NCBI GenBank assembly: GCA_004297225.1
Contig: SCUI01000004.1
Coordinates: 102,724-166,723 of the forward strand
Direction of reading: 5' to 3'
Source: Lysobacteraceae bacterium
GTDB lineage: Bacteria; Pseudomonadota; Gammaproteobacteria; Xanthomonadales; Xanthomonadaceae
DNA length: 64,000 nt
Shown here: positions 1 to 64,000 of the stretch, piece by piece
How the letters are laid out: every line of letters starts with the position of its first letter
Position numbering within the stretch: the first letter of the stretch is position 1
Notes under the pieces: generated by a model
What the model was told of the DNA's origin: nothing
The model's database searches: none
Seen by the model: the letters and a program-made list of their open reading frames with translations, nothing else
Made by a program: the position numbers and the translations under genes

Positions 1-978
1 AGCGGCGAGCGCTTCATGGAGCGCTACGCGCCCAACGCCAAGGACCTGGCCTCTCGCGACGTGGTCAGCCGCGCGATGACCATGGAAATCCGCGCCGGCA
101 ACGGCGTCGGCGAGCACAAGGACCACATCTTCCTGGACCTGACCCACCTCAACCCGGCCGACATCCACGAGAAGCTGCCCGGCATCGCCGAGAGCGCGCG
201 GATCTTCGCCGGCGTCGACGTGGAGAAGCAGCCGATCCCGGTGATCCCGACCGTGCACTACAACATGGGCGGCATCCCCACCAACTACCACGGCGAAGTG
301 GTGCAGCTGAGCAACGGCAATCCCGACGCCGTGGTCCCCGGCCTGTACGCGATCGGCGAGGCCGCCTGCGTGTCGGTGCACGGCGCCAACCGCCTGGGTT
401 CGAACTCGCTGCTGGACCTGGTGGTGTTCGGCCGCGCCGTCGCCAACCGCGCCGCCGAGACGATCAAGCCCGGGCAACCGCATGGCCGCCTGGCGCCGGA
501 CGCCGCCGATGCCGCGCTGGCGCGCTTCGACAAGGTGCGCAACGCCAACGGCTCGCTGCCGACCGCGGTGATCCGCGACCGCATGCAGCGCACGATGCAG
601 GCCGACGCCGCGGTGTTCCGCACCGGCGAGACGCTGGCCGAGGGCGTGGAGAAGATCCGCGCGATCCGCGACTCGTTCGCCGACGTCCGCGTCACCGACC
701 GCTCGCTGGTCTGGAACTCGGACCTGGTGGAGACGCTGGAACTGAAGAACCTGCTCGACCAGGCGCTGGCGACGATCGTCTCGGCCGCCAACCGTACCGA
801 GTCGCGCGGCGCCCACGCCCGCGAAGACTACCCGGACCGCAACGACGAGCAGTGGATGAAGCACAGCCTGTGCTGGGTCGCCGAGGACGGGCGCACCCAC
901 ATCGATTACCGCCCCGTGCACCTGTACACGCTGGACGACGAGGTCGAGATGGTTCCCCCCAAGCCGCGGGTGTATTGA
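1..978 (+). CDS. sdhA: succinate dehydrogenase flavoprotein subunit, C-terminal part (gene starts before window)
   Basis: Open from base 1; [20 protein letters not shown] flavoprotein motif; followed directly by sdhB. Confidence 0.97.
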
Positions 979-979
979 G

Positions 980-1816
980 ATGGCCGAGTTTTCGCTGCCG
1001 AGGAATTCGAAGGTCCACCCGGGCCGCCACTTCGCCGCGCCGGAAGGCGCCAAGCGCACCCGCACCTTCAAGATCTATCGCTGGAGCCCGGACGACAGCG
1101 AGAACCCGCGCACCGACACCTACGAGGTGGACCTGGACCGCTGCGGGCCGATGGTCCTGGACGCGCTGATCAAGATCAAGAACGAGGTCGACCCGACGCT
1201 GACCTTCCGCCGTTCCTGCCGCGAGGGCATCTGCGGCTCGTGCGCGATGAACATCGACGGCGTCAACACGCTGGCCTGCATCTGCGCCATCGACGGCGCG
1301 GCCGATCCGCAGCCGGCGCTGGCGCCGACGCCGCAGCGGCCTTCCGTGAAGAGCAAGGGCCCCGTCGCGATCTACCCGCTGCCGCACATGCCGGTGGTCA
1401 AGGACCTGGTCCCGGACCTCACCCATTTCTACGCGCAGTACGCCTCGATCAAGCCGTGGATCCGCACCCAGAGCTCGCCGCCGCCGGATCGCGAGCGGCT
1501 GCAGTCCAAGGAGGACCGGGCCAAGCTCGACGGCCTGTACGAATGCATCCTCTGCGCCTGCTGCTCCACCGCGTGCCCGAGCTACTGGTGGAACGGCGAG
1601 AAGTACCTGGGCCCGGCGATCCTGCTGCAGGCCTACCGCTGGATCGTCGACTCGCGCGACGAGGCCACCGGCGAGCGCCTGGACGACCTCGAGGATCCGT
1701 TCAAGCTGTACCGCTGCCACACCATCATGAACTGCACGCGCACCTGCCCGAAGGGGCTGAACCCCGCGCGCGCCATCGCGATGACCAAGCAGCTCATGCT
1801 CGAGCGCCATGGCTGA
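980..1816 (+). CDS. sdhB: succinate dehydrogenase iron-sulfur subunit
   Basis: [16 protein letters not shown] 2Fe-2S motif and [17 protein letters not shown] / [18 protein letters not shown] clusters. Confidence 0.97.
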
Positions 1817-2063
1817 TCCCGTGGAGCCGACCCTGGGTCGGCTCAGATGGCGCTGCAGGCGCGGCATGCAGGAACTGGACGTGCTCATGCTGCGCTACCT
1901 CGACCAACGCTACGTGGCTGCTTCCGAAGCCGAGCGCGCGGTTTTCCTACGCCTGCTGGACACCGAGGACGACAAACTCTGGCACTGGTGCATGGGCCAC
2001 GAGGCCGCCCCCGATGCCGAACTCGACGCCCTGGTGCAACGGATCCGCCAGCTTCCCGCTTGA
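1809..2063 (+). CDS. sdhE: FAD assembly factor SdhE (YgfY/CptB family)
   Basis: [21 protein letters not shown] signature; overlaps sdhB stop. Confidence 0.9.
1821..1846 (+). repeat. REP-like family B (GTRG-headed palindrome) at sdhE 5' end
   Basis: GTGGAGCCGACCCTGGGTCGGCTCAG. Confidence 0.75.
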
Positions 2064-2382
2064 GTGGCGCCCCTCGCGCTGGCTCATCGGCGCCCTGGCG
2101 CTGATCGCCGTGCTGGCACCCATTGCCGTGCTGCAATCGGAAATGCCGCGCCCGTGGGCGTGGCCGCTGGCGGCGCTCGCCGCGGGCTACGGCATCAGGC
2201 TGGCCTGGCGCGAAGGACGCAAGCCACCGCGCATCCTCGACTGGCCGCTCCCCGGCGCCACGCTGTCCTGGCGCGGGCCGATCCTGTTCCTGCGCGCCCC
2301 GGGCCTGGCCCTGGCCTGGTGGCCCGACACGCTGGATGCGGCGACCCGCCGGGAACTTCGCCTGGCCTCCATGGCACCATAG
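2014..2382 (+). CDS. YgfX/CptA-like small membrane protein
   Basis: Two hydrophobic segments then W-rich C-term; position immediately after sdhE; start codon uncertain. Confidence 0.55.
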
Positions 2383-2389
2383 GACACTT

Positions 2390-3631
2390 ATGTTCAAACC
2401 CGTCCCCGTCGCCATCGGCCTGCGCTACCTGCGCGCCAAACGCCGCAACGGCTTCATCTCCTTCATTTCCATGGCCTCGATCCTCGGCATCGCCATCGGC
2501 GTGGCCGCGCTGATCACGACGCTGGCGGTGATGACCGGTTTCCAGACCGAGATCCGCACGCGGATGCTGGAGATGGCCGCCCACGCCACGGTCACCGCCG
2601 ACGGCGTGCCGATGGAGAACTGGCGCGAAGCCATCGCCAGCGCCTACCAGGATCCGCGCGTGGCCGGCGCCGCGCCCTACGTCGAGACCGAGGCGATGCT
2701 GCGCGGCCAGCGCAGCCAGGGCGCGATCGTGCGTGGCGTGATCCCGGAGCAGGAGGACAAGGTGTCGGTGTTCGCCGAGAAGATGGTGCAGGGCCGGCTC
2801 TCCGACCTCACCCCCGGCAGCTTCAACATCGTCCTGGGCGCCGAGCTCGCGCTGTGGCTGGGCGTGGGCGTGGGCGACGACGTGATCGTGACCACCGGCC
2901 TGCAATCCACGCCGGTCGGCGGCATCCCGCAGTTCAAGCGCTTCACCGTCAGCGGCATCTTCGAGGCCGGCTACCAGGAATACGACAAGGGCCTGGCGGT
3001 CACCAACCTCAAGGACATCCAGCGCGTCACCCGCATGGGCGACGGCGTCACCGGCGTGCGCCTGCGCCTGCACGACATGAACCTGGCCGCGCAGGTCGCC
3101 CGCGACCTGGCGCTCAAGCTCAAGGGCGCCGAACGGGTCAGCGACTGGACCTACGACAACGCCAACATGTTCCGCGCGCTCAAGCTCGAGAAGACGATGA
3201 TGGGCATCCTGCTGTCGCTGATCATCGCGATGGGCGCGTTCAACCTGGTCAGCTCGCAGGTGATGCTGGTCACCGACAAGCAGGCCGACATCGCCATCCT
3301 GCGCACCCTGGGCCTGGCGCCGCGCGGGGTGATGCAGGTGTTCATGGTGCAGGGCTCGCTGATCGGCGTGATCGGCACCGTACTCGGCGTGGTCGGCGGC
3401 GTGCTGCTCACGCTCAACCTCGAACACATCCTGCACGCGATCGAAAGCGTGGTCGGCGTGGAGCTGATGCCCGAGGACGTGTACTACATCACCGGCCTGC
3501 CGACCGAGCTCAACCCGGGCGACGTCGCCTGGATCGCCTGCGTGGCGCTGGCGATGGCGTTCATCGCCACGATCTACCCGGCGTGGCGCGCGGCGCGGAC
3601 GCCGCCGGCGGAGGCGTTGCGCTATGAGTAA
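2390..3631 (+). CDS. lolC: lipoprotein-releasing ABC transporter permease LolC/LolE
   Basis: [34 protein letters not shown]-term, FtsX-like C-term; followed by lolD. Confidence 0.93.
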
Positions 3632-4364
3632 TGCGAAAGCGGGAACGGGGAACGGGGAACGGGGAATGGTGGGGTCCGCGATCATCAAGGCTGAAGGGCT
3701 GGGGAAGACCTACGCGGAAGGGAAGTTGCGGACGCCGGTGTTCGACGGGCTGAACTTTGCCGTCGAGGCGGGCGAGACGGTGGCGATCCTGGGGCCATCG
3801 GGCGCCGGCAAGAGCACCTTGCTGCACCTGCTGGGCGGCCTCGACACCCCGACCAGCGGCGAGGTCTACGTCGCCGGGCAGAAGATGAGCGCGCTGTCGG
3901 ATGCCGCGCGCGGCCGCCTGCGCAACCGCGCGCTCGGCTTCGTCTACCAGTTCCACCACCTGCTGCCCGAGTTCACCGCGCTGGAGAACGTGATGCTGCC
4001 GGTGCTGCTCAACGGCACCGGTGTCCACGAGGCGACGGCGAAGGCGCGCACGCTGCTCGAGTCCGTCGGCCTCGGCCATCGGCTGGAGCACAAGCCGGGC
4101 GAACTGTCCGGCGGCGAGCGCCAGCGCGCCGCGGTCGCGCGCGCGCTGGTCAACGGCCCGGGCTGCGTGCTCGGCGACGAGCCGACCGGCAACCTGGACG
4201 AGAAGACCGCCGCGCACGTGTTCGGGCAGATGCTCGAACTCAACCGCGCCCAGCGCACCAGCCTGGTGCTGGTCACCCATGACCGCAGCCTGGCCCGGCG
4301 CCTGGATCGCGTCCTGGAACTGCACGAGGGTCGCCTGCGGGAAGTCGCCGCCGCCGACGTGTAG
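3624..4364 (+). CDS. lolD: lipoprotein-releasing ABC transporter ATP-binding protein LolD
   Basis: [18 protein letters not shown] Walker [16 protein letters not shown] signature. Confidence 0.95.
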
Positions 4365-4380
4365 CCGCTGAACCCACCTT

Positions 4381-4405
4381 GTGGGAGCGGCGCAAGCCGC
4401 GACGC
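4381..4405 (+). repeat. REP family A
   Basis: GTGGGAGCGGCGCAAGCCGCGACGC. Confidence 0.9.
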
Positions 4406-4500
4406 TTTAGGAAATCTCCGGCGCGTTGCCGCGGCATCCGCCGATGGCGGGCAACCATGCCCGCCATCGATGCTGGGTCATGCCCCCGCGCGAACCCTCG

Positions 4501-6927
4501 ATGGCGCCATTCGGACCGGCCGCGGCGGCGTCGTTGCTGGCGGGCGTATGCGCCTGCCTGGCGTTGCCGGCGTTGCCAAGCACCGCGTGGCTCTGGCTTG
4601 CCGGCCTGGCGGGCGCGTGGATGTGGTGGCGTGCCACTGCGTGGCGCTTGCCTGGGCCGATGCTGTGCGGCTTCGCCCTGGCGGGACTGCATGCCGGCGT
4701 TGCGCTGGCCGATCGCTTGCCGACAGTGCTGGAAGGCGCCGATATCGTCGTCACGGGTCGGGTCGTCCAGTTGCCGGAGCGTGAGCCTGGCCGCGTGCGA
4801 TTCCGCTTCCGCGTGGATGACGACAACCGGCAACTGCCGCCGCTGAAGGACAAGCTGCTGGACCTGTCGTGGTACGAGGAGCGGTGGAGTCGCGGCGCAA
4901 GCCGCGACATCACTCCCGGCTCGCGCTGGCGACTCACCCTGCGCCTGCGCGCACCACGCGGCCTGCGCAATCCGGGGACCATCGATACCGGGAAGCGGGC
5001 GCTGGCCGAAGGCATCGCCGCAACCGGTTACGTGCGCGATCCGCAAAGCGCCGCACGGTTCGCGCCCGCGGCCGGCATCGACGCCTGGCGCCACCGCATG
5101 TCCGCGCGGATCGCCGGCACGGTGTCGTTGCCATCGCACCGCTTCCTGCAGGCATTGGCGCTGGGCGACACCCGGTCGCTCACCGACGCCGACTGGGCCA
5201 CGCTGCGCGCCTCCGGGCTGACCCACCTGATCGCGATCTCGGGCTTCCACGTCGGCCTGGTCGCGGGCTTCGCGGCGTTGCTGGCGGCGGCGATCTGGTG
5301 GTTGTTCCCGGCACTCGGCCGACGGTTGCCGCGCATGCAAGCCGCCGCCATCGCCGCGCTGCTTGGAGCCAGCGGCTACGCCGCGGTCGCGGGCTTCGCG
5401 CTGCCGACCGTGCGCACCGTGCTGATGATCGGCCTGGTCGTCTGCGCGCGCCTGCTGCGTCGCGCGCAACACATGGGTGATGCGCTTGCATTGGCCGCCA
5501 TCACGACCTTGCTGGTGGATCCGCTGGCGGTGCTGTCGGCCGGCTTCTGGCTCAGTTTCGCCGGTGTCGCCTGGTTGCTCTGGTGCCTGCCGGGCAGCGG
5601 CGAACGCGGATGGCGCGCGACGTTGCGCGGATTCCTCGGCGCGCAGGCCGTCGCCACCATCGGCCTGCTGCCATTCACCGTGATCCTGTTCGGCCAGGCC
5701 TCGCTGGCCGGGCCGTTCGCGAACCTGCTCGCGATCCCGTGGTGGAGCCTGGTGGTCGTGCCGCTTGCCTTGTTCGGCACCGGCATGGAGTGGCTGCACG
5801 CGGGCGCGGGCGGCTGGCCGTGGCGATTCGCCGCGCAGGCCTTCGACCTGGCCTGGCCATGGTTCGAACGCATCGCCGCCAGTCCGCTGGCGTTCTGGTG
5901 GCTGCCCGAACCGGCGTGGTTCGCCTTGCCGCTCGCGATCCTCGGCGGCTTCTGGCTGCTGCTGCCGCGCGGGCTTCCCGGCAAGCCGCTGGCGCTGCTG
6001 TTGTGGTTGCCGCTGCTGTGGCCGCAGCGCGGCCTGCCGGCGCACGGCGCGGCGGAACTGGTGGTGCTCGACGTCGGCCAGGGTCTGTCGGTGCTGGTGC
6101 GCAGCGCCGGGCATGCGCTGCTCTTCGACATGGGGCCGGGCCAGCCGGAAGGCTTCGACGCCGGCGCGTCCGTGGTGGTGCCGGCGCTGCATGCGCTGGG
6201 CGTGCGGCGGCTGGATGCGATGGTGGTGAGCCACGCGGACAACGATCATTCGGGCGGATTCGGTTCGGTGGTGGCGGCGTTTCCGCCGGCGATCGTGTTC
6301 CAGCCGGAGGGCATGGAGAAGAGCGTCGCGGCTCGTGCCGCTCCCACAAGGGGGCCCATGCGCGAGTGCACTGCGGGATTGCACTGGAGCTGGGACGGCG
6401 TCGACTTCCGCTTCCTGCATCCGCCGCGCTGGTTCCCGTACATGGACAACGATTCCTCGTGCGTGCTGCGGATCGCGGCCGGCGGGCGGGTGGCGTTGTT
6501 GCCCGGCGACATCGGCAAGGTGGTGGAGGAGGGCCTGGCGAAGCGGCAGGGCGACGCGATCCGCGCCGACGTCGTGGTGCTGTCGCACCACGGCAGCCGG
6601 CATTCGTCGACGCCGGCGTTCGTCGAGGCGACGCAGGCACGGTGGGCACTGGTGTCGGCGGGGTATTCGAACCGGTTCGGGCATCCGGACGGGGAGGTCG
6701 TGGCGCGCTGGCGGGCGTCGGGGGCGGAGGTGCCGAATACCGCCGAGACCGGCGCGCAGCGGCTGCTGCTGGATGCGAACGGGGTCACGTTCATGGGTGA
6801 ACGGGTGCGACGGCGGCGCTTGTGGGATGCGGCCGCGGCTTGCGCCGCTCCCACAAAGGGGCTTGCCGGGCGGGTTATCCTTCCTCCCGGAATCGGATCG
6901 AGGGGTGGCGCGTGCTGGAATTGGTGA
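4501..6927 (+). CDS. comEC: DNA internalization-related competence protein ComEC/Rec2
   Basis: GLTHLIAISGFHVGLVAG motif plus C-term metallo-beta-lactamase domain (SHADNDHSGG); start uncertain (ORF opens at 4426). Confidence 0.92.
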   Translation: MAPFGPAAAASLLAGVCACLALPALPSTAWLWLAGLAGAWMWWRATAWRLPGPMLCGFALAGLHAGVALADRLPTVLEGADIVVTGRVVQLPEREPGRVRFRFRVDDDNRQLPPLKDKLLDLSWYEERWSRGASRDITPGSRWRLTLRLRAPRGLRNPGTIDTGKRALAEGIAATGYVRDPQSAARFAPAAGIDAWRHRMSARIAGTVSLPSHRFLQALALGDTRSLTDADWATLRASGLTHLIAISGFHVGLVAGFAALLAAAIWWLFPALGRRLPRMQAAAIAALLGASGYAAVAGFALPTVRTVLMIGLVVCARLLRRAQHMGDALALAAITTLLVDPLAVLSAGFWLSFAGVAWLLWCLPGSGERGWRATLRGFLGAQAVATIGLLPFTVILFGQASLAGPFANLLAIPWWSLVVVPLALFGTGMEWLHAGAGGWPWRFAAQAFDLAWPWFERIAASPLAFWWLPEPAWFALPLAILGGFWLLLPRGLPGKPLALLLWLPLLWPQRGLPAHGAAELVVLDVGQGLSVLVRSAGHALLFDMGPGQPEGFDAGASVVVPALHALGVRRLDAMVVSHADNDHSGGFGSVVAAFPPAIVFQPEGMEKSVAARAAPTRGPMRECTAGLHWSWDGVDFRFLHPPRWFPYMDNDSSCVLRIAAGGRVALLPGDIGKVVEEGLAKRQGDAIRADVVVLSHHGSRHSSTPAFVEATQARWALVSAGYSNRFGHPDGEVVARWRASGAEVPNTAETGAQRLLLDANGVTFMGERVRRRRLWDAAAACAAPTKGLAGRVILPPGIGSRGGACWNW
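4884..4908 (+). repeat. REP family A, degenerate, inside comEC
   Basis: GTGGAGTCGCGGCGCAAGCCGCGAC. Confidence 0.55.
6323..6350 (-). repeat. REP family A inside comEC
   Basis: GCGTCGCGGCTCGTGCCGCTCCCACAAG. Confidence 0.9.
6820..6856 (-). repeat. REP family A with truncated opposite copy, comEC 3' end
   Basis: TTGTGGGATGCGGCCGCGGCTTGCGCCGCTCCCACAA. Confidence 0.85.
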
Positions 6928-7520
6928 AGGCGGGCGGGTGGCCGATGATCCCGCTGCTGCTGCTGTCGGCCGCGGCACTGGCGATCATCGTCGAACGCTT
7001 CTGGTCGCTGCGGCGGATCACCGTCATGCCGCCGGGCCTGGGCGACGAGGTGCGCGCGTGGGTCGCACGCGGCGGCGCGCTGGATCCGGGCCACATCGAG
7101 CAGTTGCGGCAGACCTCGCCGCTGGGCGCGTTGCTGGCCGCGGCGCTGGACGCCCGCACCCGGCCGCGCGAGCAGATGCGCGAGCGCATCGAGGACGCCG
7201 GGCGCCACCTCGTCCACCACCTGGAACGCTACCTCAACAGCCTCGGCACCATTGCCGCGGCCGGACCGTTGCTGGGCCTGTTCGGCACGGTCGTGGGCAT
7301 GATCCAGATGTTCATGGGCATCCTCGACCACGGCGTCGGCGACGTGAACCAGCTGGCCGGCGGCATCGGCAAGGCACTGGTCTGCACCGCCACCGGCATG
7401 ATCGTCGCGATCCCCGCGCTGATGTTCCATCGCTATTTCCGCGGCCGCATCGCCGGCTACATCGTCGAGATGGAGCACGAGGCCACCCAGTTGCTGGACA
7501 CGCTCGACCCGGTCCGCTGA
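6912..7520 (+). CDS. exbB: MotA/TolQ/ExbB proton channel family protein
   Basis: GTIAAAGPLLGLFGTVVGMIQMF motif; GTG start inferred. Confidence 0.88.
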   Translation: MLELVKAGGWPMIPLLLLSAAALAIIVERFWSLRRITVMPPGLGDEVRAWVARGGALDPGHIEQLRQTSPLGALLAAALDARTRPREQMRERIEDAGRHLVHHLERYLNSLGTIAAAGPLLGLFGTVVGMIQMFMGILDHGVGDVNQLAGGIGKALVCTATGMIVAIPALMFHRYFRGRIAGYIVEMEHEATQLLDTLDPVR

Positions 7521-7533
7521 GCGATCGCCCCCG

Positions 7534-7977
7534 ATGCGCATCCGCGACTTCCGCGCCGACGACAGCCCGCAGATCGACCTGGTCCCGTTGATCGACGTGG
7601 TGCTGTGCCTGATCGTGTTCTTCGTCGTCACCACCACCTTCGACACGCGCTCGGTGCTGGAACTGGAACTGCCGCGCGCCCAGGGCGAAGCGGCGAAGCA
7701 GCAGACCCGGGCGCTCGACATCCTGGTCAACGCGGACGGCCGTTACTTCGTCGGTGACCGCGAGGCATTGCGCACCGATGTCGAATCTCTCAAGCGCACG
7801 ATCCTGGAAGTCGGCGGCGACGATCGCGAACGCGGCGTGCTGCTGCGCGCCGACGCGCGCACGCCACACCAGGCGGTGGTGACCGCGCTGGACGCGCTCG
7901 GCCAGCTCGGCTACCGCAACATTTCCATCGGCACCGCGCCCGATCCGGCGTCGCCGGCCCCGGGTCCCGCGCGATGA
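7534..7977 (+). CDS. exbD: biopolymer transporter ExbD/TolR
   Basis: PQIDLVPLIDVVLCLIVFFVVTTTF motif; follows exbB. Confidence 0.93.
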   Translation: MRIRDFRADDSPQIDLVPLIDVVLCLIVFFVVTTTFDTRSVLELELPRAQGEAAKQQTRALDILVNADGRYFVGDREALRTDVESLKRTILEVGGDDRERGVLLRADARTPHQAVVTALDALGQLGYRNISIGTAPDPASPAPGPAR

Positions 7978-9728
7978 GCGACCACGCCCCGGCCTGGCCG
8001 ATCTACAAGCGCCTGCTCGGTTACGCCGGCCGCTACTGGCCGCTGCTCACCGCCGCGTCGATCGGCATGGTGTTCGAGGCGCTGGCCGGCGGCGCGTTCG
8101 TGCAGTTGATGGACCCGCTGGTCAACCGCGGTTTCGTCAACCCCGAGCCGAAGATGGCGGTGCTGCTGCCGCTGGCGATCATCGCCCTGTTCATCATCCG
8201 CAGCATCGCCACCTTCGTCACCGACTACGGCATGGCCCGCGCCGGCCGCAGCGTGGTCCGCGACCTGCGCCAGGAGATCCTGGGCAAGTACCTGCGCATG
8301 CCCAGCCGCCATTTCGACACCGAATCGGTGCCGGCGATGGTCAGCCGCCTCAATTTCGACACCGAGCAGGTCACCCAGGCCGGCACCGACGCGGTCAAGG
8401 CGATCGTCACCGACGGCCTGACGATCGCCTACCTGCTCGGCATCATGGTCTACACCAGCCTCAAGGTGACCTTCGCGATGCTGCTGATCACGCCGCTGAT
8501 CGGCGTGCTCGTCTGGTACGTGGGCAAGCGCTACCGGCGCATCAGCCGCGGCATCCAGGAAGGCATGGGCGACCTGGCGCAGACCGCGGAGCAGTCGCTG
8601 GCCGCGCAGCAGGACGTCAAGGTCTACGGCGCGCAGGGCTTCGAGCTTTCGCGCTATTCGAAGCTGGTCGACCGCATGCTGCGGCTGAACATGAAGGTCG
8701 AGACCACGCGCGCGGGCAGCTCGGCGCTGGTGCAGATGCTGGCGGCCTCGGCGCTGGCGGCGATCGTCTGGGTCGCCACCCGCGAGGCGCTGCAGGGCCG
8801 GATCGACGCCGGCGAGTTCGTTGCGCTGATGACCGCGATGATGGCGATCATCCCGTCGCTGCGCCGGGTGACCAACGTGCAGGCGGTGATCGGGCGCGGC
8901 GTCGCCGCGGCGGAGCGGATCTTCGCGGTGCTGGACAGCGTGGAGGAGGGCGACGCCGGCAAGGTCGCGCTGTCGCGCGCCCGCGGCGAGCTCGTCTTCG
9001 ACCGGGTCAGCCTGCGCTACGCCGAGGACGACGGCGATGCGCGGCATGCGTTGCGCGACATCAGCTTCAGTGCGCGGCCCGGGACGGTGACGGCGATCGT
9101 CGGCCGCTCGGGCAGCGGCAAGACCTCGCTGGTGCGGCTGGTGCCGCGTTTCTACGAACCGTCCTCCGGGGCGATCACGCTCGATGGCGTGCCGTTGCGC
9201 GACTACCGGCTCGCCGACCTGCGCCGCCAGATCGCGCTGGTCGGGCAGCGGGTGATGCTGTTCGACGACAGCATCGGCGCCAACATCGCCTACGGCAGCG
9301 AGGCTTCGCCTGATGCGCTGCGGGCCGTGGCCGAAGCGGCGAACGCGTGGGAATTCATCGAGCGCCTGCCGCAGGGGCTGGACACGCCGATCGGCGAGAA
9401 CGGCTCGCTGCTGTCCGGCGGCCAGCGCCAGCGCCTGGCGATCGCGCGCGCGATGTTGAAGGACGCGCCGATCCTGATCCTGGACGAGGCGACCGCGGCG
9501 CTGGACACCGAGTCCGAGCGGCTGGTGCAGGACGCGCTCAACCGGCTGATGCCCGACCGCACCACGCTGGTGATCGCGCACCGGCTCTCGACCATCGAGC
9601 ACGCCGACCAGGTGCTGGTGCTCGACCAGGGCGAGCTGGTGGAGCAGGGCACGCACGCCGAGCTGCTCGCGCGCGGCGGCCTGTACGCGCACCTGCACCG
9701 CATGCAGTTCCGCGAAGCGTCGCCATGA
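7974..9728 (+). CDS. msbA: lipid A export permease/ATP-binding protein MsbA
   Basis: ABC exporter with [18 protein letters not shown] Walker A and [15 protein letters not shown]; followed by lpxK. Confidence 0.95.
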
Positions 9729-10756
9729 GCGCGGGCCGCGCGCCGCCACCTTGGTGGTACAACCCCGCGCGCAGTCCACCCTTGACCGCGCGACTGCTGG
9801 CAGCACTCTACGGCGCCACCATCCGCGTGCGCAGCGCCCTCTACGATCGCGGTTGGCTGAAAACCCACAAGGCCGGCGCGCCGGTCGTCATCGTCGGCAA
9901 CCTCGTTGCCGGCGGCAGCGGCAAGACCCCGCTGGTGATCGCGCTGGTGGAGCGGCTGCGGGCCGCCGGGCGCCGGCCAGGCGTTGCCACGCGCGGCTAC
10001 GGCCGCGAAGACGCCGACAAGGCGCTCTGGGTGGAGGCGGACACCGATCCCGTCATGTCGGGCGACGAACCGTTGCTGATCGCGCGCCGCACCGGCGCGA
10101 AGGTGCGCGCGGATCGCGATCGCGTCGCCGCCGCCCGCGCGCTGGTCGCCGCCGGCTGCGACGTCATCGTCTGCGACGACGGCCTGCAGCATTACCGCCT
10201 GGCCCGCGACCTCGAGATCGAAGTCCTCGACGCCGCCCGCCGCCACGGCAACGGCCGCCTGCTCCCCGCCGGCCCGCTGCGCGAACCGGTCGAACGCGCC
10301 GCCCGCTGCGACTTCCACGTGGTGAACACCGGCTCGCCGGACATTCCCCTCGTGGGAGAGACCCCCCTTGTGGGAGCGGCGCAAGCCGCGACGCTTTTCG
10401 GCGAATGGCCCATGCACCTCATCGCCGATCAGGCCACCCCGCTGCTCCGCGGCCGCCCGGTCCCGCTCGACCAGTTCGCCGGCCACCGCGTCCACGCCGT
10501 CGCCGGCATCGGCGATCCCGAACGCTTCTTCGCCATGCTCCGCGCCCGCGGCATCGCCGTCGTCCCGCACGCCTTCCCCGACCACCACCGCTACACCGCC
10601 GAGGACTTCGAGTTCGGCAGCGACCTGCCGGTGCTGATGACCGAGAAGGACGCGGTGAAGGCGACGCCCTTCGCCACGCCACGCTTCCACGCCGTCCCCG
10701 TCACCGCCCGTCTGCCCGAATCCTTCTGGGTCTCGCTGCTGGACAGGATCGCCTGA
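9725..10756 (+). CDS. lpxK: tetraacyldisaccharide 4'-kinase
   Basis: [25 protein letters not shown]-loop; [20 protein letters not shown]. Confidence 0.95.
10370..10394 (+). repeat. REP family A inside lpxK
   Basis: GTGGGAGCGGCGCAAGCCGCGACGC, preceded by a partial CTCGTGGGAGAG. Confidence 0.92.
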
Positions 10757-10778
10757 CCCCGTCCGTACCTCTTCCATT

Positions 10779-10803
10779 GTGGGAGCGGCGGAAGCCGCGA
10801 CGC
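10779..10803 (+). repeat. REP family A, lpxK-kdsB gap
   Basis: GTGGGAGCGGCGGAAGCCGCGACGC. Confidence 0.9.
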
Positions 10804-10826
10804 TCTTTTTGGGTAGCATGGAAGCC

Positions 10827-11597
10827 ATGCCCGACTTCATCGTCGCCATCCCCGCCCGCTACGCCGCCACGCGCCTGCCGGGGAAGCCGCTGCGCCTGCT
10901 CGGCGGCGAACCCCTGGTCCTGCACGTCGCCCGCCGCGCCCTCGACGCCGGCGCACGCGAAGTCTGGGTTGCCGCGGACGACGAACGCATCGCCCAGGCC
11001 TTGGACGGCAGTGGCGTGCGCATCGCCATGACTTCGCCCGACCACGCTTCCGGCAGTGACCGCCTCGCCGAATGCGCCGGCATCGCCGGCTGGAGCGACG
11101 ACGCCCTGGTCGTGAACCTGCAGGGTGACGAACCGTTCGCACCGGCCGAGGGCATCCGCGCGGTCGCGCAGACCCTGCTGGACTCCGGCGCGGAGATGAG
11201 CACGCTCGCGACTCCGATCAACGACGTCGCCCAGCTGTTCGACCCGAACGTGGTCAAGGTCGTGCGCCGCGCGGATCGCGATGCGCTGTATTTCAGCCGC
11301 GCGCCGATGCCCTGGTCGCGCGACACGTTCGTCGGCGAGGCGCCGCAGCTGCCCGCCGGCGAGAACATCTGGCTGCGCCACATCGGCATCTACGGCTATC
11401 GGGCCGGCTTCCTGCAGCAGTTCGCGCTGCTGCCGCAGGGAAGGCTGGAGCAGATCGAGTCGCTCGAACAGCTGCGCGCGCTCGAAGCCGGCTACCGGAT
11501 CGCCGTGGGCCTGACGCCGGCGGCGTTCCCGCCCGGTGTCGACACGCCCGAAGACCTCGAGCGCGCGGAACGCCACCTTGCGGAGACGCGCCGTTGA
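10827..11597 (+). CDS. kdsB: 3-deoxy-manno-octulosonate cytidylyltransferase
   Basis: [19 protein letters not shown]; follows lpxK. Confidence 0.95.
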
Positions 11598-12079
11598 GTC
11601 GTCTGGTACGGCAACGCCTGCTGATCGTCTGCCTGGGAAACATCTGCCGCTCGCCGATGGCGGAGGGTGCGTTGCGCTCGCGGCTGAATGAGGCGGGGCT
11701 TGGCCAGCTGGTCGAAGTCGATTCGGCCGGCCTGGGCAACTGGCACGCCGGCCGTCCGCCGGACCGCCGTGCGATCGCCTGCGCCGCGCGCCACGGCGTC
11801 GACATCTCCGATTTGCGCGCACGGCAACTCGTGGATGCCGATTACACCCGCTTCGATGCACTGCTGTGCGCTGACGCGGACGTGCTCTACACGGTAGATG
11901 CGCACGCGCCGCTCGGGGCAACCGCAGCAACCAGCCTCCTGCTCGGCTGGTCCGGCCTCGGCGAAAACGCACAAATCCCCGATCCCTACACCTTGAATAC
12001 CGCCGCGTTCGAGCACGCCTGGGACCTCGTCGACGCCGCCGCAGCCGCGATCGTCAAGCGCCTGGCGGTCCACGGCTGA
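11594..12079 (+). CDS. low molecular weight protein-tyrosine-phosphatase
   Basis: [18 protein letters not shown]5R motif and IPDPY acid motif; TTG start inferred. Confidence 0.9.
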
Positions 12080-12082
12080 AAA

Positions 12083-12152
12083 GCGTCGCGGCTTGCGCCT
12101 CCCACAAGGAGGCCCAGGACCTCCCTTGTGGGAGCGGCGGCAGCCGCGACGC
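12083..12152. repeat. REP family A pair (reverse then forward) upstream of RAYT
   Basis: GCGTCGCGGCTTGCGCCTCCCAC (12083-12104) and GTGGGAGCGGCGGCAGCCGCGACGC (12128-12152). Confidence 0.9.
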
Positions 12153-12200
12153 TTTCCCACAACACTCGCAGGACTTCCCCGACTCCTTGGGCTAGACGGC

Positions 12201-12755
12201 GTGCGAATCATCTGCGCATGCCATCGAAAGGTCCCCCTGGTCCAGGGCTATCGGGCGCTTCGCCGCGGTCGCATCTCCATGCCCGGTCACCGTTACTTCA
12301 TCACGACCGTCTGCCATCGCCGACAACGATTCTTTGCCAGCTGGCCTGTGGCCTCGGCAGTCTGCCGCACCTTCTCGGAAGGACGCCTCTGGCGTGATTC
12401 GATGTTGCTCTGCTGGGTGCTGATGCCCGATCACCTCCATATGCTGGTTGAGCTCGGGCACGATGAGCCCCTCGACGCCTTGGTACGCCGGGTCAAGGCG
12501 GTGACGAGCAAGGAAGCGAAGTCCGCAGCGGGACGGATCGATGGGCAGACGTGGGCGCCGGGGTTCCATGAGCGGCTGATGCGCGGTGGCCTGAACCTGG
12601 AGGCGGTGGCGCGATATATCGTCGCAAACCCGGTGCGCGCCGGTTTGGTGCGGAGCTGCCGGGACTACCCCTACTGGGATGCGATCTGGCTTGATCGTCT
12701 GGTCGCGGCTTCCGCCGCTCCCACAAGGCAGGTTCGATCGCCCGCGATGGGATAA
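12201..12755 (+). CDS. REP-associated tyrosine transposase (RAYT, Y1_Tnp family)
   Basis: HxH motif MPDHLHML and catalytic-Tyr motif ARYIVANPVRAGLV; flanked by inverted REP copies; start uncertain (GTG 12201 or ATG 12279). Confidence 0.9.
   Translation: MRIICACHRKVPLVQGYRALRRGRISMPGHRYFITTVCHRRQRFFASWPVASAVCRTFSEGRLWRDSMLLCWVLMPDHLHMLVELGHDEPLDALVRRVKAVTSKEAKSAAGRIDGQTWAPGFHERLMRGGLNLEAVARYIVANPVRAGLVRSCRDYPYWDAIWLDRLVAASAAPTRQVRSPAMG
12702..12724 (-). repeat. REP family A overlapping RAYT 3' end
   Basis: GTCGCGGCTTCCGCCGCTCCCAC. Confidence 0.9.
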
Positions 12756-12765
12756 TCGGCTGGCC

Positions 12766-14634
12766 ATGAGCGATCCTGCACCGCCCAGCCCCAAGCCGCC
12801 CCGGTCCGTCTTCGACGGCAAGGCCTTCGTGCGCGGGCTCAGCACGGCGCCGGGGGTGTACCGGATGTATGCGGCCGACGACAGCGTGCTGTACGTCGGC
12901 AAGGCCGGGGCGCTGAAGAAGCGGGTCGCCAGCTATTTCAGCGCGACGCCCAAGACCGCAAGGACCATGGCGATGCTGGCCCAGGTCGCGCGCATGGAGG
13001 TCACGGTCACCCGCACCGAGACCGAGGCGCTGCTGCTGGAGAACCAGCTGATCAAGTCGCTCAAGCCGCGCTACAACGTGCTGCTGCGCGACGACAAGAG
13101 CTACCCGTACGTGCTGCTCACCCAGGAGGAATGGCCGCGGCTGGCACTGCATCGCGGCCCGCGCAGCATCCCCGGCCGCTATTTCGGCCCCTACGCCAGC
13201 GTCGGAGCCGTTCGCGAGACCCTGAACCTGCTGCACAAGCTGTTCAAGCTGCGCAGTTGCGAGGACAGCGTGTTCCGCAACCGCACGCGGCCGTGCCTGC
13301 AGTACCAGATCGGCCGCTGCAGCGGATCCTGCGTGGGATTGATCTCCGGGGAGGATTACGCCCGCGACGTGCGCCGGGTGGAATTGTTCCTGGAGGGCCG
13401 CAGCGACGCGCTCGACGCGGAGCTCGAGCGCAACATGGCCGACGCCGCCGAACGCCTGGATTTCGAAGAGGCCGCGCGCATCCGCGACCTGATCCAGGCG
13501 ATCCGCAAGCTTCAGGCCCGGCAATACGTCGATGGCCGCGCCGCGGACCTGGACGTGCTCGCCTGCGCGATGGAAGGCAGCCACGCCTGCGTGTTGCTGC
13601 TGGCCTTCCGCGACGGCCGCAACCTGGGCACGCGTGCCTTCTTCCCGAAGACCAACGGCGCCGAGAACTGCGAGGAAGTGCTCAGCGCCTTCGTCTCCCA
13701 GTACTACGCCGAGCAACCCGCACCGCCGGAAATCGTCCTGGATCGCGACATCGACGAGCGCGAGCTGCTGCAACAGGCCCTGTCCGAAGGTGCGGGCAAG
13801 CGCGTGCAGCTCAGGTGCAACGTCCGCGGCGAGCGTGCCGGCTACCTGGACATGGCCAGGCGCAACGCCGAACTCGCGCTGGCCACCGAACTCGGCAGCC
13901 AGGCCACCCAGCGCGCCCGGCTCGATTCGCTGCAGGAACTGCTGGGCCTGGCCGAGCCGCCGCAGCGGATCGAGTGCTACGACATCAGCCACACCATGGG
14001 CGAGGCCACGGTCGCCTCGCAGGTCGTGTTCAACCAGGACGGCCCGGTGCGCAGCCAGTACCGCCGCTACAACATCAGCGGCATCGAACCCGGCGACGAC
14101 TACGCGGCGATGCACCAGGCGCTGGAGCGCCGGTTCCGGCGCGCGGTGGACGAGGGCGGCGTGCTCCCGGACCTGTTGCTGATCGACGGCGGCGCGGGGC
14201 AGGTGGCGCAGGCGCGCGGGGTGCTGGCCGAGCTGGGCATCGCCGAGCGCATCGTGCTGGTTGGCGTGGCCAAGGGTCCCGAGCGCCGTCCCGGCCACGA
14301 GGCGCTGCTGCTGCCGGACGGGCGCGAGATCCGCCCCGGCCCGGAGTCCCCCGGCCTGCAGCTGATCCAGCAGGTGCGCGACGAATCCCATCGCTTCGCC
14401 ATCACCGGCCATCGCGGCCGCCGGGCCAAGGCGCGCAACACCAGCCGCCTGGAGGACATTCCCGGCATCGGACCGCGCCGACGCGCTAACCTGTTGCGGC
14501 ATTTCGGGGGATTGGGCGGGCTGAAGGCCGCGGGCGCGGAGGAAATCGCCCGGGTCGAAGGCATCAACGCCGCGCTCGCCGAACGCATCTGGGCCAGCCT
14601 GCACGGGCTGCCCGTGGAGACCAAGGACGAATGA
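12766..14634 (+). CDS. uvrC: excinuclease ABC subunit C
   Basis: STAPGVYRMYAADDSVLYVGKA GIY-YIG domain; LEDIPGIGPRRRANLLRHFGG HhH C-term. Confidence 0.97.
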   Translation: MSDPAPPSPKPPRSVFDGKAFVRGLSTAPGVYRMYAADDSVLYVGKAGALKKRVASYFSATPKTARTMAMLAQVARMEVTVTRTETEALLLENQLIKSLKPRYNVLLRDDKSYPYVLLTQEEWPRLALHRGPRSIPGRYFGPYASVGAVRETLNLLHKLFKLRSCEDSVFRNRTRPCLQYQIGRCSGSCVGLISGEDYARDVRRVELFLEGRSDALDAELERNMADAAERLDFEEAARIRDLIQAIRKLQARQYVDGRAADLDVLACAMEGSHACVLLLAFRDGRNLGTRAFFPKTNGAENCEEVLSAFVSQYYAEQPAPPEIVLDRDIDERELLQQALSEGAGKRVQLRCNVRGERAGYLDMARRNAELALATELGSQATQRARLDSLQELLGLAEPPQRIECYDISHTMGEATVASQVVFNQDGPVRSQYRRYNISGIEPGDDYAAMHQALERRFRRAVDEGGVLPDLLLIDGGAGQVAQARGVLAELGIAERIVLVGVAKGPERRPGHEALLLPDGREIRPGPESPGLQLIQQVRDESHRFAITGHRGRRAKARNTSRLEDIPGIGPRRRANLLRHFGGLGGLKAAGAEEIARVEGINAALAERIWASLHGLPVETKDE

Positions 14635-15227
14635 CACTGACCCTGCCGACGATCCTCACCCTGATCCGCATCGCGCTGATCCCGGTGCTGGCGGCGGTGT
14701 ATTTCCTGCCTTACGGCTGGACCAACTTCGCCGCCGCCGCGGTGTTCGCCTTCGCCTCGATCACCGACTGGCTGGACGGCTGGATCGCACGCCGCTTCGG
14801 CATGACCTCCGCGTTCGGCGCATTCCTGGATCCGGTCGCCGACAAGCTGATGGTTTCCACCGCGCTGTTCCTGATCGTCCAGGGCCACCCGACCGCATGG
14901 ATGGCGCTGTGGGCGGCGGTGATCGTCGGCCGCGAGATCGCGGTTTCCGCCCTGCGCGAGTGGATGGCCGAAGTGGGGCAGCGCGGCAAGGTCGCGGTCG
15001 CCGCGATCGGCAAGTTCAAGACCGTGGCGCAGATGGTGGCGCTGACCTGCCTGCTGTACTCGGTCACCCCCTCGCAGCCCCCGCATCCGACCCCGTGGAT
15101 GGGCAACCTGATCTTCCATATCGGCGACTGGCTGCTGGCGATCGCCGCGCTGCTGACCCTGTGGTCGGGCCTGGGCTACCTGCGTGCGGCCTGGCCCTCG
15201 CTCCAGGGCAAGCCGCCCTCGTATTGA
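14631..15227 (+). CDS. pgsA: CDP-diacylglycerol--glycerol-3-phosphate 3-phosphatidyltransferase
   Basis: DWLDGWIARRFGMTSAFGAFLDPVADKLM CDP-alcohol phosphatidyltransferase motif. Confidence 0.95.
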   Translation: MTLTLPTILTLIRIALIPVLAAVYFLPYGWTNFAAAAVFAFASITDWLDGWIARRFGMTSAFGAFLDPVADKLMVSTALFLIVQGHPTAWMALWAAVIVGREIAVSALREWMAEVGQRGKVAVAAIGKFKTVAQMVALTCLLYSVTPSQPPHPTPWMGNLIFHIGDWLLAIAALLTLWSGLGYLRAAWPSLQGKPPSY

Positions 15228-15261
15228 CACCCCGCCGACCTCCAGTAAAATGGCGGGCTCC

Positions 15262-15337
<76 letters not shown>

Positions 15338-15347
15338 GTTCCAGTAC

Positions 15348-15376
15348 GAACCCCGGCTTGCCGGGGTTCGCTTTTT
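15348..15376 (+). terminator. Rho-independent terminator after tRNA-Gly
   Basis: GAACCCCGGC TT GCCGGGGTTC hairpin followed by T-run. Confidence 0.8.
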
Positions 15377-15396
15377 CGGGACAATGAAAGTCCACC

Positions 15397-15470
15397 GGCC
15401 GGGTGGCAGAGTGGTTATGCAGCGGACTGCAAATCCGCGTACGCCGGTTCAATTCCGACCTCGGCCTCCA
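15397..15470 (+). tRNA. tRNA-Cys(GCA)
   Basis: 74-nt GGCCGGGTGGCAGAG..CTGCAAA..CCTCGGCCTCCA. Confidence 0.93.
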
Positions 15471-15478
15471 ATAAAAAG

Positions 15479-15508
15479 CGCCCCGCCCAAAAGCGGGGCG
15501 TTTTTTAT
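15479..15508 (+). terminator. Rho-independent terminator after tRNA-Cys
   Basis: CGCCCCGC...GCGGGGCG hairpin followed by TTTTTT. Confidence 0.8.
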
Positions 15509-15532
15509 TGGATTCCCCCGGGGGTCTACCTT

Positions 15533-15594
15533 GTGGGAGCGGCGCAAGCCGCGACAGGCGAAGCGACTCGAGTCGCGGCTTGCGCCGCTCCCAC
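15533..15594. repeat. REP family A inverted pair (BIME) between tRNA-Cys and tRNA-Leu
   Basis: GTGGGAGCGGCGCAAGCCGCGAC ... GTCGCGGCTTGCGCCGCTCCCAC. Confidence 0.93.
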
Positions 15595-15625
15595 AAGGAG
15601 GATCCAGTCGCTACCATCCCCCCAG

Positions 15626-15712
15626 GCCCGGATGGCGAAACTGGTAGACGCAAGGGACTTAAAATCCCTCGGCCGCAAGGCCATGTCGGTTCGATCCCGA
15701 CTCCGGGCACCA
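15626..15712 (+). tRNA. tRNA-Leu(TAA)
   Basis: 87-nt class II tRNA GCCCGGATGGCGAAACTGG..CTTAAAA..GGGCACCA. Confidence 0.95.
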
Positions 15713-15749
15713 TGGCCTGCGCCAGCGGCTGCTGGCGGCATCCAGCCAA

Positions 15750-15770
15750 TGTGCGTACAATGTACACACA
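15750..15770 (+). promoter_or_regulatory. candidate operator over -10 (TACAAT) of the TA-like pair
   Basis: TGTGCGTAC AAT GTACACACA near-perfect palindrome (1 mismatch) immediately upstream of antitoxin ATG. Confidence 0.6.
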
Positions 15771-15786
15771 GATCCGAGGAATGCCC

Positions 15787-16071
15787 ATGACCGCCGCCCA
15801 TCGTGTCCGCGAATCCGCGGCAGAGACCATCAATTTCAGGCTCTCGAAGGGCAAGAAGGCGCTCATCGACGAAGCAGCCAGGGTCCTGGGGCAAAAGCGC
15901 ACGGAGTTCATGCTTGAAACCCTCTCGGCGAAAGCCGCCGAAGTGTTGGCCGACCGGACCCGCTTCCCGCTGGACTCGAGACAGCTGACGGCCTTCAATC
16001 GCCTGCTGGACGAGCCGATCGACGACAAGGCGATCCGCATGCTGCTCAGGAAGGCGCCCTGGGAGCGCTGA
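15787..16071 (+). CDS. DUF1778 (TacA-like) antitoxin
   Basis: ETINFRLSKGKKALIDEAARVLGQKRTEFMLETLSAKAAEVLADR RHH-type; partner GNAT downstream. Confidence 0.85.
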   Translation: MTAAHRVRESAAETINFRLSKGKKALIDEAARVLGQKRTEFMLETLSAKAAEVLADRTRFPLDSRQLTAFNRLLDEPIDDKAIRMLLRKAPWER

Positions 16072-16074
16072 GCC

Positions 16075-16626
16075 TTGGTGTTGCTTCCGCCCGAGCGGCT
16101 CACGTCGCATCATCGGCTGGACGAGTTCGCATGCCGCCATGAGTCGCTGGCACGCTGGTTGCGGCAGCGGGCCCTGAAGAACCAGGCGCAGGGCGCCAGC
16201 AACTGCTTCGTCGTTTGCGATGCGTCGAGCAAGCGCAAACCCGTCGTCGGGTGCTACGCCCTGGCTGCCGGGGCGCTGGAACACGCCAGCGCCACCGGCA
16301 GGCTTCGCCGCAACATGCCCGACCCGATCCCGGTTGCCGTCCTCGGCCGCCTTGCCGTGCATTCCGACTGGATGGGTCAGGGAATCGGTGCCGGCATGCT
16401 GAGGGATGCGACGCTTCGTTGCCTGAGGGCCGCCAGGGACGGCCCCGGCATCCGCGCCATCCTCTGCCATGCCATCGACGAGGACGCCCGCGCGTTCTAC
16501 CTGCATCATGGTTTCGTGCAGTCGCCTGTCGCGGAGTGGACGATGATGCTCGGGTTGATGGGCTTCGCAGCTGCCGCGGAGGCGCCAGCCGACCATGGGT
16601 CGGATCTACGGAGGGGGCGGGATTGA
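16075..16626 (+). CDS. GNAT-family toxin (TacT/AtaT-like)
   Basis: LGRLAVHSDWMGQGIGAGML acetyl-CoA loop, ARAFYLHHGF C-term motif; TTG/GTG start. Confidence 0.82.
   Translation: MVLLPPERLTSHHRLDEFACRHESLARWLRQRALKNQAQGASNCFVVCDASSKRKPVVGCYALAAGALEHASATGRLRRNMPDPIPVAVLGRLAVHSDWMGQGIGAGMLRDATLRCLRAARDGPGIRAILCHAIDEDARAFYLHHGFVQSPVAEWTMMLGLMGFAAAAEAPADHGSDLRRGRD
16588..16609 (-). repeat. REP-like family B at GNAT 3' end
   Basis: GCCGACCATGGGTCGGATCTAC. Confidence 0.75.
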
Positions 16627-18248
16627 GGTATAGCGCCTACATCGCTGCGATCGTGCTGACGGGCCTGTCGACGGCGCTGGTCCTTGCCGGGTACCGCGAA
16701 TGGAGCTGGGTGCTGGTGCTGGCCGGAGCGCTGGCGATCCTGGGCACCTGGGACCTGCTGCAGACGCGCAGCACCCTGCGGCGCAATTACCCGCTGCTGG
16801 CGCACTTGCGCTACGGACTGGAATCGATCGGCCCGGAGATCCGCCAGTACTTCATCGAGCCCGACATCGCCGAGACGCCGTTCTCGCGCGAGCAGCGTGC
16901 CCTGGTTTACCAGCGCGCCAAACACGTCCAGGACACGGTGCCGTTCGGGACCGAACAGGACGTCTACGACGTCGCCTACGAATGGATCAACCATTCGATG
17001 CAGCCCTCCAGCATCGCCAGCCACGACTTCCGCGTGCGCGTCGGCGGGGAGGGCACCACGCAGCCCTACGACGCCAGCGTGTTCAACATCTCGGCGATGA
17101 GCTTCGGCGCGCTCAGCGCCAACGCGATCCGCGCGCTCAACAAGGGCGCGAAACTCGGCGGCTTCTACCACGACACCGGCGAGGGCTCGATCTCGCCCTA
17201 CCACCGCGAGCACGGCGGCGACCTGGTCTGGGAAATCGGCTCGGGCTACTTCGGCTGCCGCGACGGCAACGGCCGCTTCAGCGACGAGCGCTTCGCGGAG
17301 AACGCCACCGATCCGCAGGTCAGGATGATCGAGGTGAAGTTGTCCCAGGGCGCCAAGCCCGGCCATGGCGGGGTCCTGCCGGCGGCCAAGGTCAGCCACG
17401 AGATCGCGGTCACCCGGGGCGTGCTCCGCGGCGTGGACTGCATCTCGCCGGCGCGGCACGCGGAATTCGACACGCCCGTCGGCCTGCTCGAGTTCGTGGC
17501 CAGGTTGCGCCGGCTGTCCGGCGGCAAGCCGGTCGGATTCAAGCTGGCAATCGGCCATCCCTGGGAATGGTTCGCGGTGGCCAAGGCCATGCACGAGACC
17601 GGGCTGCTACCGGATTTCATCGTCGTCGACGGTGCCGAGGGCGGCACCGGGGCGGCACCGGCGGAGTTCGTCGAGCACGTCGGCGTGCCGATGCACGAGG
17701 GCCTGATGCTGGTCCACAACACCCTGGTGGGCCTGGACCTGCGGGACAAGGTGAAAGTCGGGGCCGCTGGGAAGATCATCAGCGCCTTCGACATCGCCCG
17801 GACCCTGGCGCTGGGCGCCGACTGGGCCAACGCCGGCCGCGGCTTCATGTTCGCGCTGGGCTGCATCCAGTCGATGAGCTGCCACACCGACCGCTGTCCC
17901 ACCGGTGTGGCCACCCAGGACCCGCGCCGCTGGCGGCACCTGGACGTCACCGACAAGGGCAACCGGGTCTTCATGTTCCAGCAGAACACGCTGCACGCGC
18001 TGCGGGACCTGCTGTGCGCCTGCGGCCTGGACGGCCCGGAGCAGCTCGGTCCGGAGCACATCCTGCGGCGGGTGTCGCCGGTGGAGGTCCGCTCGCTCGC
18101 GGCGCTGTACCGGTTCCTGGCCCCGGGCGAATTGCTGCAAAAGGTGCCAGAACACGCAGTTTTCCAGGCGTTCTGGGCGGGGGCGCGCGCCGACAGTTTC
18201 GCACCGCCACCACGGGTCGCGGCTTTACGAACGGCGAAATTGGTGTAA
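16623..18248 (+). CDS. FMN-binding glutamate synthase family protein
   Basis: FNISAMSFGALSANAIRALNKGAKLGGFYHDTGEGSISPYH and CHTDRCPTGVATQDP; TTG start inferred. Confidence 0.88.
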   Translation: MRYSAYIAAIVLTGLSTALVLAGYREWSWVLVLAGALAILGTWDLLQTRSTLRRNYPLLAHLRYGLESIGPEIRQYFIEPDIAETPFSREQRALVYQRAKHVQDTVPFGTEQDVYDVAYEWINHSMQPSSIASHDFRVRVGGEGTTQPYDASVFNISAMSFGALSANAIRALNKGAKLGGFYHDTGEGSISPYHREHGGDLVWEIGSGYFGCRDGNGRFSDERFAENATDPQVRMIEVKLSQGAKPGHGGVLPAAKVSHEIAVTRGVLRGVDCISPARHAEFDTPVGLLEFVARLRRLSGGKPVGFKLAIGHPWEWFAVAKAMHETGLLPDFIVVDGAEGGTGAAPAEFVEHVGVPMHEGLMLVHNTLVGLDLRDKVKVGAAGKIISAFDIARTLALGADWANAGRGFMFALGCIQSMSCHTDRCPTGVATQDPRRWRHLDVTDKGNRVFMFQQNTLHALRDLLCACGLDGPEQLGPEHILRRVSPVEVRSLAALYRFLAPGELLQKVPEHAVFQAFWAGARADSFAPPPRVAALRTAKLV

Positions 18249-18340
18249 ATTGACTGGTGAAGCGCCTGTTCAGGTTGCTTTTTGGCCGGTTTCCGGATCG
18301 TTCGCGTTTTGACCTCCAAACACCTCCCAGGACGAACCAA

Positions 18341-18772
18341 ATGAAGACTCCGCTCCGCCTTGCCCTCACCGCGCTGCTCCTGGCGGCCATGTCGCTGCTG
18401 CCCGCGTTCGCGCAGGAGATGCTGGGCACGCTGCAGGCCAACGGCACGGTGATGACCAGCACGGGCGGCGAGTTCGTCCCGGCCACCAGCGGCCAGTCGA
18501 TTGCCGAAGGCACCCGGCTGATGGTCGCCGAGAACAGTTCGGCTTCGATCACCTTCCCGAACGGCGCGGTCGTGAACTTCACCCAGCCGGGCGTGTACAC
18601 GATCAACGTGCCGGCCGCCGGAACGCTTGCCGCCGGCTCGGTCGTCAATGCCAGCAGCATCGTCGCGGCCAATGCCGCATTCATCAGCTTCGCGGGCCTG
18701 ATCGTCGCCGCGGGCGTGTCGACCACTGCGATGGACGAGGACGAGGACCTGCTGGTCCCGGCCAGCCGCTGA
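18341..18772 (+). CDS. small secreted FecR-like-domain protein, paralog 1
   Basis: Signal peptide; NGTVMTSTGGEFVPATSGQSIAEGTRLMV..GVYTINVP; hydrophobic C-term then DEDEDLLVPASR. Confidence 0.75.
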   Translation: MKTPLRLALTALLLAAMSLLPAFAQEMLGTLQANGTVMTSTGGEFVPATSGQSIAEGTRLMVAENSSASITFPNGAVVNFTQPGVYTINVPAAGTLAAGSVVNASSIVAANAAFISFAGLIVAAGVSTTAMDEDEDLLVPASR

Positions 18773-18782
18773 GCAGACCCCT

Positions 18783-18806
18783 GTAGAGCCGACCCATGGT
18801 CGGCTC
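18783..18806 (+). repeat. REP-like family B
   Basis: GTAGAGCCGACCCATGGTCGGCTC. Confidence 0.88.
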
Positions 18807-18812
18807 CCGCCG

Positions 18813-18841
18813 AAAGGGCCGCGAATTCGCGGCCCTTTGTT
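18813..18841 (+). terminator. Rho-independent terminator
   Basis: AAAGGGCCGCGAATTCGCGGCCCTTT hairpin followed by GTTTTT. Confidence 0.75.
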
Positions 18842-18935
18842 TTTCCGCGCATCCAGCTTTGTCATCAACTCGTTCACGGAAGCACGCCTATAGTTCGCGG
18901 GCGACCCTCCCCCCAAGAAGAACAAGGACGATGCC

Positions 18936-19355
18936 ATGAAGACCTCGACGCTCCGGCTCGCGTTCGCGACGCTCCTGCTGGCCGCGATGGCGCTGCTGCC
19001 CGCGTTCGCGCAGCAACCGACCGCGACCCTGACCTTCAATGGCACGGTCATGACCAGTTCGGGCGGTGAATTCGTCGCCGCGGCGAGCGGCCAGCAAGTT
19101 GCATACGGCACCCGCGTCATGGTCTCCGAAGGCAGCACCGCGACGCTGACCTATCCGAATGGCGCCGTCGTCAACCTCACCCAACCCGGCGTGTACACGG
19201 TTTCCGCAGCCGGCGGCGCGCTTGCGGTGACCCAAGGGAGCGCGGCCGCAGCCAACGCGATGATGATCGGCGTCGCCGCCGTCATCGCCGCCGCAGGCAT
19301 CGCCTCCAGCGCCCTCGACGACGATGAGGATCTCCTGGTCCCCGTGAGCCGCTGA
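18936..19355 (+). CDS. small secreted FecR-like-domain protein, paralog 2
   Basis: Signal peptide; NGTVMTSSGGEFVAAASGQQVAYGTRVMV..GVYTVS; C-term DDDEDLLVPVSR. Confidence 0.75.
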   Translation: MKTSTLRLAFATLLLAAMALLPAFAQQPTATLTFNGTVMTSSGGEFVAAASGQQVAYGTRVMVSEGSTATLTYPNGAVVNLTQPGVYTVSAAGGALAVTQGSAAAANAMMIGVAAVIAAAGIASSALDDDEDLLVPVSR

Positions 19356-19371
19356 GCGATCCACGCGACAC

Positions 19372-19398
19372 GTAGAGCCGACCCATGGTCGGCTCTAC
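19372..19398 (+). repeat. REP-like family B
   Basis: GTAGAGCCGACCCATGGTCGGCTCTAC. Confidence 0.9.
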
Positions 19399-19408
19399 TT
19401 TTTTGGGT

Positions 19409-19430
19409 GTGGGAGCGGCGCAAGCCGCGC
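19409..19430 (+). repeat. REP family A
   Basis: GTGGGAGCGGCGCAAGCCGCGC. Confidence 0.88.
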
Positions 19431-19434
19431 GCTC

Positions 19435-19797
19435 TTAAAGTATCTCCAGCACCCGCTCCGGCGGCCTCCCGATCACTGCCTTCCCGCCATTGACGAACAC
19501 GGGCCGCTCGATCAGCTTCGGATGCTTCGCCATCGCCTCGATCAGCGCATCTTCCGACAACGACGGATCATCCAAGCCCAGTTCCCGATATTCGTCCTCG
19601 CCCTTGCGCAGCAGTTCGCGTGCCGGCAAGCCCAGCATCCGCAACAGCTCGCGCAGCCGCGCAGGCGAGGGCGGCGTTTCCAGGTAATAGACGACGTCCG
19701 GCTCGATGCCGCGCGACTGCAGCAATTCCAGCGCGCCACGCGATTTCGAACACCGGGTATTGTGGTAGAGCGTGGGTGCCATGGCCTGAATCTCCAT
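19435..19797 (-). CDS. arsC: arsenate reductase family protein (ArsC/YfgD)
   Basis: LYHNTRCSKSRGALELL and RPVFVNGGKAVIGRPPERVL. Confidence 0.9.
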   Translation of the reverse strand: MEIQAMAPTLYHNTRCSKSRGALELLQSRGIEPDVVYYLETPPSPARLRELLRMLGLPARELLRKGEDEYRELGLDDPSLSEDALIEAMAKHPKLIERPVFVNGGKAVIGRPPERVLEIL

Positions 19798-19820
19798 CGT
19801 TCTGCGTTACCCAGCCAATT

Positions 19821-20615
19821 ATGCTCGACCTGCACTGCCACATGCTGCCCGGCATCGACGACGGCGCTCCCGACCTGGAGACGTCGCTGGCGATGGCGCG
19901 GATCGCGTTCGACGACGGCATCCGCACGGTGGCGTGCACCCCGCACATCTATCCGGGCATGTACGAGAACACGGCGCCGGGGATCCGCGCGGCGATCGCG
20001 GACCTGCAGGCCAGGCTCGACGACGCGGGGATCGAACTGAAGCTGGTGGAAGGCGCCGACGTGCACCTGGACACTGACCTCGCGGGCGCCATCGGTGCCG
20101 ACCGCGTGCCGACCATCGCCGGTTCGCGCTACCTGCTGCTGGAACCACCGCACCATGTCGCGCCGCCAGGGTTCGAGCAACGCGTGTTCGAGTTGATGAC
20201 CGCCGGTATCACTCCGGTAATCACCCACCCCGAGCGCCTAAGCTGGGTGGAGGACCACTACGAGCTGTTCATGCGCCTCGTCGAGCGCGGCGCCTGGATG
20301 CAGGTGACCGCCGGCGCCTTGACCGGCCGTCACGGTCGGCGGCCGAAGTACTGGGGCGAAAAGTTCGTGGGGGAGGGCAAGACCCACCTCATTGCGACAG
20401 ATGCGCACGACATCCGGCGGCGTCCGCCGCTGCTCGCCGAAGGTCGCGAAGCCGCGGCGCGGCTGATCGGCGAAGACGAAGCCACTCACCTGGTCGTGAC
20501 GCGACCGGCCGGTATGGTCGCAAACCAGCCGGCCAACCTGTTGCCGTCCCTGCCATCGCGGCAAATTGCCCAGGGGAGGGCGGGCTTTTGGCAAAGAGTG
20601 CGCGGGGTCGCATAA
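19821..20615 (+). CDS. PHP-type tyrosine-protein phosphatase (CpsB/CapC/YwqE family)
   Basis: MLDLHCHMLPGIDDGAPDL, ACTPHIYPGMY, DAHDIRRRPP metal-binding motifs. Confidence 0.9.
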   Translation: MLDLHCHMLPGIDDGAPDLETSLAMARIAFDDGIRTVACTPHIYPGMYENTAPGIRAAIADLQARLDDAGIELKLVEGADVHLDTDLAGAIGADRVPTIAGSRYLLLEPPHHVAPPGFEQRVFELMTAGITPVITHPERLSWVEDHYELFMRLVERGAWMQVTAGALTGRHGRRPKYWGEKFVGEGKTHLIATDAHDIRRRPPLLAEGREAAARLIGEDEATHLVVTRPAGMVANQPANLLPSLPSRQIAQGRAGFWQRVRGVA

Positions 20616-20618
20616 TCG

Positions 20619-21371
20619 ATGGATGCCTGGACGGGAAAACCCATGAACCAACGCTGGCCACGCTCCATTTTTTCCCGAGGCATCTTCCTGCTTGCCCTGG
20701 TCGCGATGCTGGGCGCCTGTGGCGGATCGTCCGCCACGCGCTCGAACCCGAACCTGGCGCAAGGGGTAGCACTCCCTGCGCCGGACACCACCACCGCGTC
20801 GGGTGCGTATGAAGGCGGCACGGATTATCGGATCGGTGCGCAGGACTTGCTGGAGATCAGCGTCTTCGGCATCGACGACCTCTCGCGCACGGTGCGCGTC
20901 AACTCGAACGGGCAGATTTCGTTGCCGTTGATCGGGGGGGTGTTTGCGGGTGGCAAGACGATCCCCGAGCTCGAGTCACTGATCGGCGAGAAGCTCAAGA
21001 ACGGGTATCTCCAGGATCCCCAGGTCACCGTGTTCGTGAAGGAGTTCACCAGCCAGCGTGTGACCCTGGAAGGTGCCCTCAGGAAGCCTGGTATTTATCC
21101 GCTCACTGGCAAGACCACGCTCTTGCAGGCGATCGCCATGGGGGAAGGCCTGGATGAGCTGGCCGATTTGAGCGGCGTCGTCGTCTTCCGGGAGATCGAC
21201 GGCAAGCGCATGGGCGCGGTCTACGACCTGGCCCAAGTCCGCGCGGGCCTGATGCCGGATCCGCAGATCTACGGTGACGACATCATCGTGGTCGAGCAGT
21301 CCGGCAGCAAATCCGCATTCCGACGCTTCATACAGTCGGTTCCGGCCATCGGCTTGTTTACGCTGTTCTGA
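20619..21371 (+). CDS. polysaccharide export protein (Wza-like)
   Basis: YRIGAQDLLEISVFGIDDLSRTVRVNSNGQISLPLIG, lipoprotein signal ACGG. Confidence 0.92.
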   Translation: MDAWTGKPMNQRWPRSIFSRGIFLLALVAMLGACGGSSATRSNPNLAQGVALPAPDTTTASGAYEGGTDYRIGAQDLLEISVFGIDDLSRTVRVNSNGQISLPLIGGVFAGGKTIPELESLIGEKLKNGYLQDPQVTVFVKEFTSQRVTLEGALRKPGIYPLTGKTTLLQAIAMGEGLDELADLSGVVVFREIDGKRMGAVYDLAQVRAGLMPDPQIYGDDIIVVEQSGSKSAFRRFIQSVPAIGLFTLF

Positions 21372-21385
21372 CGGATCCGAACAAG

Positions 21386-23665
21386 ATGCCCCAAGACCAC
21401 TTGCCCATCGGCGCATCCAGCGAAGAACCGCGCCTTCCGATCCATCGCAGCCCGGAGCAGGGTACGCTGGCGCTGCGTCCTGCGGGCATGGCCCTCGACT
21501 TGTTCGAGGAGCCCAAGCGGAACGAAGATGAGATCGACCTTCTTGCTTATTGGCAAATCCTGCTCAAGCGTCGCTGGTTGGTGCTGGGTATCCTCGCCAG
21601 CATTCTCGCACTCACATTGCTGGTCACGCTTCTGACACCCCCGCTCTATCGCGCGACCTCAACGCTGCAGATCGATCGCGAGACGATGAAGATCGTGCAG
21701 GTCGAAGGCATGGAGACCGAAGGCACCGCCAACAGCGGTGATTTCTACCAGACCCAGTACGAGTTGCTGCAGAGTCGGGCACTGGCCGAGCGCGTGGTCG
21801 ATACCCTGAACCTGGCGAGCGCGGCAACCCTGGACAGCTTCGCCCGTCATTCCTGGTTCGACCGCATGCGCGAGGCTCTGCGCCCGAAGACGCAGGCACA
21901 AACGCAGAAGAACGCCAACTCAGTAGAGGCGCAGCACGCCCTGCGCCAGGCCGTAGGAGTGGTGCAGGAGGGCCTAAGCATCGAGCCCGTGCGCAACTCG
22001 CGACTGGTCAAGGTGCATTTCGATAGTGGCAACCCGCAGTTTTCCGCCCAGGTTGTAAATGCGCTGTCGGAAGGCTTCATAGCCCAGCAACTGGAACGCC
22101 GTTTCGACGCATCCTCGTACGCCAAGACCTACCTCGAGGACAGGCTGCGTCAGCTCAAGGCCAAGCTCGCCGATTCCGAGCGCCAGCTGGTGGCTTTTGC
22201 GCAGAAGGAAAACATCGTCAATACCGGCGAGGGTCAATCGCTGGTGTCGCAGAATCTCACTGAGTTGAACGCGGCGCTGGCGGCGGCCCAGGCGGCACGC
22301 ATCCGCGCCCAGGCCCGCTGGAACGAAGCATCGTCGGGCGGCGCCCTCCCGGCAGACATGATGTCGGACTCGATCATCCGCACGCTGCAGCAGCAACGCG
22401 CTGAATTGCAGGGGCAGTACCAGCAGAAGCTGCAGGTGTTCAAGCCCGACTACCCTGAAATGAAACAACTCGAGGGCCAGATCGCATCGCTGGACCAGGA
22501 GATCCGCAAGGAAATGGGCAGCATCCGCGCCTCGGTGAAGGCCGAGTACGACGCCGCCATGGCCCAGGAAGGCCTGCTGAACGGCAAGATCGCCGCGTTG
22601 CGCGATGCGACGCTCGACGTGGACAACCGCAGTATCCAGTACAACATCCTCAAGCGCGAGGTGGACACCAACCGCCAGCTCTACGACGCCATGCTGCAGC
22701 GCTACAAGGAAATCGGTGTCGCCGGCGGTGTCAGCACCAACAACGTTTCGATCGTCGATCGCGCACTGCCGCCCTCATCGCGCTACAAGCCCAACCTGCC
22801 GTTCAACTTGGCCATCGGGCTGCTACTGGGGGCGATATTGGGCGTGCTCACCGCATTCGTCCTGGAATTCATCGACCAGACGCTGAAGACACCGCAGGAC
22901 GTGGAGCAGAAACTGCGGCTGTCGGTGCTGGGCATCATTCCTCGGCTGAAAAGGCAGGAGGTGCCGGCGCAAGCGCTGCGCGACCTGCGTTCCGCATTTT
23001 CGGAGGCTTACCGTTCGGTGCGGACGGCATTGCAGTTCTCCACCGACAGTGGCGTACCGAAAGTTCTGCTGGTGACCAGTGCAAGTCCGGCGGAGGGCAA
23101 GTCCACCACCGCATGGTCATTGGCTCGCAACTTTGCGCAACTTGGCAAGAGCGTGCTGTTGATCGATGGCGACTTGCGCAATCCCTCGTTGCACAAGGTT
23201 TCTGAAGTGCGTTGTGAGACTGGCCTGAGCAACCTGCTGTCCGGTGCCGCCAACATCAACGAAGCGGTGCAGGATACAGACGACCCGAGGCTCAAGGTGG
23301 TGCTGGCCGGCCCATTGCCGCCGAACCCGGCGGAACTGCTCGCCGGCAGCAAGCTCATCTCGCTGCTCACGGTGGCGGCGGAGAGCTACGACCAGGTGAT
23401 CATCGACGGTCCGCCGGTGATCGGCATCGCCGACGCACCGATCCTGGCGAACGTTGCAGCGGGCACGTTGATGGTGGTGGAAGCCGGCAAGACCCGGATC
23501 CAGTCGGCCCAGATCGCGGTCAAGCGCCTGCTAGCCGCGCGCGCCCGCATCATCGGCGTCGTCCTCAGCAAGTACGCCGCGGACGCGCACGGCTATGGTT
23601 ACGGCTACGGCGACTATGGCACCTATGCCTATGGATCAACACCGCAGCTCACCAAGCAGCGATGA
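21386..23665 (+). CDS. polysaccharide biosynthesis tyrosine autokinase (Wzc-like)
   Basis: Wzz domain, TSASPAEGKSTTAWSLARNFAQLGKSVLLIDGDLRNPSLH kinase P-loop, Tyr-rich C-term YGYGYGDYGTYAYG. Confidence 0.93.
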   Translation: MPQDHLPIGASSEEPRLPIHRSPEQGTLALRPAGMALDLFEEPKRNEDEIDLLAYWQILLKRRWLVLGILASILALTLLVTLLTPPLYRATSTLQIDRETMKIVQVEGMETEGTANSGDFYQTQYELLQSRALAERVVDTLNLASAATLDSFARHSWFDRMREALRPKTQAQTQKNANSVEAQHALRQAVGVVQEGLSIEPVRNSRLVKVHFDSGNPQFSAQVVNALSEGFIAQQLERRFDASSYAKTYLEDRLRQLKAKLADSERQLVAFAQKENIVNTGEGQSLVSQNLTELNAALAAAQAARIRAQARWNEASSGGALPADMMSDSIIRTLQQQRAELQGQYQQKLQVFKPDYPEMKQLEGQIASLDQEIRKEMGSIRASVKAEYDAAMAQEGLLNGKIAALRDATLDVDNRSIQYNILKREVDTNRQLYDAMLQRYKEIGVAGGVSTNNVSIVDRALPPSSRYKPNLPFNLAIGLLLGAILGVLTAFVLEFIDQTLKTPQDVEQKLRLSVLGIIPRLKRQEVPAQALRDLRSAFSEAYRSVRTALQFSTDSGVPKVLLVTSASPAEGKSTTAWSLARNFAQLGKSVLLIDGDLRNPSLHKVSEVRCETGLSNLLSGAANINEAVQDTDDPRLKVVLAGPLPPNPAELLAGSKLISLLTVAAESYDQVIIDGPPVIGIADAPILANVAAGTLMVVEAGKTRIQSAQIAVKRLLAARARIIGVVLSKYAADAHGYGYGYGDYGTYAYGSTPQLTKQR

Positions 23666-23691
23666 TGGGGGCGGTTGGGTAGGGGGCCCGC

Positions 23692-25014
23692 ATGCACTCA
23701 GCCGCAGCACAAATCCTTGAAACCGCGCTTGCGCTGCAACGAGCTCCGGGCGAGCGTTTTCGCCTGCGCGAGCGACCGCTGCCCGACGGCCTGATCCATA
23801 TGCTCGAAGTGGCCTCGGGCTCCCCGCAGGCGTTGGAGGCGGCGGCAACGAAGTTCGGAGCAACCGAGTCCGACCTGCTGGAAGCGGCCCGCTTCTATCT
23901 CGAACAGGTGCTGTTCGCGGCCCCGCATGCGACGGCGTACCGCATCCTCGGTGTGGCACCAGAGGCCTCGATCGACCTGATCCGCAGCCATCACCGCTGG
24001 CTGCAGCGCTGGCTGCATCCCGATCGCGCGCTGGCCGGTGACGCTTCGGTCTATGCCACCCGGGTCAACCAGGCCTGGTCGATCTTGCGTACGCCCGAGT
24101 CTCGGCACCGATACGATGTGCAATTGGCCGAGGCCCGGATGGCAGGCGCCGCGGCGCCGCTGCCGCTGGCCACCGTGCGCCACTGGGAGCACGCGGATCT
24201 AGCACCCACGCCTGGCCGCCAGAGCCGCTGGCTGGTCGGAGCAGCGCTCGTGGCCTGCGCCGTGCTCGCGGTGCTGGTCGTCCGCCACGAGCAAGGACCG
24301 GAACCCTGGTCGCCGGGCGATGGCGAGGTCATCGCCGCGGTGGACGAAGCTCCCACCGACCAGCCCGCGATCGACGATCGCGACCTCGGCATCCTCACCG
24401 AAGCCCTGGCCATTGCAACCACCCCGTCTCCCGTAGAGCCGACCCATGGTCGGCTCCCGGCACCAGCCCCTGTGCTGGTCCCTGCGCCAGCAGCGGCCCC
24501 CCTCCCTGACCTCCTCCCTGTGGGAGCGGCGCAAGCCGCGACTCTTTCCCCCCAAGCTCCCCCAGTCGCCGCTCCCGCCTCGAGACCCTTGCCCCAACCC
24601 CAGGCAGTCGCGGTTCCAGTTGCTGTTCAAGTTGCGGCTTCTGCCGCTCCCACAAGAGAGGTTGTTACCCAACCTGAGCCTCCCACGGTCATCCTCGACC
24701 GCATGAAAAAGGCCGAGGCGCGCGTCGCACAGGTCACCGCTTATCTCGCTGCGCAGCCTGGCGCTGCGCCGCTCTGGAATGACCTGAAGGCGGCCCAGGA
24801 CGCCGAGCGCATCCGCAATCGCATCGCGGCCAGCCAGGGTACAGCGCTCGAACTCGCCACGCCGAACTGGCAACTGCAACGCGACAACGCCACATTGAGC
24901 GTGGACTACCGTTGCAATCAATGCCGCGTGCGGCAGGGCCGCCTCGACGTGCAACTGGTTTGGCGCGAAGACCTGTGGCTGGTGCGCGGCATCGGCCTGG
25001 CGCCCTCCACATGA
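23692..25014 (+). CDS. membrane-anchored J-domain protein of the polysaccharide locus
   Basis: IRSHHRWLQRWLHPDRALAGDASVYATRVNQAWSILRTPESRHRYD J-domain with HPD; one TM; Pro/Ala-rich linker. Confidence 0.8.
   Translation: MHSAAAQILETALALQRAPGERFRLRERPLPDGLIHMLEVASGSPQALEAAATKFGATESDLLEAARFYLEQVLFAAPHATAYRILGVAPEASIDLIRSHHRWLQRWLHPDRALAGDASVYATRVNQAWSILRTPESRHRYDVQLAEARMAGAAAPLPLATVRHWEHADLAPTPGRQSRWLVGAALVACAVLAVLVVRHEQGPEPWSPGDGEVIAAVDEAPTDQPAIDDRDLGILTEALAIATTPSPVEPTHGRLPAPAPVLVPAPAAAPLPDLLPVGAAQAATLSPQAPPVAAPASRPLPQPQAVAVPVAVQVAASAAPTREVVTQPEPPTVILDRMKKAEARVAQVTAYLAAQPGAAPLWNDLKAAQDAERIRNRIAASQGTALELATPNWQLQRDNATLSVDYRCNQCRVRQGRLDVQLVWREDLWLVRGIGLAPST
24433..24456 (+). repeat. REP-like family B inside J-domain gene
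   Basis: GTAGAGCCGACCCATGGTCGGCTC. Confidence 0.88.
24520..24541 (+). repeat. REP family A inside J-domain gene
   Basis: GTGGGAGCGGCGCAAGCCGCGA. Confidence 0.9.
24631..24653 (-). repeat. REP family A inside J-domain gene
   Basis: GTTGCGGCTTCTGCCGCTCCCAC. Confidence 0.85.
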
Positions 25015-26219
25015 GGGCGTTGCGTCTGCCCATCGCGATCGTCGGAGTCGCCGTACTGGGCTGGGTCGGATGGAGCATCATCCAGGCCACTCGCGCGGAT
25101 GAACTCGCCGGCACCGATCCGGCGGCCGCGCTGCGGATCGATCCCGATCACCCGAAGGCATTGCTGCGGCTCGGCCGCCTGCAGCTCGACGCCAAGGATT
25201 TCGACGCTGCCACGGCGACGGCGCGCCACCTGCTCAGTGTCGAACCCGGCCAAGGCGACGGGTTTGCCATCCTCGCGCTGGCCGCGGTGGGACGGGGCGA
25301 CCGGGACGCCAAGCAGTTGCTCGAGATTGCGGTGCAGCGGGCGCCGCGCAATCCAGGCGTGCGAACCCAGGCCATGGTTGCGGCGTTGCGGGCAAGCGAC
25401 CTCGATGCTGGCATGAGGCAACTCGATGCACTGCTCCGGCTGTCTCCGGGCCGCGGTCAGATCCTGTTCCCTGCCATGGCGCAGCAGGCGGTTGATCCGG
25501 CGTTCGCCGAAGTGCTGGTCGGCGCGCTTGTCGAGGATCCCCCTTGGCGAGGCGGGTTCCTGGCCAGCCTCACAAGCCAGGACACGCCGCCCGGAGCGAT
25601 GGATCGCGTCTACGCCGGCCTGCAGCGACACCACACCCTGGCCGAGTCCGAACTTCGCCTGTGGCTGGAGCGCATGCTGCGCAACGGCCGCTGGGGCGAG
25701 GCTTATGCGCACTGGGTCGGGACGCTGGCGCCGAAGCCAACAGAATTGCCATCGGTCTACAACGGCGGCTTCGAACGGCCTCCCAGCAACATGGGGTTCG
25801 ACTGGCACGAGTTGCGCAACACGGGCGTCTTCACCAGCATCGGCGCGGCCACTGGTGCCGAGGGTGGCCAAGCGGCGCATTTCCACTTCATCGGCCGCCC
25901 TACGCCGGGCGGTGGCTTGCAGCAACCCATCTTGCTGGCACCAGGCCGTTACCGACTGGAACTTCGCGCCAAGGCCGAATTCCTGCACAGCGAACAGGGG
26001 CTGCAGTGGATCGTACGTTGCGATGGTGGTGCAACCGTCGCCGAGCTGGGGCCGCTGGAGGGAAGCTTCGGCTGGCAGCGCCTGGCCACGGAATTCACCG
26101 TGCCGGCGACGGCCTGTCCCGGCCAATGGCTGGAGCTGCACAACCCGGCCGTCGCCGGATCGGCCCAGGTGGTGAGCGGCGACCTGTGGATCGACGACGT
26201 CGCCATTCATCCGCTGTAG
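25011..26219 (+). CDS. TPR-type protein with C-terminal carbohydrate-binding-like domain
   Basis: N-term TM, TPR-like repeats, VYNGGFERPPSNMGFDWHE..GVF jelly-roll-like region; ATGA overlap with upstream gene. Confidence 0.65.
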   Translation: MRALRLPIAIVGVAVLGWVGWSIIQATRADELAGTDPAAALRIDPDHPKALLRLGRLQLDAKDFDAATATARHLLSVEPGQGDGFAILALAAVGRGDRDAKQLLEIAVQRAPRNPGVRTQAMVAALRASDLDAGMRQLDALLRLSPGRGQILFPAMAQQAVDPAFAEVLVGALVEDPPWRGGFLASLTSQDTPPGAMDRVYAGLQRHHTLAESELRLWLERMLRNGRWGEAYAHWVGTLAPKPTELPSVYNGGFERPPSNMGFDWHELRNTGVFTSIGAATGAEGGQAAHFHFIGRPTPGGGLQQPILLAPGRYRLELRAKAEFLHSEQGLQWIVRCDGGATVAELGPLEGSFGWQRLATEFTVPATACPGQWLELHNPAVAGSAQVVSGDLWIDDVAIHPL

Positions 26220-26312
26220 GAGCGCACCGGAGCGCGGCCGCGCCTGACCGCCTCAAATGAGTCCCTGCGTTTTCTCCAGATCGGCCCAAACCCTGGGCCG
26301 CGGGAGACCACA

Positions 26313-26750
26313 ATGTCCCTTCCCAGGCCCCTGTCGCTGACGTTCGCTGCCATCACCCTGGTTGCGCCTCCCGCCAATGCCCAGGACCTCACCGCCATCC
26401 TGCGGATCAACGGCGAGGTGATGGTCAGTACCGGCGGCGAATTCCACGATGCCCTCGACGGGCAGCCCATCCTTCCGGGCGAACGAATCATGGTCGGCGA
26501 GGGCGCCTCGGCCACAGTGCGGTTCTCGCGGGACTGCAAGCGCAGCTACAACCAGGCTGGCGTCTACACCGTCACCCCCGGCCTCTGCGACCAGGATGAA
26601 CGCCAGCGCCGTCCCGACCAAGCCCCGGAGGAGGCCGGCGAGTTGGCTGGTGGCAGCAGCCCCCTGGTGAATGTCGGCATCATCGTCGGAACAGTCATCG
26701 GCGTCCCGTTGGTGGCCAATCGGATCGACGACCAACCGACGAGCCGCTGA
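26313..26750 (+). CDS. small secreted FecR-like-domain protein, paralog 3
   Basis: NGEVMVSTGGEFHDALDGQPILPGERIMVGEGASATVRF..AGVYTVTP; C-term TM and NRIDDQPTSR. Confidence 0.72.
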   Translation: MSLPRPLSLTFAAITLVAPPANAQDLTAILRINGEVMVSTGGEFHDALDGQPILPGERIMVGEGASATVRFSRDCKRSYNQAGVYTVTPGLCDQDERQRRPDQAPEEAGELAGGSSPLVNVGIIVGTVIGVPLVANRIDDQPTSR

Positions 26751-26808
26751 AAACGCGACAAATGCGCGTCGCTGTTGCAGAATCCAAGGGCACCTCAAGG
26801 AGCGGCCC

Positions 26809-28173
26809 ATGCTCTCCGCCATCACGCGCGATCACACCTTCAGGCGGGAAGAAGGTCAAGGCTCGCGCCTGTGGCATGGGCTGCTGTACGCCTTCCTGGT
26901 CTTCGTCTTCGTCACCGGCGGCAGTTCGCAGGAGCGTGGCTGGACGGATGCGATCTCGGAACTCCTGTCCTTGCCGATCCTCGCAGTCGCCTTCTGGCGC
27001 CTGGAGAGTTGCACGCCTTCGCGAGTCCGGCGCCTGGGGCTTTGCGCCATGGCGGCGGTCGCATTGCTGCCCTGGCTGCAGTTGCTGCCGTTGTCACCAG
27101 CGCTCTGGCAGGTTCCAGGTGCCCGCGAGGCGCTGCACGCGGACCTGGTGAAGGCCGGCGTGGCAACGCATGCAAGTACCTGGTCGCTGACGCCTGCGGC
27201 TACCTTTCGGGGGGCGCTCGCGCTCCTGCCCGCAACGGCCTTGTTCGCCGCAGTCCTCGGAGTGGATACCCGGACACAACGGCGGTTGCTGGTCTTGTGC
27301 GTCGCGCTGCCGATTGCCAGCCTGCTGCTCGGCTTCCTGCAAATGGGCGCCGCCCAGGACAGCCTGCTCAACCCATATCCACAATGGGCGCCGGCGATGA
27401 ACGGCACGTTCGCCAATCCCAACCACCAAGGCACGGCGATGCTCGTCGGCCTCGGGATTTGCCTCGCGTTCTCCGTGGGCGCCTTCCGCAGCCACGACGA
27501 AGCCACGGGACGGAAGCGCAATCCGTGGCCGGCGATCATCGCCGGCGGCACCCTGCTGCTCGGCCTTCCTCTCACCAATTCCAGGGCCGCGGTGGTGATC
27601 GGGGTACTGCTGCTGGTTGCCGCACCACTGGGCATGGCAGCCACGGCGTTGAGGCGGACTGGCGAGGCACGACGTGGTGTCATCGCACTGATGCTGGTTG
27701 CGACACTGGCCGCGCTCGGGCTTTCGGCCGCGACCGGCTGGATGAAGGTGGACGAGATCGAGGAATTTCGCTGGTTGATGCGCCAGGCCACATTTTCGCT
27801 CGGCTTCTCGCACCTGCCCTGGGGCAGCGGGATCGGCAGCTTCGTGCCGGTGTTCCAGCAAGCCTTGCCGGAAGGTTTGCTGATGACCACTTACATCAAT
27901 GCCGCGCACAACGATTATTCCCAGGTCTGGCTGGAGGCGGGCCTGGCGGGTTTGGTGGCCGTGGCGCTGGTGACGGCCGCGGTCTTCGCGGCCATTGCCG
28001 CACACGTCCGCGAACACCGTGGCGACCGGCGCCTGGTGTGGGCCGCGACGCTGGGACTGTTCGTGTTCCTTGCACATGCAGGCGCCGACTACGCGCTGCG
28101 CACGCCCGCCTTGCTTGCGGTCGCTGCCTTGCTGGCCGGCGTAGTGCTGGCCCAAGCGGCGCGCAGCCGCTGA
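26809..28173 (+). CDS. O-antigen ligase/polymerase family membrane protein
   Basis: Multi-TM; GTFANPNHQGTAMLVGLGICLAF and NAAHNDYSQVWLEAGLAG. Confidence 0.85.
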   Translation: MLSAITRDHTFRREEGQGSRLWHGLLYAFLVFVFVTGGSSQERGWTDAISELLSLPILAVAFWRLESCTPSRVRRLGLCAMAAVALLPWLQLLPLSPALWQVPGAREALHADLVKAGVATHASTWSLTPAATFRGALALLPATALFAAVLGVDTRTQRRLLVLCVALPIASLLLGFLQMGAAQDSLLNPYPQWAPAMNGTFANPNHQGTAMLVGLGICLAFSVGAFRSHDEATGRKRNPWPAIIAGGTLLLGLPLTNSRAAVVIGVLLLVAAPLGMAATALRRTGEARRGVIALMLVATLAALGLSAATGWMKVDEIEEFRWLMRQATFSLGFSHLPWGSGIGSFVPVFQQALPEGLLMTTYINAAHNDYSQVWLEAGLAGLVAVALVTAAVFAAIAAHVREHRGDRRLVWAATLGLFVFLAHAGADYALRTPALLAVAALLAGVVLAQAARSR

Positions 28174-28250
28174 GGGCAATCGGGCGTGCTTTGTCCTGAG
28201 CTCGCCGTGTTTTTCGTAAGTAGTTCCTGTTTCGGTTTCCGAAGGTATCC

Positions 28251-29549
28251 ATGAGCCAACCAGCACCGTTTCCCGAATTGCCATCCACCTGCATCGCCCT
28301 GGTGGGCCTGGGTTACGTGGGGTTGCCGCTTGCGGTGGAATTCGGCAAGCAGTACGACACGATCGGATTCGACATCAATGCCCGCAGGGTCGCCGAGCTG
28401 CAGGCGGGCAGGGACAGTACGCTGGAGGTCGAGGCGACCGAACTTGCGTCGGCGAAGCGCCTGCGGTTCGCTTCGACACTGGAAGCGATCGCGGACTGCC
28501 ATGTCTACATCGTAACCGTGCCGACCCCGATCGACAGCGCGAAGCGGCCGGATCTGCGCCCGCTGATCAAGGCCAGCGAATCGCTGGGCAAGGTGCTCAA
28601 GCGCGGTGACCTGGTCGTGTACGAATCCACGGTCTACCCAGGCTGTACCGAGGAAGTGTGCATCCCGATCCTGGAGCAGGTATCCGGCCTCAAGTTCAAC
28701 GAAGACTTCTTCGCGGGGTACAGCCCCGAGCGGATCAACCCTGGCGACAGGCAGCACCGGGTGACCAGCATCAGGAAGGTGACGTCGGGTTCCACGCCCG
28801 AGGCGGCCGACTTCGTGGACAACCTCTATCGCAGCATCATCACTGCAGGCACCCACAAGGCGAGCAGCATCAAGGTGGCCGAAGCCGCCAAGGTCATCGA
28901 GAACACACAGCGCGACCTCAACATTGCGCTGGTCAACGACCTGGCCATGTTGTTCAACAAGCTCGGCATCGACACGCTCGAGGTACTTGAGGCCGCCGGT
29001 ACCAAGTGGAATTTCCTGCCGTTCCGCCCGGGGCTGGTAGGCGGACACTGCATCAGCGTGGATCCGTACTACCTGACGCACAAGGCGCAGGAGGTAGGGC
29101 ACCACCCGGACGTGATCCTTGCCGGCCGGCGCACGAACGATGGAATGGGAGCCTACGTCGCCAATGAGGTGATCCGACTAATGGTGCGCAAAGGCATCAA
29201 TCCGGTCAATGCGCGCATCTTGGTGCTGGGGCTGGCTTTCAAGGAGAACTGCCCGGATTTGCGCAATACGCGAGTCGTTGACATCGTTGACGCGCTCGAG
29301 CGCTACAACGCTCGTGTGGATGTACACGATCCGTGGGTAAATGGCGACGAAGCCTACGAAGAATACGGCTTGCGGCCTGTCGAAGCACCTGAGCAGGGGA
29401 TTTACGATGCGATCGTCATGGCTGTGGGTCACGAAGAGTTCTGCGAACTCGGCGAGCGGGGCGTGCGCGCTTACGGCAAGCCGAACAGCAGTGTGGTGTT
29501 CGACGTCAAATATGTTTTGCCGCGCGAAGCGGTTGATGGTCGGTTGTAG
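28251..29549 (+). CDS. nucleotide sugar dehydrogenase (TviB/WbpO-like)
   Basis: ALVGLGYVGLPLAVEFGK, YSPERINPGD, GLVGGHCISVDPYYLTHKAQ. Confidence 0.93.
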   Translation: MSQPAPFPELPSTCIALVGLGYVGLPLAVEFGKQYDTIGFDINARRVAELQAGRDSTLEVEATELASAKRLRFASTLEAIADCHVYIVTVPTPIDSAKRPDLRPLIKASESLGKVLKRGDLVVYESTVYPGCTEEVCIPILEQVSGLKFNEDFFAGYSPERINPGDRQHRVTSIRKVTSGSTPEAADFVDNLYRSIITAGTHKASSIKVAEAAKVIENTQRDLNIALVNDLAMLFNKLGIDTLEVLEAAGTKWNFLPFRPGLVGGHCISVDPYYLTHKAQEVGHHPDVILAGRRTNDGMGAYVANEVIRLMVRKGINPVNARILVLGLAFKENCPDLRNTRVVDIVDALERYNARVDVHDPWVNGDEAYEEYGLRPVEAPEQGIYDAIVMAVGHEEFCELGERGVRAYGKPNSSVVFDVKYVLPREAVDGRL

Positions 29550-29711
29550 GGGTGGCATGAGGCGCGACGCATGTAGCAACACCACATTGGTCAAGTCGCT
29601 TGGGCCATGCTGGGTATCGAGCGTATTTTTTCTTTGGTATTGCATTGACGCCAATTATGGCGATGCGGATTCGCGTGGTCGGCGCGTTAGACGCGTTGTA
29701 CCTGGCGTCGC

Positions 29712-30683
29712 GTGAGCGCTTTTGGCACCGTTGCGGCGGGCAACATGAGGACTCCCGTTATGGCCAAGAAGGAAATCAGCGTGAGATTCGTTCGCACTAC
29801 GGTCAAGGAGATGCTGCCCGTCCCGGTGAGGCAGGTCCTGAAAGGCGTACTGAACTATGCTAAACGCATATTGCGCTGGCCGATAATCCTTTGGCAGGTT
29901 CGGGGTGTTTCGAGAACCGATCAGATTGCATTACTGATTTCGGCGATGGCTGCCCCTTATTGCTCGCTCCGAAACCTGTTGGCTTGGCAGGACCCCATTC
30001 TCCTGCGTAATGCGACAGTCGTTGTGCCAGGGGTCGGCCAGTTTTCCCTGCGAGCACACACCGATGATCTCTGGCACGTGTTGCCATGGCGCGAACGATC
30101 GATTGCCAACACCATTCGCTCAACGCTGCATCGAGGCGATGTGTTCATCGACGCAGGTGCGAACATTGGAATACATACCGTGTTGGCATCACGGGTAGTG
30201 GGGCCATCGGGGCGGGTGATTAGCATAGAAATGATGCCCGATACGGCGGATCGTCTCGAGGCTCATGTCCACATGAACGAGTTGCAGAATGTGGTTATCG
30301 TTCGCCACGCTTTGAGTGACAGATCGGGTCAGGTCGTTCGCGCAACCGTTCAGGAGGGAAAGCATGGCCAAGCCACCATCGTCCATGATTCCGGTCGATC
30401 CGGGAATTTGCGCGAGGTAGAGGTCGAAACGACCACCCTTGATTCCATTACTTCCGGAATCAAACATGTGCCGTTGATGAAGATCGACGTCGAAGGTGCC
30501 GAACTTATGGCTTTGCAGGGTGCACCGGTGTTATTGCGGAAGCTGCAATCGATTGTGTATGAAAGCTGGGGATGGAAGCGCGGAGATGCGGAACCGGTTG
30601 ATGAGTTGCTCAAGGCTGCTGGTTTCCTGCCGAGGCAGCTTGATGGAAACAATTGGATTGCAGTGAGATCGGAGCTGTCGTGA
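29712..30683 (+). CDS. FkbM family methyltransferase
   Basis: GDVFIDAGANIGIHTVLASRVVGPSGRVISIEMMPD; LMKIDVEGAELMALQGA; start uncertain. Confidence 0.85.
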   Translation: MSAFGTVAAGNMRTPVMAKKEISVRFVRTTVKEMLPVPVRQVLKGVLNYAKRILRWPIILWQVRGVSRTDQIALLISAMAAPYCSLRNLLAWQDPILLRNATVVVPGVGQFSLRAHTDDLWHVLPWRERSIANTIRSTLHRGDVFIDAGANIGIHTVLASRVVGPSGRVISIEMMPDTADRLEAHVHMNELQNVVIVRHALSDRSGQVVRATVQEGKHGQATIVHDSGRSGNLREVEVETTTLDSITSGIKHVPLMKIDVEGAELMALQGAPVLLRKLQSIVYESWGWKRGDAEPVDELLKAAGFLPRQLDGNNWIAVRSELS

Positions 30684-30809
30684 GGGTGGGAGTCCTTCTC
30701 GCCTGCGCGGTGGGTGCCGGCGTTGTTGTAGCTACGCCGCGCTGCGCCCTAGGTCGCAACACGTTGGATGAGCGCCTTTGACATCCGAACCCGGACTGGG
30801 AGCGACGCG

Positions 30810-32084
30810 ATGAATCCACGTTATCCGGCGCGCGTCTTAGTTGATGTAAGAAATCCGAATTTCGCTTCTTTCCTGGATGCGGCGAGATGGGTGGCTGCGT
30901 CGATCGTGTTCTTGGGCCACCTGCGAAATCCGTTGTTTCTCGGTTATGGAAGCCTGTCGGCGAGCGAAAAAGGCATTGCGGTGCAACTCTGGTATTTCGT
31001 CACGGGATGGTTCGGGCCTGCAGTCATCGTATTCTTCGTCCTGAGCGGCTACCTGGTCGGCGGGATCGCCAGCGCCCGAATCAACGTCGGCCGTTTTTCC
31101 ACGAGTTCATACGCCATCGACAGGCTCAGTCGGCTGTACGTGGCATTCCTGCCTGCGTTGCTGCTAACTGCCGCGCTTGATTTGGCTGGATCGAACTGGT
31201 TTGCGGCGACTGGATTCTGGAATCACCAGCAACCGATGCTCGCGGAGAAGGTCACGAGTGCGCCATTCGAGAGTTTGTTGACGTTCGAATTGTTCCTGGG
31301 CAACTTGCTGATGCTCCAGACGATCTCGCTACCGCCCTTCGGGAGCAACGGGCCTCTGTGGACGATTTCTCTGGAGTTTTGGTTTTATTCTGTGTTCGCT
31401 CTTGCCTCGTACGTTTATGTGTCCCGAGGAAGAGTTGGACGCGCAATGTCCGTCTTGGCTCTTGCCATCATGCTTGTGTTCCTGGGTAAGGACTTCGCAG
31501 CCTACATGGGTTTGTGGTTGATCGGTGTATGCGCCGCATTTGCTCCGTGGAGATCAATTGAAAGACCGCTACTGGCGGGCGCAGGGCTGCTTGGCGTACT
31601 CGTTGCGGCACGTGTTTTTCAGGATGCCATGAGGCAGATTCCGTCAGGGATATGGCTGCGAGATTATTGCGTCGCAATAAGTTTCGGTTGGGTGCTCGTT
31701 TCGATGCGCTCGACTGGGTCCCGCCTTCTGGGCGCGAGCGCGTCATTCAACAAGTTTATGGCTGATTTTTCGTACAGTCTGTACCTCATCCATTTCCCTT
31801 TGATGCTGTTCTTGTTGGGGGCATTGCATGCGACCGGGGCGTTCGACGGGGTCGCGCGCGGCTACTCCCCCACCAGTCCCGAAGGTCTGTCGATCCAAGC
31901 ATTGGTGATTGTTGCGACATACATGTTCGCTTGGCTGTTCTCCACTGTGACGGAGCGGCGCACGCCATGGGTAAGAGCAAAGCTCAAGGCTCTTGTTGGC
32001 GGTGCGGCGACGGCAGCCATCGATCAACCGCGGGACGGTTCTATTTCAAGCCCGGCGAACCCCGGCCATCGGGCACCACGATAG
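30810..32084 (+). CDS. acyltransferase 3 family protein
   Basis: DAARWVAASIVFLGHLRNPLFL, FVLSGYLVGG, NGPLWTISLEFWFYSVF. Confidence 0.88.
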   Translation: MNPRYPARVLVDVRNPNFASFLDAARWVAASIVFLGHLRNPLFLGYGSLSASEKGIAVQLWYFVTGWFGPAVIVFFVLSGYLVGGIASARINVGRFSTSSYAIDRLSRLYVAFLPALLLTAALDLAGSNWFAATGFWNHQQPMLAEKVTSAPFESLLTFELFLGNLLMLQTISLPPFGSNGPLWTISLEFWFYSVFALASYVYVSRGRVGRAMSVLALAIMLVFLGKDFAAYMGLWLIGVCAAFAPWRSIERPLLAGAGLLGVLVAARVFQDAMRQIPSGIWLRDYCVAISFGWVLVSMRSTGSRLLGASASFNKFMADFSYSLYLIHFPLMLFLLGALHATGAFDGVARGYSPTSPEGLSIQALVIVATYMFAWLFSTVTERRTPWVRAKLKALVGGAATAAIDQPRDGSISSPANPGHRAPR

Positions 32085-32096
32085 AGAGGCGGCGAC

Positions 32097-32903
32097 ATGC
32101 CCGTAATCGAAAAGGCAAAGACACTGATCTGGTTCGCTCAGCGCCCCAGCTACTGGCGACATGCGGTGGCACTTGCAAGGCGGAAGTTCGGCGAGGACTT
32201 TGACTCGCCGGCGCTGCAGGCGGAGGCAAGCCAGTGGGCATCGGAGCGAACTGTGTCCGTCGCCGAGGCGTTGACCTCACTTGGGTTCTTGTCCGCAGGC
32301 AATCGTCCGCCCGAAATCGAGCAAGGCGTGCTGCTGCGCGCACACGAGAGTGCGCGGCAGTCGAAGGTCGCCATGGGCGGGGCTGGGGACATCGGTTTGC
32401 TCTATGCAGCCACAGTTCTGAGTGGCACGCGGACGGCAATCGAAACGGGTGTGGCGTACGGATGGTCCAGTCTCGCCATCCTTGCAGGACTCGATACCCG
32501 TGAGGGAGCCCTCCTCATCAGCGTGGATATGCCGTATCCGAAGATGGACAACGAAGCATTCGTCGGGGTGGCGGTACCAGACGAACTACGAGTGGGATGG
32601 TTGCTCGTCAGAGAGCCGGATAGGCGGGGCGTCGAAAAGGCTATCGAAATGGCGGGGCGCTCGGTCGATCTCGTGCACTACGATTCCGACAAATCGTACC
32701 AGGGGCGGGCTTACGCTTATCCGTTGCTGTGGGATGCACTGCGCACAGGAGGCGTGTTCATATCGGACGATATTGGCGACAATTTGGCGTTCCGCGATTT
32801 CATGGCACACCAAAGGGTTCCATTCGCGGTCACTTGCTTCGAGGGGAAGCATGTCGGGATTGCTCGTAAACACGATTCGTCCGTGGAATTCCGCTCCAAG
32901 TGA
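32097..32903 (+). CDS. class I SAM-dependent methyltransferase
   Basis: TAIETGVAYGWSSLAILAGLDTREGALLISVD; VDLVHYDSDKSYQGR. Confidence 0.8.
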   Translation: MPVIEKAKTLIWFAQRPSYWRHAVALARRKFGEDFDSPALQAEASQWASERTVSVAEALTSLGFLSAGNRPPEIEQGVLLRAHESARQSKVAMGGAGDIGLLYAATVLSGTRTAIETGVAYGWSSLAILAGLDTREGALLISVDMPYPKMDNEAFVGVAVPDELRVGWLLVREPDRRGVEKAIEMAGRSVDLVHYDSDKSYQGRAYAYPLLWDALRTGGVFISDDIGDNLAFRDFMAHQRVPFAVTCFEGKHVGIARKHDSSVEFRSK

Positions 32904-34234
32904 CAAATCTCACGATCCAGTATCTGGGCGGCGGTGGACTCGGGCCCGTGCTCGTCAAGGCTGTCGTGGGGAGCGCTGGCCTTCGCCTGGTGGGCATGGG
33001 CTTCGGCTTTCTGATTGGCGTGCAACTAGCACGTGGGTTGGGGGCCGAAGGTTACGGAGTATACGGATTGGCCATGTCGATCATCGCCCTCCTCACAATC
33101 CCGACTGAATTTGGCTTGCCGAACCTGCTGACACGTGAGGTGGCGGCTGCACACGCCCATGGCGACGCAGGGCGGCTGCATGCGGTGGTTCGCTGGGCGA
33201 CGCGATCCGTATTGGGCCTGTCGGTGATCGTGTCGATCGTGGCCATCGGATGGCTGCTCGGCACAGGACGCGGCCTGACCACGACCATTGGACTTACCGT
33301 GCTCGCCGGAATGGCGATGGTGCCGCTGGTAGCACTTGGAAAGCTGAAGGGAGCCACGTTGCGTGGCATGCAGCATCTGGTGAAGGGACAATTGCCAGAC
33401 GGGTTGGTCCGGCCAATGGCCTATTCCGCGCTGTTGTTCCTCGTGCCCCTTTGGCTCATGCCCCTCACGCCCGCCATCGCAATGTTGGCTGGGACGGCCG
33501 CTGCCGCCATTGCCTATCTCGTAGCAACCCGCCTGCTTCGATCCGACATCATGGCGGACCCTGGGTTCCGTGGGGCTGGCCTTGATACGCGGGCCTGGTG
33601 GGGAAGTGCGCTCCCCATGGCGATGACGGAGGGTGTCCGTGGGTTGCAGGGCCATGCAACTATCATTGTGATGGGGGCCATTGCCGCAGAAGCGATGGTA
33701 GGGGTGTTTCGGGTGGCGCTGTCGGTTTCCACTTTTGTCGCCCTACCCATCACGCTGTTCATGATTGTCGGTTCGCCGGTCGTCTCCAGGCTGAATGCGG
33801 AGAATGACAAGAGGCGCTTGCAACGTTTGGCAGGTTGGCTGGCACTTGGTATGTCCATCGGTTCTCTCCTCCTTGCACTCCCATTCTTCGTCGTTGGGGA
33901 TTGGCTTTTGTCCAGCGTATTCGGTCGGGAGTTCGGGGCGGGAAACCTGCCATTGGCGATCTTGTGCGTCGGAGTAGTCGTCTACGCCGCGCTGGGTCCT
34001 TCGGCTATCCTCCTGAACATGACCCACCATGAGCAGCGAGTGACGAAGGCGTTCATGGTTTCGGTCATGGTTGTAGTTTCAACGGCAATACCGCTGGTGA
34101 AGCTATATGGCGCGATCGGCGCTGCACTCGCGGATGTGGCGGGAATGTTGGTAGGCGCGATCGTGATGTGGAGGGATGCGTCACGATTGCTCGACATCGA
34201 TTGCTCCGTTTGGTCCCTCTTGAGGGCGCGATAA
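32900..34234 (+). CDS. oligosaccharide flippase (Wzx-like)
   Basis: Multi-TM; GVQLARGLGAEGYGVYGLAMSIIALLTIPTEFGLPNLLTREVA; GTG start. Confidence 0.88.
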   Translation: MTNLTIQYLGGGGLGPVLVKAVVGSAGLRLVGMGFGFLIGVQLARGLGAEGYGVYGLAMSIIALLTIPTEFGLPNLLTREVAAAHAHGDAGRLHAVVRWATRSVLGLSVIVSIVAIGWLLGTGRGLTTTIGLTVLAGMAMVPLVALGKLKGATLRGMQHLVKGQLPDGLVRPMAYSALLFLVPLWLMPLTPAIAMLAGTAAAAIAYLVATRLLRSDIMADPGFRGAGLDTRAWWGSALPMAMTEGVRGLQGHATIIVMGAIAAEAMVGVFRVALSVSTFVALPITLFMIVGSPVVSRLNAENDKRRLQRLAGWLALGMSIGSLLLALPFFVVGDWLLSSVFGREFGAGNLPLAILCVGVVVYAALGPSAILLNMTHHEQRVTKAFMVSVMVVVSTAIPLVKLYGAIGAALADVAGMLVGAIVMWRDASRLLDIDCSVWSLLRAR

Positions 34235-35221
34235 ATGATGCGCCTCAAATCCTTGCTCAGACGCCAAGCGCTTGCATTGCTCGGGTCGGCGCCGGTGATT
34301 GGCGCCAGAATGTCCCTCGTGAAGTCGCGCGGTATGTTGACGGTATTGAATCTGCATCGCGTGGGCGATGATCGCGCGAGTGCCTACGAGGCGCTCTCAC
34401 CACGGTTATTCGAGGAAATGCTCCGCTGGCTTGTCCGACACTACACGATCACGACGTTCAAGGAGCTGCAGTACGAGCGCTCATGGCGAAAGCCGCCGAT
34501 GGTCCTTTCTTTCGACGATGGCTACCGTGACTTCATCGAAGTCGTGGCACCCATATTGGACAAGCACGGGCTAGGCGCGAACCAAAACATCATCCCCGCC
34601 TGCGTGGACTCGGGCCGCCCCCCAGTTACCGTGATTTTCCAAGATTTCATAGGCGCAGCCCCGGCAGGCCTGCTGCGCGAAATAGCGTTTCCGGGGCTTG
34701 ATGCGCGCGTAGACCCCGACCACAGGATCCGGGATGCTATGCGGGTTTCCGCCGCACTCAAGGCGCGTCCCATCGAGTGGCAAAAGGCCGCGCTGCTTGC
34801 GCTGGAGCCACACATGCAGCGATTTTCTGGGTTCCGTCCCAGCGCGATGATGGGCGTAACGGAGGTGCGGCAGGTGGTTGCTTCATTCGAGGTTGGCGCA
34901 CACTCCTTCGAACACGCCACCATGGCCGCCGAGTCAGAAGAATATCTCCAATCGGACTTCGAGCGGTGCACCAACTGGTTCGGACGGGTGCTGGGTGCAA
35001 GGCCAGAAATTTACGCATTCCCCAATGGAATGGCCACGTGGCGTCAGTGTCAGGCGGCCAGCCACGCTGGTTATCCAGTCGTCCTCCTCGTGGGGGAGCA
35101 ATTTTCTCGTCCGGACAACTGGTGCCATCATCGATTCACCTTCCACGCAAAGTCGATGGCGGAAGCGCGTTTCCGCGCTGCCGGTGCATTTTCCATCCCC
35201 CGCGACCAGGAATCCGCATGA
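34235..35221 (+). CDS. polysaccharide deacetylase family protein
   Basis: PMVLSFDDGYRDFIEVVAPIL, EVGAHSFEHATMAAESEE, YAFPNG. Confidence 0.88.
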   Translation: MMRLKSLLRRQALALLGSAPVIGARMSLVKSRGMLTVLNLHRVGDDRASAYEALSPRLFEEMLRWLVRHYTITTFKELQYERSWRKPPMVLSFDDGYRDFIEVVAPILDKHGLGANQNIIPACVDSGRPPVTVIFQDFIGAAPAGLLREIAFPGLDARVDPDHRIRDAMRVSAALKARPIEWQKAALLALEPHMQRFSGFRPSAMMGVTEVRQVVASFEVGAHSFEHATMAAESEEYLQSDFERCTNWFGRVLGARPEIYAFPNGMATWRQCQAASHAGYPVVLLVGEQFSRPDNWCHHRFTFHAKSMAEARFRAAGAFSIPRDQESA

Positions 35222-36009
35222 CTGACAATCCCGATAATCTGCGCAATTACGAGAGCCGGGAGGTTGTCTCCTATTACGAGAAACAGACCGCCATCGAACC
35301 GTGCGAACAGTTGCTCTTCGAGAAGTATGTCCCTCCCGGGTCGGCCATCCTCGACATGGGTGTCGGGGCGGGAAGGACGACGCCGGCGTTATCTGGAATC
35401 GCGAGCCGGTACGTTGGGGCCGATTACTCGAGCGCAATGATCGACTCGTGCCGGGCGCGCTTCCCGGGCATCGAGTTCCAGGTTTGCGACGCGACCGACA
35501 TGTCCGGCTTCGGCGATGGAGAATTTGACGCCGTCGTGTTTTCGTTCAACGGGATCGACGTGATCAGTACCGATGAAGGCCGGGCCCGTTGCTTCAGCGA
35601 GGCTTCGCGCGTACTCAAGGATGGTGGTGTCTTCATATTCTCTTCCCACAATGCAAGGCTCCTTGCCGTTCCCCCTGATTACCGGGGCGGGAGCCCGCTG
35701 CAGATCGTGTGGCGCACGATACGCGCGGCTGGGGCTTCCATCCGCATATTCCTCCGGGGGTACAGGGCGGGCGTCTTCTCCAGCGGACGAGGGTACGTCA
35801 GGGACCCATGGGATGGTGGGATGCTTTATTTCGTATCCACGCCGGAGGTGATTCGGCGCGAAGCAGCTGCTGCTGGCTTGGCTCTGGAGGAGACAGTAGG
35901 CAGCCGATATCCACGCATCAGGTCTCCATGGCTTTCGCCGTGGCATTACTATGCATGCCGAAAAATCGGGTTCTCCAACGAAAATGGGGATTCCCTTCGT
36001 CGTGGTTGA
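35218..36009 (+). CDS. class I SAM-dependent methyltransferase
   Basis: SAILDMGVGAGRTTPALSGIASRYVGADYSSAMIDSC. Confidence 0.88.
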   Translation: MTDNPDNLRNYESREVVSYYEKQTAIEPCEQLLFEKYVPPGSAILDMGVGAGRTTPALSGIASRYVGADYSSAMIDSCRARFPGIEFQVCDATDMSGFGDGEFDAVVFSFNGIDVISTDEGRARCFSEASRVLKDGGVFIFSSHNARLLAVPPDYRGGSPLQIVWRTIRAAGASIRIFLRGYRAGVFSSGRGYVRDPWDGGMLYFVSTPEVIRREAAAAGLALEETVGSRYPRIRSPWLSPWHYYACRKIGFSNENGDSLRRG

Positions 36010-36901
36010 GTCCCGGTACACCAGTATTTTCCTGGGCGCGGACGCGCCGCACCAGCGCTTCTATGGCTGGCAGGTGGCCAAAGATACCCGCGGGCTGAGG
36101 GTTCTTCGCAAGCGCTACGGCCCCGTTTCGCGTTACTTGTTCTTGTTGACGTCCGCGGGCGAGGCGCCCCTTGAGCACGCCATTGCGGATGTTGGATGGC
36201 GTCGGGGTCTGTGCGACCTGGTGATACACGACTTCGATGCCATGCTCGATGACTCTCCTGTTGTGGGCGGTATCGCGTTTCGGAAGATGGGCGCGCAAGA
36301 ACGCCTATTGAACGCCGCCACCTATGTCGTCGATCTGGGGATGGATGAGAGCCAATTGCTTTCGCAGGTGCACTCTAGCTTTCGGCGAAAAATCCGCCGG
36401 GCCGAGGATGCGGGGCTCCAAGTCGACGTGCACGACAGACCCAGTCCCGAGCTGCTCCGCTCGTATCTCGATGCCCAGGCGCAGTTTGCGAGGTCACGCG
36501 GATTTCGCATGGTGCATGAGCAAGCAATCGCTGCCATGTTCGCCAGTTCAAACGCATTGCTTTTCACAGTCGAGCGCGATGGGGGGGTCGCCAACTACCT
36601 GTTGGTCTACACGGCCGGAGACGCCGGCTTCTTTTTGTACGGGGTGAACCTGCAGAACCAGAACGATGGTGCTGGCCCGTTCCTTCACTGGAGGATCATG
36701 TGCGAGCTCAAGAACCGCGGGTTACGCTGGTATGACCTCGGGGGGGTGGTTAGCGATGAGGGCGGTGGCGGCGTACTGGAATTCAAACGGCGCCTGGGCG
36801 GCCAATTCATATCCTTGGGAGTCGAATATCGGCACACAGGTTGGCTAGCCGCCGCCGCATACGCGATGCGCGCAGTTGCAATGCGATGGTGGCCCAATTG
36901 A
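35951..36901 (+). CDS. FemAB-like GNAT acyl/aminoacyl transferase
   Basis: SFRRKIRRAEDAGLQVDV, NYLLVYTAGDAGFFLYGVN, LRWYDLGGVVSDEGGGGVLEFKRRLGGQ. Confidence 0.8.
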   Translation: MHAEKSGSPTKMGIPFVVVESRYTSIFLGADAPHQRFYGWQVAKDTRGLRVLRKRYGPVSRYLFLLTSAGEAPLEHAIADVGWRRGLCDLVIHDFDAMLDDSPVVGGIAFRKMGAQERLLNAATYVVDLGMDESQLLSQVHSSFRRKIRRAEDAGLQVDVHDRPSPELLRSYLDAQAQFARSRGFRMVHEQAIAAMFASSNALLFTVERDGGVANYLLVYTAGDAGFFLYGVNLQNQNDGAGPFLHWRIMCELKNRGLRWYDLGGVVSDEGGGGVLEFKRRLGGQFISLGVEYRHTGWLAAAAYAMRAVAMRWWPN

Positions 36902-38052
36902 GCGGTTGGCCCAACGGCTCGAAAGGAGGCTCGGGTCCCGACCGGATCGCGCTTCTGTTGCCGAGCCTTTTGCCAGTCGGTGGTGCCGAGCGACTGATGC
37001 TCGACACGGCCGCGAAGTTCGGCGAGAAGGGCTTTGGAATCGATCTTCTACTGGTTGACGAATCCAATCGACTGGATGGAAGCGTGCCGCCTGGCGTACG
37101 GGTGTTCAATTTCCGGTCACCTCGGTTGCGGGGCGCGGTTCGGCCACTTGTGGCATATCTCCGGCGCGAACGACCAGGTGCGATGCACGCTGCGATGTGG
37201 CCGTTGACCTCTCTCGCGATTTTTTCGAACTACCTTGCGCGGACGCGAACCCGCCTTCTGGTGAGCGAGCACAACACGCTGTCCCGCAGCTATGCTTCGC
37301 GTGGCCTGCTGCACCGCTTCATGATGCATGCCAGCATGCGGGTCACGTATCCATTTGCCGACGCGCGCGTCGTTGTCTCCGAAGGCGTCGGAGCAGACAT
37401 CTCCCGGCTCTCCGGCCTGGCCAGAGGGCGGTTTCAGGTGATCCATAATCCTGCGCCGGAAATCCCGTGCGGTTGCTCGTCTCCCGAGCGCGGGCGCGAT
37501 CTTTGGGGCGAAGGACACGGTCCGAGGATACTCACGGTTGGCCGACTGAAGTCGCAGAAAAACCACCGGCTTCTGATAGAAGCATTCCAGAAACTTGATG
37601 CGAGCGCCGACGCACGCCTGGTCATTCTGGGTACCGGGGACCTGCACCATGAGCTGAAAGGGATCATCGAGCGGGATGGTCTGGACGGGCGTGTACTCCT
37701 GCCGGGTCACGTCGACGAACCCGGCGCGTATTATCGTTCCGCGGACTTATTCGTCTTGAGTTCCGACTACGAGGGATTCGGAAGTGTCATCGTCGAGGCA
37801 TTGGCGTACGGCCTGCCTGTCGTTAGCACCGACTGTCCGTCGGGGCCCAGTGAGATTCTTGCCGGTGGAAAATACGGCAGATTGGTACCGTGCGGCGATG
37901 CGGTGGCGTTGGCGACAGCAATGCATGATGCACTTGGCACCGACCACGACAGCGCGGCGTTGAAACGGAGGGCGGGCGATTTTTCCCTCGACAATATAGC
38001 CGAGCAGTACCTTGACCTTTTGTTGCCTCGCTGGCGGGATTTACCTCGGTGA
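36886..38052 (+). CDS. glycosyltransferase family 4
   Basis: LLPSLLPVGGAERLMLD; SADLFVLSSDYEGFGSVIVEALAYGLPVVSTDCPSGPSEIL. Confidence 0.92.
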   Translation: MVAQLSGWPNGSKGGSGPDRIALLLPSLLPVGGAERLMLDTAAKFGEKGFGIDLLLVDESNRLDGSVPPGVRVFNFRSPRLRGAVRPLVAYLRRERPGAMHAAMWPLTSLAIFSNYLARTRTRLLVSEHNTLSRSYASRGLLHRFMMHASMRVTYPFADARVVVSEGVGADISRLSGLARGRFQVIHNPAPEIPCGCSSPERGRDLWGEGHGPRILTVGRLKSQKNHRLLIEAFQKLDASADARLVILGTGDLHHELKGIIERDGLDGRVLLPGHVDEPGAYYRSADLFVLSSDYEGFGSVIVEALAYGLPVVSTDCPSGPSEILAGGKYGRLVPCGDAVALATAMHDALGTDHDSAALKRRAGDFSLDNIAEQYLDLLLPRWRDLPR

Positions 38053-38097
38053 TTGGAAGGGCATGCGTTTGTCTGCGAACAATTGGAATGCGGTGAA

Positions 38098-38925
38098 ATG
38101 AAAAAGAATCTTGACACTGCGACTGTGGCAAGCTTTGGGGACGAATGGTCTCGCTTCGACCAATCGGGGATGGACGATGCCGAAGCACAAGAGATCTTCA
38201 ATGACTACTTTGCCGTATTCCCCTGGTATGCGTTGCCTGCCGACCCGATTGGATTCGACATGGGCTGCGGCTCAGGTCGCTGGGCGCGCCTAATGGCGCC
38301 TCGCGTGGGTCACTTGCATTGCATCGACCCTTCTTCGGCACTGGACGTGGCAAGAAGGACCTTGGCTTCGAACAGGAACGTGAGCTTCCATCAGACTTCC
38401 GTAGAGGATTCCACGCTGGCACCAGCTACCCAGGACTTTGGGTATTCGCTAGGCGTTCTGCATCATATTCCCGACACCTCTGCAGCCATGCGATCGTGCG
38501 TCGCCTTGTTGAAGCCAGGAGCCCCCTTTCAGGTGTATTTGTACTACGCCTTCGATAATCGTTCGCCTGCTTTTCGATTCGCTTGGCGCTTGTCCGACAT
38601 GCTCCGTCGCGCGATCCGACGACTGCCTTCTCCCGCAAAACATGCAGTCACCGATGTATTGGCTTTGCTGATCTACTGGCCACTCGCGCGCGCGTCGAGA
38701 ATTTTGGAAGCAATGGGGTTGGATGTATCAAATATTCCCCTTTCCTACTACCGAAGTCGCAGCTTTTATACCATGCGGACTGACTCTCGTGATCGGTTTG
38801 GTACCCCGCTGGAAAAGCGATTCACCAAGATACAGATTCAACGAATGATGGAGGAAGCCGGGCTGCGTGATATCCGGTTTTCCGAGACCGCCCCCTTCTG
38901 GTGTGCCGTCGGCATCAAGGCATGA
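38098..38925 (+). CDS. class I SAM-dependent methyltransferase
   Basis: IGFDMGCGSGRWARLMAPRVGHLHCIDPS; YSLGVLHHIPDTSAAMR. Confidence 0.85.
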   Translation: MKKNLDTATVASFGDEWSRFDQSGMDDAEAQEIFNDYFAVFPWYALPADPIGFDMGCGSGRWARLMAPRVGHLHCIDPSSALDVARRTLASNRNVSFHQTSVEDSTLAPATQDFGYSLGVLHHIPDTSAAMRSCVALLKPGAPFQVYLYYAFDNRSPAFRFAWRLSDMLRRAIRRLPSPAKHAVTDVLALLIYWPLARASRILEAMGLDVSNIPLSYYRSRSFYTMRTDSRDRFGTPLEKRFTKIQIQRMMEEAGLRDIRFSETAPFWCAVGIKA

Positions 38926-39055
38926 TCTGCGCTCTTGGACCCGCGCCCTGTGTCCCATTGGTTGCGAGTTCCCACCTCAGCCATTGGCAACTAGCAGCTA
39001 CCGTGAAGGACCAAGACTTCCATCTGTCGTCGCCGCACTGGAAAGGTGGCGAGCA

Positions 39056-40246
39056 ATGAAAGGCGGAGTCTTGTACATCTCCTATGACGGGATGTTGGAG
39101 CCACTGGGCCAGTCGCAGGTCCTCAGCTACATCGAGCGCCTTTCCGCTGATCGTCGTATCCATGTGCTCAGTTTCGAGAAGGCAGGCGACTGGCGTGATC
39201 TGGCTGCCCGACGGCAAGTCGAGGATCGGATGCGGGCGGCCGGGATCGCGTGGCATCCTCTCCCATATCACAAGTACCCGTCTGCGCTGGCCACCGCCTG
39301 GGACATCTTCGCCGGTACGGGCTACGCCCTGTGGCTCGCATTTCGCTACCAATTGGGTATTGTCCATGCGAGAAGCTACGTCGCCGCCGTCATGGCCCTG
39401 ATGGTAAAGCGGGTCATCGGGAGACGTTTTCTATTCGACATGCGCGGATTTTGGGTCGACGAGCGCGTCGACGGCGGACTTTGGCCTCGACAGGGGCGGA
39501 TGTACCGCGTCGGAAAGTGGGTCGAGCGGAGGCTCCTCCTTGGCGCCGATAGAATCATCACGTTAACCAAAGCATCGGTTCGTGAACTAGGGCGGCTGGA
39601 CTACCTGCGTGATCGAACGCCTCATGTAACCGTGATTCCGACGTGTGTCGATCTCGCGCGGTTTCATCCTGGCGCGGTGTCGTGTGAACACTTCGTGCTT
39701 GGTTACGTTGGCTCCGTTGGCACATGGTATCTATTCGAAGAAGTAGCGCGCGCATTTGCACTATTGCGGCTTCGCATCCCGGATGCGCATTTCCTGATTC
39801 TCAACAGAAATGATCACGGGCTGATTCGCCGCGCTCTGGACAGTGCGGGGATACCTGCAGCTGCCGTTGACATCATTGCTGCCGAGCACAAGGATGTCCC
39901 CGGGATGATGGCGCGGATGAACGCGGGGATATTCTTCATACGTCCGGTTTTCTCGAAGCAGGCGTCGGCGCCGACCAAGCTTGCCGAGTTTCTCGGTTGC
40001 GGAATTCCATGCCTTGCCAACGCGGGCGTGGGTGACATGACCGAACTTTTTGCGGAAGCCAGGACTGGCGTTGTCGTCCACGCATTTGACCAGGAAAGCC
40101 TCGCAAAGGGCGTCGACCGTCTCCTCGATCTGACTCGCGATCCCGGCGTTCGACAGCGTTGCGTGCAAACCGCGGAAGGACATTTCTCGCTCGCCCATGG
40201 CGTGGAGATCTACAGGAAAATTTATGAAGCGCTCGAACAGCAGTGA
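39056..40246 (+). CDS. glycosyltransferase
   Basis: LYISYDGMLEPLGQSQVLSYIERLS; ISFFIRPVF..APTKLAEFLGCGIPCLAN-like C-term. Confidence 0.88.
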   Translation: MKGGVLYISYDGMLEPLGQSQVLSYIERLSADRRIHVLSFEKAGDWRDLAARRQVEDRMRAAGIAWHPLPYHKYPSALATAWDIFAGTGYALWLAFRYQLGIVHARSYVAAVMALMVKRVIGRRFLFDMRGFWVDERVDGGLWPRQGRMYRVGKWVERRLLLGADRIITLTKASVRELGRLDYLRDRTPHVTVIPTCVDLARFHPGAVSCEHFVLGYVGSVGTWYLFEEVARAFALLRLRIPDAHFLILNRNDHGLIRRALDSAGIPAAAVDIIAAEHKDVPGMMARMNAGIFFIRPVFSKQASAPTKLAEFLGCGIPCLANAGVGDMTELFAEARTGVVVHAFDQESLAKGVDRLLDLTRDPGVRQRCVQTAEGHFSLAHGVEIYRKIYEALEQQ

Positions 40247-41399
40247 TGGCCGGCCTATCACGATCATCGGCCAGCCGTGCGGCTGGCTTGGAGCAATGGC
40301 TAACGAAGTGACGCACCGGATGTTGGTGTTGTGTCCATATCCAGAAGGTGTCGCCGCCGGGCAACGGCTCAAATACGAACAGTATTTCGACGACTGGCGT
40401 CGCCGTGGAATCGAGGTCCAAGCGTCGCCCTTCATGGATATGGAGATGTGGGAGGTCGTCCATCAGCGAGGTCATTTCATTCAAAAGGTGGCCGGCACGC
40501 TACGGGGAGCGGCGCGGCGAATCCGGGACATGTTTCGCATTTGTCGATTCGATGTCGTTTATGTGTTCATGTGGGTCACTCCTTTGGGTACAACGCTCGC
40601 GGAGCGAATCGTTCGAGCACTTGCGCCTGTGGTGATCTACGACATCGAGGACAACGTCGCCCTGCAGGCAGGGGCGACGAGCCCCGGCTTTCTGATGCGT
40701 CTTCTTCGTGGTACTGCCAAGCCGGCATATCTTGTGAGAGTTGCTGATCACGTCATATCAAGCTCGCCGGCGCTGAATGATTGGTGCCTCTGCCATAACC
40801 GAAAAGGGCGTTGTACCTACATATCCTCCTCGGTCGACACCGATCGCTTCCTGCCCATGAATCGATACAGCAACGATGAGGTGCCGACCATTGGCTGGAC
40901 TGGGACCTTCAGCTCCAAGCGTTACCTGGACTTGTTGCGAGGCGTGTTCATCGAGCTTGCCCGAACTCATCGGTTCAGGCTTCGGGTGATAGGCAATTTC
41001 GACTATTCGTTGCCGGGTGTCGAGCTGGAAGTCCTGCGTTGGAGCGCGAGCGAGGAAGTCGCGCAAATGCAGGGCATCGACATTGGGGTCTACCCTTTGC
41101 CCGAAGACGATTGGGTTAGCGGAAAGAGCGGGCTAAAGGCGATCCAATATATGGCGTTCGGACTGCCCACTGTGGCCTCGAACGTAGGCACTACGCCACG
41201 GATAATCCGTCACATGGACAACGGTCTGCTGGTGTCGACGCCGGAAGAGTGGCTGGCGGCCCTGAAATGCCTGCTGGACGATCCCGGTTTGCGTCGCCGC
41301 CTGGGGACGGCGGCTCGGAAAGCCGCGGTCGCCAACTACTCATTGCACGCTGTCAAGTCGCAGTATTCTACCGTCCTGGACGAGGTCATTCGGAAATAG
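40224..41399 (+). CDS. glycosyltransferase family 4
   Basis: VLCPYPEGVAAGQRLKYEQYFDDWRRRG; PTIGWTGTFSSKRYLDLL; GLKAIQYMAFGLPTVASNVG. Confidence 0.85.
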   Translation: MKRSNSSDGRPITIIGQPCGWLGAMANEVTHRMLVLCPYPEGVAAGQRLKYEQYFDDWRRRGIEVQASPFMDMEMWEVVHQRGHFIQKVAGTLRGAARRIRDMFRICRFDVVYVFMWVTPLGTTLAERIVRALAPVVIYDIEDNVALQAGATSPGFLMRLLRGTAKPAYLVRVADHVISSSPALNDWCLCHNRKGRCTYISSSVDTDRFLPMNRYSNDEVPTIGWTGTFSSKRYLDLLRGVFIELARTHRFRLRVIGNFDYSLPGVELEVLRWSASEEVAQMQGIDIGVYPLPEDDWVSGKSGLKAIQYMAFGLPTVASNVGTTPRIIRHMDNGLLVSTPEEWLAALKCLLDDPGLRRRLGTAARKAAVANYSLHAVKSQYSTVLDEVIRK

Positions 41400-41400
41400 T

Positions 41401-42306
41401 ATGGAATCGCGCAAGAAGATCTACATAGCCGGGTGCGGCGGGATGCTTGGGGAAGCATTCTTCCGCGTCTATCGCGAAGACTACGAACTGGAGTGTTCAG
41501 ATATCGATGTCAACGCGGGCTGGCTGAAGTTTCTCGACTTCAGGGACAGGGATGCATATTTCGAGGCGGTCAAGGAGTTCTCGCCGGATTACCTTTTCCA
41601 TCTCGGCGCGTACACCAGCCTTGAGTACTGCGAAGTGAACCCCGACGACGCCTACGTCACCAACACACTGGCCGTAGAGAATGCCGTCCACATCGCAAAC
41701 GAGCTGGACATCCCGGTTCTTTATATCAGCACGGCTGGTATTTTCGATGGCGAAAGCGAAACCTACGACGACTGGGATCAGCCACGACCGCTGGGCGTGT
41801 ACGCGCGCAGCAAGTACGCGGGGGAACGATTCGTGGTGGAGAACGCACGGCGCTACCTGGTTTGCCGCGCCGGCTGGATGATGGGCGCAGGTCCCGAAAA
41901 GGACAAGAAATTTATTCAGAAGATAATGGGTCAGATCAAGTCGGGAGCGGATGAGTTGTTCGTGGTCAACGACAAGTTGGGAACTCCCACATATACGGTT
42001 GACTTTGCCCGGAACGTGCGCCTGCTGCTGGAAAAGGAAGTCTGGGGCCTCTACAACATGGTTTGCGGTGGGATGACTGGGCGCTTCGAAGTGGCTTCGG
42101 AGCTCGTACGCATGTTGGGGCTGGCGGACCGCGTGGCAATCAAGGCGGTTGGTTCGGACTACTTCAAGGAGGAATACTTCGCTGCCAGGCCGCCGTCCGA
42201 GCGGCTTGTCGATCGCAAGTTGACCCTCCGCGGGCTCAACGTCATGCGCGATTGGCGAGTTTGCCTGCGTGAATACCTGGATGACTACTACGCGGGCTAC
42301 CTATAG
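41401..42306 (+). CDS. RmlD-like sugar nucleotide-binding SDR protein
   Basis: IYIAGCGGMLGEAFFRV; YISTAGIFDGESETYDDWDQPRPLGVYARSKYAGERFV. Confidence 0.85.
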   Translation: MESRKKIYIAGCGGMLGEAFFRVYREDYELECSDIDVNAGWLKFLDFRDRDAYFEAVKEFSPDYLFHLGAYTSLEYCEVNPDDAYVTNTLAVENAVHIANELDIPVLYISTAGIFDGESETYDDWDQPRPLGVYARSKYAGERFVVENARRYLVCRAGWMMGAGPEKDKKFIQKIMGQIKSGADELFVVNDKLGTPTYTVDFARNVRLLLEKEVWGLYNMVCGGMTGRFEVASELVRMLGLADRVAIKAVGSDYFKEEYFAARPPSERLVDRKLTLRGLNVMRDWRVCLREYLDDYYAGYL

Positions 42307-42320
42307 GCGGATGATGGCCG

Positions 42321-44249
42321 ATGTGCGGAGTCGCGGGTTTCTGGCAATTCAGCGGTGATGGCGATTCGCTCTCGCAGCTTGCGGAAGCGATGGCGGACCG
42401 CATCGTTCATCGTGGGCCGGATGACACCGGGACCTGGGTCGATGCGGTCGCCGGGGTTGCACTTGCCCACCGCCGCCTTTCGATCGTAGATCTGTCCAAG
42501 GCGGGCCATCAGCCAATGTTGTCGGCGAACGGGCGATGGGTGCTTTGTTACAACGGCGAGATATACAACCACCTTGAGCTGCGGCGTCAGCTGGCTGCGT
42601 CGCATCGAGCCCCGCCCTGGCGGGGCCATTCGGACACGGAGACGCTTCTAGCGTGCATCGATGCCTGGGGGGTCGAGGTAGCGCTTGAGAAAAGCGTCGG
42701 CATGTTCGCCTTCGCATTGTGGGATCGCAGCGAGCAGAGGCTCGTATTGGCCCGCGACAGGACAGGCGAGAAGCCGATGTATTACGGCCGGCAAGGGGAC
42801 GTCTTCCTGTTCGGTTCCGAGCTAAGGGCGCTGCGTGCCCATCCCGCATTCAACGCAGGAGTCGACCGGGGCGCATTGGTCCTCCTTTTGAGGCATGGTT
42901 ACGTGCCTTCGCCTTACTCCATTCACTCGGGCGTCTACAAACTCCCTCCCGGATGCTGGCTTGAAGTGCGGAGAGATGTGCGCGAGGCGAAGCCGCGCGC
43001 GTGGTGGTCCTTGACGGATGTCGTGGAACGAGGGCGTTCGGAGCCATTCGAAGGCAACGACAGGGAAGCTGTGGATGCGTTGGAGCGCATCCTTGGCGCT
43101 GCGGTCGCGCGTCAACGGCTCGCGGATGTGCCCCTAGGCGCACTGCTTTCGGGTGGCGTGGACTCTTCTCTCATCGCAGCGCTGCTTCAAGCGCAGAGTG
43201 TACAACCGATCAGTACTTTCACTGTAGGCTTCGAAGAGGAATCCTACGACGAGGCAGCATACGCCCGCGAGGTCGCCCGTCATTTGGGTACGAGGCATAC
43301 GGAGCTACGGTTGTCTGCGAGCGATGCGCTCAGTCTTGTCCCCAGACTTGCGGTTACCTACGACGAGCCATTCGCCGACTCCTCGCAGTTGCCAACGCAA
43401 CTGGTCATGAATCTCGCACGTCAGAGCGTCACGGTGGCGTTGTCCGGAGATGGTGGCGACGAGTTGTTCGGGGGATACAATCGCTATTTGTACCTCCCGC
43501 GGGTCTGGAGGTCGCTCGGACGTATGCCCGCGGCACTGCGTGATTCCGGCATCGCGTTGGCGTCGTTGACACCTCGCCTTGCTGGGAGCGTCGCCGGTGC
43601 CGCCCAACCCGGGGAAAAGCTGGCCAAACTCAAGCGCCTCTTTGCCACCGGACCACGTGACATCGACGATCTGTACAAGGCAGCCGTCACGGAATGGCCG
43701 GATGCCTCAAGGGCGATCCTGGACGGATTCGTACCTGTCAATCTTTTGGACAGTCGCACCGATTGGCCAAAGCTTCCAGATTCAGTCTCGAGGATGATGG
43801 CCGTCGATGCTTTAACGTATCTACCAGACGACATACTGGTCAAGGTGGATCGTGCCGCAATGGCAGTTTCCCTGGAGACCAGGGTGCCCTTCCTGGATCG
43901 CGATGTTGTCGAATTTGCCTGGCGTTTGCCGCAATCGTTGAAGGTGCGCGGCGGTGAAGGGAAATGGGTCTTGCGGCAGGTGTTGGATCGCCATGTACCC
44001 CGAGCCCTGATTGACAGGCCCAAGATGGGTTTTGGAATCCCCGTCGGCGAGTGGCTTCGAGGCCCGCTCCGCGAGTGGGCTGAAGATCTTTTGCAGAAAT
44101 CCCGGGTGCGACAGGACGGTTACCTTGTCCCTGAGATGGTCGAGCGCATGTGGCAAGCCCACGTGCGCGGCCAGGCGAACCATGGACATCGATTGTGGTC
44201 GGTGCTGATGTTCCAAGCGTGGCTGCAAAGACAAGAAGGCGCGCACTGA
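42321..44249 (+). CDS. asnB: asparagine synthase (glutamine-hydrolyzing) family amidotransferase
   Basis: MCGVAGFWQFSG Cys2 nucleophile; GALLSGGVDSSLIAALLQ PP-loop. Confidence 0.93.
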   Translation: MCGVAGFWQFSGDGDSLSQLAEAMADRIVHRGPDDTGTWVDAVAGVALAHRRLSIVDLSKAGHQPMLSANGRWVLCYNGEIYNHLELRRQLAASHRAPPWRGHSDTETLLACIDAWGVEVALEKSVGMFAFALWDRSEQRLVLARDRTGEKPMYYGRQGDVFLFGSELRALRAHPAFNAGVDRGALVLLLRHGYVPSPYSIHSGVYKLPPGCWLEVRRDVREAKPRAWWSLTDVVERGRSEPFEGNDREAVDALERILGAAVARQRLADVPLGALLSGGVDSSLIAALLQAQSVQPISTFTVGFEEESYDEAAYAREVARHLGTRHTELRLSASDALSLVPRLAVTYDEPFADSSQLPTQLVMNLARQSVTVALSGDGGDELFGGYNRYLYLPRVWRSLGRMPAALRDSGIALASLTPRLAGSVAGAAQPGEKLAKLKRLFATGPRDIDDLYKAAVTEWPDASRAILDGFVPVNLLDSRTDWPKLPDSVSRMMAVDALTYLPDDILVKVDRAAMAVSLETRVPFLDRDVVEFAWRLPQSLKVRGGEGKWVLRQVLDRHVPRALIDRPKMGFGIPVGEWLRGPLREWAEDLLQKSRVRQDGYLVPEMVERMWQAHVRGQANHGHRLWSVLMFQAWLQRQEGAH

Positions 44250-45301
44250 TGTGGCCCTACTGGCTGATGTTCTTTTTTCCAGCGTGGGCTTTGCTCATCC
44301 CGGGTCGCCTCAAGCCGCATCAGGGTTGGGTGCCGTGGGCGTTGGTCTTTATGTTGTTCACCTTGATGATGGGGCTACGCCATGAAGTAGGCGGAGACTG
44401 GGGAAGCGGGACGGCAGGTTATCTTCCCTTGTTCTACAACACGCAAGCAATGACGCTGGGAGAAGCGCTCTCCGAAGGTGATCCGGGCTACTATGGATTG
44501 AACTGGGTGGTCGCGCAGTTGGGCGGCAGCATCTATTTGGTCAACCTGGTATGCGCGATTATCATGATGTTGGGCACGACGCGCTTCTGCCGGGACCAAC
44601 CCAATCCCTGGCTCGCGTTGCTTGCCGCCGTTCCTTACATGTTGATCGTCGTAGGGATGGGATATACCAGGCAGGCCGTCGCTTTGGGTTTTGCGCTGCT
44701 TGGATTGGCCGCACTCGGGCGGGGCAACGTACGCAAATATGTAATTTGGATCGCGCTGGGGGCAACCTTCCACAAGTCCGCGGTCCTGTTGTTGCCGATC
44801 GCTGCCTTGGCGGCTAGTCGTAACCGGATGTTCACGATTGCGCTCGTCGGGTTGACGACGGCGATGCTCTATTACCTCCTGCTTGCTGATGCTTCGGAAG
44901 CGCTCTGGGTCAATTACGTCGACTCCCAACGCCAGTCGCAAGGTGGAATGATCAGGGTCGCAATGAATGTCTTACCAGCCGTACTCCTCATCTTTTTTCG
45001 CCGCCGGCTGTCGCCAGACCCCCAGGAGCGGAAACTTTGGCTTTGGATCGCCGTCCTGTGCTTGGTGTGTCTGCCCTTGGTCGGTCTCGCCAGCACCGCA
45101 GTCGATCGCATTGCGCTCTACTTGATTCCAATCCAGTTGTTTGTGTTTTCACGAATGCCAAGGCTGGCGGATACTGTGCAAACCCGTACGCCGCTCGTGC
45201 TTGCCATTGTTGTGTATTACGCGGCGGTTCTCTACGTCTGGTTGACATTCGGTGACTTCTCCGAGTACTGGGTGCCGTACCAGAATGTCATATTTACCTG
45301 A
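44249..45301 (+). CDS. EpsG-family (Wzy-like) polysaccharide polymerase
   Basis: Multi-TM; LMMGLRHEVGGDWGSGTAGYLPLF and GYTRQAVALGFALLGLAALGRG. Confidence 0.8.
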   Translation: MWPYWLMFFFPAWALLIPGRLKPHQGWVPWALVFMLFTLMMGLRHEVGGDWGSGTAGYLPLFYNTQAMTLGEALSEGDPGYYGLNWVVAQLGGSIYLVNLVCAIIMMLGTTRFCRDQPNPWLALLAAVPYMLIVVGMGYTRQAVALGFALLGLAALGRGNVRKYVIWIALGATFHKSAVLLLPIAALAASRNRMFTIALVGLTTAMLYYLLLADASEALWVNYVDSQRQSQGGMIRVAMNVLPAVLLIFFRRRLSPDPQERKLWLWIAVLCLVCLPLVGLASTAVDRIALYLIPIQLFVFSRMPRLADTVQTRTPLVLAIVVYYAAVLYVWLTFGDFSEYWVPYQNVIFT

Positions 45302-45311
45302 GGATGGCGGC

Positions 45312-46451
45312 TTGAAGATCTTGCTCTTCGCCAACACCGACTGGTATCTCTACAATTTCCGCCGGTCGCTGGCTTTGACCATGCGTGATGCGGGTCACTC
45401 CGTCATCCTGATCTCCCCACCGGGACCATACGGCGAGAAGCTCAGGGCGCTCGGCTTGGAGTGGCGCCCAGTCGACATGGATCGTCGTAGTTTGAACCCG
45501 CTGCGCGAAGCCGCACTGATCTGGCGCCTAACGCGACAATTGCGGCGCGAACGCCCGGACCTAGTGCATGGGTTTACGATCAAATGTGCCGTGTATATAT
45601 CCTTGGCAGCACGCCTGAGCGGGGTCCCTGGACGTGTCACTGCCGTTGCAGGCATGGGCTATGTTTTCGTCAGCGACGACATCAAGGCCATTCTCCTGCG
45701 CCCATTCGTGCGTCTGCTGCTCAAAATGACGCTGGGTGGGGGGCGCGCGCGTTTGATTCTTCAAAACCCAGACGACGTCGCGTTGTTCACGCGCACCCGG
45801 CTGGTGGACGCCACCGCAATACGCCTGATTCCGGGTTCTGGCGTGGATACGAAGCGTTTTTCGCCAGACATCACGCGACGACCCAATGGTCGTGTGCGGG
45901 TGCTGCTGGCGGCGCGCCTGCTATGGGACAAGGGTTTGGCAGAGTATGCAGAGGCGGCCCGCCTTCTGATGGCAGATGATGCGCCTGCCGATCTCCTATT
46001 GGCTGGCGCCCCCGATTCTGGCAACCCTGCCGCGGTTCCTGAAGCGGTCGTGCGCGAATGGGTTCGCGAAGGTCGAATGCAATGGCTGGGCCACGTCGAG
46101 GACATGTCAGCACTGCTTCGTTCGATCGATGTTGTCGTTCTTCCCAGCTATCGCGAAGGCTTACCAAAAGGGCTGATCGAGGCGGCGGCGAGCGGCTGCG
46201 CTCTCGTGGCGACGGACGTCCCGGGGTGCCGTGAGGTAGTCGAGCACGAGGTGGATGGCCTTATCGTGCCCGTGAAGGATGCTGAGGCGCTAGCCGATGC
46301 CATTGCGCGGTTGGCAAGCGATCCGGAACTGCGCGCGCGCCTGGGGGAGAAAGCTAGGGAGAAGGCGCTAGCCTTGTTCGACGAACGGATCGTGGTGCGC
46401 GATACGATTAGCGTTTATTCCGAATTACTGGGCAGCGGCACGCGGACCTGA
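45312..46451 (+). CDS. glycosyltransferase family 4 (PglA/CapM-like)
   Basis: [76 protein letters not shown]. Confidence 0.9.
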
Positions 46452-46495
46452 ACCCGACGGCCTTTGCGTCTCCGCGAAATCATCGAGGAAGTTGC

Positions 46496-47506
46496 ATGAA
46501 AATCCTGGTTACCGGTACCGCTGGGTTCATAGGTTCGCACGTCGCGCGGGCACTTCTGGCGCGCGGCGACCAGGTCGTGGGGTTTGACAACCTCAATGAG
46601 TACTACGACGTCACTTTGAAACAAGCGCGACTCGCTTCGCTGTTTGAGGCGTCAGGTTATACGCACGTAGCAGCTGATCTTGTCGACCGCGTTGCCGTCG
46701 AGCAGGTATTCCGGAAGCACTCCCCGCAACGCGTCGTACATCTTGCAGCGCAAGCAGGTGTTCGATATGCCGCCGAGAACCCTCACGTATACGTGCAGAG
46801 CAACGTGGTCGGTTTCTTGCATGTCCTCGAGGGTTGCCGACACCATGGTGTCGAACACCTCGTCTACGCCTCTACGAGTTCGGTTTATGGTGCCAATGCG
46901 TCGATGCCGTTCTCCGAGCATGACTCGGCCGAGCATCCTCTGACGCTCTATGCGGCCACCAAGAAAGCCAATGAACAGATGGCACACAGCTACAGCCATC
47001 TGTATGGCATTCCCAGCACTGGACTGCGCTTCTTCACGGTCTATGGCCCCTGGGGTCGCCCGGACATGGCGCTATTTCTGTTCACGCGCGCCATTCTTGA
47101 GGGCAAGCCGATCCGCGTGTTCAACCACGGCCACCACAAGCGCAGCTTCACCTATGTGGATGACGTCGTGGAAGGAGTGATTCGGGTGCTTGACCGGGTG
47201 CCGGACAGGAATCCCGGCTGGAACGGGCAGCGCCCTGATCCGGCCACCAGCGGCGTGGCGCCTTATCGTCTCTACAACATCGGCAACGAGCACCCCGTGG
47301 AGCTGCTGCGCTATATCAAGGTGTTGGAACAGTGTCTTGGGCGGAAGGCAGAGATGGAAATGTTGCCGTTGCAACCCGGAGACGTACCCGACACTGAAGC
47401 CGACGTGGGCGACCTTATAGCCAACGTCAATTATAGGCCCACTGTACCTGTCGAAACCGGCGTTGCCCGCTTCGTGGACTGGTATCGGGGGTATTACGGG
47501 GCTTAG
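46496..47506 (+). CDS. NAD-dependent epimerase (UDP-glucuronate 4-epimerase-like)
   Basis: [45 protein letters not shown]; YxxxK motif LYAATKKAN. Confidence 0.92.
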
Positions 47507-47613
47507 AGACGTGCATTTTTCCTGAACGACCGCGGCCGTGGCCGGTCTGAATCGTGTATTCCGTCCCAGTTCACGGATAGGATCATCAGTCCGGGAAGGC
47601 TGAAGGAAAGGAA

Positions 47614-48780
47614 GTGTTGGAGGAAGCCGCCATACAGGGAGCGTTGCTGGCCTTGGCCAGCACATGGCTGCTGGTGTGGATGCTCAAGCCTGTCTCCTTC
47701 TGTTTGAAGCTGCTCGACTACCCGGGAGGTACCCGCAAGGCGCATGAAACGCCCACTCCGGTAACTGGTGGGCTAGCGATGACGCTTGCCGCAGCAGCCG
47801 GCGGCGTCTTCGTCTGGGAAGGTTCCGAGGCCATGATCGGCCTACTTCTGGGCATGCTGTTGCTGCTGGTGGTCGGTCTGCTGGATGACCTGCGCGACAT
47901 CCGCTGGCCCTGGCGGGTGGCGGCCCAGGTCGTGGCTGCACTGAGCTTGTATTACGTCGGTGGCGTGCGCGTGGAGCAGATCGGTAACGCCCTCGGCTTC
48001 CCTGGCCACACGCTGGGTCCGCTCTCGCTCCCACTCACCGTGTTCGCTACCGTCGGCCTGATCAACGCCATCAATCTCATCGACGGTGTCGACGGCCTGG
48101 CCGGCTCGCTGGTATTCGTGGCGTTGCTGATGCTGTGCGCGGCGGCGCTGTATGCCGGCAACAGCGCCCTTGCCGGCAATGTCCTGATCCTGGCCGCTGC
48201 CGTAGCCGGTTTCCTCGCCTGGAACTTCCGCTTCCCCGGCCGCTCCCGCGCCGCGGCCTTCATGGGCAACTCGGGCAGTGCGCTGCTCGGGCTGGCGATG
48301 GCCTGGGTCTGCTTCCGCCTGACCCAGAACCCCGGGCACCCGGTGAACCCGGTGCTGGCGTTGTGGCTGTTGCCGGTGCCAGTGGCCGACACACTGGTGC
48401 TGATCGTGCGCCGGATCCGCCAGGGCCGCTCCCCGTTCCACGCCGGCTGCGACCACATCCACCACTGCCTGCGCGAGGCGGGCTTCGGCCCGTTCGGCAT
48501 CTGCGCCGTGCTCGTCGCCTTCAGCCTGGTCACGGGGCTGGCGGCAGGGCAGGCGATGCGCCTGGATGTGCCGAACGTGTTGATCCTCGCGGCATTCCTG
48601 GGCTTGTGCGTGGGCTGGTACTGGCTTTCGGCGAAGCGCGAGCGTGCGTTGGGCGTATTCAGGGGCCTACGCATGCTGCTGGTAGGCAACGTGGCGGTGG
48701 CGCGGGTGGTGGTGGTGCCGGCGGCTTCGAATGATGATCTCGGGGCGGAAGGGGCGAAGGTGAAGGCTTCCAAGTTGTAG
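47614..48780 (+). CDS. MraY/WecA-family undecaprenyl-phosphate glycosyl-1-phosphate transferase
   Basis: DYPGGTRKAHETPTPVTGGLAM; VGLLDDLRDIRW; NLIDGVDGLAGS. Confidence 0.9.
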   Translation: MLEEAAIQGALLALASTWLLVWMLKPVSFCLKLLDYPGGTRKAHETPTPVTGGLAMTLAAAAGGVFVWEGSEAMIGLLLGMLLLLVVGLLDDLRDIRWPWRVAAQVVAALSLYYVGGVRVEQIGNALGFPGHTLGPLSLPLTVFATVGLINAINLIDGVDGLAGSLVFVALLMLCAAALYAGNSALAGNVLILAAAVAGFLAWNFRFPGRSRAAAFMGNSGSALLGLAMAWVCFRLTQNPGHPVNPVLALWLLPVPVADTLVLIVRRIRQGRSPFHAGCDHIHHCLREAGFGPFGICAVLVAFSLVTGLAAGQAMRLDVPNVLILAAFLGLCVGWYWLSAKRERALGVFRGLRMLLVGNVAVARVVVVPAASNDDLGAEGAKVKASKL

Positions 48781-48787
48781 GAGAGCT

Positions 48788-48809
48788 GCGCGGCTTGCGC
48801 CGCTCCTAC
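48788..48809 (-). repeat. REP family A, end of polysaccharide locus
   Basis: GCGCGGCTTGCGCCGCTCCTAC. Confidence 0.8.
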
Positions 48810-48828
48810 AAGGGAGATCCGGGGCAGG

Positions 48829-51117
48829 TCAGGGTTCCAGGGAATCCAGGATTTTCTCGAGCGGCGCAGGCCGGGCAATGCAATAACCCTGCGCCTTGTC
48901 GCATTGGTGGTCGCGCAGCCAGTCGTATTCCGCCTGCTCCTCGACCCCTTCGGCGACGACCGTCAGCGAGAGCCCGTGGCCCAGCTGCAGCAGGGCTTGG
49001 CAGATCGAGGCGTTGCGGCGGTCGACATGGACGTGGCGGACGAAGGCGCGGTCGATCTTCATCGCGTCGATCGGCAGGTGGTGCAGGTAGGCCATCGACG
49101 AGAATCCGGTGCCGAAGTCGTCCAGCGAGATGCAGACGCCGCGCTCCTGCAGTTGCGCCAGCAGCGCGCGGGCCTGTTCGGGGCGGGTCATCAGGATGCT
49201 CTCGGTGAGTTCGACGTGCAGGGCACCGCGTGGCAGCGCATGTGCCCGGAACACCTCGTCGAAGTCCCGCAGCAGGTCCGTCTTCAGGAACTGCACCTGG
49301 GACACGTTGATCGCGATGCTCAGGCCCTCGTGGCCCGCCGCCACCAGGCTCTGGTAGGCGCGCACCGCTTCCTGCAGCACCCAGCGCCCCAGCGGCACGA
49401 TCAGGCCGGTGTCCTCGGCCACGCCGATGAAATCGGCGGGTGGTATGAAGCCGCCTTCGGGCTGCGGCCATCGCACCAGCGCTTCCAGGCCGGTGGTGCG
49501 GCCGTTGCGCAGGTCGCGGATCTGCTGGAAATGCAGCTGGAATTCGCAATTGTCCAGGGCGCGGTGCATGCGCGCCGCCATACGCAGGCGATGGCCAGCC
49601 TTGTGGCTCATCGACGGTTCGAACGCGACCATCGCATGCCCTTCGGCGCGGCCCAGGTGCGCGGCCAGGCCGGCGAGGTGGATCGCTTCCATGGCGTCGG
49701 GGTGGTCGTCCGGGAACCGGGCAGTCCCGATCCATGCTTCCAGCTGCTGGCGGCTGCCGGCACCGCTGACCGAGCGCGACAACTCCTCGCGCAGTTCGCG
49801 CAGCGCCTGGTCCCACCGCGCGGGGTCACGCACGGCGAGGACGAACTCCTCCGGCCGCAGGTGGCCGACTTCGCCGTACTCGTAACCCAGCCGCTCCAGC
49901 CGCCGCGCCATCCGCTGCATCACCCGCGTGCCCACGGCCTGCCCGAGGCTGTCCTCGATCAGTTCCAGCCCGCGCAGCTGGATATAGGCCAGCCGCCACG
50001 GCTGGTCTTCCTGCGCCTGCAGGGCGTCGGCAACGGCCCGGCCGTTGAGCAGCCCGGTGACGGGGTCGTAAGTGGCGCGATAGGCGAGCTCGCGCTGTCG
50101 GGCCAACTGCTCGGTGACGTCTTCGGCGAGGATCAGCCACGCGTCCCGGCCATGGAAGCGGATGGCGGTGGCATGGATGCGCAGCTCGCGGATGCTGCCA
50201 TCCTTGCGCTGGGCGGACCAGATCCGCGGGGCCATCTGCGGCTTGCCGGCGTAGGCCTCTACTTCCTCGGCCACCGCGCTCCTCTGCTCGGGAATGGCCA
50301 TGGCGCTGATCGGGACGCCGATCAGCTCTTCCCGGCTGTAGCCGAACTGCTGGACGACGGCCTTGTTGATCTCGAGGATTTCCAGCGTCGTGGCGTCGTA
50401 GACGCAGAACGCCATCGGGTTGTCGTCGAACAGGATGCGGAACTGGTGTTCGGTGGCGACCAGCCGCTCGTGCGCGTGCATCTGCCGGGTGACGTCGACG
50501 ATGGTGCCGGCGATCCGCGATCGGTCTTCGGCCACGGCGCCGCGGATCGAGACCCAGCGGAGGCCGCCATCCGGGGGTTGCATGCGCAGGTCCAGCGCAA
50601 GGGTGCCGCGCGTGCGCAGTGCGTGCAGGTAGGCGGACAGGGCCCGCTTGCGATCGTCGGGGTGGATCAACGCGATGAAGGCTTCCGGAGTGATCCGCGT
50701 CTTGCTGGGCTCCAGGCCGATCAGTTGCGCGGCCGATCCGGTCCAGGTGATCGGCCCGTCGCGAATGGCCGTCCAGGTGCCGGTTCGGCCCAGCGTCTGC
50801 GCCAGTTCGAGGTTCTCGTTGGCTTCGGTGAGGTCGCGGATCAACCGCTGGCTGGCCGCGTCGTGGCGCCGCAGCGTCTGGACCAGGTAACGGAAGCCGA
50901 CCCAGTACAGCGCGTAGAACAGCAAGCTCCAGGCGACGAACATCCACCACGGGACCAGGCTGTCGCTGCCGGTATCGGCGAGGTGGACCTTGCGGTCGAC
51001 CACCACGATCGCGATCAGCGCGCCGGCCAGGAGGGCGCCCGCGATCCAGCCGACGGTCTTGACCGTCGCAAGCGTGCGACTGCCGGCGGGCCTGGGATCG
51101 TCCATTCGCCCTGGCAT
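48829..51117 (-). CDS. PAS-PAS-GGDEF(degenerate)-EAL domain membrane protein
   Basis: PAS regions, LRPEEFV in place of GGDEF, TGLEALVRWPQP EAL motif, DDFGTGFSSMAYL. Confidence 0.9.
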   Translation of the reverse strand: MPGRMDDPRPAGSRTLATVKTVGWIAGALLAGALIAIVVVDRKVHLADTGSDSLVPWWMFVAWSLLFYALYWVGFRYLVQTLRRHDAASQRLIRDLTEANENLELAQTLGRTGTWTAIRDGPITWTGSAAQLIGLEPSKTRITPEAFIALIHPDDRKRALSAYLHALRTRGTLALDLRMQPPDGGLRWVSIRGAVAEDRSRIAGTIVDVTRQMHAHERLVATEHQFRILFDDNPMAFCVYDATTLEILEINKAVVQQFGYSREELIGVPISAMAIPEQRSAVAEEVEAYAGKPQMAPRIWSAQRKDGSIRELRIHATAIRFHGRDAWLILAEDVTEQLARQRELAYRATYDPVTGLLNGRAVADALQAQEDQPWRLAYIQLRGLELIEDSLGQAVGTRVMQRMARRLERLGYEYGEVGHLRPEEFVLAVRDPARWDQALRELREELSRSVSGAGSRQQLEAWIGTARFPDDHPDAMEAIHLAGLAAHLGRAEGHAMVAFEPSMSHKAGHRLRMAARMHRALDNCEFQLHFQQIRDLRNGRTTGLEALVRWPQPEGGFIPPADFIGVAEDTGLIVPLGRWVLQEAVRAYQSLVAAGHEGLSIAINVSQVQFLKTDLLRDFDEVFRAHALPRGALHVELTESILMTRPEQARALLAQLQERGVCISLDDFGTGFSSMAYLHHLPIDAMKIDRAFVRHVHVDRRNASICQALLQLGHGLSLTVVAEGVEEQAEYDWLRDHQCDKAQGYCIARPAPLEKILDSLEP

Positions 51118-51169
51118 GGTGGGCGCAGGAGTGGGGAGGCTCCGTGAATGGGGCGCCAGGGCAACAAAA

Positions 51170-51192
51170 AGCCGACCATGGGTCGGCTCTAC
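51170..51192 (-). repeat. REP-like family B next to split tRNA-Val
   Basis: AGCCGACCATGGGTCGGCTCTAC. Confidence 0.88.
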
Positions 51193-51196
51193 GATC

Positions 51197-51241
51197 TGGT
51201 GGGCGGTGCAGGGTTCGAACCTGCGACCCTTGCCGTGTGAA
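51197..51241 (-). pseudogene. 3' half of split tRNA-Val(CAC) gene A
   Basis: Minus strand TTCACACGGCAAGGGTCGCAGGTTCGAACCCTGCACCGCCCACCA; 5' half lies at 54892-54931. Confidence 0.9.
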
Positions 51242-51361
51242 CCGACTAGGCACACGTCTGAGCACTGCCTTCTATGCGACGGGCTTATCGTTCAATAAGT
51301 TAGAAGGCTCCTTGCCAGATCTGAGAAGAAATGCGCACACCCCCGCGCACCCCAATCGTAA

Positions 51362-51371
51362 CCCAAAATGG
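51362..51371 (+). promoter_or_regulatory. candidate operator half-site CCCAAAATGG upstream of XRE regulator
   Basis: Same 10-mer recurs at 51681-51690; here inside a larger AACCCAA...TTGGGTT inverted repeat. Confidence 0.5.
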
Positions 51372-51402
51372 TATAAACCGGATTGGGTTGTAGCCTGCGG
51401 CA

Positions 51403-51663
51403 GTGCCGCGTCTCAACGCCCCCGAATACCAGCTTCTCAGAAGGCTTCTGGTCGATGCCCGGGAGAGCGCGGGACTGTCTCAAGCAGAAGTTGCAGGCCG
51501 CTTGGGCCGGGCCCAAACGTTCGTTTCGAAGTACGAGCTCGGGGATCGGCGCCTCGACGTGATTGACTACCTGCAGGTTTGCGATTCCATCGGTGCTGAT
51601 CCGATCGCTCTGCTCAGGACCGTTTGGGTAAAGACCAAATCCGGCCGAGCCCTGGCCGGTTGA
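51403..51663 (+). CDS. XRE-family HTH regulator
   Basis: ARESAGLSQAEVAGRLGRAQTFVSKYELGDRRLDVIDYLQVCDSIG. Confidence 0.9.
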   Translation: MPRLNAPEYQLLRRLLVDARESAGLSQAEVAGRLGRAQTFVSKYELGDRRLDVIDYLQVCDSIGADPIALLRTVWVKTKSGRALAG

Positions 51664-51676
51664 CCCCTTCACAGGC

Positions 51677-51695
51677 TCACCCCAAAATGGGGTGA
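51677..51695 (+). promoter_or_regulatory. perfect palindrome TCACCCCAAAATGGGGTGA, candidate XRE operator
   Basis: 8-bp arms with 3-nt spacer in the intergenic gap before 51708. Confidence 0.6.
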
Positions 51696-51707
51696 ATGGG
51701 GGGCGTC

Positions 51708-52184
51708 ATGAGCGGGAGCGCAGCTTTTTCAACTGAGTGGATCGCGGCCATCCAGTGTGACGGTCGGGGCGAGTTCCGCGATACGCAAACGCCGGGACTA
51801 GTGCTTCGCGTCGGGCCAGATTCTAAGGTCTTCTACCTCTATAGGCGGGTTCGAGAGCGAGGCCGGAGTGTTGAACGCAAGTTTCGTCTTGGTGACGCTA
51901 ATCAACTAACGCTGGCGGCCGCTCGTCGCTTGGCGATCAAGCTCTCCGCAGCGGACTCTCCAAAAAAGGGTAGGGGGGCCATTGACCTCCAAGTGGCGCC
52001 AGTCCGGGCTGACGAGGAGATGCTCACGACCGCGGAGGCCGCCCGACTCACGAAGATGAGTTGTGCCTGGTTTGAGCGAAAGCGATGGGAAGGGGAGGGG
52101 CCGCCCTACTACCGTGCGGGGCGTGCGGTGCGCTACATGCGGAGCGAATTGCTGGAGTGGTGGAAGCGCCGGGGTGGCCTATAA
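51708..52184 (+). CDS. fusion of integrase DUF4102-like arm-binding domain with HTH_17 (AlpA/excisionase-like) domain, no recombinase catalytic domain
   Basis: FRDTQTPGLVLRVGPDSKVFYLYRRVRERGRSVERKFRLGDANQLTLAAARRLAIKL followed by LTTAEAARLTKMSCAWFERKRWEGEGPPYYRAGRAVRYMRSELLEWWKRRG. Confidence 0.8.
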   Translation: MSGSAAFSTEWIAAIQCDGRGEFRDTQTPGLVLRVGPDSKVFYLYRRVRERGRSVERKFRLGDANQLTLAAARRLAIKLSAADSPKKGRGAIDLQVAPVRADEEMLTTAEAARLTKMSCAWFERKRWEGEGPPYYRAGRAVRYMRSELLEWWKRRGGL

Positions 52185-52188
52185 CAAG

Positions 52189-52213
52189 AAAGGGCGCCGA
52201 AGCGCCCTTTTTG
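52189..52213 (+). terminator. Rho-independent terminator
   Basis: AAAGGGCGC CGAA GCGCCCTTT hairpin plus T-run. Confidence 0.8.
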
Positions 52214-52220
52214 CTTGAAT

Positions 52221-52295
52221 TGGTGGGCGATGTAGGCTTCGAACCTACGACCCCGTCCGTGTGAAGGACGTGCTCTACCCCTGAGCTAATCGCCC
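52221..52295 (-). tRNA. tRNA-Val(CAC), intact copy B located inside the element
   Basis: 75 nt GGGCGATTAGCTCAGGGGTAGAGCACGTCCTTCACACGGACGGGGTCGTAGGTTCGAAGCCTACATCGCCCACCA; all stems pair. Confidence 0.95.
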
Positions 52296-52438
52296 GAAAT
52301 CGCTGGGGTGCGCACTTTACAGTCCGCGTTGGCACGACGCAAGTCCACGCAAGCCGGCTACCGTCCCCAGATGCCCCATGGCCCGGTTCTGGGCCCAGTT
52401 TCGTTGTTCATTGGGGTGGGGAAAGGGGGGGGACAGGA

Positions 52439-54724
52439 ATGCCCGGCACATTCGTTCAGAAAATTTCCAAGACCGTCGGATTGGGCGTTCTAAAGGATTG
52501 CCCACCGCCGCCTGCAGTGCAGCTTCGGCGTTACAACTTGATCTACGGCTTCAACGCCAGCGGCAAAACGACCCTTTCTAGGGTCTTTGCGAGCCTTGGG
52601 AAAGGGGTCTTAAGTCCAAAGCTACCCGTTGGAGCGGCTTTCGAGATTGAGCTTTCCGATGGGACGAAAATAAAGAGTGGGGGCGATCTGGGCCTCCTCA
52701 CGAAGAGGCTTCTTGTTTTCAACGGAGATTTCCAAGACGAGAACCTGCGCTGGAAAGATGGGACAGCTAGTCCAGTCTTCTATATTGGGAGAGAGCAGGC
52801 TGACCTTGCACAAAAGCTTGGCGAAGTCGAGAAAGCAAAGTCAGAGAAGGAGTTAAGTCTTCGAGTCGCAGAAGAGAAGACTCGTGGCGCGGAAGGTTCC
52901 CAGGCCACCTTCAAGCGTAATACTGCACGCCTCATTGCCGAGCAGTTGGGGCTCGGGAGAAAGTACGACGCCACGAAGCTCGCCGCTGACTACGACTCAA
53001 ATTCGGACTTTTCACTGCTCTCTGCAGAAAAGGTAGAAGGTCTCAAACAACAAATATCGCAGCAAGAAGCATTACCCAAAGTCGATCCGTTGCCGAACAC
53101 CAAGGTGGGGATCGAAAAGCTCGGAGCCGATAGCCGCGAATTACTGGAGACAACCTTGGGTAAGGTGGCTCTGGCAGACCTCGCGGGACATGACGGAATG
53201 CTCAGTTGGATACGAGCCGGCCTAACCTACCACGAGGCCAACTCCCTCGAGAGCTGCTTGCTTTGTGGGAATGATCTGACTCAGTCTAGAAAGGAAGCTC
53301 TCGCATCAGCGATCGATAACCGGTTCGATAGACTGATTGCGGATCTGGCTTTCTGCGAAAGCGATTGCGAAAGCAAAGTGCGCCTGGTGCAGGCTTTGCT
53401 AGCTAAGATTCCATCCCCAAATGACGTTTCCCCCGAGAATCGGGGGGCGTTTGAGGTCCACGCCAAATCGCTTCGGGTGTCACTTGAGAAAGTTCCTCCA
53501 ATATTGGAGGAACTGAGGAATCTTTTGGCTGCAAAAAGGGCGCATCCGAATCAAGCAATGGCTATTCCCGAGAATGTTGCCGCCCCGTCTCTCGCTGCGA
53601 TCGAATCTGATGTCCAAAAGGCCATAGATGGAGTAAACGCTGTTTTGGGTGCCCACAACCAAGTCTTTGACGAGTTTGAGGAGCGAAAAAGGGAGGCCGC
53701 CGATCGGCTCAAGGAGCATTACCTTGGGTCAGCAAATGAAGAATACAGGGCCCATGAACGCACAGTCGTCCAAGCCCGCACTGCCGTGCTTGACCTCCGG
53801 ACTGAGGTTGCACGGTTTTCGGCGGAAGTGGTCGAGCTAAACAAGAAGATTAGGGCCCACGGGCCTGCAGCTTCAGTTATCACTGCAATGATCCAGAGCT
53901 ACTTGGGTCACAAAGAACTCTCGATTGTCGCGGTTGATTCAGGCTATCAGCTCGTGCGCAATGGATCTGTAGTAAAGGATTCACTTAGCGAAGGGGAAAA
54001 GACTGCTATTTCGCTGTGTTATTTCCTTTCGACTTTGGAGGCAGAGGGGCGGTCCAAAAAGGATCTCATTGTCGTAATCGATGACCCGATTTCCAGCTTG
54101 GATACGAGGGCACTGAACTACGCCTTCGCTATCATCAAGTCAGCACTTGGAGAGCCGTGCCAATTGATCCTGTTGACGCACAATGTCAACTTTATGAACG
54201 AGGCGAAGAAGTGGCTTCGGAATCGAGCAGATGCGACAAAAGGTGATCCAACTGCCTCATTATTGTTCCTGGATGCCATCCGCTCTGAAAACGGTGCCCG
54301 CACAACTATTCTCACGGAACTCCCGAAATACATACGGGACTACGAATCCGAATATCACTACTTGTTCCATATGATCCTAAGGTTTTCCCGGGCAAAGCCA
54401 GAGGATCGGGAAGGGTATTTCGTGATGCCGAATGCGCTTCGAAAGGTGCTAGACGTTTTTCTAGCGTTCAAGCACCCCGGCGCAAACGGGTTAAGTAGCA
54501 AGGTTGAGGCGATCCCGGCTCATGATCTTGGGATAGATCCCGCGCGGATTGCGGCTCTCGATCGCCTAGCTCAAGTCGAGAGTCATGCTGACAGTCTGGA
54601 CGACCTAATTGCCTTCTCGTCGATGACAATGGAGGAGGTCGTCGCAGCTACAGAAGCGCTACTGGAGTTGATGGAGAAGTATGATCAAGAGCACTTTAAG
54701 CGGATCTGTAAGATCTGTGCCTAG
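52439..54724 (+). CDS. RloC/PrrC-like AAA_13 family ATPase (candidate anticodon-nuclease-type defense protein)
   Basis: Walker A GFNASGKTTLS, FNGDFQDENL, CxxC hook ESCLLCGND in coiled coil, DSLSEGEKTAISLCYFL signature, LIVVIDDPISSLDT Walker B/D-loop, LLTHNVNF H-loop, C-term MPNALRKVLDVFLAFKHP. Confidence 0.8.
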   Translation: MPGTFVQKISKTVGLGVLKDCPPPPAVQLRRYNLIYGFNASGKTTLSRVFASLGKGVLSPKLPVGAAFEIELSDGTKIKSGGDLGLLTKRLLVFNGDFQDENLRWKDGTASPVFYIGREQADLAQKLGEVEKAKSEKELSLRVAEEKTRGAEGSQATFKRNTARLIAEQLGLGRKYDATKLAADYDSNSDFSLLSAEKVEGLKQQISQQEALPKVDPLPNTKVGIEKLGADSRELLETTLGKVALADLAGHDGMLSWIRAGLTYHEANSLESCLLCGNDLTQSRKEALASAIDNRFDRLIADLAFCESDCESKVRLVQALLAKIPSPNDVSPENRGAFEVHAKSLRVSLEKVPPILEELRNLLAAKRAHPNQAMAIPENVAAPSLAAIESDVQKAIDGVNAVLGAHNQVFDEFEERKREAADRLKEHYLGSANEEYRAHERTVVQARTAVLDLRTEVARFSAEVVELNKKIRAHGPAASVITAMIQSYLGHKELSIVAVDSGYQLVRNGSVVKDSLSEGEKTAISLCYFLSTLEAEGRSKKDLIVVIDDPISSLDTRALNYAFAIIKSALGEPCQLILLTHNVNFMNEAKKWLRNRADATKGDPTASLLFLDAIRSENGARTTILTELPKYIRDYESEYHYLFHMILRFSRAKPEDREGYFVMPNALRKVLDVFLAFKHPGANGLSSKVEAIPAHDLGIDPARIAALDRLAQVESHADSLDDLIAFSSMTMEEVVAATEALLELMEKYDQEHFKRICKICA

Positions 54725-54891
54725 GGCTCTGAAGATTCAGTCCTGTCCGCCGAAAGGTCTTTCATGCGGACCCTAGAAAGGCGGGCGATCCCTGACCCAT
54801 CCATGACCCAGATCACCGGGGACTCTGCCGGAAGTTGCTAAGAGCGAGGTCTGGCGCGACGTTTGTGCCGCCACTCAGTTGTGAGTGAGTC

Positions 54892-54931
54892 GCCGTGTGA
54901 AGGCAATGCTCTACCGCTGAGCTAACCGCCC
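54892..54931 (-). pseudogene. 5' half of split tRNA-Val(CAC) gene A
   Basis: Minus strand GGGCGGTTAGCTCAGCGGTAGAGCATTGCCTTCACACGGC. Confidence 0.9.
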
Positions 54932-54969
54932 CGGTGGGCCGCGTAGTTTACGGGGCCGGCCGACTTTGC

Positions 54970-55941
54970 TCAATACGCCCGGCACTGCGAGAACCGCACC
55001 GGCCGTTCGCTCCCCGCCGGGTATTGCACCTGCAGCCGGGACGCGCCGAGCTCCGGGTCGTCCCTCAGCAGGGGGCAGATCGATTGCGGGTCGAAGGCCT
55101 CGCTCTTGGCGATCACCTGCAGCGTCGAGGGCGTGGGCCAGTGCGCGGAGACGACGTGGGGCAGGTCCGCGACGGCCGCGGCGATGGTGGTGCGCCGCTC
55201 CTCGAGGGGGATCAGGGAATCGGGCGCGGCTGTCTTCATTGTGGGAGCGGCGGCACCCTCCGTTGTGGGAGCGGCGCGAGCCGCGACTTCGGGAGCTGGG
55301 GTGGCTTCCGGCGTCGGGGCTTGCGCCCCTCCCACAATGGGGTCAGTGGCCGGCGGGTTCTGCGCAAGCGCCATCGCCGCCAGCAGCGCGACCACCGCCG
55401 CCGCGGCCCAGGCCAGTGCGTACTGGCCCAGCAGGCGGCGCCGAGCGGCCTGCTCGATCTGCCGCAGCTGGTGGTCGCCCAGCGCGGGGGCGAGTTCGTC
55501 CCACATCGTCGGCCCGTCCAGCAGCTCGATCCGGTGCGCCTTGCCGACGCTGAAGGCCGAGGGCGGGAAGCGTCCGGGGATGGCGAGGATGCCGCCTTCC
55601 AGGCCCTGCTGGCGCAGGTGCGAGGCGAATTCGGCGATGCCGGTGGTGCCGGGCTTCCAGGCGCGGCTGTGGCGGCTGGACAGCAGCCATTTCTGGCCGC
55701 CGCGCTCCAGCAGGTACTCGCCTTCGGTGCCGGCGCCGCCGAAGCTGCGCTCGTAGCCGCGGCCGTTGAGCACGGCCAGCACCAGCTGGATGAAATCCGG
55801 CCATGCGAGGGTACCGAGCATGCGCAGGCCGGCCGCGCGCTCCTCGCGCGGGCGCCGGGCCCTCACCACGTACAGGCTGGCCGCGAGGCCGAGCACCAGG
55901 AACAACGCGAGCGGTATCAACCAGGAACTGCTTGGTGGCAC
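54970..55941 (-). CDS. membrane protein with restriction-endonuclease-like (Mrr_cat-type) domain
   Basis: WPDFIQLVLAVLNGRGYERSFGGAGTEGEYLLERGGQKWLLSSRHSRAWKPGTTGIAEF; two TM. Confidence 0.7.
   Translation of the reverse strand: MPPSSSWLIPLALFLVLGLAASLYVVRARRPREERAAGLRMLGTLAWPDFIQLVLAVLNGRGYERSFGGAGTEGEYLLERGGQKWLLSSRHSRAWKPGTTGIAEFASHLRQQGLEGGILAIPGRFPPSAFSVGKAHRIELLDGPTMWDELAPALGDHQLRQIEQAARRRLLGQYALAWAAAAVVALLAAMALAQNPPATDPIVGGAQAPTPEATPAPEVAARAAPTTEGAAAPTMKTAAPDSLIPLEERRTTIAAAVADLPHVVSAHWPTPSTLQVIAKSEAFDPQSICPLLRDDPELGASRLQVQYPAGSERPVRFSQCRAY
55241..55334. repeat. cluster of three REP family A-like copies inside the Mrr-like gene
   Basis: GTGGGAGCGGCGGCA (55241), GTGGGAGCGGCGCGAGCCGCGAC (55265-55287), GCGTCGGGGCTTGCGCCCCTCCCAC (55311-55334+). 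Confidence 0.8.
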
Positions 55942-55970
55942 GTGGGATCCCCTGTTCTAGCGCGAAGCAT

Positions 55971-55993
55971 AGCCGACCATGGGTCGGCTCTAC
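55971..55993 (-). repeat. REP-like family B
   Basis: AGCCGACCATGGGTCGGCTCTAC. Confidence 0.9.
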
Positions 55994-56262
55994 AGTCGTT
56001 CCTTGAGGATCCGCAGCAGCTCGCTTTCGATCGTCCCGCGCATCGCCGCGAACAGCAGCCCGAGCTTGGCGGTGACGTGCACCTGGCCGGGCAGCAGGTC
56101 GATGCGGCCGTCCACGCCGGTGCGGACGAAGTGCACGGTGTCGCCTTCCCAGCGGTAGTCCAGGCCGACCTTCTGGCCCAGTTTGATCACCGCGTCCTCC
56201 ACCGCCCGCCGCGCGGCGTCCGGGGGCAGGTCGTGGGCGTGCTGGATGTCGATGCGGGACAT
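55990..56262 (-). CDS. polyhydroxyalkanoic acid system family protein
   Basis: MSRIDIQHAHDLPPDAARRAVEDAVIKLGQKVGLDYRWEGDTVHF. Confidence 0.8.
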   Translation of the reverse strand: MSRIDIQHAHDLPPDAARRAVEDAVIKLGQKVGLDYRWEGDTVHFVRTGVDGRIDLLPGQVHVTAKLGLLFAAMRGTIESELLRILKERL

Positions 56263-56284
56263 GGCGATATTGTAGATTGCGCTT

Positions 56285-57091
56285 GTGAACGCGATCGCAT
56301 TGCGCGCCCCGGGGACCGAACTCGACGACTTGCCGCTCTGCCAGGGCCGGCTGGCCGTGGGCCGCGCGCTCGCGGGCGGGATCTGCGTGGTCGACGACGC
56401 GGCGACGGCGCGGGTGTGCTTCTGCGTCGACCGCCGCGGCACCTGGCTGCTGGTGGCCGAGGGCGTGCGCGGAGTCCACGTCAACGGCCGCCCCGTGCAG
56501 CGCAAGGCGCTGCTGCGCGCCGGCGACACCGTCTATGTCGATGGCGTCGAGATCGACCTGGTGGGGTCTGTTCCCCATGTTGGAGCGGCGCAAGCCGCGC
56601 CATCAGGAGTCGCGGCTTGCGCCGCTCCAACAATGGGACATCCGGACCCCCGCGTCCTGCTCCGCGGCACCTCCGGCCCGCACCACGGCCGCAGCCTCAC
56701 CCTCGAACGCCCGCGCATCATCGGCAGCGACGCCGGCGCCGACGTCCGCGTCGGCGACCTCGCGCCGCGCCACGTGCGCCTGGCGATGGAGGGCGGCCAG
56801 GCGGTGCTGCGCGTACTCGCGCCGGAGGCCGACGTGCTGGTCAATGGCGAACCGCGGCGCTCGGCGATCCTGCAGCCGGGCGACCAGCTGGCCCTGGATG
56901 CGCACCACCGTTTCGTGCTCGAAGCGCCGACGGCGCTGCTGGGCGTGAAGCCGGACGGCGACGACCAGCTGGAACCGCTGGTGCCGCGCGAGGAGCCGTC
57001 GCCGCCCGCGGCGCCGAAACTGCGCATGCCCTGGCTGCTGCTGGCGGCGTTGTTGCTGGCGGCGATCCTGAGCGCCCTCCTGCTTCTTTGA
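56285..57091 (+). CDS. FHA-domain-containing protein with C-terminal TM
   Basis: LLRGTSGPHHGRSLTLERPRIIGSDAGADVRVGDLAPRHVRLAMEGGQAVL. Confidence 0.75.
   Translation: MNAIALRAPGTELDDLPLCQGRLAVGRALAGGICVVDDAATARVCFCVDRRGTWLLVAEGVRGVHVNGRPVQRKALLRAGDTVYVDGVEIDLVGSVPHVGAAQAAPSGVAACAAPTMGHPDPRVLLRGTSGPHHGRSLTLERPRIIGSDAGADVRVGDLAPRHVRLAMEGGQAVLRVLAPEADVLVNGEPRRSAILQPGDQLALDAHHRFVLEAPTALLGVKPDGDDQLEPLVPREEPSPPAAPKLRMPWLLLAALLLAAILSALLLL
56579..56631. repeat. REP family A inverted pair (BIME) inside FHA gene
   Basis: GTTGGAGCGGCGCAAGCCGCG ... GTCGCGGCTTGCGCCGCTCCAAC. Confidence 0.92.
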
Positions 57092-57106
57092 ACCCCGACC
57101 GAGCCC

Positions 57107-58189
57107 ATGCGCGCATTCAACTTTTCAGCCGGACCCGCCACCCTTCCCGAACCCGTGCTCCGCCAGGCGGCGGAAGAGATGCTGGATTTCCGCGGCGTCG
57201 GCGCCTCGATCGTCGAGCTGAGCCATCGCGGCGCGGAGTTCATGGCCGTGGCGGCGCAGGCCGAGGCCGACCTGCGCACGCTGCTGTCGGTGCCGGAGGA
57301 CTACGCGGTGCTGTTCCTCTCCGGCGGCGCGACCACGCTGCAGGCGTTGCTGCCGATGAACCTGGCCGCGGCGGGGCAGGCCGCCGATTACGTGGTCACC
57401 GGGCACTGGGGCAAGACCGCGATCAAGCAGGCCAGGCCGTACGTGTCGGTGAACATCGCCGCCAGTGGCGAGGCCGATGGCTTCCGCGGCATCCCGCCGC
57501 GCGCGGGCTGGCAATTGTCGGCGGATGCGGCGTATGTGCACATCACCGCGAACGAGACCATCCACGGCGTCGAGTTCCGCGACATCCCGGAGGTGGGCGA
57601 TGTGCCGCTGGTCGCCGACTTCAGCTCCTCGATCGCGTCCGAGCCGGTGGACGTGCGCCGTTTCGGCGTGATCTACGGCGGCGCGCAGAAGAACCTGGGG
57701 CCGGTCGGCATCAGCTTCGCGATCGTCCGTCGCGACCTGCTGCAGCGCGAGGGCCAGTCGCGCGCGGACATCTTCGATTTCCGTTCGCACCTGGCCAAGG
57801 ACTCGATGCTCAACACGCCGCCGACCTGGAATTGGTACCTGCTGGGCCTGACGGTGAAATGGATGCTGGCCGAAGGCGGCGTCGCCGAGTTCGCACGCCG
57901 CAATGCGCGCAAGGCGGCGGCGCTGTACATGGCAATCGATGGCTCCGGCGGCTTCTACCGCAACGAGGTCGATCCGGCCGTGCGCTCGCGCATGAACGTG
58001 CCGTTCTTCCTGCGCGACGCGGCGCTGGACAAGGCGTTCCTGGACGGGGCGAAGGCGGCGCGGCTGATCGGGCTGAAGGGCCATCGCGCGCTCGGCGGCA
58101 TGCGCGCGTCGCTGTACAACGCGATGCCGGAAACCGGCGTGCAGGCGCTCATCGACTTCATGGACGACTTCGCCCGGCGCCATGGGTGA
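57107..58189 (+). CDS. serC: 3-phosphoserine/phosphohydroxythreonine transaminase
   Basis: [44 protein letters not shown] motif. Confidence 0.97.
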
Positions 58190-59453
58190 TTGGGTCGCGT
58201 CGGCTGCTCCCGTACCGCTCGCCGGCGACATCACTGTTCCAGGCGACAAATCGGTCTCGCACCGCGCGGTGATGCTGGCGGCACTGGCCGACGGCACATC
58301 GCGCATCGAAGGCTTCCTGGAAGGCGCGGACACGCGCGCGACCGCGGCGATCTTCGCCGCGATGGGCGTGCGCATCGAGTCGCCGGCGCCGGGCGTGCGC
58401 ATCGTGCACGGCGTCGGCATCGACGGGCTGCGCGAGCCGGCCGCGCCGCTGGATTGCGGCAACGCCGGCACGGGCATGCGGCTGCTGGCCGGGCTGCTCG
58501 CGGGGCAGCGCTTCGACAGCACGCTGGTGGGCGATGCTTCGCTCACCCGGCGACCGATGCGCCGGGTGATCGAGCCGCTGGCGCGGATGGGCGCGGCGAT
58601 CGACAGCGACGACGGGCATGCGCCCTTGCGCATCCGCGGCGGCCGGCATCTGCATGGCATCGAGTACGCCTCGCCGGTGGCCAGCGCGCAGGTGAAATCG
58701 GCGGTGTTGCTGGCGGGGCTGTACGCGCAAGGCGAGACGGTGGTGCGCGAGCCGCAGCCGACGCGCGATTACACCGAGGCGATGCTGCAGGCGTTCGGCT
58801 ATGCGGTCGACGCGCGCCCTGGCGTGGCCGCGTTGCGCGGCGGCGGCCGCCTGCGCGCCGCCGATGTCGTGGTGCCCGCGGACTTTTCTTCGGCCGCGTT
58901 CTTCATCGTCGCGGCGACGCTGGTGCCGGGTTCGGAGCTGGTGTTGCGTGGCGTGGGGCTGGATGCGCGGCGGACGGGGTTGTTGCGGGTGCTGGAGCTG
59001 ATGGGGGCCAGATTCGAAGTCGCTCCAACAAGGGACATCCTGGTGAGGTCTGCAACCCTGCAAGGCATCGAGGTCCCGGTCGACTGCGTCGCCGACATGA
59101 TCGACGAGTTCCCGATCCTGTGCGTCGCCGCTGCCTGCGCGCGCGGACGCACCGTGATCCGCGGCGCGGCGGAGTTGCGGGTGAAGGAGTCCGACCGCAT
59201 CGCGACGATGGCCGAAGGCTTGCGCGCGCTGGGCATCGTGGTGGAGGAAACGCCCGACGGCCTGGCCATCGAGGGCGGCCGCTTGCGCGGCGGCGAGATC
59301 GACAGCCGCGGCGACCACCGCATCGCGATGGCTTTCGCGGTGGCGGGGCAGGTGGCGGAGGGAGAGGTGCGGATTCGCGACGTGGAGAATGTCGGGACTT
59401 CGTTTCCGGGGTTCGAGGAACTGGCCAGGGCTACCGGATTCAACCTGGTATAG
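58182..59453 (+). CDS. aroA: 3-phosphoshikimate 1-carboxyvinyltransferase
   Basis: [46 protein letters not shown]. Confidence 0.97.
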
Positions 59454-59454
59454 G

Positions 59455-59479
59455 GCGTCGCGGCTTGCGCCGCTCCCAC
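59455..59479 (-). repeat. REP family A after aroA
   Basis: GCGTCGCGGCTTGCGCCGCTCCCAC. Confidence 0.9.
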
Positions 59480-59498
59480 AAGGGAGTGTCCAGGCGCG

Positions 59499-60149
59499 TC
59501 AGCGGCCCAGCGAGAACTCGATGGGGACCTGGACGCTGCCTTCGACCGGGGTTTCGCCGCGCATGGCGGGCGCGAAGCGCCAGCGATTCACGGCGTCCAC
59601 GGCCGCGCGGTCGAGGCTGCGCGAACCGCTGCTGGAGACCAGGTCGATTCTGCGCGGATCGCCGTCGGCGCCGACGTGCACGCGCAGCAGGACCGTGCCG
59701 GATTCCCCGCGGCGATAGGCGTCGCGCGGATAGCGCGGCGCGGGTTGCTGGATGGGGCGGGGGAGGGAACTGGGTGTTGGAGCGGCGGGAGCCGCGACCT
59801 GGGGCGGGGGTGGCGCGGAAGAGGGAGTCGGGGCTTCCGCCCCTCCCACAAGGGCAGGGTCGCTGGGGTCGGGAGCGGCGTCTTCTTCCTCCTCGCGCGC
59901 GAGCGAGCCGCGGTCGCCGGCGGGCAGCGGCGTGGGCAGCGGCTCGAACACCTGGCCGGGTTGGGGCAGGCCCGGTTCGCTGCGGTAGAAGTCGCTGTTG
60001 TTGCGCTGGTCCCACCACAGCGCCAGGAACGCGACCAGGCCCAGCCCGAAGGCGAGCGCGGCGGCGATGAGGGCGCCGCGGCCCGGCAGCCAGTCCGGCC
60101 GCTGGCGGGAATCGCGGGCATTGGGGGAATGTGCGGACATGCGGGCCAT
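59499..60149 (-). CDS. energy transducer TonB-like protein
   Basis: N-term TM, Pro-rich linker, RYPRDAYRRGESGTVLLRVHVGADGDPRRIDLVSSSGSRSLDRAAVDAVNRWRF. Confidence 0.88.
   Translation of the reverse strand: MARMSAHSPNARDSRQRPDWLPGRGALIAAALAFGLGLVAFLALWWDQRNNSDFYRSEPGLPQPGQVFEPLPTPLPAGDRGSLAREEEEDAAPDPSDPALVGGAEAPTPSSAPPPPQVAAPAAPTPSSLPRPIQQPAPRYPRDAYRRGESGTVLLRVHVGADGDPRRIDLVSSSGSRSLDRAAVDAVNRWRFAPAMRGETPVEGSVQVPIEFSLGR
59776..59849. repeat. REP family A-like pair inside TonB-like gene
   Basis: GTTGGAGCGGCGGGAGCCGCGAC and GTCGGGGCTTCCGCCCCTCCCAC. Confidence 0.82.
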
Positions 60150-60203
60150 TCTGGCACGAGCTTGTGAAAGCTTCGGGCAACGCATGGTGAACCTGCGCGA
60201 TAA

Positions 60204-61526
<1,323 letters not shown>

Positions 61527-61530
61527 CCGG

Positions 61531-61556
61531 CCACCCGACCATGGGTCGGGTGCTAC
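61531..61556 (-). repeat. REP-like family B, diverged
   Basis: CCACCCGACCATGGGTCGGGTGCTAC. Confidence 0.7.
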
Positions 61557-62173
61557 AGGACCTTTTGGACGGCGGCGAGGAACTCGGGGTCGAGCTTGCT
61601 GCCCATCTTTTCGGTGCGGGCGACGATGCGGCCGTCGGCGTCGAGCAGGATCAGCGCGCTGGTGTGGTTGAACTCGCCGTCGGCGAGCTGGCGGTACTGG
61701 ATCCCCAGCACGCCGGCCACGCTGCGCACGTCCTCGGCCTTGGGCGTGGCCAGGGTCCAGCGCGGATCGACCTTGCGCTCCTTGACCACCGCCATCAGCG
61801 CGGCCGGGTTGTCGCGCGCGGCATCCATGCTGATGAACAGCACGCCCAGCTCCTTGCGCTGCTTCGGCGTCAGCGAGCGGTCCACGGCCTTGCCGCTTTC
61901 CACGATCAGCGGGCAGATGTAGCGACACGAGGTGTAGAACATCGCGACCAGCTGCGGCTTGCCGCGGCGCGTGGTCCAGTCGAAGGTGCGGCCCTTCTGG
62001 TCGGTGAGCTTGAGCGGCAGCTGGTAGACCGAATCGGAGGGGAGTTCGACGGGTTTGCTGGTGGCGGCGGATTTGACGCCTTGCATGGGAGGGGAGGGCG
62101 TCGCGGCTTGCGCCGCTCCCACAAGGAGGGAGCCGGCAAGCGCGACGGCAAGTACAAGGGCATTGCGAATCAT
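61553..62173 (-). CDS. SCO1/SenC-family copper chaperone
   Basis: MFYTSCRYICPLI CxxxC motif; signal peptide [25 protein letters not shown]. Confidence 0.9.
   Translation of the reverse strand: MIRNALVLAVALAGSLLVGAAQAATPSPPMQGVKSAATSKPVELPSDSVYQLPLKLTDQKGRTFDWTTRRGKPQLVAMFYTSCRYICPLIVESGKAVDRSLTPKQRKELGVLFISMDAARDNPAALMAVVKERKVDPRWTLATPKAEDVRSVAGVLGIQYRQLADGEFNHTSALILLDADGRIVARTEKMGSKLDPEFLAAVQKVL
62098..62122 (-). repeat. REP family A inside sco signal-peptide region
   Basis: GCGTCGCGGCTTGCGCCGCTCCCAC. Confidence 0.92.
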
Positions 62174-62943
62174 GGTTTTGCGCTCCTGGCGCAACGGAAT
62201 CCGAGGTTGGCGGTGGTGCTGCGGGCCTCCAGCGAGGAAAGCATGGCCACGCGCATGAGCACGGCGTAGTTCTCGCGGTCGTCCATGGACAGCGCGCCCG
62301 CGCCGCAGAATTCGGCCTTGTTCGGGTCGCCCTGCTTGCGGTTGTCGGAGGCGATCATCAGCGACGAGAAATCGTCGGTCCATTCCCAGACCAGGCCGTG
62401 CAGGTCCTGCACGCCGTAGGCGTTCGGTGTCTGCAAACCGGCGCGGGGCAAGGTGCCGCTGGACGGACGCGAATACCAGCTGAGGATGCGTTCGCGCCAC
62501 GCCGGGTCCTTGCGCGCGTCGGTGCGGGTCTCGTCCGCGGCCGCCGCGTATTCCCATTCGCTCCAGGTCGGCAGCCGCGCGCCCTGCGCCTCGCAGTAAG
62601 CCGACGCGGCGAACCAGCTGACGTTGACCACCGGCTGCCTGGCTTGGGCCTCGTCCTTCAGTTTCAGCGGACCGGCCCAGTGGTCGAGGTAGCGCTCGTC
62701 GGCCAGCACCTTGGGCGCCTGGTCGCGCCGCCAGCGTGGATGCTGCTTCACGAAGGCGAGGAACTCGGCATTGGTGACCGGCAACTTCTGCAGTTCGAAC
62801 GGTGCGATCGTGACCTGCCTGGTGTCCTCGTACCTCAGCGCCGAGCTGAACTTGCCGCCCGGCAACTTGAGGTAACCGCTGCCCGCCGCCGCGAGGGCGG
62901 CGACGGGCAGGGCGAGGACAAGGATGGCAACAGCCTTTTTCAC
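62170..62943 (-). CDS. nirV: NirV-like formylglycine-generating-enzyme family protein
   Basis: PVVNVSWFAASAYCEAQGARLPTWSEWEYAAAA; NLGFRCA; next to nirK. Confidence 0.85.
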   Translation of the reverse strand: MKKAVAILVLALPVAALAAAGSGYLKLPGGKFSSALRYEDTRQVTIAPFELQKLPVTNAEFLAFVKQHPRWRRDQAPKVLADERYLDHWAGPLKLKDEAQARQPVVNVSWFAASAYCEAQGARLPTWSEWEYAAAADETRTDARKDPAWRERILSWYSRPSSGTLPRAGLQTPNAYGVQDLHGLVWEWTDDFSSLMIASDNRKQGDPNKAEFCGAGALSMDDRENYAVLMRVAMLSSLEARSTTANLGFRCARSAKP

Positions 62944-62950
62944 GTCGGCC

Positions 62951-64000
62951 TCAGTGCTCGGCCGCGGCGGTGCTCAGGCCGGGGCCCTTGCGGATGGCGG
63001 CCGCTTCTTCCTTGGTGATCTTGCCGCCCGGGTTGCCCCAGCTGTTGAGCACGTAGGTGGAGATGTTCGCCACCTCGTCGTCGGTCAGCTGCGACATCGG
63101 CGGCATCACCGAGTTGTATTCCTTGCCGTTGACCGTGACCGGCCCGGTCAGGCCGTGCAGGACCACGTTCGGCACGCGCTTGGGATCGGCCTTGATCCAG
63201 TCCGAACCGGCGAGCGGCGGGAACACGCCTTCCAGCCCCTGGCCGTTGGCCTGGTGGCAGGTGGAGCAGGTGCCCGCGAACAGCGCCTCGCCGGCCTTGA
63301 CCTGTTCCTCGACCGTGAGGTCGCCCGTCGCCGCGGACTTCGCCGCTGCGCCGACCGCGGCCAGGCTCGGGTTGGCCTGGTCGCCGATGTAGGTGGCGTC
63401 CACTTCCTTGCCGGAGAAGATCTCGGGACGTTCCTCGCCGTCGGCCTTCAGGATCGCCAGCGCACCCTTGTTGAAGGCGCGGAAGATCGAGTGGTCGACC
63501 AGCACGTAGCTGCCGGGCACTTCGACGTGGAAGTCGAGGATCGCGGCGCCGCCGGCGGGGATCAGCGTGGTCTGCACGTTCTCCTGGAAGCGGGTGCCGC
63601 CTTCGAACCAGACCTTGTCGAAGATCTCGCCGATCACGTGGAAGCTCGACACCAGGTTCGGGCCGCCGTTGCCGACGTACAGGCGCACGCTCTCGCCGGT
63701 GTTGGCCTTGAGCGCCTTGTCGCCGGTGAGCGCGCCTTCGCGGCCGTTGAACAGCACGTAGGTCGGGTTCTCGTCCACGCCCTTCTGCATGTCGAAGCCC
63801 TGGTGGCCCTTCTCGCGGTACTTGCCCGTGGTGTAGAAGTCGCCCTGCATCACGTAGTACTCGCGGTCCACCGGCGGCATGCCCTCCGGCGGCTCGACCA
63901 GGATCAGGCCGTACATGCCGTTGGCGATGTGCATGCCCACCGGCGCGGTGGCGCAGTGGTACACGTACAGGCCGGCGTTGAGCGCCTTGAAGGTGAAGCG
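62951..64000 (-). CDS. nirK: copper nitrite reductase NirK with C-terminal cytochrome c domain (N-term beyond window)
   Basis: [25 protein letters not shown] type-1 Cu ligands; C-term [14 protein letters not shown] heme motif and [11 protein letters not shown]. Confidence 0.92.

Follow-up and report, generated by a model that had tools for sequence, protein, structure and literature searches.

A complete tRNA-Val(CAC) gene as probable replacement cargo on a small integrative element that splits the host tRNA-Val(CAC) gene

The window, by which we mean the whole 64,000-nt stretch analyzed here, contains a single tRNA-Val(CAC) gene according to ARAGORN. This complete gene (52221-52295, minus strand), hereafter tRNA B, is 75 nt long with its encoded CCA counted in, and scores 63.9 bits (E 9e-13) against Rfam RF00005. 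Both programs bear out a sequence-only reading of this DNA, which had described an intact 75-nt tRNA with a CAC anticodon; the acceptor stem (GGGCGAT/ATCGCCC), the anticodon stem (CGTCC/GGACG) and the T stem were also as that reading had given them. A terminator-like hairpin lies downstream of tRNA B (52189-52210, minus strand). On the other side, a presumed promoter region was read by eye (52296-52355, minus strand; TTGCGT ... TGTAAAGT, with a GC-rich discriminator), and a simple promoter scan returned no minus-strand sigma-70 site at B. To the eye, the layout of this promoter-like stretch appears to resemble that of the stretch preceding the host gene, A.

Gene A is a second tRNA-Val(CAC) gene, now present as two halves on either side of tRNA B. 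Its 5' half (nt 1-40) is found at 54892-54931 and its 3' half (nt 31-75) at 51197-51241, both on the minus strand and both 100% identical to the intact A of relatives. The halves overlap by 10 bp, and this att-like core, TTCACACGGC, forms a direct repeat at both ends of the inserted element, inside the anticodon loop of A. The left copy occupies 51232-51241 (minus strand; GCCGTGTGAA when read on the plus strand) and the right copy 54892-54901 (minus strand). Joining the flanks at the core, which reconstructs the empty site, gave a perfect tRNA-Val(CAC). As the locus now stands, ARAGORN detected no tRNA at either element junction, so the host tRNA has not been rebuilt; the 5' half of A reaches 20.4 bits where the Rfam RF00005 cut-off is 29. 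Since both halves are undecayed, a recent insertion is suggested. Scattered through the window is also a repeat of ~24 bp containing CCGACCATGGGTCGG, with one copy at 51170-51193, a few bases off the 3' half of A, and others near 16587, 18783, 19371, 24432 and 55971.

An alignment of A and B showed that 63 of 75 positions match. Ten of the 12 differences, as read from this alignment, form five compensatory double changes in stems (one pair in the acceptor stem, three in the anticodon stem and one in the T stem), and the 7-nt anticodon loop TTCACAC is the same in both genes. That the differences are mostly compensatory stem changes indicates that B kept folding, and judged by its sequence B looks like a functional tRNA. 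The sequence-only reading had also placed the core within B, which holds in part: 9 of the 10 bases are kept (TTCACACGGA), but the full 10-base core is not. No homologue of B above 89% identity was found in 397 genomes of the family, and none above ~84% in phage and plasmid records.

The element itself is 3,660 bp long when one copy of the core is counted in (51242-54901, its ends set by the tRNA halves), and this exact element is known from one genome. Its G+C content is 55%, as compared to 64% and 71% in the flanks. Pfam searches of the element showed three genes, among which were neither a phage structural gene nor a catalytic integrase. A gene for an XRE-type regulator (HTH_31/HTH_3; 51403-51663, plus strand) starts with GTG and has homologues in sister elements. 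It is followed by a gene for a fusion of Arm-DNA-bind_3 and HTH_17 domains (51696-52184, plus strand), in which Pfam detected no catalytic integrase domain. The HTH_17 part is 65-71% identical to its counterparts in sister elements, which carry this part alone, without the arm-binding domain. The fusion protein is possibly an excisionase (recombination directionality factor), and it might bind to the arm sites of a helper integrase. An operator-like site, CCCAAAATGG, is located between the two genes (51681-51690), and another is present at 51362-51371. Its palindromic core, CCAAAATGG, also occurs near the XRE/HTH_17 genes of sister elements L025 and L026; found near these genes in three otherwise different elements, it is probably the XRE operator. 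When the ends of the three small elements were searched for common integrase arm sites, no shared 9-mer emerged, just CCAAAATGG. A second gene for an arm-domain (P4-type) integrase is present ~79 kb away on the same contig, where it adjoins a guaA-like gene and not a tRNA gene.

The third gene of the element, a candidate defense gene, encodes an AAA_13 ATPase of 761 aa (52439-54724, plus strand; Pfam, PADLOC PDC-S06), and it and tRNA B are divergent neighbors. Its C-terminus (54470-54724) contains an R-x6-H motif that aligns with six relatives, and from this conservation the ATPase may be an HEPN-type RNase. PrrC and RloC are anticodon nucleases, and the sequence-only reading had called this gene anticodon-nuclease-like. 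The AAA_13 assignment and the R-x6-H motif agree with that description; in PADLOC, PDC-S06 is the best model with 474 bits and PrrC a weak one with 39.7 bits. No type I restriction-modification gene was found inside the element, and no solved structure matched the ATPase by sequence. Eight relatives of the ATPase in the family had no tRNA beside them within the ~1.5-kb flanks examined.

The ancestral state of the site could be read from relatives. Other members of the genus have intact CAC genes of the A type, in most cases a single one, and nothing in their genomes comes nearer to B than ~84%. In G008 (L007), an Mrr_cat gene directly adjoins the intact A, with PHA-granule, serC and aroA genes further out, as is the case to the right of the element in the window. 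Near the intact A of G001 (L008) is a sugar epimerase gene known from the left flank. The presence of intact A and the absence of B at this site in relatives imply that A is ancestral and that B came with the insert. The complete tRNA-Val genes in the window genome, counted by sequence search, are GAC (C27), TAC (C14) and B; no CAC gene besides B was found by this search, although the draft, with 229 contigs and 91% completeness, may lack another one that the genome has. The count that the sequence-only reading had proposed thus gives B as the sole CAC gene found here, while relatives have A as theirs and lack B. That reading had further held that B would count as ancestral if strains lacking the ATPase and the split had it in the same syntenic position; relatives were searched for such a case, and the cargo proposal came through unrefuted.

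The same design recurs in sister elements, which were traced via their HTH_17 and XRE genes within one bacterial family, a sampling from which no frequency is derivable. Outside the window, the replacement arrangement was seen for Arg(CCT) in Luteimonas colneyensis, for Thr(TGT) in three genomes and for Thr(CGT) in two, and in every case the anticodon of the cargo tRNA equals that of the broken host gene. In L. colneyensis (G337, L025), a 3.05-kb element interrupts the host tRNA-Arg(CCT), the halves of which share a 17-bp repeat; the element contains XRE, HTH_17, C5 DNA methylase and HNH endonuclease genes together with a complete, different tRNA-Arg(CCT). Joining this site gives a perfect tRNA-Arg(CCT), a gene that is uninterrupted in genus mates. 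In the Thr(TGT) cases (G353, G403 and G093), a second tRNA-Thr(TGT), complete and different from the host gene, comes ~110 bp after the 5' half of the latter, together with an XRE gene; genus mates have intact Thr(TGT) genes. The matching 3' half is on the same contig in G093, where the element spans ~11.9 kb and encodes an arm-domain tyrosine integrase adjoining this half; it is on a different contig in G353, and a search for it in G403 did not find it. A tRNA-Thr(TGT) identical to the cargo of G353 and G403 was also noted at G218:C1:2071607 (L122/L047), beside an XRE gene and without an adjacent host half, and this is possibly the donor lineage of their cargo tRNA. Cargo genes differ between the elements: where the window element has the ATPase, its sisters have a restriction-modification pair, a gene resembling nucleases or genes of phage-like character.

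Thr(CGT) replacement was observed in G151 and G074. In the latter (L126, G074:C77:22000-36000, ~6810-10500), tRNA-Thr(CGT) replacement has left a stack of three nested generations, with a similar leader before each: the host 5' half has decayed, cargo tRNA 1 has in turn been split at the loop that was hit in the host gene, and cargo tRNA 2 is intact. A decayed host half together with an intact newest cargo tRNA is what would be expected after replacement took over.

Ordinary islands that rebuild their target were found as well. An integrase-bearing element in G006 (L001, 4390-15161) sits at the same tRNA-Val(CAC), where the gene has been regenerated and a 51-nt 3' fragment displaced. In G391 and G080, the ordinary form occurs at tRNA-Thr(CGT), with inner ends that resemble the ends of the Thr(TGT) elements. 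In Pseudoxanthomonas yeongjuensis (G086, L026, 6232-8966), a GmrSD-type (GmrSD_N) restriction gene is part of a 2.6-kb XRE/HTH_17 element, and the half that this element carries to regenerate tRNA-Val(CAC) is the 5' one, not the 3' one. Among related elements, some thus rebuild their target and others replace it.

Taken together, these observations favor the reading that tRNA B is cargo replacing the destroyed host tRNA, as in tRNA-dependent lysogeny, on a small integrative defense element, and we give this a probability of about 0.87. The replacement proposal of the sequence-only reading is strengthened by relatives that have an intact A and lack B, and by the recurrence with other tRNAs in which the anticodon always matches. 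According to this model, the element would have recombined via the 10-bp core into the anticodon loop of the only tRNA-Val(CAC) found in the host, probably through a P4-type, arm-binding tyrosine recombinase. Since a core of this length does not suffice to restore the gene, A would be left as two dead halves. The complete isoacceptor B, which comes with a promoter-like region and a terminator of its own, would then take over decoding, which presumes that B is transcribed, charged and needed. Given that the element lacks an integrase of its own, it may have been moved by an integrase acting in trans or may since have lost its own, and the HTH_17 protein could help in excision.

A different role for B, also raised from the sequence, is that of an immunity part of the ATPase, that is, a cleavage-resistant or decoy tRNA set against a tRNA-cutting RNase next door. 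The Pfam assignment to AAA_13, the C-terminal R-x6-H typical of HEPN RNases, the PrrC score in PADLOC, weak as it is at 39.7 bits, and the divergent placement of B and the ATPase are all compatible with such a pairing. Against it, A and B share the loop TTCACAC, which is where anticodon nucleases cut. PDC-S06 moreover lies far above PrrC, no tRNA is present in the ~1.5-kb flanks of the eight ATPase relatives from the family, and the same tRNA arrangement occurs elsewhere with a restriction-modification pair, nuclease-like or phage-like genes in place of the ATPase. With identical loops, other cargo in the sisters and tRNA-free surroundings of the ATPase relatives, the resistant-substrate claim is weakened and we regard it as very unlikely.

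It could also be argued that B was the target of a first insertion and was regenerated in the process, or that it is left from an old tandem tRNA-Val array, with the XRE/HTH_17 and ATPase units sharing B as an attachment site. The 9 of 10 core bases kept in B would fit this, as would the nested insertions into cargo tRNAs in G074 and the target-regenerating island at the same tRNA in G006. Against this origin stands the fact that both A halves are 100% identical to the A of relatives whereas B differs in its 5' as well as its 3' half, so that B was not built from either half of A. Furthermore, no relative has a tandem CAC pair that includes B, and the L. colneyensis cargo tRNA likewise lies within a single pair of ends. 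The tandem array suggested by the sequence-only reading consequently fares poorly as the source of B, no CAC pair of this kind being found in relatives, while its idea of tRNAs as recombination sites does apply to the cargo tRNAs of G074; as a whole, we judge this history to be very improbable. An assembly artifact or chimera that joins two loci was considered too, the genome being a draft of 229 contigs and the join falling within a repeated tRNA loop. The contig (C116) nevertheless extends well past both junctions (window 102724-166723; further matches at 233.6 kb), both flanks match the neighborhood of the intact A in relatives, and the same architecture is present in independent, better-assembled genomes, which leaves this explanation barely credible.

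How strongly a host would depend on a replacement tRNA is likely to differ between targets. GUG is the commonest Val codon, making up 45% in ten flanking genes, and Val(TAC) can usually read GUG. In the drafts of two relatives, G003 and G129, listed as 99-100% complete, no tRNA-Val(CAC) was found, reflecting either a gap or a real loss. Decoding of GUG by Val(TAC) and these drafts without a CAC gene suggest that tRNA-Val(CAC) may not be strictly essential. For ACA, standard rules provide no other decoder than Thr(TGT), and a pattern search of G403, G093 and G353 turned up no further intact Thr(TGT) gene. The need for the replacement would on these grounds be stronger in the Thr(TGT) elements than in the Val(CAC) element.

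A wider proposal, which we advance tentatively and hold to be more doubtful than probable, is that the tRNA serves these islands both as a means of addiction and as a landing site that renews itself, so that defense genes become fixed in the chromosome and accumulate in stacks. If this is true, each insertion kills a host tRNA gene and supplies the sole working copy; the host halves then decay, making loss of the island costly or lethal, and the new tRNA becomes the attachment site of the next island. Apart from this proposal, the G074 stack shows a stepwise swap of host tRNAs for element tRNAs and a route by which a mobile element may become hard to lose. Replacement of this kind also explains why some annotated genomes contain tRNA halves or a single-copy tRNA gene that looks out of place. 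The present data put it in the Xanthomonadaceae, on small non-phage defense islands and at four tRNA species, beside islands that rebuild their targets.

With respect to known systems, the ATPase shares with PDC-S06, PrrC and RloC the combination of an AAA_13 ATPase with a C-terminal R-x6-H. It is unlike the PrrC system in that its best PADLOC match is PDC-S06 and that the element has no type I restriction-modification gene. Ordinary tRNA-targeted islands of the Islander class carry one half of the tRNA gene, by which the gene is rebuilt (PMC4383910). The window element resembles them in having a tyrosine-recombinase target at the anticodon-loop region and a displaced tRNA fragment that marks an end, but it differs in leaving A split and in bringing a whole separate gene that deviates in both halves.

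The closest parallel is tRNA-dependent lysogeny, a term introduced for actinobacteriophages by Guerrero-Bustamante and Hatfull in 2024 (PMC10865867). These phages, for example Fionnbharth with its tRNA-Lys-TTT, integrate at a core of ~10 bp, and the phage tRNA of the same isotype was shown to be required (PMC10865867). How far this strategy spreads beyond actinobacteriophages was posed as a question in that same year (PMC10865867). Common to both systems are a short core within the host tRNA gene (~10 bp, and 17 bp in L. colneyensis), the lack of gene reconstruction and a complete tRNA of the same isotype on the element. On the other hand, the carrier in the window is a 3.66-kb non-phage element without an integrase in a Gammaproteobacterium, and the Xanthomonadaceae cases differ in their Val(CAC), Arg(CCT), Thr(TGT) and Thr(CGT) targets and in the nesting in cargo tRNAs. 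The requirement for the tRNA, shown in the phages, is here inferred from sequence. By analogy, the window element is one that appears to work like tRNA-dependent lysogeny without being a full member of it, as it has no integrase of its own and is not a phage. Finally, in prophage-related insertions of Sinorhizobium meliloti a foreign isoacceptor has taken the place of the host tRNA gene (PMC11476347). Those insertions are prophage-related, whereas the Xanthomonadaceae elements are small XRE/HTH_17 defense islands, but in both cases the inserted element brings the replacing isoacceptor, and S. meliloti, as a member of the alpha class, also belongs to the Proteobacteria.
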